This document shows positions 1 through 45,224 of a stretch of DNA of 45,224 nt, one piece after another. The DNA comes from an uncultured Lentisphaeria bacterium. GTDB lineage: Bacteria > Verrucomicrobiota > Lentisphaeria > Victivallales > Victivallaceae. How positions within the stretch are numbered: the first letter of the stretch is position 1; each line of letters starts with the position of its first letter. The translations under genes and the position numbers were made by a program. The notes beneath the pieces were generated by a model. It saw only the letters and a list, made by a program, of their open reading frames with translations, was not told where the DNA came from and did no database searches. The stretch spans positions 1 to 45,224 of the forward strand of contig CAIKZE010000007.1 of assembly GCA_903831825.1 (NCBI GenBank), written 5' to 3'.

Positions 1-49
1 CCGCTTCGCGGCAAGGCCCTTTTGAGTTTATTTGAAAATGTCTCCGTCC

Positions 50-67
50 CCCGATATTCATATCGGG
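50..67. repeat. Perfect 8-bp-stem hairpin upstream of glyS
   Basis: CCCGATAT and ATATCGGG are perfect inverted arms separated by TC. No T-tract follows on either strand, so an intrinsic terminator is not supported. The preceding bases (about 1-11) form another small G/C-rich hairpin. It may be an interspersed palindrome or the end of an upstream transcript outside the window. The rest of the 243-bp leader shows nothing else I can name. Confidence 0.35.
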
Positions 68-243
68 CTTCCGTCGGCATTACCAAATAATTCTCAAAAT
101 TGCTCTTGTCTTTACTTACTTTAAGATTGCGAATCGGTATTAATCGCGGTTTTTCTGCCGGAAAAGTTGCGGTTTTGAATCTGTTGCTGTATATTAGCGC
201 CTTTGAAAATACAAAACCTTATATATGGAGATAATAAAAACTT

Positions 244-1581
244 ATGACAGTTGATCACAAAAATCCTGAACTCATGGAGAAGATAGTTTCGCTGTGCAAA
301 CGACGCGGCATAATTTTTCAAAGCTCGGAAATATACGGCGGCATCAACGGCTTCTGGGACTACGGCCCGTATGGCAGCCGGATGAAACGCGCCGTGGAGC
401 AGTTGTGGTGGAACGAGATGGTCGAGACGCGTCATAACGTCGAAGGCCTGGACTCAACCATCATCTGCCATCCCCGCGTCTGGAAAGCCTCCGGACACCT
501 GGATAAATTCGGCGATCTGATGTGCGACTGCCGTTCCTGCAAAGCCCGTCACCGCGTGGACCAGATGGAAGACCAGAGCGTCTGTCCGAACTGCGGGTCA
601 AAAGATTTGACCGAACCCCGTGAATTCAATCTGATGATGAAAACTTACGTCGGCCCCGTGTCCGACGAAGAACATGTCGCTTATCTGCGGGCGGAAACCT
701 GTCAGCCGATATTCGTTGATTTCAATCAGGTCAGGGTCGCCACCCGCCAGAAACTGCCGTTCGGCATCGCCCAGATCGGCAAGGCGTTCAGGAATGAGAT
801 CAATCCCCGCAACTTTACTTTCCGTTCCCGTGAATTCACCCAGATGGAAATGGAGTTCTTCTGCGAAGACGCCGAATCCATGGAATGGTTCAACTACTGG
901 AAAGCCGAACGCATCAAGTATTATCGTGAAAAACTGAAATTCTCTGAAGACATAATCCGCATTTACGAACATGAAAAACTGGCGCATTACGCCAAGGCGG
1001 CGATTGATGTTGAATTCCTTTTCCCGTTCGGCTGGGGCGAACTCGAAGGCGTGCATCACCGCGGCACCTGGGATATGTCCCGTCACGAGGAATTTTCCGG
1101 CACCGATTTGCAGTATATCGACCATGACAACAACCGCAAAATCACCCCGACGGTTATCGAAACCTCCGTCGGGCTTGACCGCACCATGCTCGCGCTGATC
1201 TGCAATGCCTATGACGAAGATACTGCCGATACCAAAAAAGAAGGCCAGGAAACCGATGTCCGCATCGTTCTGCGCCTGCCGGCTAAAGTTGCGCCGATTC
1301 AAGTCGCAATCCTGCCGCTGTCAAAGAAACTTGCCGAAGGCGCGGAAAAACTCTACCAGTACCTGTGCAGCAGGTTCCGCAGTGAATACGATGAAACCGG
1401 CAGCATCGGCAAACGCTACCGCCGCCAGGACGAAATAGGCACGCCGTATTGCATAACTTTTGACTTTGAATCAGCCCAGGACAATGCCGTGACCGTCCGG
1501 GAACGCGATTCCATGAATCAGGAAAGAATAAACGTAACCCAACTCAGAGAGTACTTCGATACGCATATTCAGCAATTCTAA
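244..1581 (+). CDS. glyS: Glycyl-tRNA synthetase (alpha2, class II)
   Basis: Charges tRNA-Gly with glycine in the cytoplasm. The 445-residue length fits the single-chain homodimeric form rather than the two-subunit GlyQ/GlyS form. The start has the family pattern 'EKIVSLCKRRGIIFQSSEIY', then 'GFWDYGPYG'. A zinc-binding insertion has Cys pairs (CDCRSC and CPNCG, residues about 98-121). Motif 2 lies in 'GKAFRNEINPRNF' and motif 3 in 'SVGLDRTMLALI'; the C-terminus is the anticodon-binding domain (about 350-445). A GGAG sits rather far (about 13 nt) upstream of the ATG. The neighbouring genes do not belong to the same pathway. It is an ordinary housekeeping gene and the identification is firm. 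Confidence 0.96.
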   Translation: MTVDHKNPELMEKIVSLCKRRGIIFQSSEIYGGINGFWDYGPYGSRMKRAVEQLWWNEMVETRHNVEGLDSTIICHPRVWKASGHLDKFGDLMCDCRSCKARHRVDQMEDQSVCPNCGSKDLTEPREFNLMMKTYVGPVSDEEHVAYLRAETCQPIFVDFNQVRVATRQKLPFGIAQIGKAFRNEINPRNFTFRSREFTQMEMEFFCEDAESMEWFNYWKAERIKYYREKLKFSEDIIRIYEHEKLAHYAKAAIDVEFLFPFGWGELEGVHHRGTWDMSRHEEFSGTDLQYIDHDNNRKITPTVIETSVGLDRTMLALICNAYDEDTADTKKEGQETDVRIVLRLPAKVAPIQVAILPLSKKLAEGAEKLYQYLCSRFRSEYDETGSIGKRYRRQDEIGTPYCITFDFESAQDNAVTVRERDSMNQERINVTQLREYFDTHIQQF

Positions 1582-1600
1582 AACATCGGAGAAATGAGGC

Positions 1601-1813
1601 ATGCCATCGAGATTTACTTCAATCAGGGACCGGTTCAAGGCCACTCGAAAAAAAGTTGTACTTTTCGTCATCATGTTCGCCATCCTGGTATTATTGATTA
1701 TTGGTATCCTGATTACGCTTTGGTATACTTTCGCCGAAAAAATGGATCAAGTCAGCGGCGAAGTTCCGGCTTACGTTTCTTCCGCTGATATTCACAATAA
1801 TGGAGTATGTTAA
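1601..1813 (+). CDS. Small single-pass membrane protein, unknown
   Basis: A 70-residue protein lying between glyS and the aldo/keto reductase. The N-terminus is basic (Arg/Lys-rich to about residue 20) and is followed by one strongly hydrophobic helix at about residues 20-43 (VLFVIMFAILVLLIIGILIT), then about 25 polar residues. GGAG 9 nt before the ATG supports translation. Its stop lies 1 nt before the ATG I chose for the next gene, which suggests co-transcription and perhaps coupling. I do not recognise a family. The positive-inside rule would place the short N-terminus in the cytoplasm. It is small but looks real because of the ribosome-binding site and clean membrane segment. Confidence 0.55.
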   Translation: MPSRFTSIRDRFKATRKKVVLFVIMFAILVLLIIGILITLWYTFAEKMDQVSGEVPAYVSSADIHNNGVC

Positions 1814-1814
1814 A

Positions 1815-2945
1815 ATGAGATATTCAGAATTTGGAAAAACCGGAAAAATGGTTTCCGCCATCGGGTTCGGCGGCATGCGTTTCGATCTGACCAAATCTCA
1901 GGAAGTCAATGCTGATCTGCTCAAGTATGCATTCGATAAGGGCATCAACTATTTCGATACCGCGCCCGGTTATTGCGATGATAAAAGCGAAGACCTTTTC
2001 GGAACAGGATTCAAGAAAATACCTCGCGACAAGTATTTTGTTGCCACCAAACTCATGCCGGTCCATGTTGCAAACGAACTGGAGGCTTATGAGAAAGTAA
2101 AAAAATCCATTGACCGCATGGGGGTTGAATACATTGATTTCTTCCATGTCTGGTGCATCCGCCGGATGGAGCATTTCGATCTGGCCATGAACGGAGGCCT
2201 GTATAATGCTCTGCTCAAATGCAAAGCCGAAGGCTTAATCAAGCACATCTGTTTCTCATCTCACCAGGAAGGCGCGGGGGTCCGCAAAGTCGTCGAGTCC
2301 GGGCGTTTCGAAGGCGTTCTGCTGGGAGTCAATATCCTGAATTTTCCATACCGCTGGGATGGAGTGCTTGCCGCAAAAGAACACGGACTAGGCGTAGTAG
2401 CCATGAACCCGCTTGCCGGAGGGCTTATTCCTAAAAACGAAGACAAACTGCAATTTCTCGCTTCGCCGGGCGAAACTCCCACCGAAGCGGCATTGCGGTT
2501 TCTGGTCGCCAATCCGAATATTACAGTAGCGCTGAACGGCTTCACCACCACGGAACACATTGACACCGCCTGCCGGGCAGCCGACGCGGAACCGATGACC
2601 GAAGAAGACATCGCCAGAATCAAAACGCATATATCCCGGAACATGACCAGGATATGCACCGCCTGCGGCTATTGCGAGGAATGCCCCGAAAACATTCCGA
2701 TTCCGGCATACATGCAGATCTACAACGACAAGGCCGTTTTCGGCAAAACCGATGAGGAAATGGTCAATTCCATGAAGTTTCATCATGAATGGGGCCTGCT
2801 GGCGGAACCCCGCGGCAGCGCCGCCGCCTGTGTCGCCTGCGGCAGATGCGAAGCGTCCTGTACTCAGCATCTGGACATCATTGCCCGGCTCAAGGAAATA
2901 GCCGAGTGGGAAGCAAAGTCACAGGAATTTAATAAGACGAAGTAA
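1815..2945 (+). CDS. Aldo/keto reductase with C-terminal 2x[4Fe-4S] ferredoxin domain
   Basis: A 376-residue oxidoreductase of the iron-sulfur aldo/keto reductase group. The N-terminal TIM barrel (about 1-270) shows 'IGFGGMRF', the AKR Asp/Tyr region 'FDTAPGYCDDKSEDLFG' and the following 'ATKL' Lys. The C-terminus carries two clusters of cysteines, CTACGYCEECP (about residue 280) and CVACGRCEASC (about 340), the spacing expected for two [4Fe-4S] clusters. The substrate is unknown; electrons probably pass between NADPH or flavin partners and the clusters. I chose the ATG at 1815 over the in-frame ATG at 1800 because GGAG at 1802-1805 lies 9 nt upstream and the family begins 'MRYSEFGKTG'. It probably forms an operon with the preceding small membrane protein. 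Confidence 0.92.
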   Translation: MRYSEFGKTGKMVSAIGFGGMRFDLTKSQEVNADLLKYAFDKGINYFDTAPGYCDDKSEDLFGTGFKKIPRDKYFVATKLMPVHVANELEAYEKVKKSIDRMGVEYIDFFHVWCIRRMEHFDLAMNGGLYNALLKCKAEGLIKHICFSSHQEGAGVRKVVESGRFEGVLLGVNILNFPYRWDGVLAAKEHGLGVVAMNPLAGGLIPKNEDKLQFLASPGETPTEAALRFLVANPNITVALNGFTTTEHIDTACRAADAEPMTEEDIARIKTHISRNMTRICTACGYCEECPENIPIPAYMQIYNDKAVFGKTDEEMVNSMKFHHEWGLLAEPRGSAAACVACGRCEASCTQHLDIIARLKEIAEWEAKSQEFNKTK

Positions 2946-2971
2946 TTCAATAATATATTCAGAGGTATATC

Positions 2972-3685
2972 ATGCAGGAAGAGCCAATTCACAGAAATAG
3001 TGTTTCCAGGATGCTGTTCATAAATTCCGGGCTGTGGATGCTTTTATTTCTCTACAGCATGAAAGGGACCCTTGTTTTCGCCTGGATCATCAACTTTTTC
3101 TGCATGATCGGCATCATCGCCGTTACCTCATTCGGCATTGCGCTGGTTGACGCCATGCTGCTGAAAAAAAGCATCAATAAATATGCCGGATATCTGCTTT
3201 ATGCCTGCCCGAGCCTTCTTGTGCTGTTTGTACTGATGATTTTCTTGCCGAATTTGCAGTTACCCGGCAAAAGCATTAATCTGTTGAAATCACCTTCAGG
3301 CCAATATGATCTGTCATTCCCGATTGAGGATTCTTACCGCCAGCTTACGATTTCCAACCGAAAAGGCGCGATTGAATATCAGGGGGAAAAAATTGACGTC
3401 AACAACGGCAACAGACTTTATTGGATATGGGATTCCGATGACAACGTCTGGGTATATGATTCCGGCAATCAGAATGTTTTCGTCTTTACGAAAAAAGCCG
3501 ATAAATGGGAAAAAGCGATGTGGGGTGTCGGCACCAGCAGAACCGGCGATCTGGCTTTGGTTCCGCCCAAAGGACTTTATCCGGTTAAAGAAAGAGACAA
3601 AACCAGCGGTACTGCAATAATTATTAAACCGGCCTCCGACGGCAGCAAACCCGCGCCTGTCCCACAGCCCGCGGAGAGCGAATAA
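2972..3685 (+). CDS. Membrane protein with C-terminal soluble domain, unknown
   Basis: A 237-residue protein with about three hydrophobic segments in the first 95 residues (about 15-30, 35-60, 72-92), then a soluble region of beta-like, aromatic-rich sequence ('NRLYWIWDSDDNVWVYDSG') and a Pro/Ala tail ('KPAPVPQPAESE'). GAGG upstream of the ATG is a suitable ribosome-binding site. The Trp/Tyr pattern hints at a beta-propeller- or Kelch-like strand but it is too short to call. No family recognised. Its last 62 nt overlap the 3' end of the convergent hisA-like gene on the other strand. It starts 26 nt after the aldo/keto reductase, so it could be in the same transcript. Confidence 0.6.
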   Translation: MQEEPIHRNSVSRMLFINSGLWMLLFLYSMKGTLVFAWIINFFCMIGIIAVTSFGIALVDAMLLKKSINKYAGYLLYACPSLLVLFVLMIFLPNLQLPGKSINLLKSPSGQYDLSFPIEDSYRQLTISNRKGAIEYQGEKIDVNNGNRLYWIWDSDDNVWVYDSGNQNVFVFTKKADKWEKAMWGVGTSRTGDLALVPPKGLYPVKERDKTSGTAIIIKPASDGSKPAPVPQPAESE

Positions 3686-4427
3686 ATTCGATCACATCCC
3701 GATATTTCAGCGTTCCGCCGAAAATATCCAAAGCTGAACCGATGGTGAAAGCTACCCTGCCCTGCCCTTTGTCATTGATGATCTTCACATCATCAAGCGA
3801 CCTGATGCCGCCGGCGTAAACTGAAGGTATCGGGCAATTTTCCGCCATTACTGACAGCAGTCTTTCATCAATGCCGGCCTGCTTGCCTTCAACGTCCACG
3901 GCGTGAATCAGGAACTCACAGCAGAAGTCAGCCATGAATCGCAAGGTGTCGGCATTGACTTTCCAGTTGGTAAACTTCTGCCAGCGGTCAGTAACGATAT
4001 AATATTCGCCGCCTTTGCGGCGGCAGCTCAAATCCAGCACCAGACGCTTACGGCCGAGCATCTTGAAAATCCTCTCCAGATTGGTCCGGTTAAGTTCGCC
4101 GTCCGCAAATATATAAGAGGTCAGGATTACCTGCGAAGCTCCGGCATCCAACCAGTATTGAGCATTTTCCGCCGTGATTCCGCCGCCGATTTGAAGCCCG
4201 CCGGGATAAGCGCCCAGCGCCTCAATGGCGGCGGCCTCGTTGCCTGGCCCCAGCATAATCACATGCCCGCCGGTCAAACCGTCGCGCTTGTATAATTCCG
4301 CGAAATACGCGGGACCGTGTTCCGAAACAAAGTTCGTCTTTACGGTACGGTCGTCATCCGTCAGACTGGAGCCGACGATCTGCTTGACTTGTCCGCCGTG
4401 CAGATCAATGCATGGTCTGAATTCCAT
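3624..4427 (-). CDS. hisA: HIS6-type phosphoribosylformimino-AICAR-ribotide isomerase (HisA family)
   Basis: Catalyses the Amadori-type isomerisation of ProFAR in histidine biosynthesis (fourth step). The 267-residue (beta/alpha)8 protein resembles the fungal/plant HIS6 type rather than ordinary bacterial HisA. Signs of this are 'CIDLHGGQVKQIVG', 'TNFVSEHG', 'GGGITAENAQYWLDAGASQV', 'LVLDLSCR', 'FLIHAVDVEGKQAGID', 'YAGGIRSLDDV' and 'SALDIFGG'. The first catalytic Asp is in CIDL and the second in LVLDLS. The ATG at 4427 is preferred to the TTG at 4430 because AAGGGA lies 6 nt before it. No other his gene is nearby. The C-terminal 15 residues overlap the convergent membrane-protein gene, so the extreme C-terminus may be non-conserved. 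Confidence 0.88.
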   Translation of the reverse strand: MEFRPCIDLHGGQVKQIVGSSLTDDDRTVKTNFVSEHGPAYFAELYKRDGLTGGHVIMLGPGNEAAAIEALGAYPGGLQIGGGITAENAQYWLDAGASQVILTSYIFADGELNRTNLERIFKMLGRKRLVLDLSCRRKGGEYYIVTDRWQKFTNWKVNADTLRFMADFCCEFLIHAVDVEGKQAGIDERLLSVMAENCPIPSVYAGGIRSLDDVKIINDKGQGRVAFTIGSALDIFGGTLKYRDVIEFIRSPRAVGQARVCCRRRPV

Positions 4428-4540
4428 CAATTATCCCTTATCATCTATTGAAATCTTAAATTGTACAGTCAATGCCGTAAGTTACAACTGAAAAAAGGTT
4501 ATTCAACCTATAAACTACAGTTGCTAAAGCTTTGACATCG

Positions 4541-4580
4541 CTTTTAAAAAAAAGTGGCGGGCAGTTGGGGACTGCCCGCC
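4541..4580 (-). terminator. Rho-independent terminator of the mraZ operon
   Basis: On the minus strand a perfect 10-bp stem (GGCGGGCAGT / ACTGCCCGCC, 4556-4580) with a CCCCA loop is followed by a run of eight T (4546-4553). It lies 27 nt after the stop of the small secreted protein gene, so it should end the mraZ transcript. A textbook structure. Confidence 0.9.
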
Positions 4581-4606
4581 GGGGGGAAAAAGGAGGGGAT
4601 CAATAA

Positions 4607-4873
4607 CTATTTATCTAAATCGTAAGCTAATTTATCGGTACTGATGCTCAGCAGTAACTGCGGATTCTGTTCCGCGGCCTTCTGCCATCCTTCCCTGTAC
4701 TGTTCCGGTACCTGCACTGACATTGAGCTGACGAGTTCTGTCATCTGTTGGCGTTCTGCCTGTTTTTCATCGCTGCCGGTCGCACCGGAGCCCGCACCCA
4801 GAAGAAAAAGAGACAACACAGTGATAACAGCGAAGATCGTGACTCTGCCTTTTCTGTCGTTAGAGATGAACAT
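4607..4873 (-). CDS. Small secreted or membrane-anchored protein, mraZ partner
   Basis: An 88-residue protein with a short basic N-terminus (NDRKGR), one hydrophobic segment (about residues 11-28, 'VTIFAVITVLSLFLLGAG') and a polar helical tail rich in Gln/Glu. The hydrophobic stretch could be a signal peptide or a single anchor; the tail would then be periplasmic. AAGGAG 8-9 nt before the ATG is a strong ribosome-binding site. It begins 25 nt after the mraZ-like gene and is followed by a strong terminator, so the two genes form a closed two-gene operon. It is not an FtsL: there is no leucine-zipper-like coiled coil. No family recognised. Confidence 0.6.
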   Translation of the reverse strand: MFISNDRKGRVTIFAVITVLSLFLLGAGSGATGSDEKQAERQQMTELVSSMSVQVPEQYREGWQKAAEQNPQLLLSISTDKLAYDLDK

Positions 4874-4898
4874 TTTTCGTTCTCCTTTTCTTTAGTTG

Positions 4899-5384
4899 TT
4901 ACTGTATATTATCGCCAGGAATCAGGTCTGCTGCCATTTCGCGCTCACCTTTTTCTCTGGCATGTTCGTTCATTCGGTCAATTTCTTCCGCCCAGCGCTC
5001 GGTATTCCATATTTCTATGCCGATTTCCACGCCGACTACAAACACTTCACTGCCGGGATTCACCGCGGCATACTCGCGAAACGCCTGAGGCAATGTAACC
5101 CTGCCCTGATTAGATATGCTCTCAGGACTGCTCATTGCGCCGAAGCGACGCATTGAGCGGCGGAATACCATACTATTTGCGGCTTTAGCGGCAGGCAGAG
5201 TCTCCTGGCGGCGCATTTCCAGATAAATCTCCTCCGGATAGATCGCCATCGCGCCTTCCGGAAGGCAATGTATCACAACTTGCCCGCCACACTTCCCGGT
5301 AAAATCAGCAACTACCTTCGGACTTAATTTCAGTCTGCCGTTGGTGTCTACTGAACACCGGTCCTGTCCGCAGAAAGACAGCAC
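4899..5384 (-). CDS. mraZ: MraZ-family transcriptional regulator
   Basis: DNA-binding regulator with two AbrB-like swapped-hairpin domains. Domain 1 (about 9-60) contains 'VDTNGRLKLSPKVVADF' and 'EGAMAIYPEEIYLEM'; domain 2 (about 85-140) contains 'SISNQGRVTLPQAFREYAAV', 'SEVFVVGVEIGIEIW' and 'ERWAEEIDRM'. The usual family length is about 140-150; this one has 161 with a longer C-terminus. The start is GTG at 5384 with GGGAG 10 nt upstream. In most bacteria mraZ heads the division/cell-wall cluster before rsmH and ftsL; here it heads a two-gene operon with a small secreted protein. Its promoter overlaps four TGGAN boxes at 10-bp spacing, the known MraZ operator architecture, so autorepression is likely. 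Confidence 0.88.
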   Translation of the reverse strand: MLSFCGQDRCSVDTNGRLKLSPKVVADFTGKCGGQVVIHCLPEGAMAIYPEEIYLEMRRQETLPAAKAANSMVFRRSMRRFGAMSSPESISNQGRVTLPQAFREYAAVNPGSEVFVVGVEIGIEIWNTERWAEEIDRMNEHAREKGEREMAADLIPGDNIQ

Positions 5385-5413
5385 TTATTCAGGTCTCCCT
5401 TGCTACTATTGCG

Positions 5414-5448
5414 TTCCATTATAATCCATTATAGTCCATTATAGTCCA
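5414..5448 (-). promoter_or_regulatory. Four MraZ operator boxes (TGGAN x4, 10-bp period)
   Basis: Reading the minus strand the sequence is TGGAC-TATAA-TGGAC-TATAA-TGGAT-TATAA-TGGAA: four 5-nt boxes separated by identical 5-nt spacers. In Escherichia coli MraZ binds TGGGN direct repeats with 5-nt spacers; here the box is TGGAN. The array straddles the -10 element and start point of the mraZ promoter, which fits repression by the gene's own product. Confidence 0.8.
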
Positions 5449-5456
5449 AATTTCAA
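5428..5456 (-). promoter_or_regulatory. Sigma-70-type promoter of mraZ
   Basis: On the minus strand TTGAAA (5451-5456) and TATAAT (5428-5433) are separated by exactly 17 bp. Transcription should start near 5421, about 37 nt before the GTG start codon. Two MraZ boxes lie in the spacer, one overlaps the last -10 base and one is downstream. Two other TATAAT copies in the repeats do not have a -35 at proper distance. Confidence 0.75.
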
Positions 5457-5749
5457 TAGTTTTTCTAAAAATAATACAATCTTTTTTTTATTTGAGCTGA
5501 AAAAAGTATTCCAGAAGTGACTGCCAAGCCGCGAAATTTGGTTAAACAGGAGCAGATGGAGTGTTAAAAATCAACCTTTGACGGCGAGAATGTCGTGATG
5601 AAAAGTTCTACCAACGACCCAAACTCTGATCAATATCAGCGCTTTGCGCATAGCAATCTTTACCTGGAAGTTCACATTCCAGGGTGTACTTGCGCAAGCA
5701 GGTCATTGGTTTTTGCGTGAACAGGAAGATAAAGCGATTAATCTTTGCT
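5457..5749. other. Intergenic stretch between mraZ promoter and amidohydrolase
   Basis: With the leader this makes about 365 bases without a gene. The part next to the promoter is AT-rich with a T-run (about 5484-5491). A perfect 7-bp inverted repeat CCTGGAA / TTCCAGG lies at 5663-5683 without a T-tract. A 40-codon open frame starting near 5598 has no ribosome-binding site. I see no gene or RNA that I can support. Confidence 0.4.
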
Positions 5750-6532
5750 TCAGCCGGCCATTCCGATCAGGCGTTTAAAGTTGCCGGAAAGCACGGCTTC
5801 AAGCTCGGTTTCGGTCAGATGTTCGAAAAATACCGCCTGGAGATTCATGGAAGGATTGCATATCGGGAAATCTGAACCAAAAAGCAGCTTGTCCATGCCG
5901 GCCGTATCAATACCATAGCGCAACATTCCCCAACGGAAAAGACCGGTTCCGGAAAGGTCAAGATAGGCATTGGGATGTGTTTTAATGAACTCAAAACGCT
6001 CTCTCATTAACTGTCCGTCACCCGGGTGGGCAATCACGACTTTCAGCTTCGGAAAACTTTTGCAGACAGTATCCATTTCATCGAGTCCGAATGCGTGGAT
6101 ATTGACCGGCATTCCAAGCTCTTGAATCAGGTCGTAAATTTTAAACATGCCTTCGCCGAGGTATGATGGATAGTCCATGAAATATCCGACAAGTTCGCCG
6201 ATCCACCGGACATTCTCCCGATGGTAAAGCTCTTCAATTTCCCGGCACGACTCTTCGGGACATGACGGAAGGACGTGAATTCCCGGAATGAAAAAATCCG
6301 GATAACGGTTTCTGAATTCCAGCGCTTCGCGGTTAAGCGCCTTAATCTGTTCGAATGACGGGTTAGTCAATTTTTTTATGACCGAGCCGCAACATTTCGC
6401 GATTCCGGCGCGCTTCATTTCCTCGACAAAGATATCGGGAGTCTCTGTTCCCGGAAACCATGCCGTATTGTTTTCCGCGCTTAAAAACGGATGAATATGG
6501 CAGTCAATAATTTCAAATTCCATGATTTCCAT
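5750..6532 (-). CDS. Metal-dependent amidohydrolase (amidohydrolase-2 type)
   Basis: A 260-residue TIM-barrel hydrolase or decarboxylase-like enzyme. It has the metal-binding H-x-H near the N-terminus (IIDCHIHPF), a mid-barrel His (NIHAFGLDEMD), the later His (VVIAHPGDGQL) and the C-terminal Asp (LLFGSDFPICNP), the standard metal and acid residues of the superfamily. The substrate cannot be told from sequence; relatives act on small carboxylated or ring compounds. GAGGAA precedes the first ATG by about 6 nt; a second ATG three codons on is also possible. It lies 15 nt downstream of the SEDS gene on the same strand, so co-transcription with the SEDS/PBP pair is possible though the link is obscure. 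Confidence 0.85.
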   Translation of the reverse strand: MEIMEFEIIDCHIHPFLSAENNTAWFPGTETPDIFVEEMKRAGIAKCCGSVIKKLTNPSFEQIKALNREALEFRNRYPDFFIPGIHVLPSCPEESCREIEELYHRENVRWIGELVGYFMDYPSYLGEGMFKIYDLIQELGMPVNIHAFGLDEMDTVCKSFPKLKVVIAHPGDGQLMRERFEFIKTHPNAYLDLSGTGLFRWGMLRYGIDTAGMDKLLFGSDFPICNPSMNLQAVFFEHLTETELEAVLSGNFKRLIGMAG

Positions 6533-6547
6533 ATTAGTTCCTCTGCA

Positions 6548-7684
6548 TTATTCCTGATTATAATTAACTTTGCTGGATGATATAGTTTCATGCCGTCCGG
6601 CGGCGCTGAGCATAATACCGAATGAGATCAGCGTGGACAGCAGGGAGCTGCCGCCATAACTGAGTACCGGCAGGGTAATGCCGGTAGCCGGTATCAGCGT
6701 AACGTTGACGCTGATATGAATCAACGCCTGCGCCGCAAACAACAGTCCGATGCTCAGCACGAAAACCTTGCGGAATTCCGTTTCCGCCTTGAGTGAAAGT
6801 TTGAATACGGCGAAGACCAGAATTCCCATCACCACAATCAAAGGAAACGTTCCTATGAATCCCAGCGACTCCGCCAGAGACGCGAATACCGAATCGCTAT
6901 GGGCAAGCGGCAAATAGGAATTTGCCCATAGCGCCTTGCCCCACTTCATCCCCCACAATCCGCCGCGCGCCAGGGTAAACTGAAACTGGCGGATATGCCA
7001 GCCGAAACCCAGCGGATCAAGTTCAGGACACAGATAGCCTAGAATGCGGTTTAATAAGTAAGGATTGAAATTTATAATCCAGCCTGCGATGGAAAACAAT
7101 GTCGCCGGAACCAGCAGCAGATGCCAGAAGGAACCGTTCATCAGCCAGTACACGATAACGAAGCCGGCGATATATACGAGCACCGTGCCGAAATCCGGCT
7201 GCAATGCAATCGGCAGCACCCAGAGCAGGGTTATCAGCGCCATCCCCCCGAACCGCCGCATACCCGGGCGGAATTTGCCGCCAAAGTGGCACAGCGCCAG
7301 AATGAAAAAACCTTTGGCCAGTTCCGACGGCTGAATGAAAATATTGCCGACCATAAACCAGCCTTTCATGCCGTTGATTCTGACGCCGAAAATCAGCACC
7401 GCCAGCAGCGAGATGTAAAACAGCACGGTCAAAAGCTCAACATTATCCCGGTAAATCGAAAATGGAATACGGGCGCAAAGCATCATCAGGCCCATGCCTA
7501 AAACCAGCCACAGCAACTGTCTGCCGACAAAATAAAAAGGCGATACGGCATACATGGTGGCATTATAAATCGCCAAACATCCCCACAGCCCCAGCATGAA
7601 CAGCAAGCCCTGAATCAGCATTGCCAGCGGAAATACCGGCGACTCTCCGGGGAAAGCGGTAAAGTATTTATCCAGTATTTTCAT
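6548..7684 (-). CDS. SEDS peptidoglycan glycosyltransferase (FtsW/RodA family)
   Basis: Polytopic membrane protein (378 residues, about 10 helices) that polymerises lipid II into glycan strands. Family motifs are complete: 'GMKGWF', 'IQPSELAKGFF', 'LQPDFGTV', 'LAHSDSVFASLAESLGFIG' with the catalytic-type Asp, and 'PATGITLPVLSYGGSS'. The 'LPVLSYGGSS' and 'HSDSVFA' forms are close to FtsW/RodA, and I cannot tell which. The ATG overlaps the stop of the upstream gene in ATGA, with GGAG just before, so it is translationally coupled to a class B PBP fragment that lacks its transpeptidase domain. Normally SEDS proteins act with a full class B PBP. Confidence 0.93.
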   Translation of the reverse strand: MKILDKYFTAFPGESPVFPLAMLIQGLLFMLGLWGCLAIYNATMYAVSPFYFVGRQLLWLVLGMGLMMLCARIPFSIYRDNVELLTVLFYISLLAVLIFGVRINGMKGWFMVGNIFIQPSELAKGFFILALCHFGGKFRPGMRRFGGMALITLLWVLPIALQPDFGTVLVYIAGFVIVYWLMNGSFWHLLLVPATLFSIAGWIINFNPYLLNRILGYLCPELDPLGFGWHIRQFQFTLARGGLWGMKWGKALWANSYLPLAHSDSVFASLAESLGFIGTFPLIVVMGILVFAVFKLSLKAETEFRKVFVLSIGLLFAAQALIHISVNVTLIPATGITLPVLSYGGSSLLSTLISFGIMLSAAGRHETISSSKVNYNQE

Positions 7685-8376
7685 TTCACTCCAGTTTTAA
7701 TTTCGTCAAGACTGACGTCAAGTTTAACATCATTTCCGGATATTGCTTTGCGTTTAAGCAGCCAGGTTCCCTGCACCCAGTTTTTATGCCGGTCCAACAT
7801 TACTTCATAAATGCCGCAGGTGCCGGCCAGAATGCTGTCATAGTCTTTTTCAATACCGCTGACTCCGTGCTGGTTGCCGTCTTTAAACTCAACCCGCCCG
7901 ATGTAATTTCTCACTTCCGCGTAATCAACGACTTTCCGCTCGGTTCGCGGCAATATTTTCAGATCCGGGAATTTAGTCAACAATGGTTCCAACTCGAGGA
8001 TTTTATCAGGAGCAATTTCGCGTTTCAGGAGAAAATCAGAATCTTTAACCCGGTGAAACGCGGCATCCGGCAGTATTTCCATGACTTTGTGCAACGCCAT
8101 ATTCCTGATATTCTGGTCTTCTTCCGAACTGATCAGATAAAGATCAAAGTATTTTTCAGACCATGCCAGCACCCGGTCGTTTTTGTCAAGAATTCTGCCG
8201 CGTCCGGCATAATATGTGCCTTGCCGAACCGCAATTTTATTGCCCAGTTCCATATATTTCTGCCGGGCAAAAACTGAATAGTAAAATAGCCAGCAGGAGG
8301 CTAGAATTGCCCAGATCAAGATGCACCAAAGAAGTTGCGATGCCCGTATTTTAAAATTGTCGGTACTGTTTTCCAT
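7681..8376 (-). CDS. Class B PBP N-terminal (pedestal) domain without transpeptidase
   Basis: A 231-residue protein with one N-terminal membrane helix (about 14-34) and then the PBP dimerisation/pedestal domain. Signatures are 'AGRGRILDKNDRVLA' (57-71) and 'GVSGIEKDYDSILAGTCG' (171-188), the 'GxxGIEKxYDxxLxG' motif. The protein stops 11 residues after 'SGNDVKLDVS', where class B PBPs continue with 'LTIDxxLQ' and the transpeptidase domain (SxxK, SxN, KTG), all absent here. The stop codon is part of the ATGA junction with the SEDS gene, and no transpeptidase remnant exists in other frames, so it does not look like a recent frameshift. By analogy, it may anchor and activate the SEDS partner by its pedestal alone. 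Confidence 0.85.
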   Translation of the reverse strand: MENSTDNFKIRASQLLWCILIWAILASCWLFYYSVFARQKYMELGNKIAVRQGTYYAGRGRILDKNDRVLAWSEKYFDLYLISSEEDQNIRNMALHKVMEILPDAAFHRVKDSDFLLKREIAPDKILELEPLLTKFPDLKILPRTERKVVDYAEVRNYIGRVEFKDGNQHGVSGIEKDYDSILAGTCGIYEVMLDRHKNWVQGTWLLKRKAISGNDVKLDVSLDEIKTGVK

Positions 8377-8416
8377 GCTTTCAGCCTTGATTTCCGTAAG
8401 CTTATCCTGAACTGCT

Positions 8417-8444
8417 AATATAATTTGAATTCAAGCAGAATCAA
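8417..8444 (-). promoter_or_regulatory. Possible promoter of the PBP-fragment/SEDS operon
   Basis: On the minus strand TTGATT (8439-8444) and TATATT (8417-8422) are spaced by 16 bp, about 40 nt before the start codon of the PBP-fragment gene. The hexamers each deviate from consensus, so this is a weak prediction. Confidence 0.4.
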
Positions 8445-8615
8445 TCAATTATTGGAAATCTTCCGTATCGTACCGCATGAAATCTCATCAAGTCCGGCAA
8501 CAAAAAACGTCAGGAGTTACTTTATCGATATATAAGGAACTCCGTGCCTTATATATCGAATACGATAACTGAAAGCTGCAGATTGCCTTCATCCGGGACA
8601 GGATCCGAACTGGCA

Positions 8616-9266
8616 TTATTGCCCTGCCGCTATAGCTTGCATCGCTTCGGCGGTAGCTTGGGTCAATGTACTGTTATAAACATCATAAGAACCATCAGTG
8701 GTAGTTATACTCTGGCCGGTTGGATAAATATAGCCCGACCAGCAGGTGCCTTGACTACCGCTTAAGCCTCTCACGAAAATATGTCCGTAATCACCGTAGA
8801 TCGCAGTTCTGTCCGCCGCCGTCGCATAACCGATCACGCCGCCGTCGTGCGGCCTTATTGTAACAAACCGGACATATTTGCGCTTGCTGAACAGGAATGC
8901 CTGGATATGGTCGATCTGCTTGGCAAGTTCCTCATCCCGCTTTTCCACGGCGGCATTGGCGGCGGCCTTTTTCAAGGCGTCCTTATAGACCATATTCCGA
9001 TATTCCAAGGCGTGTTTTTCAAATTCCGCAGCTCTGACTTCGGTGTAGCCGAACTCTTTCCGGATAGCTTCCGGCAGATCCCGGAAGTCCAGTCCCTTGA
9101 TTACGGTCGTGCCGTCCGGTTTATCATAAGATATGGTAATCCCTATAGGCGAAGTGCTGGTAATAATAACATCCTTGTATGTGGCTCCATCCAGCGTGGT
9201 AATATCACGAGCGGAAACCATTGAAATCATGCAAAAAGAAATTAAACAAATAACAAACAGCTTCAT
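8616..9266 (-). CDS. Secreted protein, tandem paralog 1
   Basis: A 216-residue secreted protein with a signal peptide (MKLFVICLISFCMISMVSA, cleavage near residue 19). A small N-terminal domain follows, 'ITTLDGATYKDV' to 'GLDFRDLPEAIRKEFGY' (about 22-75), a pattern I know from many exported Verrucomicrobia/Lentisphaerae proteins of unknown function. Next come a charged helical segment (about 76-125, ending 'KQIDHIQAFLFSKRKY') and a C-terminal beta-rich domain with 'GYGDYGHIF'-like sequence and 'GTCWSGYIYPTG'. The ATG at 9266 is chosen because GGGGAGG precedes it; the longer open frame merely reads through the conserved leader. About 60-65% identical to the next gene upstream. Function unknown. 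Confidence 0.75.
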   Translation of the reverse strand: MKLFVICLISFCMISMVSARDITTLDGATYKDVIITSTSPIGITISYDKPDGTTVIKGLDFRDLPEAIRKEFGYTEVRAAEFEKHALEYRNMVYKDALKKAAANAAVEKRDEELAKQIDHIQAFLFSKRKYVRFVTIRPHDGGVIGYATAADRTAIYGDYGHIFVRGLSGSQGTCWSGYIYPTGQSITTTDGSYDVYNSTLTQATAEAMQAIAAGQ

Positions 9267-9292
9267 TTCAGAACCTCCCCGGTTTAATGATA

Positions 9293-9354
9293 ATATAAAA
9301 ATAATCAGCCGGAATCGCAAATCAAGCACACAACCGGACAAACCATTCAAAAAA
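9293..9354 (-). repeat. Conserved 62-bp leader, copy 1
   Basis: This stretch is identical over 62 bp to 10189-10250. Both copies lie in the leader of the tandem secreted-protein paralogs, 27 nt before each ATG, and the Shine-Dalgarno region is also conserved. The identity is higher than between the coding regions, suggesting either a recent duplication with diverging coding sequence or a constrained regulatory leader. Confidence 0.7.
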
Positions 9355-9517
9355 ACCAAAAATAATTCCGGCAGGAAAAGACATCAGGAGTAACTTTACA
9401 GACATAGAGAAACGCCGTACCTGAATCAAGTACAATAAACCCGCAACCTTTGGGAACTGCAAATTCGGCAACGTTCAATGCCGCTAATTCATAAAATCCG
9501 GAACTGGTTCTTGGAAA

Positions 9518-10162
9518 TTATTCCTTTATCGCCTGTGTCACTTCAGCGGTTGCTCGTTCCAGTGAACTGTCATAAACAGCATAAACGCCGTCAGTGGTAG
9601 TTATGATCTGGTCGGTTGGATAAATATAGCCGGACCAGAAGGTGCCTTGAGAACCTTCCAAGCCTCTGACGAAAATATGACCGTAATTACCGCTCGTCAA
9701 TGTCCTGTCCGCCGACGTGGCATCGCCGATCACGCCGTCCTCGTGCTGCCTTATTGTCGTAACCCTGACATGTTTGCGTTTGCTGAAGAGGAATGCCTGA
9801 ATATGGTCCATCTGCTTAAAATCTTCTTCATTCTGTTTTTTCACGGCGGCATTGGCAATGATCTTTTTCAAAGCATCCTTATAGAGCATATCCTGATATA
9901 CCGCGACATGTTTTTCAAATTCCCTGGCTCTGGCTTCAGTATAGCCGAATTCTTTCCGGATGGTTTCCGGCAGATCTTTGAAGTCCAACCACCGGATCAC
10001 GATTGCGCCGCCCGATTGACCGTAAACTATGGTAATTCCCACAGGCGAAGAATCAGTAATAGTAACATTCTTGTAGGTGGTCCCGTCCAGCGTTGTAATA
10101 TCTCTAGCGGAAACCATTGAAATCATGAAAAAGGCAATTAAACAGAAAACAAACAGCTTCAT
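9518..10162 (-). CDS. Secreted protein, tandem paralog 2
   Basis: A 214-residue paralog of the gene at 8616-9266 with the same order: signal peptide (MKLFVFCLIAFFMISMVSA), 'ITTLDGTTYKNV' domain ending 'LDFKDLPETIRKEFGY', charged helical linker ('KKIIANAAVKKQNEEDFKQMDHIQ' region) and C-terminal domain with 'GTFWSGYIYPTDQ'. A Cys in paralog 1 (GTCWSG) is Phe here. The start at 10162 has GGGGAGG upstream; the longer open frame runs back into an inverted-repeat element and is not supported. The pair arose by tandem duplication that included the leader. Probably periplasmic or outer-surface; no function can be assigned. Confidence 0.75.
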   Translation of the reverse strand: MKLFVFCLIAFFMISMVSARDITTLDGTTYKNVTITDSSPVGITIVYGQSGGAIVIRWLDFKDLPETIRKEFGYTEARAREFEKHVAVYQDMLYKDALKKIIANAAVKKQNEEDFKQMDHIQAFLFSKRKHVRVTTIRQHEDGVIGDATSADRTLTSGNYGHIFVRGLEGSQGTFWSGYIYPTDQIITTTDGVYAVYDSSLERATAEVTQAIKE

Positions 10163-10188
10163 TTCAGAACCTCCCCTTTTCATTTCAT

Positions 10189-10250
10189 ATATAAAAATAA
10201 TCAGCCGGAATCGCAAATCAAGCACACAACCGGACAAACCATTCAAAAAA
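10189..10250 (-). repeat. Conserved 62-bp leader, copy 2
   Basis: Identical to 9293-9354; leader of the upstream paralog of the tandem secreted-protein pair. It lies between the inverted-repeat element and the coding region. Confidence 0.7.
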
Positions 10251-10332
10251 TCAAAAAAATGTCTCTTCTCCTGAATTCGTGAATCGTTTCCTGTATAAAT
10301 AACCGTATCCGTTTTTAGCGGCCAAATAATTT

Positions 10333-10388
10333 GAATATCCAATATCCCGTCCCGCAAGGCGGGATCCCGCGGATGCGGGAAATATCCA
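10333..10388. repeat. Inverted-repeat element, left arm
   Basis: About 56 bp starting GAATATCCAATATCCCGTCC, containing nested small palindromes (CCCGCAAGGCGGG; CCCGCGGATGCGGG). It is the near-perfect reverse complement of 10535-10589; the arms differ mainly in the tiny loop (GGATG versus GAA). Together with the roughly 146-bp interior this gives a 257-bp element without coding capacity, like a MITE or paired REP sequence. Confidence 0.8.
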
Positions 10389-10439
10389 ACATTCAAGGTA
10401 AAAAATATCGTTATCGCTCCTGCTTTTTTCCGGCTCCCA

Positions 10440-10474
10440 GTCCGTTGTGTCCGTTATGTCTGTTTCGTCCGTGT
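10440..10474. repeat. 9-bp-period GTCCGT array 1
   Basis: Imperfect tandem units of nine bases: cagtccgtt, gtgtccgtt, atgtctgtt, tcgtccgtg. A closely similar array lies at 13431-13466. Confidence 0.65.
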
Positions 10475-10534
10475 CACAAATACCGCTATAACTCCTGCTT
10501 GTTTCTGTTTGTATTCTGCCTTTCCTTCATCAGA

Positions 10535-10589
10535 TGGATATTTCCCGCTTCGCGGGATCCCGCCTTGCGGGACGGGATATTGGATATTC
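10535..10589. repeat. Inverted-repeat element, right arm
   Basis: Reverse-complement partner of 10333-10388 (ends GGGATATTGGATATTC). A run of seven T follows the arm on the plus strand, so an RNA covering either arm could also form a terminator-like hairpin, but the arm's internal palindromes are probably REP-like. Confidence 0.8.
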
Positions 10590-10747
10590 GTTTTTTTACC
10601 CATAAATTCCAGTTGAAGATCAAAAAAAATAAAAGAAAACAACATTTAATAGTATTCCGCTATGATAGAGCTCTTGAAAATCGGCATCCCTGAATTAATT
10701 TTAAGGAGCTCAATTTGACAGAATAACATTTAACAGGGAAATAAATA

Positions 10748-11377
10748 ATGCAGAGATTTATTATAGCAGGAATGGCGCTGTTGCTTTTAACCGGATGCAT
10801 GAGTGTCGAATACCAGGGTAAAAATTATCCCCCGACCACTGATGTTAAAATTTACGAGAACAAAGAAAAAATCCCGTTTGACTATACTACCATTGGCAAA
10901 TGCCGCGTGGCCGGCGACTATAACAAGTATTCGCAGGAGGATATCTATGCCGCGCTGATTAGCAGAGCCAAAGCGGAGGGCGCTGACGCCATCCTGATTT
11001 ATGCCTATCAGATCGTCGCCTCCGGCAGCGAATCTGAGCGCTCCCAGGATTATATGAGCGTCTGGTCAGACAGTTCAAACGAGACTTCCGGCTGGAATAA
11101 GTTGCAAAAAGATTTTGGCGGAGGATACGGCGAAGTCGGCAAAGAGAATAGCAAAGAGACTTATTCCGCAAGTTATAGCCGGATTGTCAGGGCCTGGTTC
11201 CTGAAATATTATAAGAATATCCCGCCGGAAGATAAAAAAGATACAGCCGATGCGAATAAACCGAATACCGCGCCGGCAACATCCGCGGAAACAAAGCAAG
11301 ATTCCGCGGCCCCTGCACATAAGACAGATGTTCCCGCGCCAGCGGCCCAGCCAGTCCCCGCCACGTCCGCAAAATAA
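10748..11377 (+). CDS. Lipoprotein, unknown
   Basis: A 209-residue lipoprotein: signal peptide with lipobox LLTG-C (Cys17), so it is lipid-anchored after cleavage by signal peptidase II; Met at +2 does not resemble the inner-membrane retention signal. The mature part has an alpha/beta domain (about 40-150) with 'YTTIGKCRVAGDYNKYSQEDIYAALISRAK' split around residue 52-80 and 'GADAILIYAYQIV', reminiscent of small envelope lipoproteins that sort into a YbjQ-like or Rcs-type fold, but I cannot assign it. The last 50 residues are a Pro/Ala/Thr/Lys-rich unstructured tail. AGGGA about 9 nt before the ATG. It is followed by a bidirectional terminator. Confidence 0.75.
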   Translation: MQRFIIAGMALLLLTGCMSVEYQGKNYPPTTDVKIYENKEKIPFDYTTIGKCRVAGDYNKYSQEDIYAALISRAKAEGADAILIYAYQIVASGSESERSQDYMSVWSDSSNETSGWNKLQKDFGGGYGEVGKENSKETYSASYSRIVRAWFLKYYKNIPPEDKKDTADANKPNTAPATSAETKQDSAAPAHKTDVPAPAAQPVPATSAK

Positions 11378-11404
11378 TAGACCGATCCTGTTGCAAATAG
11401 AAAT

Positions 11405-11440
11405 AAAAAACGCCCGGAATTTGATGCCGGGCGTTTTTTT
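11405..11440. terminator. Bidirectional intrinsic terminator
   Basis: CGCCCGG (11411-11417) and CCGGGCG (11427-11433) form a stem flanked by an A-run (11405-11410) and seven T (11434-11440). It can end the plus-strand lipoprotein transcript and the minus-strand small basic protein transcript, which converge here. Confidence 0.85.
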
Positions 11441-11465
11441 ATCGGTCAAAAACAAATGCAACCGC

Positions 11466-11576
11466 TTATTTCTTTTTGGCGGCGGCTTTGATTTTAACTC
11501 TTACTTTTGCTTTCAATCTATCCAGATACGCTCTACGGCGTATTCTTTTTTCGACCTTGTTGTATTGCTGAGCCAT
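11466..11576 (-). CDS. 36-residue small basic protein
   Basis: A very short gene coding MAQQYNKVEKRIRRRAYLDR and then 16 further residues ending AAAKKK. Eighteen of the 36 residues are Lys or Arg and almost none are acidic, so it should bind RNA or DNA; a ribosome-associated role is a guess. AAGGAG 7 nt upstream of the ATG is an excellent ribosome-binding site, and the stop is followed 26 nt later by a bidirectional terminator, so this is a complete transcription unit. I recall similar 'EYNKVxKRRRRxAY' short basic proteins in Verrucomicrobia-related genomes, but cannot verify it here. Confidence 0.75.
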   Translation of the reverse strand: MAQQYNKVEKRIRRRAYLDRLKAKVRVKIKAAAKKK

Positions 11577-12265
11577 AAAAAAACTCCTTAAATAAAGTTG
11601 TATTTCAGTTATAATAAAATATAGAATCTAATGCTTTTAATCATTTTTTCAAATGAAATAGCGTCGAAAATCCAAAGATAATATTGTTGATATTTTTAAG
11701 AAGCGGCAAAACGCATTAAAATATTATATAATGGGTCAGCCCCCGCACGACTCAATTTTTAGCCTGCTCCCGGAATTACGGTTACTATAGGCGAGATTGC
11801 CGGATTTGCAACCGGTTTTGCTCGCCGGGGGAAAGCTTGGAGAATTTAACGCGAAGGCGCGAAGTTGAGATTTTTTTAAAGTTGGGTTGAGCCAAATTTT
11901 AATTGGCTGATACATTCCCTGGGAGCGCCAACATTCGTCGGCTTTCTCAAAAAACTGTCGAAAATCCAAACATCTTTTATGATTGCGTAGCAATCCTTAG
12001 AACTTCCGTATTCAGCATCGGCAGAATATTTGTGACATCATACCTAATCTAAAGCGGCGCAGGGGTGCCGCACTCCAAAGTCAGGCTCTCGCCTGACAAA
12101 AGATAAACAGCCTAAAAGCCGATCAGGCGATCGGCGCTCCCAGGGGGTACGTTTTGAAAACGCATTTTTCGCGTTATTTGAACTACGTTTCAGAGATTGT
12201 GTTGACAAATTTACTATATGTAGAAACACGACGCACGGGTAAAACTTAAAAATGGAGAACGAAAA
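11577..12265. other. 689-bp intergenic region with REP-like hairpins
   Basis: No convincing open frame with a ribosome-binding site. The sequence GTCGAAAATCCAAA occurs twice (near 11660 and 11956). Around 12048-12150 there is a cluster of interspersed hairpins. An AT-rich stretch near 11700-11730 might hold a promoter for the 36-aa gene or be neutral. Just before the next gene, GGAG precedes the ATG at 12266. Confidence 0.5.
12072..12135. repeat. Interspersed repeat: CACTCCAAAGTC plus two tetraloop hairpins
   Basis: CACTCCAAAGTC is followed by a perfect 7-bp stem with a TCTC loop (12080-12097) and, 20 bases later, a second perfect 7-bp stem GCCGATC/GATCGGC with an AGGC loop (12118-12135). 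The same CACTCCAAAGTC head recurs several times inside the coding region at 13.0-13.3 kb, followed there by CGGGC-GGTT-GCCCG hairpins. Confidence 0.65.
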
Positions 12266-13430
12266 ATGGCAAAATTGAAGTACGATGAAAATTTTCCGGA
12301 ACGGGCCGGAGAATACGCATCCGGCGGGATGGACAATGCTGAAATCGCGGCAAAACTGGAAATATCCGAAGATACGTTTTATACTTAATCAACGGCAATT
12401 TCCGGAGTTTGCCGCCGCCGTCGAAACCGGACGGCTGGCGGTGGCGGCGGACAAAATGGAAGGCAATCTGATGAATATGGCGCTGGGGCGCTGTTTTTCC
12501 ACTACTGTCCGGCGTTCTGCCAGCGGACGCGAAACCAAGACTACCCGGCAACTTGTGCCAAACCTGAAAATGCTCATCCGCTGGCTGGAACGGAACAGCC
12601 AGTATGCCGACGACGACGATATCCCAACATCAGAACCAGTAAAAATAAACATTGCGGTTAACTCAAAGTATGATGAAAGTTTTCTGGAAGACGCCGAGCG
12701 CTATGCCGCCGAAGGTTATACTGATTTGCAGAGCTCCAGGCGGCTGGGGATTGCACTTTCATCATTCTATAATTATAAAAAGCAATTTCCGGCTTTCGCC
12801 GCCGCGCTGGACAGCGGCAAAAGGGAGTGTTACAGCAGGCTGCGTTGTCAACTGCTGGCGCTGGCATTGGGCCAATGCACCGTGCGCACCGAAACCTATC
12901 GCGACGGCGATTTCCGCAGAAGCACCGAACGGCAGCTTTCGCCCAATCTGAAAGCGATTAAGTACTGGCTCCAGTCCGGCGATGCTGAAACCGCATCTGC
13001 TCAAGGGCACTCCAAAGTCTCGGAGTTACCGGAAGACGATGGGAAGACTGGGAGGACTGAGAAGACTGGGAAGACTGGGGGTGTCACCGGAAAATCCATT
13101 GAAACTTCCACTCAACGACACTCCAAAGTCTCGGAGTCGGGCGGTTGCCCGGCCTGTTCTGCTGGCGCAGGGCAAAACAGTTCCGCTCAACGGTACTCCA
13201 AAGTCTCGGAGTCGGGCGGTTGCCCGCCCGTTGCATCCGGGTTTGATAGCCGCATGGACGAAACAGCCTATGCTCAACGGCACTCCAAAGTCTCGGAGTT
13301 GGATTCAACGGCACCCCAGACTTCCCAGTACGCCGATAAGGCCTTTGCTCAACGACTCTCTAAAATGTCGAGAAAGGAACGTCAGCGGCTGTTGAAGAAT
13401 AGACGTGAAACCCGGAGTCTGCGAGATTAA
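12266..13430 (+). pseudogene. Frameshifted two-module helix-turn-helix protein, phage small-terminase-like
   Basis: The gene starts at ATG 12266 (GGAG 8 nt upstream) with MAKLKYDENFPERAGEYASG, runs 40 codons to TAA at 12386, and continues in the +1 frame from 12387. Skipping one T (ACT-T-AAT) restores a 387-residue product. It contains two tandem copies of one module: 'KYDENF..A..YASGG' to 'PNLKMLIRWL', and 'KYDESF..A..YAAEG' to 'PNLKAIKYWL'. Each has a predicted helix-turn-helix followed by 'FY....QFPEF', like helix-turn-helix or small-terminase proteins of prophages. The last 130 residues are low-complexity and built from an interspersed DNA repeat (HSKVSE units). It may be a decayed gene, an assembly error or a rare programmed +1 shift. 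Confidence 0.65.
13009..13364. repeat. Five coding copies of the CACTCCAAAGTC repeat
   Basis: Copies of gctcaacggcactccaaagt begin near 13008, 13119, 13194, 13281 and (degenerate) 13356, spaced 111, 75, 87 and 75 nt, all multiples of three. The core ACTCCAAAGTCTCGGAGT is an imperfect palindrome, and two copies are followed by CGGGCGGTTGCCCG hairpins. Translation gives repeated (Q)RHSKVSE. A 9-bp array of the form gggaagact lies between copies 1 and 2 (about 13040-13078). Confidence 0.75.
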
Positions 13431-13466
13431 ATGTCCGTAATGTCCGTGGCGTCCGTTGTGTCCGTA
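13431..13466. repeat. 9-bp-period GTCCGT array 2
   Basis: Units atgtccgta, atgtccgtg, gcgtccgtt, gtgtccgta directly after the stop codon of the helix-turn-helix gene. Related to the array at 10440-10474. Confidence 0.7.
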
Positions 13467-13625
13467 TTTTGCAGCAGCATGGGCAAAAACAGAGGCAACC
13501 CCCAAAACATTGATGCATTGCCAGCCGGAGTTTTTATAAAAATTGCGATAAAATGGATTTTCATTTGAACATCCAGCCACTATCTTATGTCTATAATCAA
13601 AAAGAAACCTGAATGGAGGACGTTC

Positions 13626-16600
13626 ATGCACCGTTTTTTTGTTTTACCGTTAATAGCCGTGTTCTCATTTTTAACTGTCAACGTCATGGCAGCCGAAGCG
13701 CCGGTACTGATAGACCGCGCACAGGCCGTCGCCGCGGCGGCAAAAGTCTCGGTCAAGGATTATCCGGATGCGGATGTCGTGCTGATTCACGATTATGAGA
13801 AAGCGTGGTACAAACCGGACGGCACCGGCTACACCGTCGAAGAAGTCTACGAAAAAATCCTGACCGAAAAAGGCAAACGGGAAAGCAACACCCTGGATTT
13901 GTATTTCCACAAACATTACAATAAGATGGAAGTGTTGCAGTTGGAACTCATCAAACCGGACGGCAAGGCGGTTGCAATTGACATTGCGGCTAATTCCAAG
14001 ACCATGGTTGATTCATCGCAGATGGGAGCGAACATTTACGACCCTAACAGTCAGATTCTCAAAATAACGATACCGGATCTGCAAATCGGCGATATCGTTC
14101 ATGTCATGACCAGGGATACGATCATCAACACCCGGATCAAAGACACCTGGAGCGAATTCTTTGTTCTCCAGTCCACCAACCCGCTCCTGCGTTACGACAT
14201 TGAAATCAGCGCGCCGCCGGAACGTCCCCTGGCGCGGAAAATGGTCAAAGATGAAGTCAAAGGCACCATCACCTTTTCTCAGAAAGAAGTTGACGGAAGG
14301 ATAATTTACCGCTGGACCGCGGCAAATGTTCCGCGGATTTTCGAAGAGCCTAATATGCCGCCATACTACACGGTCTGCCAGCGCCTGCTGGTCAGCACTG
14401 TCCGCGACTGGTCGGATATTTCAAAATGGTACTGGGCGATCAGCAAAGCACATCTTGACAAGATTACTCCGGAGATGAAAAAGACCACCGAAGAAATTGT
14501 TAAAGGCCTGAAAACTCCGCAGGAAAAAATTGAAGCCATTTTTCAGTTTGTCTCGAAAAAAATACGCTACATGGGCATCACCCCGGAAAATGTTGCTCCC
14601 GGCTATGAACCGCATGACGTGAATATCACCTTTGAAAACCGTTACGGCGTCTGCCGCGACAAAGCCGCGCTGCTGGTGGCCATGCTGCGCGCCGCCGGAT
14701 TCGATGCATTCCCGGTGCTATTTTACTCGGGACAGAAAAAAGACATCGAAGTTCCGAACACCTATTTCAACCATGCGATCAGCGCGGTTGAACTGGAAAA
14801 AGGCAAATATATTCTGATGGATTCAACCGATGAGGCCACCTCCGAACTGTTTCCGTCGTATCTGTGCGATATGAGCTATATTGTGGCGCGTCCCGAAGGC
14901 GATCCATTGAGAACATCCCCGATAACCCCGTCCGAAGAAAATATGCTGACCATCACTACCATCGGCAAAGTCTCGCCTAAAGGCGATTTTGAAGGTACTG
15001 CCACTCTGGATTTCAAGGGGATCAACGATGGGGCGTATCGCGATTTCTTCGGACATTCCAAACCTGAACAAATTCACGATTTTTTTGCCTCACGGCTGAA
15101 AAATGCCATTTCCGGCGCGGAACTGACTTCGTTGAAAGTTACGCCTGAACTGATGTCAAATGTAGCGGTGCCGCTGCAGGCAGTAATTAAGTTCAAAGCG
15201 CCCGATTTCCTTATTCAGGGGAAAAATGATACTATGGTTGCGCCCCCCTGGTTCGGTTCCAGTTTCGGCGTCGTAAACTTTGTCCTGGGCTCCACCGGAC
15301 TGAAGAAACGGCTGTTCCCGCTGAAAGTATTTTCCACCTGCGGCATTCAGGAAAGTTTCAAAGTTGAACTGCCGGCCGGCCTGGTTCCCGAACTGATGCC
15401 GAAATATCAGACCGTTGACAACCCGCAAATCAAATGGGTGCGGAATATTAGCTCTTCCGGTTCTGAGCTTGACGGCAACAGCATTTTCCAGGTCCGCACC
15501 CTGGAATTTCTGCCGCCGCAATATGATGCGCTGAAACAACTGCTGAAAGAAATGGAATACCAGAAACGCAAAATGCCGGTATTTCGTCCGGCGGCAATTA
15601 CCGGACAGAAAGGCGCGGTAAACCCGGCCTATGAAGGCGCTGACGCAGTCATTTTGAATCAGGATATAACGATTGACTTGAAAGGCAAGGGCGAATGGAC
15701 TTTTACTGAAAAAATCACCAAAAAGATTCTGACCTACGCAGGAATGAAAAATAATTCGGAGCTTAAACTCTCATATAATCCGGCCTGGGATAAAGTTGCG
15801 ATCACTGATGCGATTGTAAAAAGCCCGGATGGCTCGGTCAGAAAACTCGACAGCAAGGAGCTGAACCTGATGGATGAACCCTGGAGCGGCTCCGCCCCGC
15901 GTTATCCGGCAGGCAAAATACTGGTCGCCAGCCTTCCCGGAGTTCAGGCCGGAAGCGAAATCCAGTACACCATCACCAGTGAACATAAAGACCGTCCGTT
16001 CTTCGGAATTATCGGACTGTTCCGCAATTTCGATCCGATAGCCAAAAAGAAGGTTGTTTTAATCTATGATGGAAAATTGCCCGTCAATATTTCCCCGGCG
16101 CCGGAAGGCGTCAAAGAATCGAAAGATATCAGCAACGGCAAAGTCCGGATGACTTGGGAAGTTGAAAACGCCCAGGCAATAAAGGCCGAACCGGCGCTGC
16201 CGCCGGTATGGAGTTTTGCGCCTTCGATTTTTATCTCGACCGGAGACTGGAAATCTTACGGAACTGCTTCAAGTGAAGTCCTGGAAAAGGCAGCGGCTGA
16301 CCAGCCCAAGTCTGCGGCAATGGCCGTAAAATTAACGGAAAAACTCAGCGCTGACTCTGAAAAAATCCTGGCCATTCGAAATTTCGTGGCCGAAAACGTC
16401 CGGCCAATCGGCCCCGAATTCGACGATCTGCCGGTTTCATGTGTTACGCCGGCCGACAAAGTGCTCGCCGACCGTTACGGCAATACGGCAGACCGTGCCG
16501 TGCTGCTTTACTCCATGCTCCGGGCTGCCGGCCTTAATGCTGAATTGGTACTGGCTTCCGGATTCATCGGCATTCCGGAACTTTTTGAGAAAGTAGAAGA

Positions 16601-17450
16601 ATATCCGCAGTCAGTCTTTGGCGAAGTGCTGGTCCGCGTTAATTACGGAAAAAACTCCGTTCTGCTGAATGATACGAACCAATATGCCGCCCTTGGAACC
16701 AGTCCGCATAACGGCAAATATTGCCTGAACCTGATTGACAACAGCATTGACCTCGTAAAGACCGGCAAGGATTTTCAGGATTATTCGAAAACCGTATGCG
16801 CGATCAAACTCAAAGCCGACGGCTATGCCGGAATCGAAATATCCAACTTATTCTTCGGCGGAAATTTTGGCTACACCAATCAAATGTTTTCGGAATTTAC
16901 GCCGGAACAGCGCAGCCGCTATTTCCAGCGTGCCGTAAATGACATTTCCCAGTCTGCCGTTCCCTCCAGGGATTTGGAAGCTGATTTCAAATCTTATCCG
17001 GGCAGACAATCAATTGCCGTCAACGTCGAACGTTATGCGGTGCGGGATAACGGGTTATTTTATTTCAATCTGCCCGGCAATATACTCAGAGGAATCTTCG
17101 CTGCCGGCGAAGCCACCAGGCTCAATCCCTATTTCCGTGCTGAACCGCTGAGACTTTCCATGCAGTATGTTATTGATCTGCCTGAAAACAACGCAACCAT
17201 AAGATTACTTCCGCCGGATATCAAGTGGTCATGCCCCGGCAATGGCGGCACCGTTACGGTAAAATCCACGATGCTCGGCACGGCGAAGATCCTCATCTCC
17301 TGTTCGGTGAATCTGCGACCATGCATCCTGAGTCCCGAAGAATACCAGAAGCTGGTCGGTATTCAGGCACGGTTGTCCAATCCGAACATGAATATCGTGA
17401 TGATTTCCGGCCTGAATGAGCTAAACACAAAACCAGCCGAGAAAAAATGA
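13626..17450 (+). CDS. Large secreted DUF3857/transglutaminase protein, duplicated
   Basis: A 1274-residue exported protein (signal peptide MHRFFVLPLIAVFSFLTVNV..MAA) made of two similar halves. Half 1 has a DUF3857 domain (about 30-270) and a transglutaminase-like core (about 290-430) with Cys343 in 'RYGVCRDKAALL', His in 'YFNHAISAVEL' and Asp in 'ILMDSTDE', a complete triad. Half 2 repeats DUF3857 (about 690-890) and the core, but the Cys position is Thr954 ('RYGNTADRAVLL'), the His position is not His ('VFGEVLVRV') and only the Asp remains. The role is probably periplasmic peptide or protein processing or binding. The start at 13626 is supported by GGAGGA 5 nt upstream and by the signal peptide. 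No operon partner is clear. Confidence 0.85.
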   Translation: MHRFFVLPLIAVFSFLTVNVMAAEAPVLIDRAQAVAAAAKVSVKDYPDADVVLIHDYEKAWYKPDGTGYTVEEVYEKILTEKGKRESNTLDLYFHKHYNKMEVLQLELIKPDGKAVAIDIAANSKTMVDSSQMGANIYDPNSQILKITIPDLQIGDIVHVMTRDTIINTRIKDTWSEFFVLQSTNPLLRYDIEISAPPERPLARKMVKDEVKGTITFSQKEVDGRIIYRWTAANVPRIFEEPNMPPYYTVCQRLLVSTVRDWSDISKWYWAISKAHLDKITPEMKKTTEEIVKGLKTPQEKIEAIFQFVSKKIRYMGITPENVAPGYEPHDVNITFENRYGVCRDKAALLVAMLRAAGFDAFPVLFYSGQKKDIEVPNTYFNHAISAVELEKGKYILMDSTDEATSELFPSYLCDMSYIVARPEGDPLRTSPITPSEENMLTITTIGKVSPKGDFEGTATLDFKGINDGAYRDFFGHSKPEQIHDFFASRLKNAISGAELTSLKVTPELMSNVAVPLQAVIKFKAPDFLIQGKNDTMVAPPWFGSSFGVVNFVLGSTGLKKRLFPLKVFSTCGIQESFKVELPAGLVPELMPKYQTVDNPQIKWVRNISSSGSELDGNSIFQVRTLEFLPPQYDALKQLLKEMEYQKRKMPVFRPAAITGQKGAVNPAYEGADAVILNQDITIDLKGKGEWTFTEKITKKILTYAGMKNNSELKLSYNPAWDKVAITDAIVKSPDGSVRKLDSKELNLMDEPWSGSAPRYPAGKILVASLPGVQAGSEIQYTITSEHKDRPFFGIIGLFRNFDPIAKKKVVLIYDGKLPVNISPAPEGVKESKDISNGKVRMTWEVENAQAIKAEPALPPVWSFAPSIFISTGDWKSYGTASSEVLEKAAADQPKSAAMAVKLTEKLSADSEKILAIRNFVAENVRPIGPEFDDLPVSCVTPADKVLADRYGNTADRAVLLYSMLRAAGLNAELVLASGFIGIPELFEKVEEYPQSVFGEVLVRVNYGKNSVLLNDTNQYAALGTSPHNGKYCLNLIDNSIDLVKTGKDFQDYSKTVCAIKLKADGYAGIEISNLFFGGNFGYTNQMFSEFTPEQRSRYFQRAVNDISQSAVPSRDLEADFKSYPGRQSIAVNVERYAVRDNGLFYFNLPGNILRGIFAAGEATRLNPYFRAEPLRLSMQYVIDLPENNATIRLLPPDIKWSCPGNGGTVTVKSTMLGTAKILISCSVNLRPCILSPEEYQKLVGIQARLSNPNMNIVMISGLNELNTKPAEKK

Positions 17451-17635
17451 GTCATGTACGCGAAATAACAGTGTTGTTTGCATTTTATGATGGAAAATAT
17501 CTATAAATCTCATTTCTCTTCAAAATAATAGAGAAATATTTATTGAAAAATGAAACTCAACCAGTAGATTATACTGATATACGCCATTTAATTTACGGCA
17601 GCCATGAGCTATACAATACACGCCTGGAGGCAATG

Positions 17636-18118
17636 ATGAAAAACAGCTTTACGAAGTATGTCGATAAGGACACTATTCTCGTCCTTGACGGCAAAACTAA
17701 ATTTGATGTCCTGGATAAATTAATCACGTGTGCCGCGGACAAGTCAAAAGTTGACCGTGACATTATCATGAGAGCTACCTGGAAACGCGAAAAAATGATG
17801 ACCACCGGCGTCGGTTTCGGACTCGCGCTGCCGCATATCCGCCTGACCGGGATTCCTGAACCGGTAGTGCTGGTCGGCCTTTGCAAAGAACCCATCGTTG
17901 ACTATCAGAGCCAGGATGATCAGCCGATTCGCGTACTTGTCTTTATCGTCGCTCCCGAGGGCAATCAGGAAGATTATCTCCAGCTTCTCGGCAGCATCTC
18001 CAGAAAGTTGCGCAACGCGGAAATGATCGGCGAGATCGTTGAAAATATTGCGCGTCCTTCTCAGGTGCTCCGCATTCTCAAGCGCAGAAGCAAAGAAGAA
18101 GGCGAATCAGAAGAATAG
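17636..18118 (+). CDS. PTS EIIA domain protein (fructose/nitrogen type)
   Basis: A single EIIA-type phosphocarrier domain, 160 residues. The active-site His67 is in 'FGLALPHIR', preceded by the family pattern 'KREKMMTTGVG' and followed by 'VVLVGLCKEPIVDYQSQDDQPIRVLVFIVAPEGNQEDYLQLL'-type sequence, in which Asp/Gly and hydrophobic positions fit EIIA-Fru/EIIA-Ntr. No EIIB or EIIC and no HPr kinase are nearby, so a regulatory rather than transport role is likely. The start at 17636 is supported by GGAGG 5 nt upstream; a TTG at 17543 would add 31 residues but has no ribosome-binding site. The gap to the next gene (45 nt) permits co-transcription. Confidence 0.8.
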   Translation: MKNSFTKYVDKDTILVLDGKTKFDVLDKLITCAADKSKVDRDIIMRATWKREKMMTTGVGFGLALPHIRLTGIPEPVVLVGLCKEPIVDYQSQDDQPIRVLVFIVAPEGNQEDYLQLLGSISRKLRNAEMIGEIVENIARPSQVLRILKRRSKEEGESEE

Positions 18119-18163
18119 TTCCTGCTTTCGTGGAGAAAGTAGAAAAACTGTTGGGTGCTGTAA

Positions 18164-19105
18164 ATGTCAAACACAATTGTAGTAGCAAGCGACAGAAATT
18201 ATATTTGGGGCGTCTGGCTGCTCATTGTGTCTATGCGTAAAAACTCCATGAATGAGCCGGTTTTGGTACAGGGAGAAGCGTATTCGGAATCCGACATTGC
18301 GGTTCTTAAACAGTTTCCTGGTGTAGAGGTACTGAACAGGGCTCATAGTCTTGGACGGAATATTACCTGCAGCAAACCGGACGCAATGCTACTGCCAGAC
18401 ACGGATTATATTACATGGGTCGATTGCGACGGCATTTTTACCGGCAATTGCAGCCGCTACCTGACTGCCGACCCGGAACATATCCATATCGGAGTACGGG
18501 GAGTCATGGAGAATGCCGCGGTATTTTCCAAGCGTTATGAAGCAAACGACACCTTTGGCGCCATTCCCGCTAAAATTTTGGATACCTGGAAAAAGGATGT
18601 AGGAGAAAACACTGAATCGGCATTGCTTACATCCTGTTACTGCTGTTATATTTCCATTCACCGGAGCCATCGGGCGCTTCTGGAGAAATGGCGTGACCAG
18701 ATACATAAGGTATTGCCGAATGATGACGTCGGAGTCTGTGACACGCGCAACCCCGCTTATTGGCAGACAGATGATTCGGTGCTGAACTCGATCCTGTGTT
18801 TTTCTAAAGTGGCTGTTCCGCCAACCGATAAATTCATGCTGGACAAGGATCCGAGTGCCATGTATATACACTTTGCGTACAACCCCAAACCCTGGCAGAT
18901 GTGGAATACCCACAGCATTGCACATTTTGACCAAACGGTTGAACTGGTTGAATGGGCTGTCGCCCAAGGCTATAAAACTCCGGGACCGCTTCCGCTTTCT
19001 TTGCTGCGCAAATATCGCATGCTTAATCATCTGCTCGCCTATTTCGGCGGGAATTGGTTGAGGGTAAAAAAAGTGCTGCGCCGGATCGGTATCGTGATTC
19101 GATGA
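18164..19105 (+). CDS. Glycosyltransferase-like protein (GT-A fold, GT8-like)
   Basis: A 313-residue protein that looks like a nucleotide-sugar-dependent transferase. It begins 'SNTIVVASDRNYIWGVWLLIVSMRKNS', typical of GT8-like proteins, where a 'xxSDxxY' opening and first-strand pattern bind the nucleotide. It has a D-x-D-like motif in 'ITWVDCDGIFTGNCSRYL' (about 85-102) and 'HFAYNPKPWQMWN' near residue 235, as in GT8 'H(F)xGxxKPW'. The C-terminal helix is basic and could touch the membrane. The acceptor is unknown. It lies 45 nt after the EIIA gene. No strong ribosome-binding site is seen, so the start is uncertain. Confidence 0.7.
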   Translation: MSNTIVVASDRNYIWGVWLLIVSMRKNSMNEPVLVQGEAYSESDIAVLKQFPGVEVLNRAHSLGRNITCSKPDAMLLPDTDYITWVDCDGIFTGNCSRYLTADPEHIHIGVRGVMENAAVFSKRYEANDTFGAIPAKILDTWKKDVGENTESALLTSCYCCYISIHRSHRALLEKWRDQIHKVLPNDDVGVCDTRNPAYWQTDDSVLNSILCFSKVAVPPTDKFMLDKDPSAMYIHFAYNPKPWQMWNTHSIAHFDQTVELVEWAVAQGYKTPGPLPLSLLRKYRMLNHLLAYFGGNWLRVKKVLRRIGIVIR

Positions 19106-19306
19106 TGTCTGCGCGGATGCTGTTTCCAGCTACTGATTCCGCGTAAAATTCCCAATATCAGACAGTATCCAGTCTGAAAAACTCGAGAGAAAGACACTAT
19201 CTGTTTCCCCTTTTTTTTGTCTTGGTCGTACCGAAATTTCACAAGTCATTCCGCACAGCATACGCTTTTTTTATTTTATTTATTTATTGAAAAATATTTT
19301 TTTTGG

Positions 19307-19312
19307 TATAAT
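19307..19312 (+). promoter_or_regulatory. Extended -10 promoter of the G-x-Q repeat protein
   Basis: TGG-TATAAT forms an extended -10 box (TGnTATAAT), with the start point expected near 19319 and a 44-nt leader before the ATG at 19363. No -35 at 16-18 bp is good, which is typical for extended -10 promoters. The upstream region is very AT-rich. Confidence 0.6.
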
Positions 19313-19362
19313 GTTTTAATATTGCAGGTAATTATCTAGTAACATCAAACAAGGAGAAGATC

Positions 19363-19893
19363 ATGAAAAAGTTAATGCTCGCAATCATTGTGGCCGCAGT
19401 GTGCTGTTTCAGCACGTTCGCCCAGGACACAAAAGCTAAAACCACCGCCCAGGACGCAAAGACTACGCAAGTCCCGCCCGAAAGATGGGATGCAGTCCTT
19501 GGAGGATTCTGGTTTGGAGTTCCGGCCTCGATTGAAACCGCCAATGTCTGCGGTTTGAAATGGGGTTTGCCGATTTCATCCGGACACGGAAAAGTAATTG
19601 GATTCGAATGGTCTTTTTTCTGCTGCGCGACTGACAATGTAAAAGGCTTTCAATGGGCAATGATCGGGGTAAACGATTCCCAGGATTTCAGCGGCATGCA
19701 GATGGCTCTGGTAAACGTAGTGGAGAAAAAAATCTGCGGACTTCAATTCGGGATTGTAAATAAATGCGACAAGGAAGGCGTCCAGATCGGGATCGTCAAT
19801 GCCGCCGACAATGCCGATTGCCAAATCGGGATTGTAAACCTGAACAAAAACGGCTGGATGCCATTCATGGTAGGCATAAATCACAGCAAATAA
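19363..19893 (+). CDS. Secreted G-x-Q-h-G-h-V-N repeat protein (LA_2272-like)
   Basis: A 176-residue exported protein: signal peptide (KKLMLAIIVAAVCCFSTFA), a short polar linker, then a region of about six repeats of roughly 17 residues with the pattern 'GxQxGhVNxxxxxxxG' (for example 'GMQMALVNVVEKKICG', 'GLQFGIVNKCDKEG', 'VQIGIVNAADNADC', 'QIGIVNLNKNGW'). Such repeats occur in surface proteins called LA_2272-type and probably make a short beta-structure. AAGGAG 8 nt before the ATG is a strong ribosome-binding site. A promoter lies at 19307 and a strong hairpin follows, so it is a monocistronic unit. Several Cys residues may form disulfides. Confidence 0.75.
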   Translation: MKKLMLAIIVAAVCCFSTFAQDTKAKTTAQDAKTTQVPPERWDAVLGGFWFGVPASIETANVCGLKWGLPISSGHGKVIGFEWSFFCCATDNVKGFQWAMIGVNDSQDFSGMQMALVNVVEKKICGLQFGIVNKCDKEGVQIGIVNAADNADCQIGIVNLNKNGWMPFMVGINHSK

Positions 19894-19922
19894 ATAATCT
19901 CGCTTTTAAAAATTGTTCATTT

Positions 19923-19962
19923 CCGGCCGCTTCCATGTGGAATGCGGCCGGATTTATATTAT
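19923..19962 (+). terminator. Probable intrinsic terminator after the repeat protein
   Basis: CCGGCCGC and GCGGCCGG (19923-19951) with further pairing TTCCA/TGGAA and a 2-nt loop make a strong hairpin 30 nt after the stop codon. The following stretch (atttatatt) is only moderately T-rich, so termination may be incomplete. Confidence 0.65.
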
Positions 19963-20148
19963 GACCATTTCCAATCGATCATCTGTTACTGCTTCTGTTG
20001 ACAATATCTGAATCATCCCCGTTTTTATTCTTTTTGTTGAAATCAGCCACGGGAATATTGACTTTTGCGCTTAATAGTGTAAATTTTTCAGATGTACATT
20101 TGAGTTAATGTCCCTCTAAAAAAACCATCTAATAACGGAGCGGATTGT

Positions 20149-21318
20149 TTGTCGCAGTCATCATCTATGAAGCTAAATCAAGTACTGAATACCAAGGAAA
20201 AGATACGGTCTTGTCTGCATTTTCGTTGTGGAAATAAAAACAGCAGAAAGGCGCTTATACTCTCGACCACCGGCAACTCTCATGGCTTATCATTCCCTTT
20301 TCACTATTACAGGCGGGAATTGGCGACTGAATTCAACTTCCATTTTGAAGAACATATCAGTGACAATTTAGACGAAAAGTTAAATAAAATAAAAGGTTTC
20401 AAGGGTGATATAATTTTCGTCAGCACACCGCTCCGGGTTAACGGAGAAATTTTATCAAGGCAGAAAGTCCTTGAATTCTTTCAGTCAATTGACCGCGCCC
20501 GGCGTTTCAAGCTGGTTTTTTTTAGTATTTCCGACAATGCGGTTTCACCATATTTTGACATTCTGCCTCATATAGACCTGTTCCTGACGCCGTTTGTATT
20601 CAGAGATCAGCATAATTATGAAAAGCCTTTTAAAGGCGGAAATATTATGGCTGATTATCTTGCCGACAGGTTTCAACTGGCAACGACTAAGGAAAATGGC
20701 TTTCATGACGAACTTTTTTTATCGCAACCGGCAACAGATCAAATATACAAAATAATGCCGTCCTGGAACTGGATGCTGTGGCGAAGCATGATAAAAGTAT
20801 TCAAGAGCCAGAACTATCGTTGTATTCTGAATGGACGAAGAACCATTGATGTAACCTGCCGGTTCACCCAATATGAAGGCTGGTGCCAATTCCACAGACT
20901 GCATGTCTGTGAGCAGTTGGCGGCACTTTCGTCTAAATACACGATTGTCGCCACCAAAAATAAAGTTGATCTCAAGAGTTATTATCGCGAACTGGAATCA
21001 AGCCGGATATCATTCTCTCCATTCGGATATGGCGAAATCTGTCCGAAAGATTTTGAAGCGATGATTAAAGGCTGCCTCTTGCTGAAACCATCCGTTGATC
21101 ACTTGATTACTTATCCGCAAATCCATATTGAAAATGAAACCTATGTGCCGGTAGCATGGGATCTGGCGGACCTGGAAGAGAAAATCACTTATTACCTGGA
21201 GCGTCCGGAAGAGCAGCGGCGAATCACCGCTAACGCCGCAAAGGCATACGAAAAGTTTTTCACAGAACGCGGCTTCCTCGCCAAGATAGAGGAAATACTC
21301 CGCCGCCTGGACACATAA
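20149..21318 (+). CDS. CgeB-like glycosyltransferase or exostosin-like protein
   Basis: A 389-residue protein without membrane segments. The C-terminal half resembles the GT1-type donor-binding domain found in CgeB/exostosin-like proteins: 'SSRISFSPFGYGEICPKDFEAMIKGCLLLKP' (about 285-315), where the 'E-h' within FEAMI marks the nucleotide-sugar region, then 'LADLEEKITYYLERPEEQRRI'. The N-terminal half is variable. The start is a TTG with GGAG 8 nt upstream; an ATG six codons later is the alternative. It faces the SUMF1-domain gene tail to tail. It may contribute to surface polysaccharide decoration, but it lies outside the minus-strand cluster. The function is inferred by fold only. Confidence 0.65.
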   Translation: MSQSSSMKLNQVLNTKEKIRSCLHFRCGNKNSRKALILSTTGNSHGLSFPFHYYRRELATEFNFHFEEHISDNLDEKLNKIKGFKGDIIFVSTPLRVNGEILSRQKVLEFFQSIDRARRFKLVFFSISDNAVSPYFDILPHIDLFLTPFVFRDQHNYEKPFKGGNIMADYLADRFQLATTKENGFHDELFLSQPATDQIYKIMPSWNWMLWRSMIKVFKSQNYRCILNGRRTIDVTCRFTQYEGWCQFHRLHVCEQLAALSSKYTIVATKNKVDLKSYYRELESSRISFSPFGYGEICPKDFEAMIKGCLLLKPSVDHLITYPQIHIENETYVPVAWDLADLEEKITYYLERPEEQRRITANAAKAYEKFFTERGFLAKIEEILRRLDT

Positions 21319-21400
21319 TTTATCTGCTGCGTCCGACCGTCCGGACTTTCGATGGTAATCTGCGATTATTGCGCCACATACTCAAAGGCGGAAGCAAATA

Positions 21401-22213
21401 TCACTTGGAAATACTACCCATCACAACCCGGAATCCCAAGTAGTAGTATGTGCATCCAGTCAAATAGCTACCCCGAAACGCCACCAGAAAGTACCTTGGA
21501 CTACAGTACCAAGCGCCGCCGCGTATCACTCGAGCCAATGTTCCGCTGCTCCAACGACTGCCATCCGACGGCGCACCGTTATAGTTGTCGTGCCAATCAT
21601 CCAAACACCATTCCCAGACATTGCCGCTCATATCGCAAATACCAAGTTCATTAGGGGATTTAGTTCCAACTTCATGAGCTGCTTTGCCTGAGTTGCCAAT
21701 ATACCACGCCACGCTGTCAATATTGTCGCCGCCGCTGTATTTGTAACCCCGGCTCACAGTTCCGCCGCGGGCGGCGAACTCCCACTCCGCTTCCGTGGGC
21801 AGCCGGTATTCATATCCTGAAGGTAAACGTCCGGCATTGCGTTCCCGGTCAGTTAATTTTTGACAGAAGCTCACGGCGTCATTCCAGCTTACGAACTCTA
21901 CCGGATTGTTAATGCCTTTAACATAACTCGGGTTGCTTCCCATGATTCTCTGGTATTCATTCTGGGTTACCTCACACCTGCCGATCCAATACTCTTTGCC
22001 AATCGTTACACGATGTACCGGCTTCTCAGAGTCTTCTCCATCATTTGACCCCATCATGAAACTGCCCGGTGCAACGCACACAAAATTCATGCCTAAGCCG
22101 GGCACCCGCCACGGCTGTCCTGAGGCAGGTCCGCCATCTGCGAAAGTATGGCATGGCAAAAGCCAAACCACACATATTGCTAAAAAGATCATGTTTTTCA
22201 GTCGAGCAGGCAT
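21401..22213 (-). CDS. SUMF1-domain (formylglycine-generating-enzyme-like) secreted protein
   Basis: A 270-residue protein with a signal peptide (MIFLAICVVWLLPCHTFADGG region) and one SUMF1/FGE-sulfatase domain (about 32-265). It has 'GSFMMGSNDGED', 'HRVTIGKEYWIGRCEVTQNEYQ', 'NPVEFVSWNDAVSFC', 'YRLPTEAEWEFAARGG', 'DMSGNVWEWCLDDW' and 'VIRGGAWYCSPRYFLVAFRG'. True FGEs need two Cys close together near this last motif (RGG-S-x-x-C-x4-C); only one Cys is seen, so the protein probably lacks sulfatase-activating activity. Such domains in bacteria often act as binding modules. AAGGA precedes the ATG by about 9 nt. Confidence 0.85.
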   Translation of the reverse strand: MPARLKNMIFLAICVVWLLPCHTFADGGPASGQPWRVPGLGMNFVCVAPGSFMMGSNDGEDSEKPVHRVTIGKEYWIGRCEVTQNEYQRIMGSNPSYVKGINNPVEFVSWNDAVSFCQKLTDRERNAGRLPSGYEYRLPTEAEWEFAARGGTVSRGYKYSGGDNIDSVAWYIGNSGKAAHEVGTKSPNELGICDMSGNVWEWCLDDWHDNYNGAPSDGSRWSSGTLARVIRGGAWYCSPRYFLVAFRGSYLTGCTYYYLGFRVVMGSISK

Positions 22214-22273
22214 TTCTAAGCATCCTTATTTGTTTATGTCGGAAGTGTCTATCAGCTTTGCAGTTGCCATTCC

Positions 22274-23329
22274 TTATTTATTTTTCTGAGTAGTAAGTCT
22301 CTTGCCAATCTGAATCATCTTCTTTTCAAATAGACTAAATGAGGCAATAGCAATCACAATAGTAACAATAACAACACTTACCAGTTGAACTTCTTTATTT
22401 TGAATTCCAATTCTCTTAAAGACAGATTCCGAATACATTTTGACAATCGGATGAAACATATAAACTCCATATGTGGCAATTCCGAATTTTTCCAATGAGA
22501 AGCCGACAAAATTGGGAACGAAGTTATACAAATCAAACTTATAAAAAGAGATCACGATTAAAATTGAAGCCAAAATAAAAACAATCCGGTTAAAACCGGT
22601 AATTATTTCTATTTGGTCTCCTGAAGTCGGATAGAACAGGAATATTGCACATCCAATGAAAAAGACAACAAAATTAATTCTCTGGCTTATAATTACATTT
22701 TTAAGATTGTAAAAAATTGAGATGCCGACGCAATAGAGAAATAAGTTATTAAAAGGATTGATATATAATGTCCACTGATTTGCTATTAAGTGCTTAGGAT
22801 TAAAAATTAAAAAGGCAAATACTAAACACACGATAAAACTCACTAATGTAAAAATATCTCCGAATACTTTTTTTCTGTTATATAAAAAGAAGATGAAAGG
22901 CGTAAACACATAGTAAACCATTTCATTGCCAATAGACCACGCGCCGGTGTTTATCGCTCCATGCGTATCGATAAAACCAAAAAGCGTGGTTAAGTTTAAA
23001 ATAATTTTCAGTGGATCAAAAGAACCATTTCTTACGAAATTCAGACTCACTACGAGCGCCACACAAACCCAAAGCAATGGCCAGATCCTGAATATTCTTC
23101 GGATCATGAAAAAACCGGAAGTTTTCATATCTTTGATGAAGTTCGCATATACCATAGCCATACTCAAGCCCGATAGAATAAAGAAGATTGAAACTCCGTA
23201 TATTCCCAAACGGCCAAGCAAAGTTGTGGAATCTCTTGGGAAATAAAACCAAATTGCAAGGTGGTAAAACATTATTGCAATGGCCATCAATCCTCGCAGC
23301 CAATCCAGAGATTCTATTCTAGCTTTCAA
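22274..23329 (-). CDS. Acyltransferase-3 family membrane protein
   Basis: A 351-residue membrane protein with about ten helices, the family that O-acetylates or otherwise acylates polysaccharides. The start 'RIESLDWLRGLMAIAIMFYHL' is diagnostic; the His of MFYHL and the Arg of WLRG are the conserved catalytic-region residues. Other signs are 'SGLSMAMVYANF' and 'RRIFRIWPLLWV'. The start is TTG with GAGG 6 nt before. It is the last gene of the long minus-strand polysaccharide locus and probably modifies the repeat unit or the finished polymer, but a lipid or protein acceptor cannot be excluded. Confidence 0.9.
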   Translation of the reverse strand: MKARIESLDWLRGLMAIAIMFYHLAIWFYFPRDSTTLLGRLGIYGVSIFFILSGLSMAMVYANFIKDMKTSGFFMIRRIFRIWPLLWVCVALVVSLNFVRNGSFDPLKIILNLTTLFGFIDTHGAINTGAWSIGNEMVYYVFTPFIFFLYNRKKVFGDIFTLVSFIVCLVFAFLIFNPKHLIANQWTLYINPFNNLFLYCVGISIFYNLKNVIISQRINFVVFFIGCAIFLFYPTSGDQIEIITGFNRIVFILASILIVISFYKFDLYNFVPNFVGFSLEKFGIATYGVYMFHPIVKMYSESVFKRIGIQNKEVQLVSVVIVTIVIAIASFSLFEKKMIQIGKRLTTQKNK

Positions 23330-23421
23330 CCTTTACCTCAATTATTAATGTTTTTCTGCCTGTCGCCGTATTATTTTTACTTTTTCAGCATCCGGGTTTC
23401 CAAGACTCGACAAACCATAGT

Positions 23422-24876
23422 TCAGTTCAGTTGACTATTGGCCTCGGCATTGGCGGCGGCGGTCTTAACTCGCCTAATTTCCTCTTCGTCCAACTCATTT
23501 TCCCGTCGTTTTTGCAGATCATGTTCTTTTTTCTCTTTGCGCCGCTCTTTGGCAAATTCTCTTTTGAAGATATCCTTCATTGCCGCAATAATTGCGAAAC
23601 AGAACATCAACTGATAAAAATTAGAAGATTGTTTCAACACCCATTCCAGCGAGGACTGTAGATATATTGACGCCAAGCCGCCGGCCAGGCCAATCGCAAA
23701 ATACTGATATTCCGTATTAACAAACCGGAAAATATTAATTAAATTCATAATGAAGTAATATAAGAGGAATATCGCAAAAACTCCAAGGTTGATCCAGCCG
23801 GTTTCGGCGGCAACCATCAGATAGACAGTTTCAACCAATCCTTCTTTATATTTCTTATCTTTTTCCTTATCGAGATGCTTGCTATAAGGCCATGGCACGT
23901 TGACTTTTACACCAAAGTTGTTCAGGCCGATACCCAGAAATTTATCATTGGCCATATTAAGCGCCGATGCCGCCAGATTGTACCTGGTAATCTTCGATTG
24001 CACTGGAGCCGTCTCAAAACGCTGTAAAACCGTGTTAATCATAGCGGCCACAGCAATAATCGCACCGAACCCGATTACGGCAGTAATAATAAATTTTTTC
24101 ATCTCAAACCCGGAAGCGTAAGACAGCAATAATACGATCAGGCATCCTCCGATGTAACAAACCATTCCGGCGCGCGAAAGGGTAAAAAATACCAGCAGCG
24201 AGCCCATGCCGAACATTAAGAAAATGAAAGCTGATTTTAGAATTGAAGCCTTCTTTTCGTTCATCAGTTGAGAAAACATCATAGTACTCAAAATTGTCAT
24301 ATACATGCATAACGAATTTTGATGCGGCAAAGGCCCGCTGATCTGATAAATGCCAAGCCGGTATTTCTGATAAAGAGCTACGGCAAAAATGTAAATAATG
24401 ATAATCGGAATAAAGTGAATGGCCAAAGCAATGCGTTCATAACTGTTAAAATAATTATATAGCACCCAGAAGTAAAAATACATACGGACCATTTTCAAAA
24501 TTTCAAAATAAGAATACAGCGGTTCATAGGCATTAGTAATTGAAGCCAGACTGAAAGCAAAGTATATGAAATAAATAAATGAACCAGGCGGTATCAGTTT
24601 GATCTTAAAATCTTTGCCCTGGCGCATGATGATAACTAAAAATAAGACTATTGTAACCAAGTCAACCAATCCTACTTCAAATCCGCGTGACGTTCCGTGA
24701 TAAAATTCGCGGGATACGAAGTGAATACTCTCAGCCATGCGGCAGGTGAAAAAAATCATCAGGAAAAGGGCAACTTTTTCAAAGAACTTCGATGTTGAAG
24801 CCAGAAAAACCCCTACCGGCACCATGAAGAGCAAGGTCAAGAAGAAAATAAAGTATTTATACTCCGACAGCCCCAT
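23422..24876 (-). CDS. O-antigen polymerase / ligase-like membrane protein (Wzy/WaaL type)
   Basis: A 484-residue membrane protein with about 12 helices and the O-antigen ligase/polymerase signatures: a large loop after about helix 7-8, 'FFTLSRAGMVCYIGG', and a segment around 'LAASALNMANDKFLGIGLNNFG' (about 300-330), the typical R-x9-F-x-G-x-G-x-N pattern of the Wzy_C family. In the context of Wza, Wzz and PGT genes it is the polymerase of a Wzx/Wzy-type pathway. The C-terminal 55 residues (FKREFAKERRKEKKEHD onward) are highly charged and helical, probably a cytoplasmic coiled coil, unusual for Wzy. AAGG precedes the ATG by about 6 nt. Confidence 0.8.
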   Translation of the reverse strand: MGLSEYKYFIFFLTLLFMVPVGVFLASTSKFFEKVALFLMIFFTCRMAESIHFVSREFYHGTSRGFEVGLVDLVTIVLFLVIIMRQGKDFKIKLIPPGSFIYFIYFAFSLASITNAYEPLYSYFEILKMVRMYFYFWVLYNYFNSYERIALAIHFIPIIIIYIFAVALYQKYRLGIYQISGPLPHQNSLCMYMTILSTMMFSQLMNEKKASILKSAFIFLMFGMGSLLVFFTLSRAGMVCYIGGCLIVLLLSYASGFEMKKFIITAVIGFGAIIAVAAMINTVLQRFETAPVQSKITRYNLAASALNMANDKFLGIGLNNFGVKVNVPWPYSKHLDKEKDKKYKEGLVETVYLMVAAETGWINLGVFAIFLLYYFIMNLINIFRFVNTEYQYFAIGLAGGLASIYLQSSLEWVLKQSSNFYQLMFCFAIIAAMKDIFKREFAKERRKEKKEHDLQKRRENELDEEEIRRVKTAAANAEANSQLN

Positions 24877-24900
24877 TCTTTACCTTGAGTAAATATTTTC

Positions 24901-25983
24901 CTAAGGTCTAATTAAATTGGTCGCCGGGCCGGCAACTAAGTTAAACGCTTCCAATGTGGGCAACAGTTTCTTCACGACGACGTTATACTCTGAGAGCCCA
25001 TCCTTAGGAACGAAAACTACGTCATTAGGTTCGAGATGAAAGTCAAGAGCCCTGCCCCGCATGACTTTGTCAATGTTAACCTTGTAAACTTTCGGGTGAA
25101 CCATGCCGCCGCGAATAATCCATGCGTCCGAGGACGCAGTCTCAAGCACTCCGCGAGACCATGCGATTGCCTGCATTAAAGTCATCTTGTCTTTATAACC
25201 GAGGTAACCCGGCACCCCGACTTCACCAACTACATATACCGTCTCATTCATTGATGAAGCAATAAAAATGTAATCGCCGTCACGCAGCGGAATGTTATTC
25301 AAGCGGTCTCCCTGGCGAATTGCTTTCGTAAAATCAACCGGCAAGACTTTTCCATCCCTGGCTATATAAGAATTTTTCAAATCAGCCATTTCAACTGAAT
25401 CGCCCTGAAACAAACCATCGGCAAAACCTCTGGCCATCGCTATCGCATCAGACAGTCTCGGTTCATTTCTAAGCGGGAATCTGCCGGGAACGTTAACTTT
25501 ACCTGAAATCGTGAATGTCCCGCTTTGAATCCTTGTCGGCACAAGAGCGACTTTCGGAAAGCGAATATATTCTGAAAATTTAGTTTCAATAAATTTAGTG
25601 GCGTCCGGGACAGTCATGCCGCCGATCTTCAGCGGTCCGATAAGAGTTAGCGAGACATACCCGTCAGGGGTAACAATCAGCCCCTGGGAATTAAGATCGT
25701 CATTGTCGTATACTTTAAAGTCGAATCTGTCCCCCGCTGCAATGTGATACGGCTGAGGCTTGATATTTTGAAGCGCCTCGAGCTCTTTTTCAATTTCCAG
25801 CGGATCCTGTCTGACAACTTTGATTTCTTCATAATGCTGCTCCTTCGTCGGCGCCAGCGGAATTTCAGTCTTGTCCGCACATCCGCAAAGAAAACATATT
25901 ATAGAAAACGCACAAAACGCAACGATCAGTTTAATCCTACCGGATAATATTGACATCGCAGACCACTTTTTTTGTTTAAACAT
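24901..25983 (-). CDS. Polysaccharide export lipoprotein, Wza-like
   Basis: A 360-residue outer-membrane lipoprotein forming the export channel for polysaccharide. The signal peptide ends in a lipobox with Cys35 (FLCGC). The poly-export domain follows (about 85-170, 'AAGDRFDFKVYDNDDLNSQGLIVTPDGYVSL'-type sequence; 'FPKVALVPT'), then SLBB-type ubiquitin-like domains: 'GTFTISGKVNVPGRFPL' and 'ETVYVVGEVGVPGYLGYKDKMTLMQAI'. A PxxVF-like C-terminus ('EPNDVVFVPKDG') precedes a C-terminal tail. AGGGAA about 10 nt before the ATG. It lies 30 nt after the Wzz-like gene, so they are co-transcribed. The next downstream gene is the polymerase. Confidence 0.93.
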   Translation of the reverse strand: MFKQKKWSAMSILSGRIKLIVAFCAFSIICFLCGCADKTEIPLAPTKEQHYEEIKVVRQDPLEIEKELEALQNIKPQPYHIAAGDRFDFKVYDNDDLNSQGLIVTPDGYVSLTLIGPLKIGGMTVPDATKFIETKFSEYIRFPKVALVPTRIQSGTFTISGKVNVPGRFPLRNEPRLSDAIAMARGFADGLFQGDSVEMADLKNSYIARDGKVLPVDFTKAIRQGDRLNNIPLRDGDYIFIASSMNETVYVVGEVGVPGYLGYKDKMTLMQAIAWSRGVLETASSDAWIIRGGMVHPKVYKVNIDKVMRGRALDFHLEPNDVVFVPKDGLSEYNVVVKKLLPTLEAFNLVAGPATNLIRP

Positions 25984-26013
25984 AATTAATATTTCCCTGT
26001 AATAATTAAAATA

Positions 26014-28026
26014 TTACATACTCCGGATAAAATAGGATTTTTCCACGTTATTCAAAATTCCGCCTAATTTTCTGCAATCATGCTCTTTAAGGAAGTTTAC
26101 GCATTTGAGCAGCTTGAATTTATTCGAACGCTTAAACATGGTCACAAGTACAGAAATATCTGCGGACTGGCAAATGGTCGCAAACAATTGCTCGTTCTTG
26201 TTAAACTCAAAAAGTTCCCAGAAAATGTAGTCATAATGTCCATCAAATTTAGCAATAAATTTATCAATCATTGCCTTGTCGGCAGGGGCAATGTAGGTGT
26301 AATCGTCCATCACAAAATAAAGCCGGTGAGCATTTTCCAGCGGCATGTTCGGATTAATTACTTCATCTTTATAAATATAATCGTTCACTGCGAACTTAGT
26401 CATATTCCGTGCCAGTTCATTAACGGTGGAGATATAAAGTATCTTTTTCTCCTGAGGTCCGAACAGGTCAATGCATTTCTTGATAAAAAATGTCTTACCG
26501 GACTTGGCCTCCACATCGCCGAATGTGATTAATGTAACACCCGACTGTTTATCGGCATATTCCGCGATTCTTTTATAAACAACCTGTATTGCGGAATAAA
26601 AAGACTGTAGCGTAACCTGGTTAATCATCGGCAAGCTGCCCAGCATCTTTATTTTCAGCACATTTTCGATATCAAACCTGGATTTTACTGAAAAATCCAT
26701 CAGTTCCATTATTATTAATCCGCCAAGAGCCAGCAAGAAACCTGCAAGCCCGCCGGCAAAAATGATGAACCTCCGTTTTTTTGCCGCCGGCGAAGATGGC
26801 GGCTCCGCCCGTTCCAGAATGGTAATATCGCTGACGTTAGTATTAAGCGCGAATTTCATCATTGAAACTGTACCGTCTATCTTCTTCAGCAAATCGCGAT
26901 TTAAATCAAGCTGCCGTTTGATCTCCAAAAAATCACTCTCCATCCTGGAAAGCTGGGTCAATTCACTTTTCAGCTTGCTGATTGTGGCCTCCAACTGGCT
27001 TAAATTCTGGGTTACGCCTTTCAATTCAGCCTCTGCTTTGAACTTCTGCTCCTCGATGGTCTGACGAACTACATTACCGCCGTAAGTAACCGAGCTGGGA
27101 GCTCGTTTCTCGTCTTTAGCCTTACCCAGCTTCTCCTTAAGGTATTCGATTTCCGCCATCTGCTTCTGGACTTTCGGGTTATCATCAGTGTAGCGCTGGC
27201 GAAGTTTATAAAGAGCGCCCTCCATTACTGCCATATCAGAATTATCGGTAGCTGTTACAGTATAGTGAAGTTGAATATCCTCTTTCATATCTTTCATATT
27301 ATTTTCAAGATTGGCGATACTGATGCGCAAGGCAGATTCCTGCATGCGGAACTTGACCAGATTCAGTTCAAGTTCATTGAGCATCTTGAATTTGCCTTCG
27401 GTTTCAGTGGTGATCGAAATTACATTGAACCGCTTCAGATATTCTTCTTGCTGGGCTTCAAGTGCTTTGATTTTCTGAGACAGATTGATTTTGCTTTCCG
27501 TATAATATTTATAAATCTTATGTATGGAAGTGTTCTGATTTTCCACATAATCTTCAATAAAAACATCAGCGAGCATATTGGCAATAGCCGCGGCTTCGCG
27601 CGGCGTGTCGGAACTGGCAACAATGCTTATGATGTTTTCATTATCTTCCTGCATTTCCACGGCGGTTTGAGCATAAAGAGCAGCAAGCGTCGTTTTCAGC
27701 TTCAACCTGGTGATTACCTCCCGCATATTTTTGCGGATACGAACCATTTCGGTAATCACTTTGGTTTCGACCGGCTTGTAGAGGTTCGGCATATCGCTTT
27801 GCAGACGCTCAATATTGGTGTGCCTGAACATCAAGCATCTGGCAGTCCAAGTTTTCTGCTGGAAAATAGTGACATAACTGAATGTAAGAAATCCTGTAAT
27901 CAGGGGGATAATCAGAAGGACATAAAATCGTTTCCAGACAGCAAGCAGCAATATTTGTAAATCATATTTGAAAAGGCTGGCATCAATTCCACCGAGAACC
28001 GATTCGTTGTCTTCATGTATTTCCAT
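26014..28026 (-). CDS. Chain-length determinant (Wzz/GumC-like) fused to degenerate BY-kinase
   Basis: A 670-residue inner-membrane protein: TM1 (about 34-53), a periplasmic Wzz domain with long coiled coils (about 55-400), TM2 (about 420-440) with the preceding 'AEPPSSPAAKKRR' signature, and a cytoplasmic domain resembling BY-kinases/CpsD. The P-loop is a deviant 'AKSGKT' (residues 507-512), and the Walker B-like segment is 'YDYIFWELFEF', without the Asp of the usual 'hhhD(T/S)PP', and there is no C-terminal Tyr cluster. The protein can be expected to control polymer length and dock Wza, but tyrosine kinase activity is doubtful. GAGGG precedes the ATG. Confidence 0.88.
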   Translation of the reverse strand: MEIHEDNESVLGGIDASLFKYDLQILLLAVWKRFYVLLIIPLITGFLTFSYVTIFQQKTWTARCLMFRHTNIERLQSDMPNLYKPVETKVITEMVRIRKNMREVITRLKLKTTLAALYAQTAVEMQEDNENIISIVASSDTPREAAAIANMLADVFIEDYVENQNTSIHKIYKYYTESKINLSQKIKALEAQQEEYLKRFNVISITTETEGKFKMLNELELNLVKFRMQESALRISIANLENNMKDMKEDIQLHYTVTATDNSDMAVMEGALYKLRQRYTDDNPKVQKQMAEIEYLKEKLGKAKDEKRAPSSVTYGGNVVRQTIEEQKFKAEAELKGVTQNLSQLEATISKLKSELTQLSRMESDFLEIKRQLDLNRDLLKKIDGTVSMMKFALNTNVSDITILERAEPPSSPAAKKRRFIIFAGGLAGFLLALGGLIIMELMDFSVKSRFDIENVLKIKMLGSLPMINQVTLQSFYSAIQVVYKRIAEYADKQSGVTLITFGDVEAKSGKTFFIKKCIDLFGPQEKKILYISTVNELARNMTKFAVNDYIYKDEVINPNMPLENAHRLYFVMDDYTYIAPADKAMIDKFIAKFDGHYDYIFWELFEFNKNEQLFATICQSADISVLVTMFKRSNKFKLLKCVNFLKEHDCRKLGGILNNVEKSYFIRSM

Positions 28027-28045
28027 AGACCCTCAAACATATTGG

Positions 28046-29185
28046 CTAATTAAATCTATTCCATAACTTCAGATAACTTTTTAGAATTTCGTCTCCTGAT
28101 CCGGAGATTGAAATTCCCGGCAGTAATAAAATATAATCGCGGGTGGCCTCATTATCAAATAATATTGACGGCAAAACGATAAAAAGTCGCGTTCTTGGAT
28201 ATTTAAAGAACAAATTCAGATTAAATTTAGCCGGACCGACCTCCAGCATATTGATAATAAAGTTCTTAAGCATTTGCTGCATGGTCTCATTTTTTGCAAA
28301 TGGGGGATGCTGGTAAAAGGCTTTCTGAATTTGCGCGAAGTTCATCCCCTGCGCATCAAGACAGACGTTGAATACATAAAGATAAAATCTGGCAAAGAAT
28401 TCTTTAGCTTGATTCCACATTGCCGGCAGTTCGCCCTTAGCAGGCATGACCGGCTTCAACTTGAATTCGATGGACGCTTTGTACCACGGATAAAAATCTG
28501 ATACTTCCTGAACATCCTTATATGCATCAAACAATTCCGATCTTCGCTTATATGAGTAAGAATAGGTATGGCGCATCGCCAAATATGAATCTCCACATGC
28601 CATCACAGCTTTCCAGATATTCCGGGCTATAAAATCAACATCCTCGTCTTTCAATTGACTTTTTTCCATGCGCTGTTTGGCAAGCAGCAGGCCGGTTCCC
28701 CGGTTCAACATAAGCTTGGCGAGTTCTTCATGCGGCATATTATTCAGATCAAAAGCGGGCAACTGTTCAAAAATGTTCTCCGGGCCATAAATAACAACAT
28801 GACCGGACTTCAGTTCCTGCCACATCATTGTAAATTTAGATGACTTCAAATCAGAAATGTTTTTTACAGGGCTGAAATCTACATCAATTCCGGCGATCTC
28901 GGACAATTCCGGCGACAAATTCAGCAAAGCCCGGTTGAGCCGCCACTGCTGCATCCTGCTGATATCTGAAGTAATGACAAAAAAATCAAAATCATTATAA
29001 AGGGACATTTCACCATTAGTGTTCAGAAATACGCCCCCCTCCCCCCGGCCATATCCCCCGCCCAGCGCTAACGCAACCAGGTTCTTCCGTCCGACGGTGT
29101 CAACAACTCTTTCGACAACAATTCCCAGGAGAGAATCAATCTTCCGGTCAAACGCATCGTCGCCGTAAATGGTATATTTACTCAT
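28046..29185 (-). CDS. Nucleotidyltransferase-fold protein, unknown role
   Basis: A 379-residue protein whose N-terminal third matches the minimal nucleotidyltransferase/polymerase-beta-like fold: 'LALGGGYGRGEGG' (about residues 40-51, the G-G/S signature), 'YNDFDFFVIT' with the Asp65-x-Asp67 metal pair, and a third acid in 'GIDVDFSPV' (Asp101/103). The rest is alpha-helical and not recognised. This fold includes adenylyl- and guanylyltransferases for proteins or small molecules. It sits between the chain-length gene and the sensor kinase in the polysaccharide locus, so a regulatory modification of a locus protein or activation of a sugar intermediate are both possible. No Shine-Dalgarno sequence is obvious. 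Confidence 0.6.
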   Translation of the reverse strand: MSKYTIYGDDAFDRKIDSLLGIVVERVVDTVGRKNLVALALGGGYGRGEGGVFLNTNGEMSLYNDFDFFVITSDISRMQQWRLNRALLNLSPELSEIAGIDVDFSPVKNISDLKSSKFTMMWQELKSGHVVIYGPENIFEQLPAFDLNNMPHEELAKLMLNRGTGLLLAKQRMEKSQLKDEDVDFIARNIWKAVMACGDSYLAMRHTYSYSYKRRSELFDAYKDVQEVSDFYPWYKASIEFKLKPVMPAKGELPAMWNQAKEFFARFYLYVFNVCLDAQGMNFAQIQKAFYQHPPFAKNETMQQMLKNFIINMLEVGPAKFNLNLFFKYPRTRLFIVLPSILFDNEATRDYILLLPGISISGSGDEILKSYLKLWNRFN

Positions 29186-29205
29186 AATTTAAATCTTGTT
29201 CTTTC

Positions 29206-31692
29206 CTATTTTTGAAATATTGTTCCATTGATTACCCGGTTAATTGCCGCCATTAAATCCGCTTTTTTGACAGGCTTACAGATGTAATCATCAAAACCGG
29301 CCTGCAAGGCCTTTTCTTTCTCCTTGGGCGCCGCATACGCAGTTTGGGCAATGACCGGAATATCGGCGAAGTGATGTTTTATTTTTTGAGCGGCTTCGAT
29401 TCCGCCCATGACCGGCATTTGCAGATCCATTAAAATAAAACCATATTTGTTCTTTAAAGCCAATTCAACTGCTTCCGCGCCGTTTATGGCGCGATCAATT
29501 CTTTTCACTTTATCTTTCAACAGCAATTCGAGATAAAAATAACTGTTGGGCTCGTCTTCGGCTATCAGAACCGCAAAATCCCGCCAGTCTTTTTGAACCG
29601 CGAACGACAAAGTTTTTTCGTTGTCTGCCTTATCAGCCTGCTCAAAGGGAATGGTGAAATAGAAACGCGATCCCCGGCCCGGCGTCGAACTTACGCCTAT
29701 TTTGCCGCCCAGCAATTCGACCAGTTCCCGGGCAATGTTCAACCCCAAGCCAGTTCCCCCTATCACGGCCTCCCTTACCTGCGCTCCGCGATAGAAATTC
29801 TCAAAAATCAGTTTCTGCTCATCTTCAGGAATGCCGATGCCGGTATCTTTTACATAAAACTCCATCTCCCCGTCCCGCATGTCAAATCCTACTTCCACGC
29901 CGCCATTAAAGGTGTATTTGACTGCGTTGGACACCAGATTAGTAAGTATCTGTTTTATTTTATCAGCATCAGACCGGACGATCAGGCTTTTATACTGCGC
30001 CGGGATATTTACCGTCAAAGCAAGCGTCTTTTTGAATTCAGTCAGGGTAAACATCCGGTAAACATCTGTAATGAGTTCAGCCGGAATGAATCCGGTAATG
30101 TTTGCAGAAAGTTTTTCGCTTTGCAGCCGCGACAGCAGTATCACATCGTCTATTACCATGAGCAATTGCGCGGAACTTTTCTGCACAATTTCGGCAAAGG
30201 AATTCTTCTTGGCGCCTTTTGCCTCCAGCATTAAGTCTGAAAAGCCCATGATGGCGTTCATCGGCGTTCTTATTTCATGTGACATATTATTCAGAAATGC
30301 TGATTTCAGACGGTTGCTTTCCTCTGCTTTCTCCTTCGCCTCAATCAGTTCTTTTTCCCCGCGCTTCCGCTCAGTTATATCCTGGAATATCTCCAGCATC
30401 GCTTTCCTGCCCTGAAACGACATGCCGGTATGACTGATCTGAAAAGTCCTGCCGCCCATAATCCCAGCCGTTTCGTATATCTCCGTTTTGCCAATATTTA
30501 TGCCGGTCAGCAAGGGGCAATCAACACATTGGGACTTATTATCGCGATAAAGTTCCCAGCATTTTTTACCGGCGGCTTCGCTGCCGAAAAGTTTTTGCAG
30601 GTTTTCACACATGAACAGAATATTTCCGCATTCATCAATGATGTCCATGCCAAAAGGGATCGTTCGTAATAAAGAGGTATTAAGTTCGTTACTTTCCCGC
30701 AAGGCTTTTTCCGCCTGCTTGCGCTCGGTAATGTCGCGTCCTGTAACCACTGAACCGACAATTACGCCATCCTTATTACGAATGGGGGCGAAACTGTAGT
30801 TTCCCGTCCAGGTTTCGCCGGTGTCTTTGCGTCTCAGCGTGTATTCGGCATTTGTGCATATTTCCCCCCGAAGAGCCCTTGGCACTGCCCACTGCTCCAA
30901 AGAAGCAAGTTCTCCGTCAGGCAAGTACACATCCAGAAAAACAGGATACTCGGCCAGTGTCCGGGCACAATCATCCTTATTTTTAAATTTGTGAAATGTC
31001 GCGAATGCATCGTTAAAATTAATAAACCGTCCCTCGGTATCAGAAATGAACACGGCATCGGTCATGCTGGCCAGAGCCGCCGCCAGTTTCACTTCACTTT
31101 CCCGCAGGTTTTCCTGAATCCGCCGGTTTTCCGTTACATCCTGGTCCACGCCGAATACTTTATCCGGTTTCCCGTTCGCGTCGAAAGAAACTTCGCCTTT
31201 CGAATAAATGCAGGTGATATTTCCGTCCGGGCCGACTAACCGGTAGTCCATTTTAACCACCGCCGGACATGGCTCAGCATACAAATTGTGAAACTGTTTC
31301 CGGTCATCAGGATGAACTGACTTGAAAAAAAGGTTGTCCTTGTCTATGTTGGGGTCACCGACTTCGAGTCCAAGCGCTTTATAAACCAGCCATGACCATT
31401 GCACTTTACCGATTTTCAGATCATGGCTCCATTGTCCGACTTTAGCAAATTCCTGTGCTTTTTTCAAATCTTCTTCACTTTGCCGGCGTGCGGCATTTTC
31501 CAATTTCAGATTTTCCAGCAACTCCAAAGTCTCATTTCGGCTTGGGAGCAAGCTCTGATTAGCCTGTTCCATCTCGGCAGTCCGTTCGGCAACTAACGCT
31601 GCCGGACGTTCATTCCCTTCCAGCATTTTCAGATTTATGAGGTGACCCGGATTATCATCAACCGCCATAATTTTTAGTTTATCCACTGCCAT
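29206..31692 (-). CDS. PAS hybrid sensor histidine kinase with C-terminal REC
   Basis: An 828-residue cytoplasmic sensor kinase. The N-terminus 'KLKIMAVDDNPGHLINLK' looks like the first 20 residues of a receiver domain, followed directly by 'EGNERPAALVAERTAEMEQ', as if the receiver centre were lost. Then come a coiled coil (about 35-80), three PAS domains (about 80-195, 205-325 and 335-445, the third with 'CVDCPL'), HisKA with His472 in 'NNMSHEIRTPMN', an HATPase domain with 'NLVSNAVKYT' and 'DTGIGIPEDE', and a REC domain with Asp756 in 'LMDLQMPVMGG'. No membrane segment. The ATG at 31692 is preferred over TTG at 31707 because GAGGAGG lies 6 nt before it. It probably regulates the locus. Confidence 0.9.
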   Translation of the reverse strand: MAVDKLKIMAVDDNPGHLINLKMLEGNERPAALVAERTAEMEQANQSLLPSRNETLELLENLKLENAARRQSEEDLKKAQEFAKVGQWSHDLKIGKVQWSWLVYKALGLEVGDPNIDKDNLFFKSVHPDDRKQFHNLYAEPCPAVVKMDYRLVGPDGNITCIYSKGEVSFDANGKPDKVFGVDQDVTENRRIQENLRESEVKLAAALASMTDAVFISDTEGRFINFNDAFATFHKFKNKDDCARTLAEYPVFLDVYLPDGELASLEQWAVPRALRGEICTNAEYTLRRKDTGETWTGNYSFAPIRNKDGVIVGSVVTGRDITERKQAEKALRESNELNTSLLRTIPFGMDIIDECGNILFMCENLQKLFGSEAAGKKCWELYRDNKSQCVDCPLLTGINIGKTEIYETAGIMGGRTFQISHTGMSFQGRKAMLEIFQDITERKRGEKELIEAKEKAEESNRLKSAFLNNMSHEIRTPMNAIMGFSDLMLEAKGAKKNSFAEIVQKSSAQLLMVIDDVILLSRLQSEKLSANITGFIPAELITDVYRMFTLTEFKKTLALTVNIPAQYKSLIVRSDADKIKQILTNLVSNAVKYTFNGGVEVGFDMRDGEMEFYVKDTGIGIPEDEQKLIFENFYRGAQVREAVIGGTGLGLNIARELVELLGGKIGVSSTPGRGSRFYFTIPFEQADKADNEKTLSFAVQKDWRDFAVLIAEDEPNSYFYLELLLKDKVKRIDRAINGAEAVELALKNKYGFILMDLQMPVMGGIEAAQKIKHHFADIPVIAQTAYAAPKEKEKALQAGFDDYICKPVKKADLMAAINRVINGTIFQK

Positions 31693-31878
31693 ATAACGCC
31701 TCCTCAACCACTTTAATCAACTTATCTCCGGCTGAAACCGGATACCTGCAATTATGAACCGCTCGAGAACGAGATATTTCTACTCCTATTGCCACAAAAG
31801 CCAAACTTTGCCATCCCCGGCAGGGCTGGGGGTATTTTTAAATTAAGCTTAACTTCCGCAGTTACGCAAACAAAGCAT

Positions 31879-32538
31879 TCAAGCGCCGGAAACGCCATGA
31901 TGCTTAAAAAATCTTTCAGACAGAAAATTCATTGCCTTTTTCAGGTTGGTAACTTCATCAAATTTGCCGCTGTCAACAATCAAATCGGCATATTTGACGC
32001 TGCTGGCAACGTATAAATCATGCATCGGACGGACTGTCTCACAATATTGCCTCAGGATAAAATCAACATCCAGGCCTCTTTCCACCCGGTCCCGCTTAAT
32101 GCGTTTAATCAGGCGGATATCCGCAGGCGATTCCAAAAAAATACTGGCGGCGGCCATCTGACGCAATTCCTTAAAATACAAAGCGAAAATCCCCTCGACA
32201 ATTATAAATGTCGCGGGATTTACCTCAGTTCCAGGGTAACTGATTGAATGCGTTTTGAAATCATAATGCTGACGCTTTACATGCTTACCGGCCAGAAGGG
32301 TCTTCAAATGCGTAAAAAGCAACTTTGCATCGACGGCTTCCGGAGAGTCAAAATTATAATCTTTCAGCAATTCCGGATCTCTATCGGAAAGATCCTTGTA
32401 GTAATCATCTATCGATATTCTTTCAACATAAGTGCGCGGCGATAACTCCCGGAAAATATTTTTGGCAAGCGTGGACTTGCCGGAACATGATCCGCCGCCT
32501 ACAAGAATAATTTTAGGTGCAGCTTGCTGATTATTCAT
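31879..32538 (-). CDS. Uridine kinase / phosphoribulokinase-family P-loop kinase
   Basis: A 219-residue kinase of the Udk/PRK family: P-loop 'GGGSCSGKST' (14-23), then 'IDDYYKDLSDRDPELLKDYNFDSPEAVD' split in the middle, as in uridine kinase ('DxYYxD', 'YNFDHPDAFD'), and 'QYDF'-like 'RQHYDFKTHSISYPG', the substrate-proximal motif. The last third has 'RRIKRDRVERGLD' with the lid Arg. Uridine kinase would make UMP from uridine and ATP (or GTP); in a polysaccharide cluster that would feed UDP-sugars. It starts inside the end of the upstream gene (8-nt overlap), so it is translationally coupled to the LbH/PGT-like protein. Confidence 0.78.
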   Translation of the reverse strand: MNNQQAAPKIILVGGGSCSGKSTLAKNIFRELSPRTYVERISIDDYYKDLSDRDPELLKDYNFDSPEAVDAKLLFTHLKTLLAGKHVKRQHYDFKTHSISYPGTEVNPATFIIVEGIFALYFKELRQMAAASIFLESPADIRLIKRIKRDRVERGLDVDFILRQYCETVRPMHDLYVASSVKYADLIVDSGKFDEVTNLKKAMNFLSERFFKHHGVSGA

Positions 32539-33934
32539 TTATGTCCCGGAAAAGCCTTTGCACTAAAGTTATTACAATTATTTTCAAATCGAAACTAAGA
32601 CTGCGGTGAAATGAATAATAGAGTTCGTCAATTCTGGATTGAAATTCGTCATTTTCATGGCCAAGAGTTTCAGAATAATAAAACGCGGCCGGATGATACG
32701 AAGGCAATTCGTTAATCAGTGTAACGTCTTCATCTGTCGCCATCATCGGTTTGTTTCCGGCAAGAAAAATCCGGCACGTAAACGCCAGATAAATCAAATG
32801 GAACTTATCCAGCGAAAGCTTAAAAAACAATTTATTAAGTATTCCTTTAGAACATTTTTTATAATCGCCAAATTTAATTTTATTGCTGCCGGTCTTATCC
32901 GCCCAATAACTATTTTCCAGGTACGGCGCGGAAATAAATGGCCTCAGGATAATAAAGAGCGGCAGTTGCATCAATATCAGGCCCAAAGCCATAACACAGT
33001 GAATGGCAGTGATGAAATACCGCCGGAAAATTTTCGAATCTATTTCAGAAAGAAGGAAATTATCGACGATATCCAGGACTTCGCCGGATTGCGGATCTAT
33101 AACCCGGCGCTTGTAAATAATCTTATTGCAGATTTCCAGCGAGGACCCGATATAAGAATCGCCATAGACCACAGAATTACTGACCGTGGTATTAGCATCA
33201 ATCAGAGTATTGTCTCCGATGATTGCGGCAGGTCCGATTCGTGAAAGATATTTCAACTGGATATTATTGCCGATGATTACCGGTTTACTGATTTCACATT
33301 CTTTCATGATTTCAACATTCTGACCGATAAATACGCCCTCTTCATTATTGTAGCTGGACATGATATATTTATCAGAATCGCCGTTGACCAGTTTCATATT
33401 AATTTCGAAAAGCCTGCCAATCGAATCAAGCAGAAAAAAACCTAACTCCGTTCCGGCATATTTTTGAAAAGAGGCAGTTTTTGCCGGTGCATGGACAGCT
33501 CTGGTTCTTAAATAAATCAATCCGTTACGGTCTTCATCGACCAATTCCCGATCAGTATTTTCTTGAAAGAAATCATATTCTTTATGGTTCTTATCGTAAT
33601 TGATGAAAACAAAACCGTTAACGACCAGCAAATCATCCCCCGAAAAAAGCAGCCGGTTACGCTCGATAATGCTGTACAGTTGTTCGTTTTCCCGGGAACT
33701 GCCATAGGTAATCTTCAAGTTCCATTGCGCCCCGTCTTGAAAATACTTTTCTATGGAAGGCTCAGCATCTTCCATAACAATACGAACATCAGTTACTCCG
33801 ATAATCGAGCAAAATTCGATATAATATTCCAAAATCGGTTTGTTCGCCACTCTGACCATATATGACGAAATGTCATAAAAGTATTTTTTTGTCCAACCCG
33901 TCTGAATTTTTCTGCAATTAATAAGGCATTTCAT
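32531..33934 (-). CDS. Degenerate NDP-sugar pyrophosphorylase + left-handed beta-helix + PGT-like fusion
   Basis: A 467-residue three-part protein. (1) Residues 1-190 have the shape of a sugar nucleotidyltransferase ('VRVANKPILEYYIEFCSIIGVTDV', about 27-50, as in 'VANKPILEY') but lack the GGxGTRL loop (here 'INCRKIQTGW') and the catalytic 'GD' (here 'NGFVFI'). (2) Residues 200-280 carry hexapeptide repeats ('GNNIQL', 'GDNTLIDANTTVSNSVVYGDSYIG'). (3) A membrane helix (about 308-330) and a C-terminus with outlines of a bacterial sugar transferase ('GNKPMM', 'SRIDELYYSFHRSLSFDLKI'), without KFRS or the DE dyad. All three parts look inactive, so a scaffold or regulator role is likely. GGAG 7 nt before the ATG. 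Confidence 0.7.
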   Translation of the reverse strand: MKCLINCRKIQTGWTKKYFYDISSYMVRVANKPILEYYIEFCSIIGVTDVRIVMEDAEPSIEKYFQDGAQWNLKITYGSSRENEQLYSIIERNRLLFSGDDLLVVNGFVFINYDKNHKEYDFFQENTDRELVDEDRNGLIYLRTRAVHAPAKTASFQKYAGTELGFFLLDSIGRLFEINMKLVNGDSDKYIMSSYNNEEGVFIGQNVEIMKECEISKPVIIGNNIQLKYLSRIGPAAIIGDNTLIDANTTVSNSVVYGDSYIGSSLEICNKIIYKRRVIDPQSGEVLDIVDNFLLSEIDSKIFRRYFITAIHCVMALGLILMQLPLFIILRPFISAPYLENSYWADKTGSNKIKFGDYKKCSKGILNKLFFKLSLDKFHLIYLAFTCRIFLAGNKPMMATDEDVTLINELPSYHPAAFYYSETLGHENDEFQSRIDELYYSFHRSLSFDLKIIVITLVQRLFRDINE

Positions 33935-33950
33935 AATAAACTCCGTTTAC

Positions 33951-34673
33951 TCAGTAAGCGCCTTTTCCTGTAAATACCGCGGGAATCGTCTTGAGCAAAA
34001 TCCCCAGGTCTTTCCAGAAACTTCTGCTCTTGATGTATTCTTTATCCAATTCCACCTGCTGCTTAAACGGAATATCACTACGCCCGGAGACCTGCCAGAT
34101 ACAAGTAATTCCAGGAGTTACATGAAGCCTTTTCCGTTCTTCCAGGGTGTAAAGAGCAACTTCTTTCGGGAGCGGCGGGCGCGGCCCGACCAGACTCATA
34201 TCGCCGATCAGAACATTGAAAAGCTGCGGCAATTCATCAATACTGAATTTCCGGATAAAGCGCCCAACTCCGGTTACCCGCGGATCCTCCTTCATCTTGA
34301 AAATTACCCCGTCCGGGGATTCATTCAACTGTTTGCGTTCTTCCTCCGTCAACCAGACTCCTACTTTCATTGATCTGAACTTGAAAAAGTCAAAATGCCG
34401 CCCGTTCTTGCCGACACGCACCTGCTTGAAAATTACCGGGCCAGTCGAGTTCAATTTGATTGCAATCACAGTGATTATAAATACCGGCGAGAGTAAAATC
34501 AGCATTAATGTAGAAAAAATGATATCCATCGCCCGTTTGATAATATATGTCATCTTTACGGTAATTTCCCACAACGCGACTTTAAATTTAATATAAGAGC
34601 GAAATTTAGACCGCCCCCGGTCAATCAGGAGGTCCATCAATTCTTTACTGACAGAATGCTTCAGTTCATCCAT
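33951..34673 (-). CDS. Phosphoglycosyl transferase (bacterial sugar transferase, monotopic)
   Basis: A 240-residue enzyme that transfers a phospho-sugar from a UDP-sugar to undecaprenyl phosphate, the first committed step of repeat-unit assembly. It has a re-entrant hydrophobic segment (about 45-70), 'KRAMDIIFSTLMLILLSPVF', 'FKQVRVGKNGRHFDFFKFRSM' split around residue 84-102, and the catalytic Asp146-Glu147 in 'KFSIDELPQLFNV', then 'GDMSLVGPRPP', 'RLHVTPGITCIWQVSGRS' and 'DLGILLKTIPAVF'. All expected positions are present, so this is the active copy. The start codon directly abuts (TAATG) the stop of the WecG-type gene; 16 nt separate its end from the next gene. Confidence 0.95.
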   Translation of the reverse strand: MDELKHSVSKELMDLLIDRGRSKFRSYIKFKVALWEITVKMTYIIKRAMDIIFSTLMLILLSPVFIITVIAIKLNSTGPVIFKQVRVGKNGRHFDFFKFRSMKVGVWLTEEERKQLNESPDGVIFKMKEDPRVTGVGRFIRKFSIDELPQLFNVLIGDMSLVGPRPPLPKEVALYTLEERKRLHVTPGITCIWQVSGRSDIPFKQQVELDKEYIKSRSFWKDLGILLKTIPAVFTGKGAY

Positions 34674-36016
34674 TATTCTTTTTTATCCTTCTGCGACTTC
34701 CAGCGCAAAACGCGGAAGATAAAAACCGGATTCCCAATAAAATATCGCTTAAACATCCGCTTCGGCTCCATCAAAAAACGGTAAAACCACTCCATGCCAA
34801 TTTCGCGCATCCAAGTTGGCGCCCGTTTAATATTGCCCGAGTAGAAATCAAAAAGGCCGCCAACGCCCATCGCAATCCGGCAATTAATTTTACCGAAATT
34901 ATCTTCGATCCATGTTTCCTGGACCGGAACTCCGAATGCAACCAGCAGAATATCAGGCTGCTGCTCATTAATCTTCGACAGCACAGCCGCACTATCCTTT
35001 TCCCGGTCGAAATATCCATGCTGTTCTCCGGCAATTCTAATTCCAGGGTAATCTTTTTCCAGTTTAGCTTTCATTCCCGCCGCGATACCGGGCTTTCCGC
35101 CAACCAGATAAAAAGAAAACCCTCGCTGCAATGCCATCCGGCACAAGAACGGCAACATATCAGTTCCGTTGATGTTTTCCTTTAGGGGATTATCTATCAT
35201 CTTGCAGGCCAGATGCACACCAATCCCGTCAGGGAAAATATAATCCGCTTTGTGCAAAAGTTCAAAGTACCCTTTGTCAGAAAATGTTTTATTAAAACAA
35301 TCAGGGTTGACAAAAAAGATTTTTTTCTTTTCCTGCCTGACAATATGCCCGGCAATACGCTCAACCGCTTCCGCCATCGTCATATTTTGAAATTTAATGC
35401 CGAATAAATTGATTTCAGCGTGATAATCTTTAACTTCCACATTAAAAAAGGCAGCAGGAATCGACTTGATAATTAACAGCATATCTCCCCAAAAGTCTTT
35501 TTTGAAATTATATTCCATTTCAATTTCAAGTTTGCTTTTGTGTGCAATACGACTGCTGCTGCGCAAAAACCACAGGTTAAAAATGCCCGGTTTGGCATTG
35601 TAAAGACAAGCATCGCCGGGAACCCTGTTCTGGATGTCATATTCTTTTATGCTCAATCCGGTTAACTGAAGCTTCCCGGATAAAACATAGACAAAAAGAA
35701 ACGCGTTGTTCCAATAATATTTTTTGAAATTGAAATATTTGATTCTGACCGGTACCCCTCTCTGGCCAATAATGTTTCTCGAAATAAAAATATCGCGGCC
35801 GGCAAACGCCTTGCGGAATATCAGCAAAACCAGCAGCGGCAAAGTAATTATAATAAACAAAATCAGCGCAATCAGATATTTTATCAGCCATGCGGTAAAT
35901 GAAGCAAACATACGGTAGACCATAAATAAAACTTTTCTGAAAGCGGCAGCCAATCCGCGTTCAGAAGAATCCAGCGTCTTTTCAAGACCTTTTATATTAT
36001 TCAGATCTCTTTTCAT
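34673..36016 (-). CDS. WecG/TagA/CpsF glycosyltransferase with degenerate PGT domain at N-terminus
   Basis: A 447-residue fusion. The N-terminal part (about 20-190) contains two membrane helices ('WLIKYLIALILFIIITLPLL') and the outline of a bacterial sugar transferase ('RNIIGQRGVPVRIKYFNFK', 'SGKLQLTGLSI', 'KPGIFNLWFLRSSSR', 'MLLIIKSIPAAFF'), without KFRS and the DE dyad. The C-terminal part (about 200-420) is a GT26 enzyme with 'FFVNPDCFNKTF', 'HKADYIFPDGIGVHLACKM', 'FYLVGGKPGIAAGMKAKLE', 'DILLVAFGVPVQETWI', 'MGVGGLFDFYSGNIKRAP' and 'WFYRFLMEPKRMFKRY'. It adds the second sugar to the lipid-linked intermediate. I chose Met at 36016; a start at 36061 would overlap the upstream gene by 65 nt. 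Confidence 0.88.
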   Translation of the reverse strand: MKRDLNNIKGLEKTLDSSERGLAAAFRKVLFMVYRMFASFTAWLIKYLIALILFIIITLPLLVLLIFRKAFAGRDIFISRNIIGQRGVPVRIKYFNFKKYYWNNAFLFVYVLSGKLQLTGLSIKEYDIQNRVPGDACLYNAKPGIFNLWFLRSSSRIAHKSKLEIEMEYNFKKDFWGDMLLIIKSIPAAFFNVEVKDYHAEINLFGIKFQNMTMAEAVERIAGHIVRQEKKKIFFVNPDCFNKTFSDKGYFELLHKADYIFPDGIGVHLACKMIDNPLKENINGTDMLPFLCRMALQRGFSFYLVGGKPGIAAGMKAKLEKDYPGIRIAGEQHGYFDREKDSAAVLSKINEQQPDILLVAFGVPVQETWIEDNFGKINCRIAMGVGGLFDFYSGNIKRAPTWMREIGMEWFYRFLMEPKRMFKRYFIGNPVFIFRVLRWKSQKDKKE

Positions 36017-37127
36017 ATAGCTCAATAACCTTGTACGCGTTTTTTGTCCAGTCAAAATCATTTATCCGCTGCAAGCCGGCTTGAACCATTTTGTCGCGCA
36101 GCCCCTCACTGCTGAGTACGCTCTCCATGCACACCGTAATCTGATGAATGCTGTGCGGATCAAATTTCAAAGCCGCATCGCCGGCGACTTCCGCCAGCGA
36201 CGAATTGTTGGAACATACTACTGGAATACCACACGCCATTGCCTCCAGCAGCGACAAGCCGAAACCTTCAAACAGCGAAGGAAAAACATAAAGTGACGCA
36301 TTGCGGTAAAGTGACGGAAGATCAGGACTTTCTATGTATCCGGGAAATTTAATGGAATCACGACAGAACGACTGTTCCGCATACTCCTTAACAGGTTCCG
36401 ATCCGGGCCAGAAACTGCCGGGCAGCACCAAGTCATACTTATTCCTGATGGGCTCTGAGAGTTTTTCATAAGCTTTTATAAGGTTGAGATGATTCTTTCC
36501 GGGATGCTCAATCCTGGAAATATAGAGAATATAATTTTTCTCAATCCCCCCTTCCAGATCGGGTTGCACCTTCATTGTGCCTTCACTGCTGTAAAGTTTA
36601 CGATCATAACCGTTATAAATAACGCTGATTTTTCCCGGCGGTATTTTCCAGAATTTAATGAGATCGGCCTTCGTACTGTTGCTCACTGCGACCAACTGAT
36701 TCGCCCGCCTGACGCAGAAAGGCAGAATATGCTTGATATAAAACATCCTGAAAAGATCATATTTGCCGGGAATATGATACTGCGAAAGATCATGCACCAC
36801 GGCAATAGTATAAAAAGGATAGAACAAAAATGCCCGCCTGTTGGCGGCGGGCAGAAAAGTGAAATCATACTTGCCTCTCATAATCATCAAAGGCAGGATC
36901 AGCAGATGCCAGAACATATTGATTAAAGGATTGCGCAACAAATCGGAAATCCTTATAAAATGGATATTCGGATTATCTGTTGCCGGAAAACAATCAATGT
37001 CAGATTCCAGCATTGCAACATAAACCTGGTGCTCATGGGCGAGCTCCATAATCATATTGTTCATATAAACGGAAATTCCTGACTTCCCGCCGTCATAAGC
37101 CATACCGCTAATTAGGATTTTATACAT
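35997..37127 (-). CDS. GT4 family glycosyltransferase
   Basis: A 376-residue GT-B enzyme with the standard C-terminal donor domain: 'YILYISRIEHPGKNHLNLIKAYE' (about 205-228), 'FPGYIESPDLPSLYRNASLYVFPSLFEGFGLSLLEAMACG' split over 260-300 with the E-x7-E acid pair, and 'PVVCSNNSSLAEVAGDAALKFDP'. The N-terminal acceptor domain begins 'MYKILISGMAYDGGKSGI', the glycine-rich first loop. AGGAGG-like GGAGG before the ATG. Its first 8 nt overlap the upstream GT4 gene and its end overlaps the WecG-type gene, so it belongs to one operon. It extends the repeat unit; the sugar is not predictable. Confidence 0.92.
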   Translation of the reverse strand: MYKILISGMAYDGGKSGISVYMNNMIMELAHEHQVYVAMLESDIDCFPATDNPNIHFIRISDLLRNPLINMFWHLLILPLMIMRGKYDFTFLPAANRRAFLFYPFYTIAVVHDLSQYHIPGKYDLFRMFYIKHILPFCVRRANQLVAVSNSTKADLIKFWKIPPGKISVIYNGYDRKLYSSEGTMKVQPDLEGGIEKNYILYISRIEHPGKNHLNLIKAYEKLSEPIRNKYDLVLPGSFWPGSEPVKEYAEQSFCRDSIKFPGYIESPDLPSLYRNASLYVFPSLFEGFGLSLLEAMACGIPVVCSNNSSLAEVAGDAALKFDPHSIHQITVCMESVLSSEGLRDKMVQAGLQRINDFDWTKNAYKVIELYEKRSE

Positions 37128-38298
37128 GCGGAGCCTCCTTGTTCATTATCAGAACATCCTCAATCATGACCTTGAACCCGGCAATAAAGTTTTCTCCGGA
37201 ACAATGTTTCCTGACGAAATCATACCCGTTATCGCCAAACTTCTCCGCAAGCGCTTTGTCTTGTAAAAGCCGCTTGAGTCCTTCAGCCATGCCATCAACA
37301 TCTTTCTCTTTCACCAGTATTCCGGTATGATTGTTGATAAGCCATTCGCTGACCCCGCCGACATCAAACGCCACAACCGGCTTCCGAAAGGCAAACGCCT
37401 CAATGCCGACCAGCCCGAACGGCTCCTGCCATCTGGATGGGAACGCCACCACATCGGCTTTCTCAAAATATTCGTCAGGATTGCTCTGCCATCCGGTAAA
37501 AACAACTTTATTGCTCAACCCCAATTCAGAGCTCATTTCCTTCAAATAGCTTTCATCATTGTTGCCTCCGACAATGTAAGCTTTGAAATCAATATCCAGC
37601 TTCGACAGGGCTGTAAGCAGCAGATCAACCCCCTTTCCCCGCACAAGCTGCCCGACATAGAGTATCACCGGCGGACCGTCTTTATGCTCCTGCCTGAAAA
37701 CAGAATCTTTCAGTTGCTTGAACGGATACAATTTATAGATAGAATTGACATTAAAACCGTTCATCAACAGATTGTTTCGCATATACGCGGAAATAACCGC
37801 AAACGCGTTGCATTTTCTTGCCTCCCGCATCAACGCCATTCTGCGGAAAATATTAATAAACTTTAAACGGTTATTCCGGCGTTCCATCAGGCCGCTGCAG
37901 ATCGAACAATAAATCGGATTGAACGGCAAATGACAATTAATTCGACAAACCGGGAAATATTTATGCCTGCGCAAACAGTAATAGTCATGATCATGAATAA
38001 AAACAATTGTCATAAACTTCCGCCGGATTTTTCTCAACAGTCCCGGATCTTCAACTTTGTGGATAAATGCGATGTCAAATTCAGATTCGTCAAGCGCCTC
38101 AACCTCTTCCGGAGAATAAACTTTGCGGAATGCTTCAAGAAAAACATCGGGGTCTTTGCCGTCCGCATGTTCAAACAATCCGGAAACTTCAAACCCGTGT
38201 TCAGACAGCAGTCTGGCGCTGTCATAGATATAGCGTTCAACGCCGCCGAAAAATCCGGCAGTTGCAGAAACATACAGGATTCTATTTTTTTGACTCAT
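37120..38298 (-). CDS. GT4 family glycosyltransferase
   Basis: A 392-residue GT-B enzyme: N-terminal 'ILYVSATAGFFGGVERYI', then 'FIHDHDYYCLRRHKYFPVCRINC', a Cys-rich insertion ('CRINCHLPFNPIYCSICSGL', about 115-137) seen in some O-antigen transferases, and the C-terminal domain 'VILYVGQLVRGKGVDLLLTAL', 'VFTGWQSNPDEYFEKADVVAFPSRWQEPFGLVGIEAFA' split about 255-295 with the E-x7-E pair, and 'PVVAFDVGGVSEWL'. It overlaps the previous and next transferase genes by 8 and 17 nt, so it is translated as part of one operon. The Cys cluster could hold a metal but is not diagnostic. Confidence 0.9.
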   Translation of the reverse strand: MSQKNRILYVSATAGFFGGVERYIYDSARLLSEHGFEVSGLFEHADGKDPDVFLEAFRKVYSPEEVEALDESEFDIAFIHKVEDPGLLRKIRRKFMTIVFIHDHDYYCLRRHKYFPVCRINCHLPFNPIYCSICSGLMERRNNRLKFINIFRRMALMREARKCNAFAVISAYMRNNLLMNGFNVNSIYKLYPFKQLKDSVFRQEHKDGPPVILYVGQLVRGKGVDLLLTALSKLDIDFKAYIVGGNNDESYLKEMSSELGLSNKVVFTGWQSNPDEYFEKADVVAFPSRWQEPFGLVGIEAFAFRKPVVAFDVGGVSEWLINNHTGILVKEKDVDGMAEGLKRLLQDKALAEKFGDNGYDFVRKHCSGENFIAGFKVMIEDVLIMNKEAPHV

Positions 38299-39538
38299 AT
38301 TTTTCTATTACTTTCCGGTAAAAATTCAGTAATTTGCCGGTAATTTTCTTCCAACTGTAATTTTCCGTAGCCATTTTCAACGAATTGTCTTTCAGGGATT
38401 TTATTAAATCAGGATTCATTTTAAGTTTATAAAACGCATCCATAAAAGACTGAATGTTTGAAGTGTCAAAAAATAATCCGGTCACGCCGTCTTCCACCAG
38501 TCGTTGCAAGCCTCCGGTTCTGGACACAATTACCGGAACCCCGGCAGACCAGGCCTCCAGCACCACAATGCCGAATGGTTCAAACAGAGACGGCAGAACA
38601 AAAATATCCGCGGCTTTATATGCGGCAATCAATTCAGGAGACTCGGAACTCAATCCCGGAATGATGGTAAAGGCGGAATCAAGATTGTTTTTCGCAATCA
38701 TCGTTTCAAGTTCCAGATAATAATTATCCGCCGTCACCGGCCAGATCAGAACACAATGGATTTTCTCGCCGGACAATTTCAGCTTGATTGCGGCTTCAAC
38801 CAGCAGTTTCTGATTCTTCTTATAATCAATTCTGGAAACGCACAAAAGCATCATATCATCAGGAGCGATGCCGTATTTCTTCCTGAAATCAAGCGTCGCG
38901 GCCCCGGCAAATTTACTGTAGTTCACCCCGTTGGGAATATATTCCACCAGCTTATCCGGAAATTCGCGACGGGTCAATTCATATTCATTGTAGCCTATGC
39001 AGATAATTCCGTCAGCCATGGATAAAAAGTCTTTTTCAATAACAAAATGATCCAGCAGCCTGCCGTAATCAAAGGAATGCCTGACCGCCCTGCCGATTTC
39101 ATCAATCTCTTTCTGGGGCATATCATAAGTTCCGCCGTGAAAGGAAACCACAAAAGGAATATTCCTTTTCCCGGCAGCTTTACACGCCTGCGAAGCCAGC
39201 CTGGATATTGTATGGCAATGAACGATATCGTATTTGTTATCCAGCAAATGCTTGTACAACTTAAACGATAGCGGATTACCGCCTTTCTTATCCAGACGCC
39301 GCTTATTATCGCAGGAAAGCGGGAAATACGGATAGAAATATGGGAAGCGCTTTATTGCAATGCCTTCAGCAGATTCCTTTTCTATGGGAGAACGCGCGCT
39401 GGTGCATAAAATTTCAGGCTCACTGCCAAGTCCGCGCAAACATTTTGAAATGTTCCAGATGACAGTTTCTGTTCCGCCCCATTCTTTAAAGGCGAACTTT
39501 CGGACAACGTTAGCTATTTTAAGCTTTAAAACATCCAT
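38282..39538 (-). CDS. GT4 family glycosyltransferase
   Basis: A 418-residue GT-B enzyme, similar throughout to the transferase at 43460-44713 (shared 'EWGGTETVIWN', 'FAYFYPRL/FPYFYPYF', 'DKRRLDKKGGNPLSFKL'-like stretch, 'IPYVxSIHGG'). The C-terminal domain has 'MLLCVSRIDYKKNQKLLVEAA', 'AAYKAADIFVLPSLFEPFGIVVLEAWSAG' split around 300-330 with the E-x7-E acids, and 'PVIVSRTGGLQRLVEDGVTG'. A promoter-like sequence directly upstream suggests it can be transcribed independently of the genes above. The pair probably arose by duplication and may add related sugars. Confidence 0.9.
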   Translation of the reverse strand: MDVLKLKIANVVRKFAFKEWGGTETVIWNISKCLRGLGSEPEILCTSARSPIEKESAEGIAIKRFPYFYPYFPLSCDNKRRLDKKGGNPLSFKLYKHLLDNKYDIVHCHTISRLASQACKAAGKRNIPFVVSFHGGTYDMPQKEIDEIGRAVRHSFDYGRLLDHFVIEKDFLSMADGIICIGYNEYELTRREFPDKLVEYIPNGVNYSKFAGAATLDFRKKYGIAPDDMMLLCVSRIDYKKNQKLLVEAAIKLKLSGEKIHCVLIWPVTADNYYLELETMIAKNNLDSAFTIIPGLSSESPELIAAYKAADIFVLPSLFEPFGIVVLEAWSAGVPVIVSRTGGLQRLVEDGVTGLFFDTSNIQSFMDAFYKLKMNPDLIKSLKDNSLKMATENYSWKKITGKLLNFYRKVIEKYESKK

Positions 39539-39572
39539 ATATAAAACTCTAAATTAAAATGATAGATTTTAT

Positions 39573-39600
39573 ATTATAGGGTGTCAAAACGATGTTTCAA
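39573..39600 (-). promoter_or_regulatory. Internal sigma-70-type promoter
   Basis: On the minus strand TTGAAA (39595-39600) and TATAAT (39573-39578) are spaced by 16 bp. It lies in the 58-nt gap after the GT2 gene, with the -35 overlapping that gene's last codon, and would drive the GT4-GT4-GT4-WecG-PGT block. Confidence 0.6.
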
Positions 39601-40445
39601 GGTTTTTTAAGAAAATCACGCCTGCCCTTCCAGGCGGACAGGCGTTGAATAAACCGGTAAACCAGGCCATACGGGATATAGGCAATGTTGCCGCTACGGA
39701 TCAGAAACCCGATGTCCCGGCATGCTTCAACTCCAAACGGCAACAGCATTCCAGTCAGCAGGTTCTTCCTTTCTCCGTAAATAAAACCATCGGCAAGACC
39801 TTCGTTGTAAAATCTTTTCCAAACTCCACGCAGCTTGTAATTATGAGAATGTTCGACCACCGCGTCCGGAGCGTATGCTATTTTCCGCCCGTCTTTCTTC
39901 ATTCTCCATGACCATTCGATATCCTCAGAATACTTCAGGCAGTCATTAAACGGATACTGCCGGATATCACATTTCCGCACGGCGGAGGTGGCGAGCGAAA
40001 AGAAATGATCCCATGATGCGGAAACGGAGCCGTCGCCAAAAGCGCGCCGATAGTCTTTAACCACCAGCGGCGTGGCGTCCGGGCGCGGAATCTGATTACC
40101 GAATACCGCCGCGACTTCCGGATGCTCCAGCAGCGGTTTTATTAAATTGCCCAGCCAATCGGAGTTCATCGGAATACAATCGGAATTATTGAACACGATT
40201 ATTTCGCCGGAACATAGTTTAACCGCATCATTAAGAACGCGCCCCGGCACATAATCCTCCCGTTTGATCTGATAGGATTTATCCGGATTGTAGCCCTTGA
40301 TGATTTCATAAGTGCCGTCGGTGGAGCCTGAATCAATATTAATCAGTTCAAAATCTTTGAATTTCTGACCCAAAACAGCCTGCAAAGTCTTTTCAATGAA
40401 GCTCAAGTCATTTATTGACCGCATTACAATACTGACCATCGGCAT
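39597..40445 (-). CDS. GT2 family glycosyltransferase (GT-A fold)
   Basis: A 282-residue enzyme: 'VSIVMRSINDLSFIEKTLQAVLGQKFKDFELINIDSGSTDGT' split over residues 4-45, with the D-x-x-S-x-D-G-T nucleotide-binding segment; 'GEIIVFNNSDCIPMNSDWL' (about 92-112) holds the D-x-D-like acids, followed by 'EDIEWSWRMKKDGRKIAYAPDAVVEHSHN' split near 190-215, a typical rhamnosyl- or galactosyltransferase-type ED-x-EW acceptor motif. GGGGTGAAGC precedes the ATG. It lies 12 nt after the phosphatase gene, so the regulator and the transferase share a transcript. The substrate is unknown. Confidence 0.92.
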   Translation of the reverse strand: MPMVSIVMRSINDLSFIEKTLQAVLGQKFKDFELINIDSGSTDGTYEIIKGYNPDKSYQIKREDYVPGRVLNDAVKLCSGEIIVFNNSDCIPMNSDWLGNLIKPLLEHPEVAAVFGNQIPRPDATPLVVKDYRRAFGDGSVSASWDHFFSLATSAVRKCDIRQYPFNDCLKYSEDIEWSWRMKKDGRKIAYAPDAVVEHSHNYKLRGVWKRFYNEGLADGFIYGERKNLLTGMLLPFGVEACRDIGFLIRSGNIAYIPYGLVYRFIQRLSAWKGRRDFLKKP

Positions 40446-40457
40446 GCTTCACCCCGG

Positions 40458-42062
40458 TTATCTGCGGATTTTGAACACTGTCTCGTTAAGGTCTTTATAA
40501 CGATTACGGCTGATTTCAGACGCGATTGTACGGATGATGGTCATTCCGCGCCCGGAAGTTGCAAATTGCTCATCCTTGTTCCATATATCCTCTGAAGGCG
40601 GAACCGGCGAGGTATTGAAAGACCATTTCTTGCCCTTGTCCAGAATCTTAACAATAACGTCATTATCGGAAATTTTTATCTGGACAAGAATTCCCGGCCT
40701 GGACTGCTGGTTATTTTCCAGTCCATGCATAACCACATTATTGAGGAATTCACCGAGAATCAATTCCACTTTTACCGAAAGTTCAGTATTGCCGGTGTAG
40801 TCTGCAATATACTTTTCACAATCCGCGCACAATTTATTGACTTCCTGGACCATGGGATGGGTCATCCAGTACTTATGTCCGTGTTTTTCCTGCTCCTGCG
40901 CAATTTTTTTGACGGTGATTATCGTCATATCATCAGTGGCCACACTGTACCCCATCTGCGGCAGCGCCTCCCGGACGCGGTAAGGGATAACCGCCGCATC
41001 CTGGTCATGAACCAATGAATCGAGCAGTTGAATCATCTTCTCAAAACCAAGCATTTGATCATTTGAATTGGAAATTTCGAATGTTCCGTCGGTAGTCATG
41101 AAGAAAATACTGTCGTCGCTGAATTTATATTGGATAACATCTTCTTTATTGTACTCATAATATTTGTCCCACCCGACCGGGATTCCGCCTTTAACTCCCG
41201 GATTCAATAATTCGACGGCATCTTTTGCCGGATTATAAACCGCCAGATTAGGATGCCCGGCATTAAAAAACTCAAGTTCATTGGTCGTGAAATCGAAAAT
41301 GCCGACCATGCAGGTCATGTATTTTTCCTGTCCCAGTTCAGTACAAAATACCCAGTTCAGGCGGTTAAGCACTTCATGAGTGGTGATTTCCCAATTCCCC
41401 ATGCCGATTATCATTTTCAATACCGACTGAATGGCGCTCATATACAACGCGGCCTGAACGCCGTGGCCGGCGATATCTCCGATAAAGAAAAAGTATTTGC
41501 CGGACGCAAGACGTATCATGTCAAACATATCGCCGCTGATCTTTTGCGAAGGCTCATAGATGGACGAAACGATAACATCATCATTGAGAATGACCCAATC
41601 AGGAATAAGCAGCCGTTGAACTTCCGCGGCAAGCGCCAGGTCTTCCATGATTCCGGTATAGAGCTCCCTGGTCTGCTCTTCCGAACGTCTTTTGGCAACG
41701 GTATTGCGAATCATCTTGACAAGCTCATCGCGCACAAACGGTTTACGCATGTAGTAAGTCAGCTTGTCCTGTGAGATTTTTTCAATCAGCGAATTGTCGA
41801 TGGTATCAACAATTGCGGTAAGGTAAATGATCGGCAGTTGCGGGCGGGATTCCCTGATGATTTTTCTCAACTCGAACCCGTCAATGCCCGGCATGATAAC
41901 GTCCAGCAGCAATACGTCGTAATCATTGGCCTTGATCAGTTCAATTCCCTTATCCGCCGAAGTACAGGTTGCAACGCTGATGTCTTCGCTCTTGAGGGCC
42001 TCTTCAAGCAAAAGCAGATTGAACCGTTCGTCGTCAATAGCTAAAAGACTAATGTTCTCCAT
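40458..42062 (-). CDS. REC-PP2C(SpoIIE)-HATPase partner-switching regulator
   Basis: A 534-residue regulator with three domains. REC (about 1-125) has the phospho-acceptor Asp54 in 'LLLDVIMPGIDG' and Lys in 'MRKPF'. The PP2C/SpoIIE phosphatase (about 170-370) has 'SGDMFDMI', 'FFFIGDIAGHGVQAALYM' and 'FFMTTDGTFE', with metal Asp residues. The C-terminal RsbW-like HATPase domain (about 400-530) has 'ELILGEFLNNVVMHG' and 'GRGMTIIRTI'. The same order occurs in HsbR-type proteins. It should phosphorylate and dephosphorylate the STAS protein encoded 33 nt upstream. The ATG at 42062 (with GAGGGGA before it) is preferred to the TTG at 42065. It lies within the polysaccharide locus. Confidence 0.9.
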   Translation of the reverse strand: MENISLLAIDDERFNLLLLEEALKSEDISVATCTSADKGIELIKANDYDVLLLDVIMPGIDGFELRKIIRESRPQLPIIYLTAIVDTIDNSLIEKISQDKLTYYMRKPFVRDELVKMIRNTVAKRRSEEQTRELYTGIMEDLALAAEVQRLLIPDWVILNDDVIVSSIYEPSQKISGDMFDMIRLASGKYFFFIGDIAGHGVQAALYMSAIQSVLKMIIGMGNWEITTHEVLNRLNWVFCTELGQEKYMTCMVGIFDFTTNELEFFNAGHPNLAVYNPAKDAVELLNPGVKGGIPVGWDKYYEYNKEDVIQYKFSDDSIFFMTTDGTFEISNSNDQMLGFEKMIQLLDSLVHDQDAAVIPYRVREALPQMGYSVATDDMTIITVKKIAQEQEKHGHKYWMTHPMVQEVNKLCADCEKYIADYTGNTELSVKVELILGEFLNNVVMHGLENNQQSRPGILVQIKISDNDVIVKILDKGKKWSFNTSPVPPSEDIWNKDEQFATSGRGMTIIRTIASEISRNRYKDLNETVFKIRR

Positions 42063-42094
42063 CAAGCAATCCCCTCTTCGCGGAACAAATTGAA

Positions 42095-42430
42095 TTATTG
42101 AATAAAAGATTCGACAGCAGCGTCGAGATCATCAAAAATATCAAAAATCTTATATGCACGGGTAATTTCAAAAATCATTCGCGGCTTATCCTTGAGACAG
42201 GCAAGCTTGACATCGCCGCTGGCTTCTGAAACTACTTTCAAGCAGGACACGATCGTTCCCAAACCGGAACTGTCAATATAATCCATTTTTGACAAGTCTA
42301 AAACAAAGTTGTTCTGCTTAGCGGACAGTTCCTTGAACTTAGTTTTGAGCGCTAATGCACAACTGGCATCAAGTCGTCCCACAATCTGGATAACCGTGAT
42401 ACCATTCTTGTCATATGAATTAAGTTGCAT
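42095..42430 (-). CDS. STAS-domain anti-sigma-factor antagonist
   Basis: A 111-residue single-domain STAS protein, SpoIIAA/RsbV-like. It has 'GRLDASCALALKTKFKELS' and the phosphorylation site motif 'MDYIDSSGLGTIVSCL', with Ser54/Ser55 (the second is the acceptor in SpoIIAA). Dephosphorylated it would bind a partner kinase or anti-sigma factor. It is followed 29 nt later by the REC-PP2C-HATPase gene, its evident partner. GGGAA about 7 nt before the ATG. A promoter-like sequence lies 45 nt upstream. Ordinary length for the family, so no extra functional domain. Confidence 0.93.
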   Translation of the reverse strand: MQLNSYDKNGITVIQIVGRLDASCALALKTKFKELSAKQNNFVLDLSKMDYIDSSGLGTIVSCLKVVSEASGDVKLACLKDKPRMIFEITRAYKIFDIFDDLDAAVESFIQ

Positions 42431-42474
42431 ACAGAGTTCCCTTTCACGAGTAACTTAACGTATCGAACATCAAT

Positions 42475-42503
42475 AATATAGCAAAATTCTGAATCCGATA
42501 CAA
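42475..42503 (-). promoter_or_regulatory. Possible promoter of the STAS-phosphatase genes
   Basis: On the minus strand TTGTAT (42498-42503) and TATATT (42475-42480) are spaced by 17 bp, 45 nt before the ATG of the STAS gene. Both hexamers are imperfect. Confidence 0.45.
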
Positions 42504-42629
42504 CTGCATTAACCAAAAAACACTATGTTTGCACCGGAATGCAAACACTTGGAAACCTAAACCGATTAAAGTAACGATAGCGCATTTATTCACAAATGCA
42601 ACTTGAATCAGCCTGAATTATTCCCCATT

Positions 42630-43463
42630 TTAAAAATTAAAAAGTTTCCCCCGCAATTCGGAAAATGTCAAAAATTCGCATTCATTCATCAAACCGGTTA
42701 TTTTCCGACGGAAAGCATTGATTAAGTCCCTGTTCAGAATCCCGTTTTCAAAAAACTCCCAGTGATGAGCTACGATAACGGTTATCTGGTGAGCGGCTAT
42801 GTATTCATCCAGAATTCTACTCATCTCATTGATATCCATGAACTTGGAAAACATGCAACCCGGATGCTCGGTAATCAGGAATTTTCCGTCGCAAATATAA
42901 TTTCTGCCCGTTAATTTCATCTGCAAATATCTGCAATACAAACCAAAAGGAATCCGGCTGGAATCCACCCAGCCCAGCGAAAGCGTTTTAAATCTGCTCT
43001 TTATCAGAGTTAAAGCCGCCTTGCTGTATTTATCTTGAGGCGCTACAAATGTTTCCGGAGCCGCGCCGAAGGCTTTTTCGAAAATATTCACCCCTTTAAC
43101 CAACTTGTCTTCGATTACATTCTTATCCTCCGACTCGAATTCATACTTTCCCGATTTTCCCGCATGTTCCAGGCCGTGCAGCAAAAACTCCTTTCGCTTG
43201 AGAGAATTAAGAAATTGCAGCAAGTCAGGATTCCCGGTAATTGGAAACTGCTTATCCTCGTCGGCAATACCCGCCGGCAAAAACGGTTCCGGGCTGCCTG
43301 CCCCGAAATAAAGGGATTCTGTTTTAGCCGCGCCGTTCACCGCCGGAATGATTGCAAAGTTGATCGGGATATTATTCTCGAAAATAAAGCCGTAAACTTC
43401 TTCCAGCATCTCCGGCCTGGTAAAGAAGTTGGCGTCATCATCTCGGATTAAAATATATTTCAT
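42630..43463 (-). CDS. Polysaccharide-deacetylase-like protein (DUF2334-like)
   Basis: A 277-residue protein with the outline of a (beta/alpha)7 deacetylase: 'MKYILIRDDDANFFTRPEML' (the Asp-Asp motif near the N-terminus), 'INFAIIPAVNG', 'EFLLHGLEHAGK' with the His-x-x-x-His metal pair (about residues 112-118), 'APQDKY' and 'ITVIVAHHWEFFENG'. These fit the DUF2334-type branch of polysaccharide deacetylases. It may remove acetyl groups from the polymer or act on a lipid-linked sugar; there is no signal peptide, so it should be cytoplasmic. Its ATG overlaps the stop of the GT4 gene before it (ATGA-type overlap of 4 nt) with GAGGGAAT upstream, so the two are translationally coupled. Confidence 0.78.
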   Translation of the reverse strand: MKYILIRDDDANFFTRPEMLEEVYGFIFENNIPINFAIIPAVNGAAKTESLYFGAGSPEPFLPAGIADEDKQFPITGNPDLLQFLNSLKRKEFLLHGLEHAGKSGKYEFESEDKNVIEDKLVKGVNIFEKAFGAAPETFVAPQDKYSKAALTLIKSRFKTLSLGWVDSSRIPFGLYCRYLQMKLTGRNYICDGKFLITEHPGCMFSKFMDINEMSRILDEYIAAHQITVIVAHHWEFFENGILNRDLINAFRRKITGLMNECEFLTFSELRGKLFNF

Positions 43464-44713
43464 ATTCCCTCATATATGGCGGCAAGTTTTTCCGTTATTT
43501 TGGCCCAGGAATAATTCTGCACCTCCGCCAACCCGCGGCGGGCCAGTTTCATGGACAAATCCTTGTCATTCAGCAGCATCGCAATTTTCTGCTGCAAGTC
43601 CTGAGCGGAATCCACGTCAAAAAAGAGCCCGTTCTCTTTATCCTTGATAAAAGAAACGAGTCCTCCGACTTTTCCGCAAATCACCGGTTTCTGAGCCGCC
43701 CATGCTTCCAGGGCCACGATGCCGAACGTTTCGTATTTGCTTGGAAACACGAAAACTGACGCGGCGGCGTAGGCGTCAATCAGCATGTCCTCTTCAAATT
43801 TTAAATTGGGCAGCAGAATCACTGAATCCGGAATGTTCAAAGCCGCAATCTGATTTATCATTTTTTCATAATAGGCTTTATCGTATGCCACACCGATCAA
43901 AACCAGTACCGTCCGCGGATGGCTTTTAGTTATTTCGGCAAACGCGTCGAGCAGCAAAAGATGATTTTTTTGCGAATAAAATCCCCCCACATAAAGCAAC
44001 ACTTCCTTGTCGCCAAGGGCAAATTTATCTCTGAATCTGGCCGCATCGCCGGAAGCAAACCGTTTAACATCAACGCCGTTAGGCACATACACCACATTGC
44101 TTTGCGGATACTTCCGCGCCATCAGTTCCCGCTCATTTTCACACACGCAAATTATCGCGGCAGCATCCTGATTGATTCTGTTGCATCTTAGAATAATCTC
44201 AAAAATCTTGCCCCAGTTGAAACTGCCTTTCAGGGGAGCGACGATTTCCTTAAGTTGCTGCGCGGGCAGGTCCAGTGCTCCGCCGTGAATGCTCAATACA
44301 TAGGGAATCTTCCGCAGCCTGGAAACCAGCCGGACAAATCCCCCCAGGAATCCGCCCGTGTGAAGATGTATAACCTTGATATTGCTCGTTAACAAAATCG
44401 CCAGCAAAAACTTCAGGGAGAACACGTTGCCCCCGCGCATATCTAAACGATGCTTATCCTCCCGGCTGAGGCCCAGTCGCGGATAAAAATAAGCAAACCG
44501 CCTTACCGGAACGCCTAGAATACTCTCGCGGCTGATACCGGAAAGCGCTTTTGAAGTAAATATCTCGACTTCATAGCCCAACTTATGCAATTCATGCGAA
44601 GTTTCAATAATCACCGTTTCAGTGCCGCCCCATTCCTGCCGCACAAACCGGCGGGGAACTTGTATGATTTTATTTTTCATCACCATAGAACATCTTTCCA
44701 TACTGGCTGACAT
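43460..44713 (-). CDS. GT4 family glycosyltransferase, first gene of locus
   Basis: A 417-residue GT-B enzyme, paralog of the one at 38282-39538. It begins with several possible Met; 'KNKIIQVPRRFVRQEWGGTETVI' then follows. The donor domain has 'VLLYVGGFYSQKNHLLLLDAF', 'MLIDAYAAASVFVFPSKYETFGIVALEAWAA' split around 300-335 with the E-x7-E pair, and 'PVICGKVGGLVSF'. No convincing ribosome-binding site precedes the ATG at 44713; GGAAAG lies about 7 nt before an internal ATG at 44686, which may be the true start. It is the first gene of the minus-strand polysaccharide locus in this window and the sequence upstream is repeats, so the locus may begin here. Confidence 0.9.
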   Translation of the reverse strand: MSASMERCSMVMKNKIIQVPRRFVRQEWGGTETVIIETSHELHKLGYEVEIFTSKALSGISRESILGVPVRRFAYFYPRLGLSREDKHRLDMRGGNVFSLKFLLAILLTSNIKVIHLHTGGFLGGFVRLVSRLRKIPYVLSIHGGALDLPAQQLKEIVAPLKGSFNWGKIFEIILRCNRINQDAAAIICVCENERELMARKYPQSNVVYVPNGVDVKRFASGDAARFRDKFALGDKEVLLYVGGFYSQKNHLLLLDAFAEITKSHPRTVLVLIGVAYDKAYYEKMINQIAALNIPDSVILLPNLKFEEDMLIDAYAAASVFVFPSKYETFGIVALEAWAAQKPVICGKVGGLVSFIKDKENGLFFDVDSAQDLQQKIAMLLNDKDLSMKLARRGLAEVQNYSWAKITEKLAAIYEGI

Positions 44714-44888
44714 CGCGGAACTGTAATTTTACAGGATTATCTTATATTCAACACTATATATTAAAAGAACCGAAAATCAATGCTCGCATCCGGCAATCAA
44801 AAAATATTGTCCGATTAGATTTCAGGCTAACCACATTTTGGACAGCCCTGAGCATATTTTGGACAGCCTTGCGCAAAATCCTGGGCCT

Positions 44889-44926
44889 TATGGGGCCTAT
44901 GGGTCTTATGGGGCCTATGGGACCCA
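44889..44926. repeat. 9-bp-period TGGGGCCTA array
   Basis: Units tggggccta, tgggtctta, tggggccta, tgggaccca, imperfect. It lies between the second and third TTTTGGACA motifs. Confidence 0.65.
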
Positions 44927-44982
44927 CACATTTTGGACAGTCGCCGAGCACATTTTGGACACCAGGCCGCTATACCTGTCCA

Positions 44983-45034
44983 AGACGGACTGGTCGGACT
45001 GGTCGGACTGGTCGGACAAGTCGGACGACTCGGG
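44983..45034. repeat. 9-bp-period GTCGGACTG array
   Basis: gacggactg, gtcggactg, gtcggactg, gtcggacaa, gtcggacga, then ctcgggc. It lies between the fourth and fifth TTTTGGACA motifs. Confidence 0.75.
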
Positions 45035-45224
45035 CATTTTGGACAGCTCCTGAGCATATTCTGGACACCCCCAACCTCATTTGGACACCATCTGAGCAAG
45101 TCACATAGGCCCCATAGTACCCATGTTTTTCTGCCACCGCGCCGGATGCCGCCGTCCGAGACGGACGGCGCTACAATGAAAACCCATTTTGGACAGCCAC
45201 CGAGCACATTTTGGACACCAGGCC

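Follow-up and report, generated by a model that had tools for sequence, protein, structure and literature searches.

A pedestal-only relative of class B PBPs encoded with a third SEDS-family protein in Lentisphaeria

The standard pairs of a SEDS polymerase and a class B penicillin-binding protein (bPBP) are RodA-PBP2 of the elongasome (PDB 6pl5 and 8tj3) and FtsW-FtsI of the divisome (PDB 8bh1). Mutations that affect SEDS activation have been reported in the strand that follows the transmembrane (TM) segment of FtsI and PBP2, in FtsI at G57, S61, and L62 (PMC8078798). The bPBPs PBP2B of Bacillus subtilis and PBP1 of Staphylococcus aureus are required for division even if catalytically dead (PMC8078798). 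In B. subtilis, the nonenzymatic RodA activator RagB (YrrS) has been proposed to stimulate the SEDS polymerase (PMC12457691). The model in which the pedestal domain of a bPBP acts as a switch for its SEDS partner is based on structures and mutants, in each case of proteins that have enzymatic activity as well.

Here we describe a locus at which the enzyme appears to have been removed by evolution and the switch kept, across a bacterial class. It lies in a stretch of 45,224 nucleotides (the window), which is contig C7 of a metagenome-assembled genome of 5.9 Mb in 506 contigs (93.5% complete, 3.5% contaminated). The named relatives of the window are Lentisphaeria/Victivallaceae, and include G002 (CAIPAT01, an uncultured Lentisphaeria bacterium) of the same genus. 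The relevant features, all on the minus strand, are as follows.

7681 to 8376 (-): pedestal-only PBP-like protein of 231 aa, with a TM helix (residues 10 to 36) and a pedestal (38 to 221) but no transpeptidase domain
6548 to 7684 (-): SEDS3 (378 aa), a third member of the SEDS family, with D264 of an HSDS motif in the place of the catalytic Asp
7681 to 7684 (-): ATGA overlap of 4 bp, with the SEDS3 ATG within the pedestal stop
4899 to 5384 (-): mraZ2, encoding a putative second MraZ of 161 aa (PF02381, 51.2 bits), here downstream of the cassette
5414 to 5448 (-): four TGGAN direct repeats at an exact 10-bp spacing, MraZ-box-like, upstream of mraZ2
4607 to 4873 (-): small single-pass membrane protein of 88 aa, homologous to the protein encoded between mraZ2 and the pedestal elsewhere

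As in RodA-PBP2, a SEDS protein is encoded beside a one-TM pedestal protein, but the partner lacks the transpeptidase domain, SEDS3 falls in a clade apart from RodA, and the pair is not linked to mreCD. The likeness to FtsW-FtsI lies in the sequence profiles, which score best against FtsW and FtsI, and in the MraZ and small membrane protein encoded upstream, which resemble the head of the dcw cluster; here, too, the transpeptidase domain is missing and the clades are separate. PBP2B and PBP1 show that a bPBP can be needed for SEDS activation even if it does no cross-linking itself (PMC8078798), as would be the case for the pedestal. In PBP2B and PBP1, however, the domain is kept and was inactivated in laboratory mutants or blocked by drugs, whereas in the Lentisphaeria it is naturally gone across a class. 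RagB resembles the pedestal in being a nonenzymatic protein proposed as a SEDS stimulator, but it is a separate RodA-binding protein. The pair shares the layout of SEDS-bPBP synthases, but its partner protein is missing the enzymatic half and its SEDS protein belongs to a clade of its own. In a search of the openly accessible literature, we found no published description of a transpeptidase-less SEDS pedestal partner or of the Lentisphaerae pair.

The sole Pfam match of the 231-aa protein is PBP_dimer (PF03717; 52.9 bits, residues 56 to 199). It thus has the TM anchor and the dimer domain of a class B PBP, while PF00905, with its SxxK, SxN, and KTG motifs, is absent from the protein in the Pfam search; in its own genome PF00905 matched three other loci and not this gene. 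An AlphaFold2 model based on 30 homologues (mean pLDDT, 91) predicts a TM helix followed by a whole pedestal, and its top Foldseek match in the PDB is 6pl5_B, the PBP2 of the Thermus thermophilus RodA-PBP2 complex (E, 2.3e-12; 228 alignment columns). The sequence profile scored highest against Pseudomonas aeruginosa FtsI (64 bits), to which homology can be followed as far as ...LALSIDL, where the transpeptidase domain begins. Only about 10 residues separate this point from the stop, so that the end of the gene coincides with the domain border. The first-pass annotation had read this gene as a class B PBP reduced to its pedestal, with a stop 11 residues past the expected border, and domain content, model, and alignment bear it out on both counts. 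The pedestal head is the most variable part of the protein (mean entropy, 2.6 bits, against 1.8 bits for residues 38 to 60). This post-TM segment, in which R38, Y41, G45, A49, and R59 are almost invariant, aligns by homology with the segment of FtsI and PBP2 that carries the SEDS activation mutations.

A gene that looks truncated in so fragmented a metagenome assembly might simply be a broken class B PBP gene, whether by frameshift, assembly error, or decay into a pseudogene. Yet a pedestal match was present in 53 of 61 relatives, nearly always in an open frame of 200 to 290 aa, and about 96 of the 159 sampled Lentisphaeria genomes carry the short form, among them the type strain of Victivallis vadensis (DSM 14823) and strains zth2 and WC36, both of which have complete chromosome sequences. 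Furthermore, dN/dS between congeneric genomes is 0.09 to 0.11 for the pedestal (0.07 for SEDS3), indicative of purifying selection, and the interval between the pedestal and SEDS genes is too small to fit a transpeptidase domain. On the basis of this conservation in isolates and complete genomes, we reject the broken-gene explanation, to which we give practically no credence. The truncation had been taken for genuine from the single sequence, and this holds: close relatives are devoid of the transpeptidase domain at the same site, and the short gene was found beside a SEDS gene across the Lentisphaeria.

With the family profile, short forms in a phylum sample of 388 genomes were confined to the Lentisphaeria, all matches in other classes lying in frames of 455 to 700 aa; none was found outside the class at E ≤ 1e-10. 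Likewise, no short pedestal was established outside the class among the PF03717 matches listed, which include one 354-aa frame in G094. The 44 short pedestals in the tree form one clade (support, 100/99), separate from the FtsI and PBP2 pedestals. Given this midpoint-rooted tree, the simplest history would be that the transpeptidase domain was lost once, ahead of the diversification of the class.

SEDS3 is a complete protein of the SEDS family (FTSW_RODA_SPOVE, PF01098; 227.9 bits), and its 4-bp overlap with the pedestal gene recurs at 18 of 27 homologous loci, in agreement with the initial view that the truncation is embedded in an ATGA overlap with an intact FtsW/RodA-family gene. Its profile scored highest against FtsW (224 bits), but SEDS3 does not belong to either equivalog, judging from its scores against the NCBIfam cut-offs (ftsW, 217.4 versus 337.5; rodA, 207.7 versus 336.7) and from its position in the tree. 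The FtsW of the same genome also stays below the ftsW cut-off (303.6), while its RodA exceeds the rodA cut-off. All 30 SEDS3 sequences group together (100/100) outside FtsW and RodA on a long separating branch (1.17), adding a third SEDS clade to these two. SEDS3 also has the class-specific motifs GWHI.QF and W.N.YLPL..SDS. Conceivably, such divergence in branch length, scores, and motifs could mean that the product of SEDS3 is not ordinary peptidoglycan: it might polymerize another lipid-linked glycan, or move lipids, and would then have no need of a transpeptidase. We regard this as improbable, since the active-site residues of FtsW and RodA are retained and the operon includes a putative gene for MraZ, which regulates genes for division and the cell wall. 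D264, W109, Q118, P163, D164, G166, G335, and SYGG are invariant across 26 SEDS3 sequences, and the FtsW active-site positions W138, Q147, P196, G199, D297, G371, and G381 (residues as named in PMC8765783) are kept, as is the ECL4 position A270. The exception is R243 of FtsW, which SEDS3, like RodA, does not have.

The standard systems are all encoded in the same genome, in ftsL-ftsI-murC on C351, ftsW-murG on C250, mreC-mreD-PBP2 on C39, and a rodA gene adjoining purA on C90; in the tree the C90 protein groups with RodA and that of C250 with FtsW. We therefore rejected the idea that the new pair is the only FtsW or RodA system of this genome. Given the full-length FtsI and PBP2 and the canonical FtsW and RodA, it must be an extra pair. 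The full-length class B PBPs for which the first-pass annotation had proposed a search are thus present elsewhere in the genome, and its view that the pair differs from a standard PBP2/RodA or PBP3/FtsW pair holds. What the wider comparison adds is that this third pair is ancient and class-wide, that a putative second MraZ is linked to it, and that in a few lineages the pedestal persists with no SEDS3 next to it. A near-identical second copy of mreC-mreD-PBP2 is found on C317 (loci L044 and L045 are C39 and C317 of G000), probably reflecting a strain mixture in the assembly.

In the complete genome of WC36, FtsI and PBP2 are the only transpeptidase-domain genes, and cross-linking there would therefore have to be carried out by these two or by transpeptidases of other families. 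Of the 159 sampled Lentisphaeria genomes, 108 have no class A PBP (PF00912), and the genus of the window is among those without. We do not claim that the pedestal replaces them: the negative association is weak (P = 0.009, uncorrected for kinship; 23 genomes have both, 73 only the pedestal, 28 only a class A PBP, and 35 neither), and V. vadensis has both.

SEDS3 adjoins the pedestal at 39 of 41 loci, both exceptions belonging to genus g16, in which the two genes are unlinked (in G017, SEDS3 is on another contig). Beyond the order of the window, mraZ2, pedestal, and SEDS3 occur together at most loci. Within the order, three SEDS genes were found in 11 of 12 genomes with a pedestal and in none of the 15 without (Fisher P = 9e-7, uncorrected for kinship); the latter have two SEDS genes each, save for one genome with a single gene and one with an additional 19-bit fragment. 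Both genes have been lost together in several lineages, even within one genus: in g7, the genus of Victivallis, G025 has retained the two genes, and G008, G033, and G113 have neither. The adjacency and co-inheritance expected of a SEDS-bPBP pair are thus observed, with f9, f83, and G192 as exceptions.

These exceptions speak against a strict pair. A pedestal without an adjacent SEDS3 is found in family f9 (G092, G166, and G334), in G399, and in G192, mostly with mraZ2. In G092 (L201, G092:C1:659800-668500) the short pedestal coexists with full-length FtsI and PBP2 and a single SEDS gene, of the RodA type. Either SEDS3 was lost or missed in f9, G399, and G192, or the pedestal serves a second function. 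Possibly, the pedestal regulates the canonical synthases, by competing with PBP2 or FtsI for RodA or FtsW or by scaffolding them, and its link with SEDS3 is secondary, as its retention in f9 and G399 (in most cases with mraZ2 and the small protein) and the lone RodA-type SEDS of G092 might suggest. We think this unlikely in view of the co-loss described above. In addition, pedestal distances track those of SEDS3 (correlation 0.84, partial 0.78; the highest among the wall proteins tested) and not those of FtsW (partial, -0.24) or RodA (partial, 0.28), all in eight genomes.

A role as a transpeptidase-less SEDS activator fits the conserved SEDS-facing segment, the SEDS active site, the co-loss, and the correlated evolution. 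From the kept active site of SEDS3, the post-TM strand, and the precedent of PBP2B and PBP1, we infer a dedicated nonenzymatic activator. We consider it likely that SEDS3 is a glycan polymerase working with this activator, that the pedestal stems from a class B PBP which lost its transpeptidase domain once, before the Lentisphaeria radiated, and that cross-linking is left to other enzymes; the main reason for not stating this more firmly is the set of pedestals in f9, G399, and G192 that have no adjacent SEDS3. The pedestal would dock on SEDS3 via its TM helix and the strand right after it, and would hold or switch SEDS3 into an active state, as the pedestals of PBP2 and FtsI do for RodA and FtsW. 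It would not cross-link by itself. For strands made by SEDS3, presumably from lipid II, the cross-links might come from FtsI, PBP2, other transpeptidases, or, in genomes that encode them, class A PBPs.

More tentatively, and with somewhat less than even confidence, we suggest that the Lentisphaeria possess in this pair a third peptidoglycan machine, of ancient origin, in which a SEDS protein is run by a dedicated nonenzymatic pedestal under its own MraZ and activation is naturally split from cross-linking. Such a machine may build a layer of the wall that is deployed separately or has few cross-links, or perhaps stand in for the class A PBPs that most genomes of the group lack. As a natural pair, it offers a test of whether activation is separable from cross-linking and whether a pedestal alone suffices to activate a SEDS protein, and it raises the question of how cells manage a polymerase without a built-in cross-linker.

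Elsewhere in the class, mraZ2 sits immediately upstream of the pedestal in most families, and the ancestral operon is mraZ2, small membrane protein, pedestal, and SEDS3. The mraZ2 product matches PF02381 but stays below the NCBIfam cut-offs. MraZ operator repeats are of the TGGGN type. Repeats similar to the TGGAN array of the window precede mraZ2 at L055 to L057, L063, L090, L096, L202, L203, L217, L220, and L229, and together with mraZ2 they suggest a paralogue of the dcw regulator that controls its own expression. No MraZ-box repeats were found upstream of the pedestal itself at the 27 loci scanned. The small membrane protein has no confident family match; elsewhere, proteins of about 88 to 116 aa occupy this FtsL-like operon position (L055:6910-7209, L098:5585-5902, L202:1927-2196, and L214:4760-5032), their similarity to that of the window being judged by eye.

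Upstream of the pedestal, the window contains tandem paralogous open reading frames for secreted proteins (8616 to 9359 and 9518 to 10396, minus strand), apparent relatives of which lie just upstream of the pedestal at L046, L049, L050, L051, L054, L072, and L076. In several Victivallaceae (L058, L059, L060, L061, L086, L103, and L105) a HAMP/HisKA kinase-like gene, at some loci accompanied by an MFS transporter, immediately precedes the pedestal. Finally, DNA translating to NGTPKSRS- or KVSESGGCP-like peptides, at 12285 to 13430 of the window and also at L041, L042, and on other contigs of the genome, looks like a dispersed repeat.
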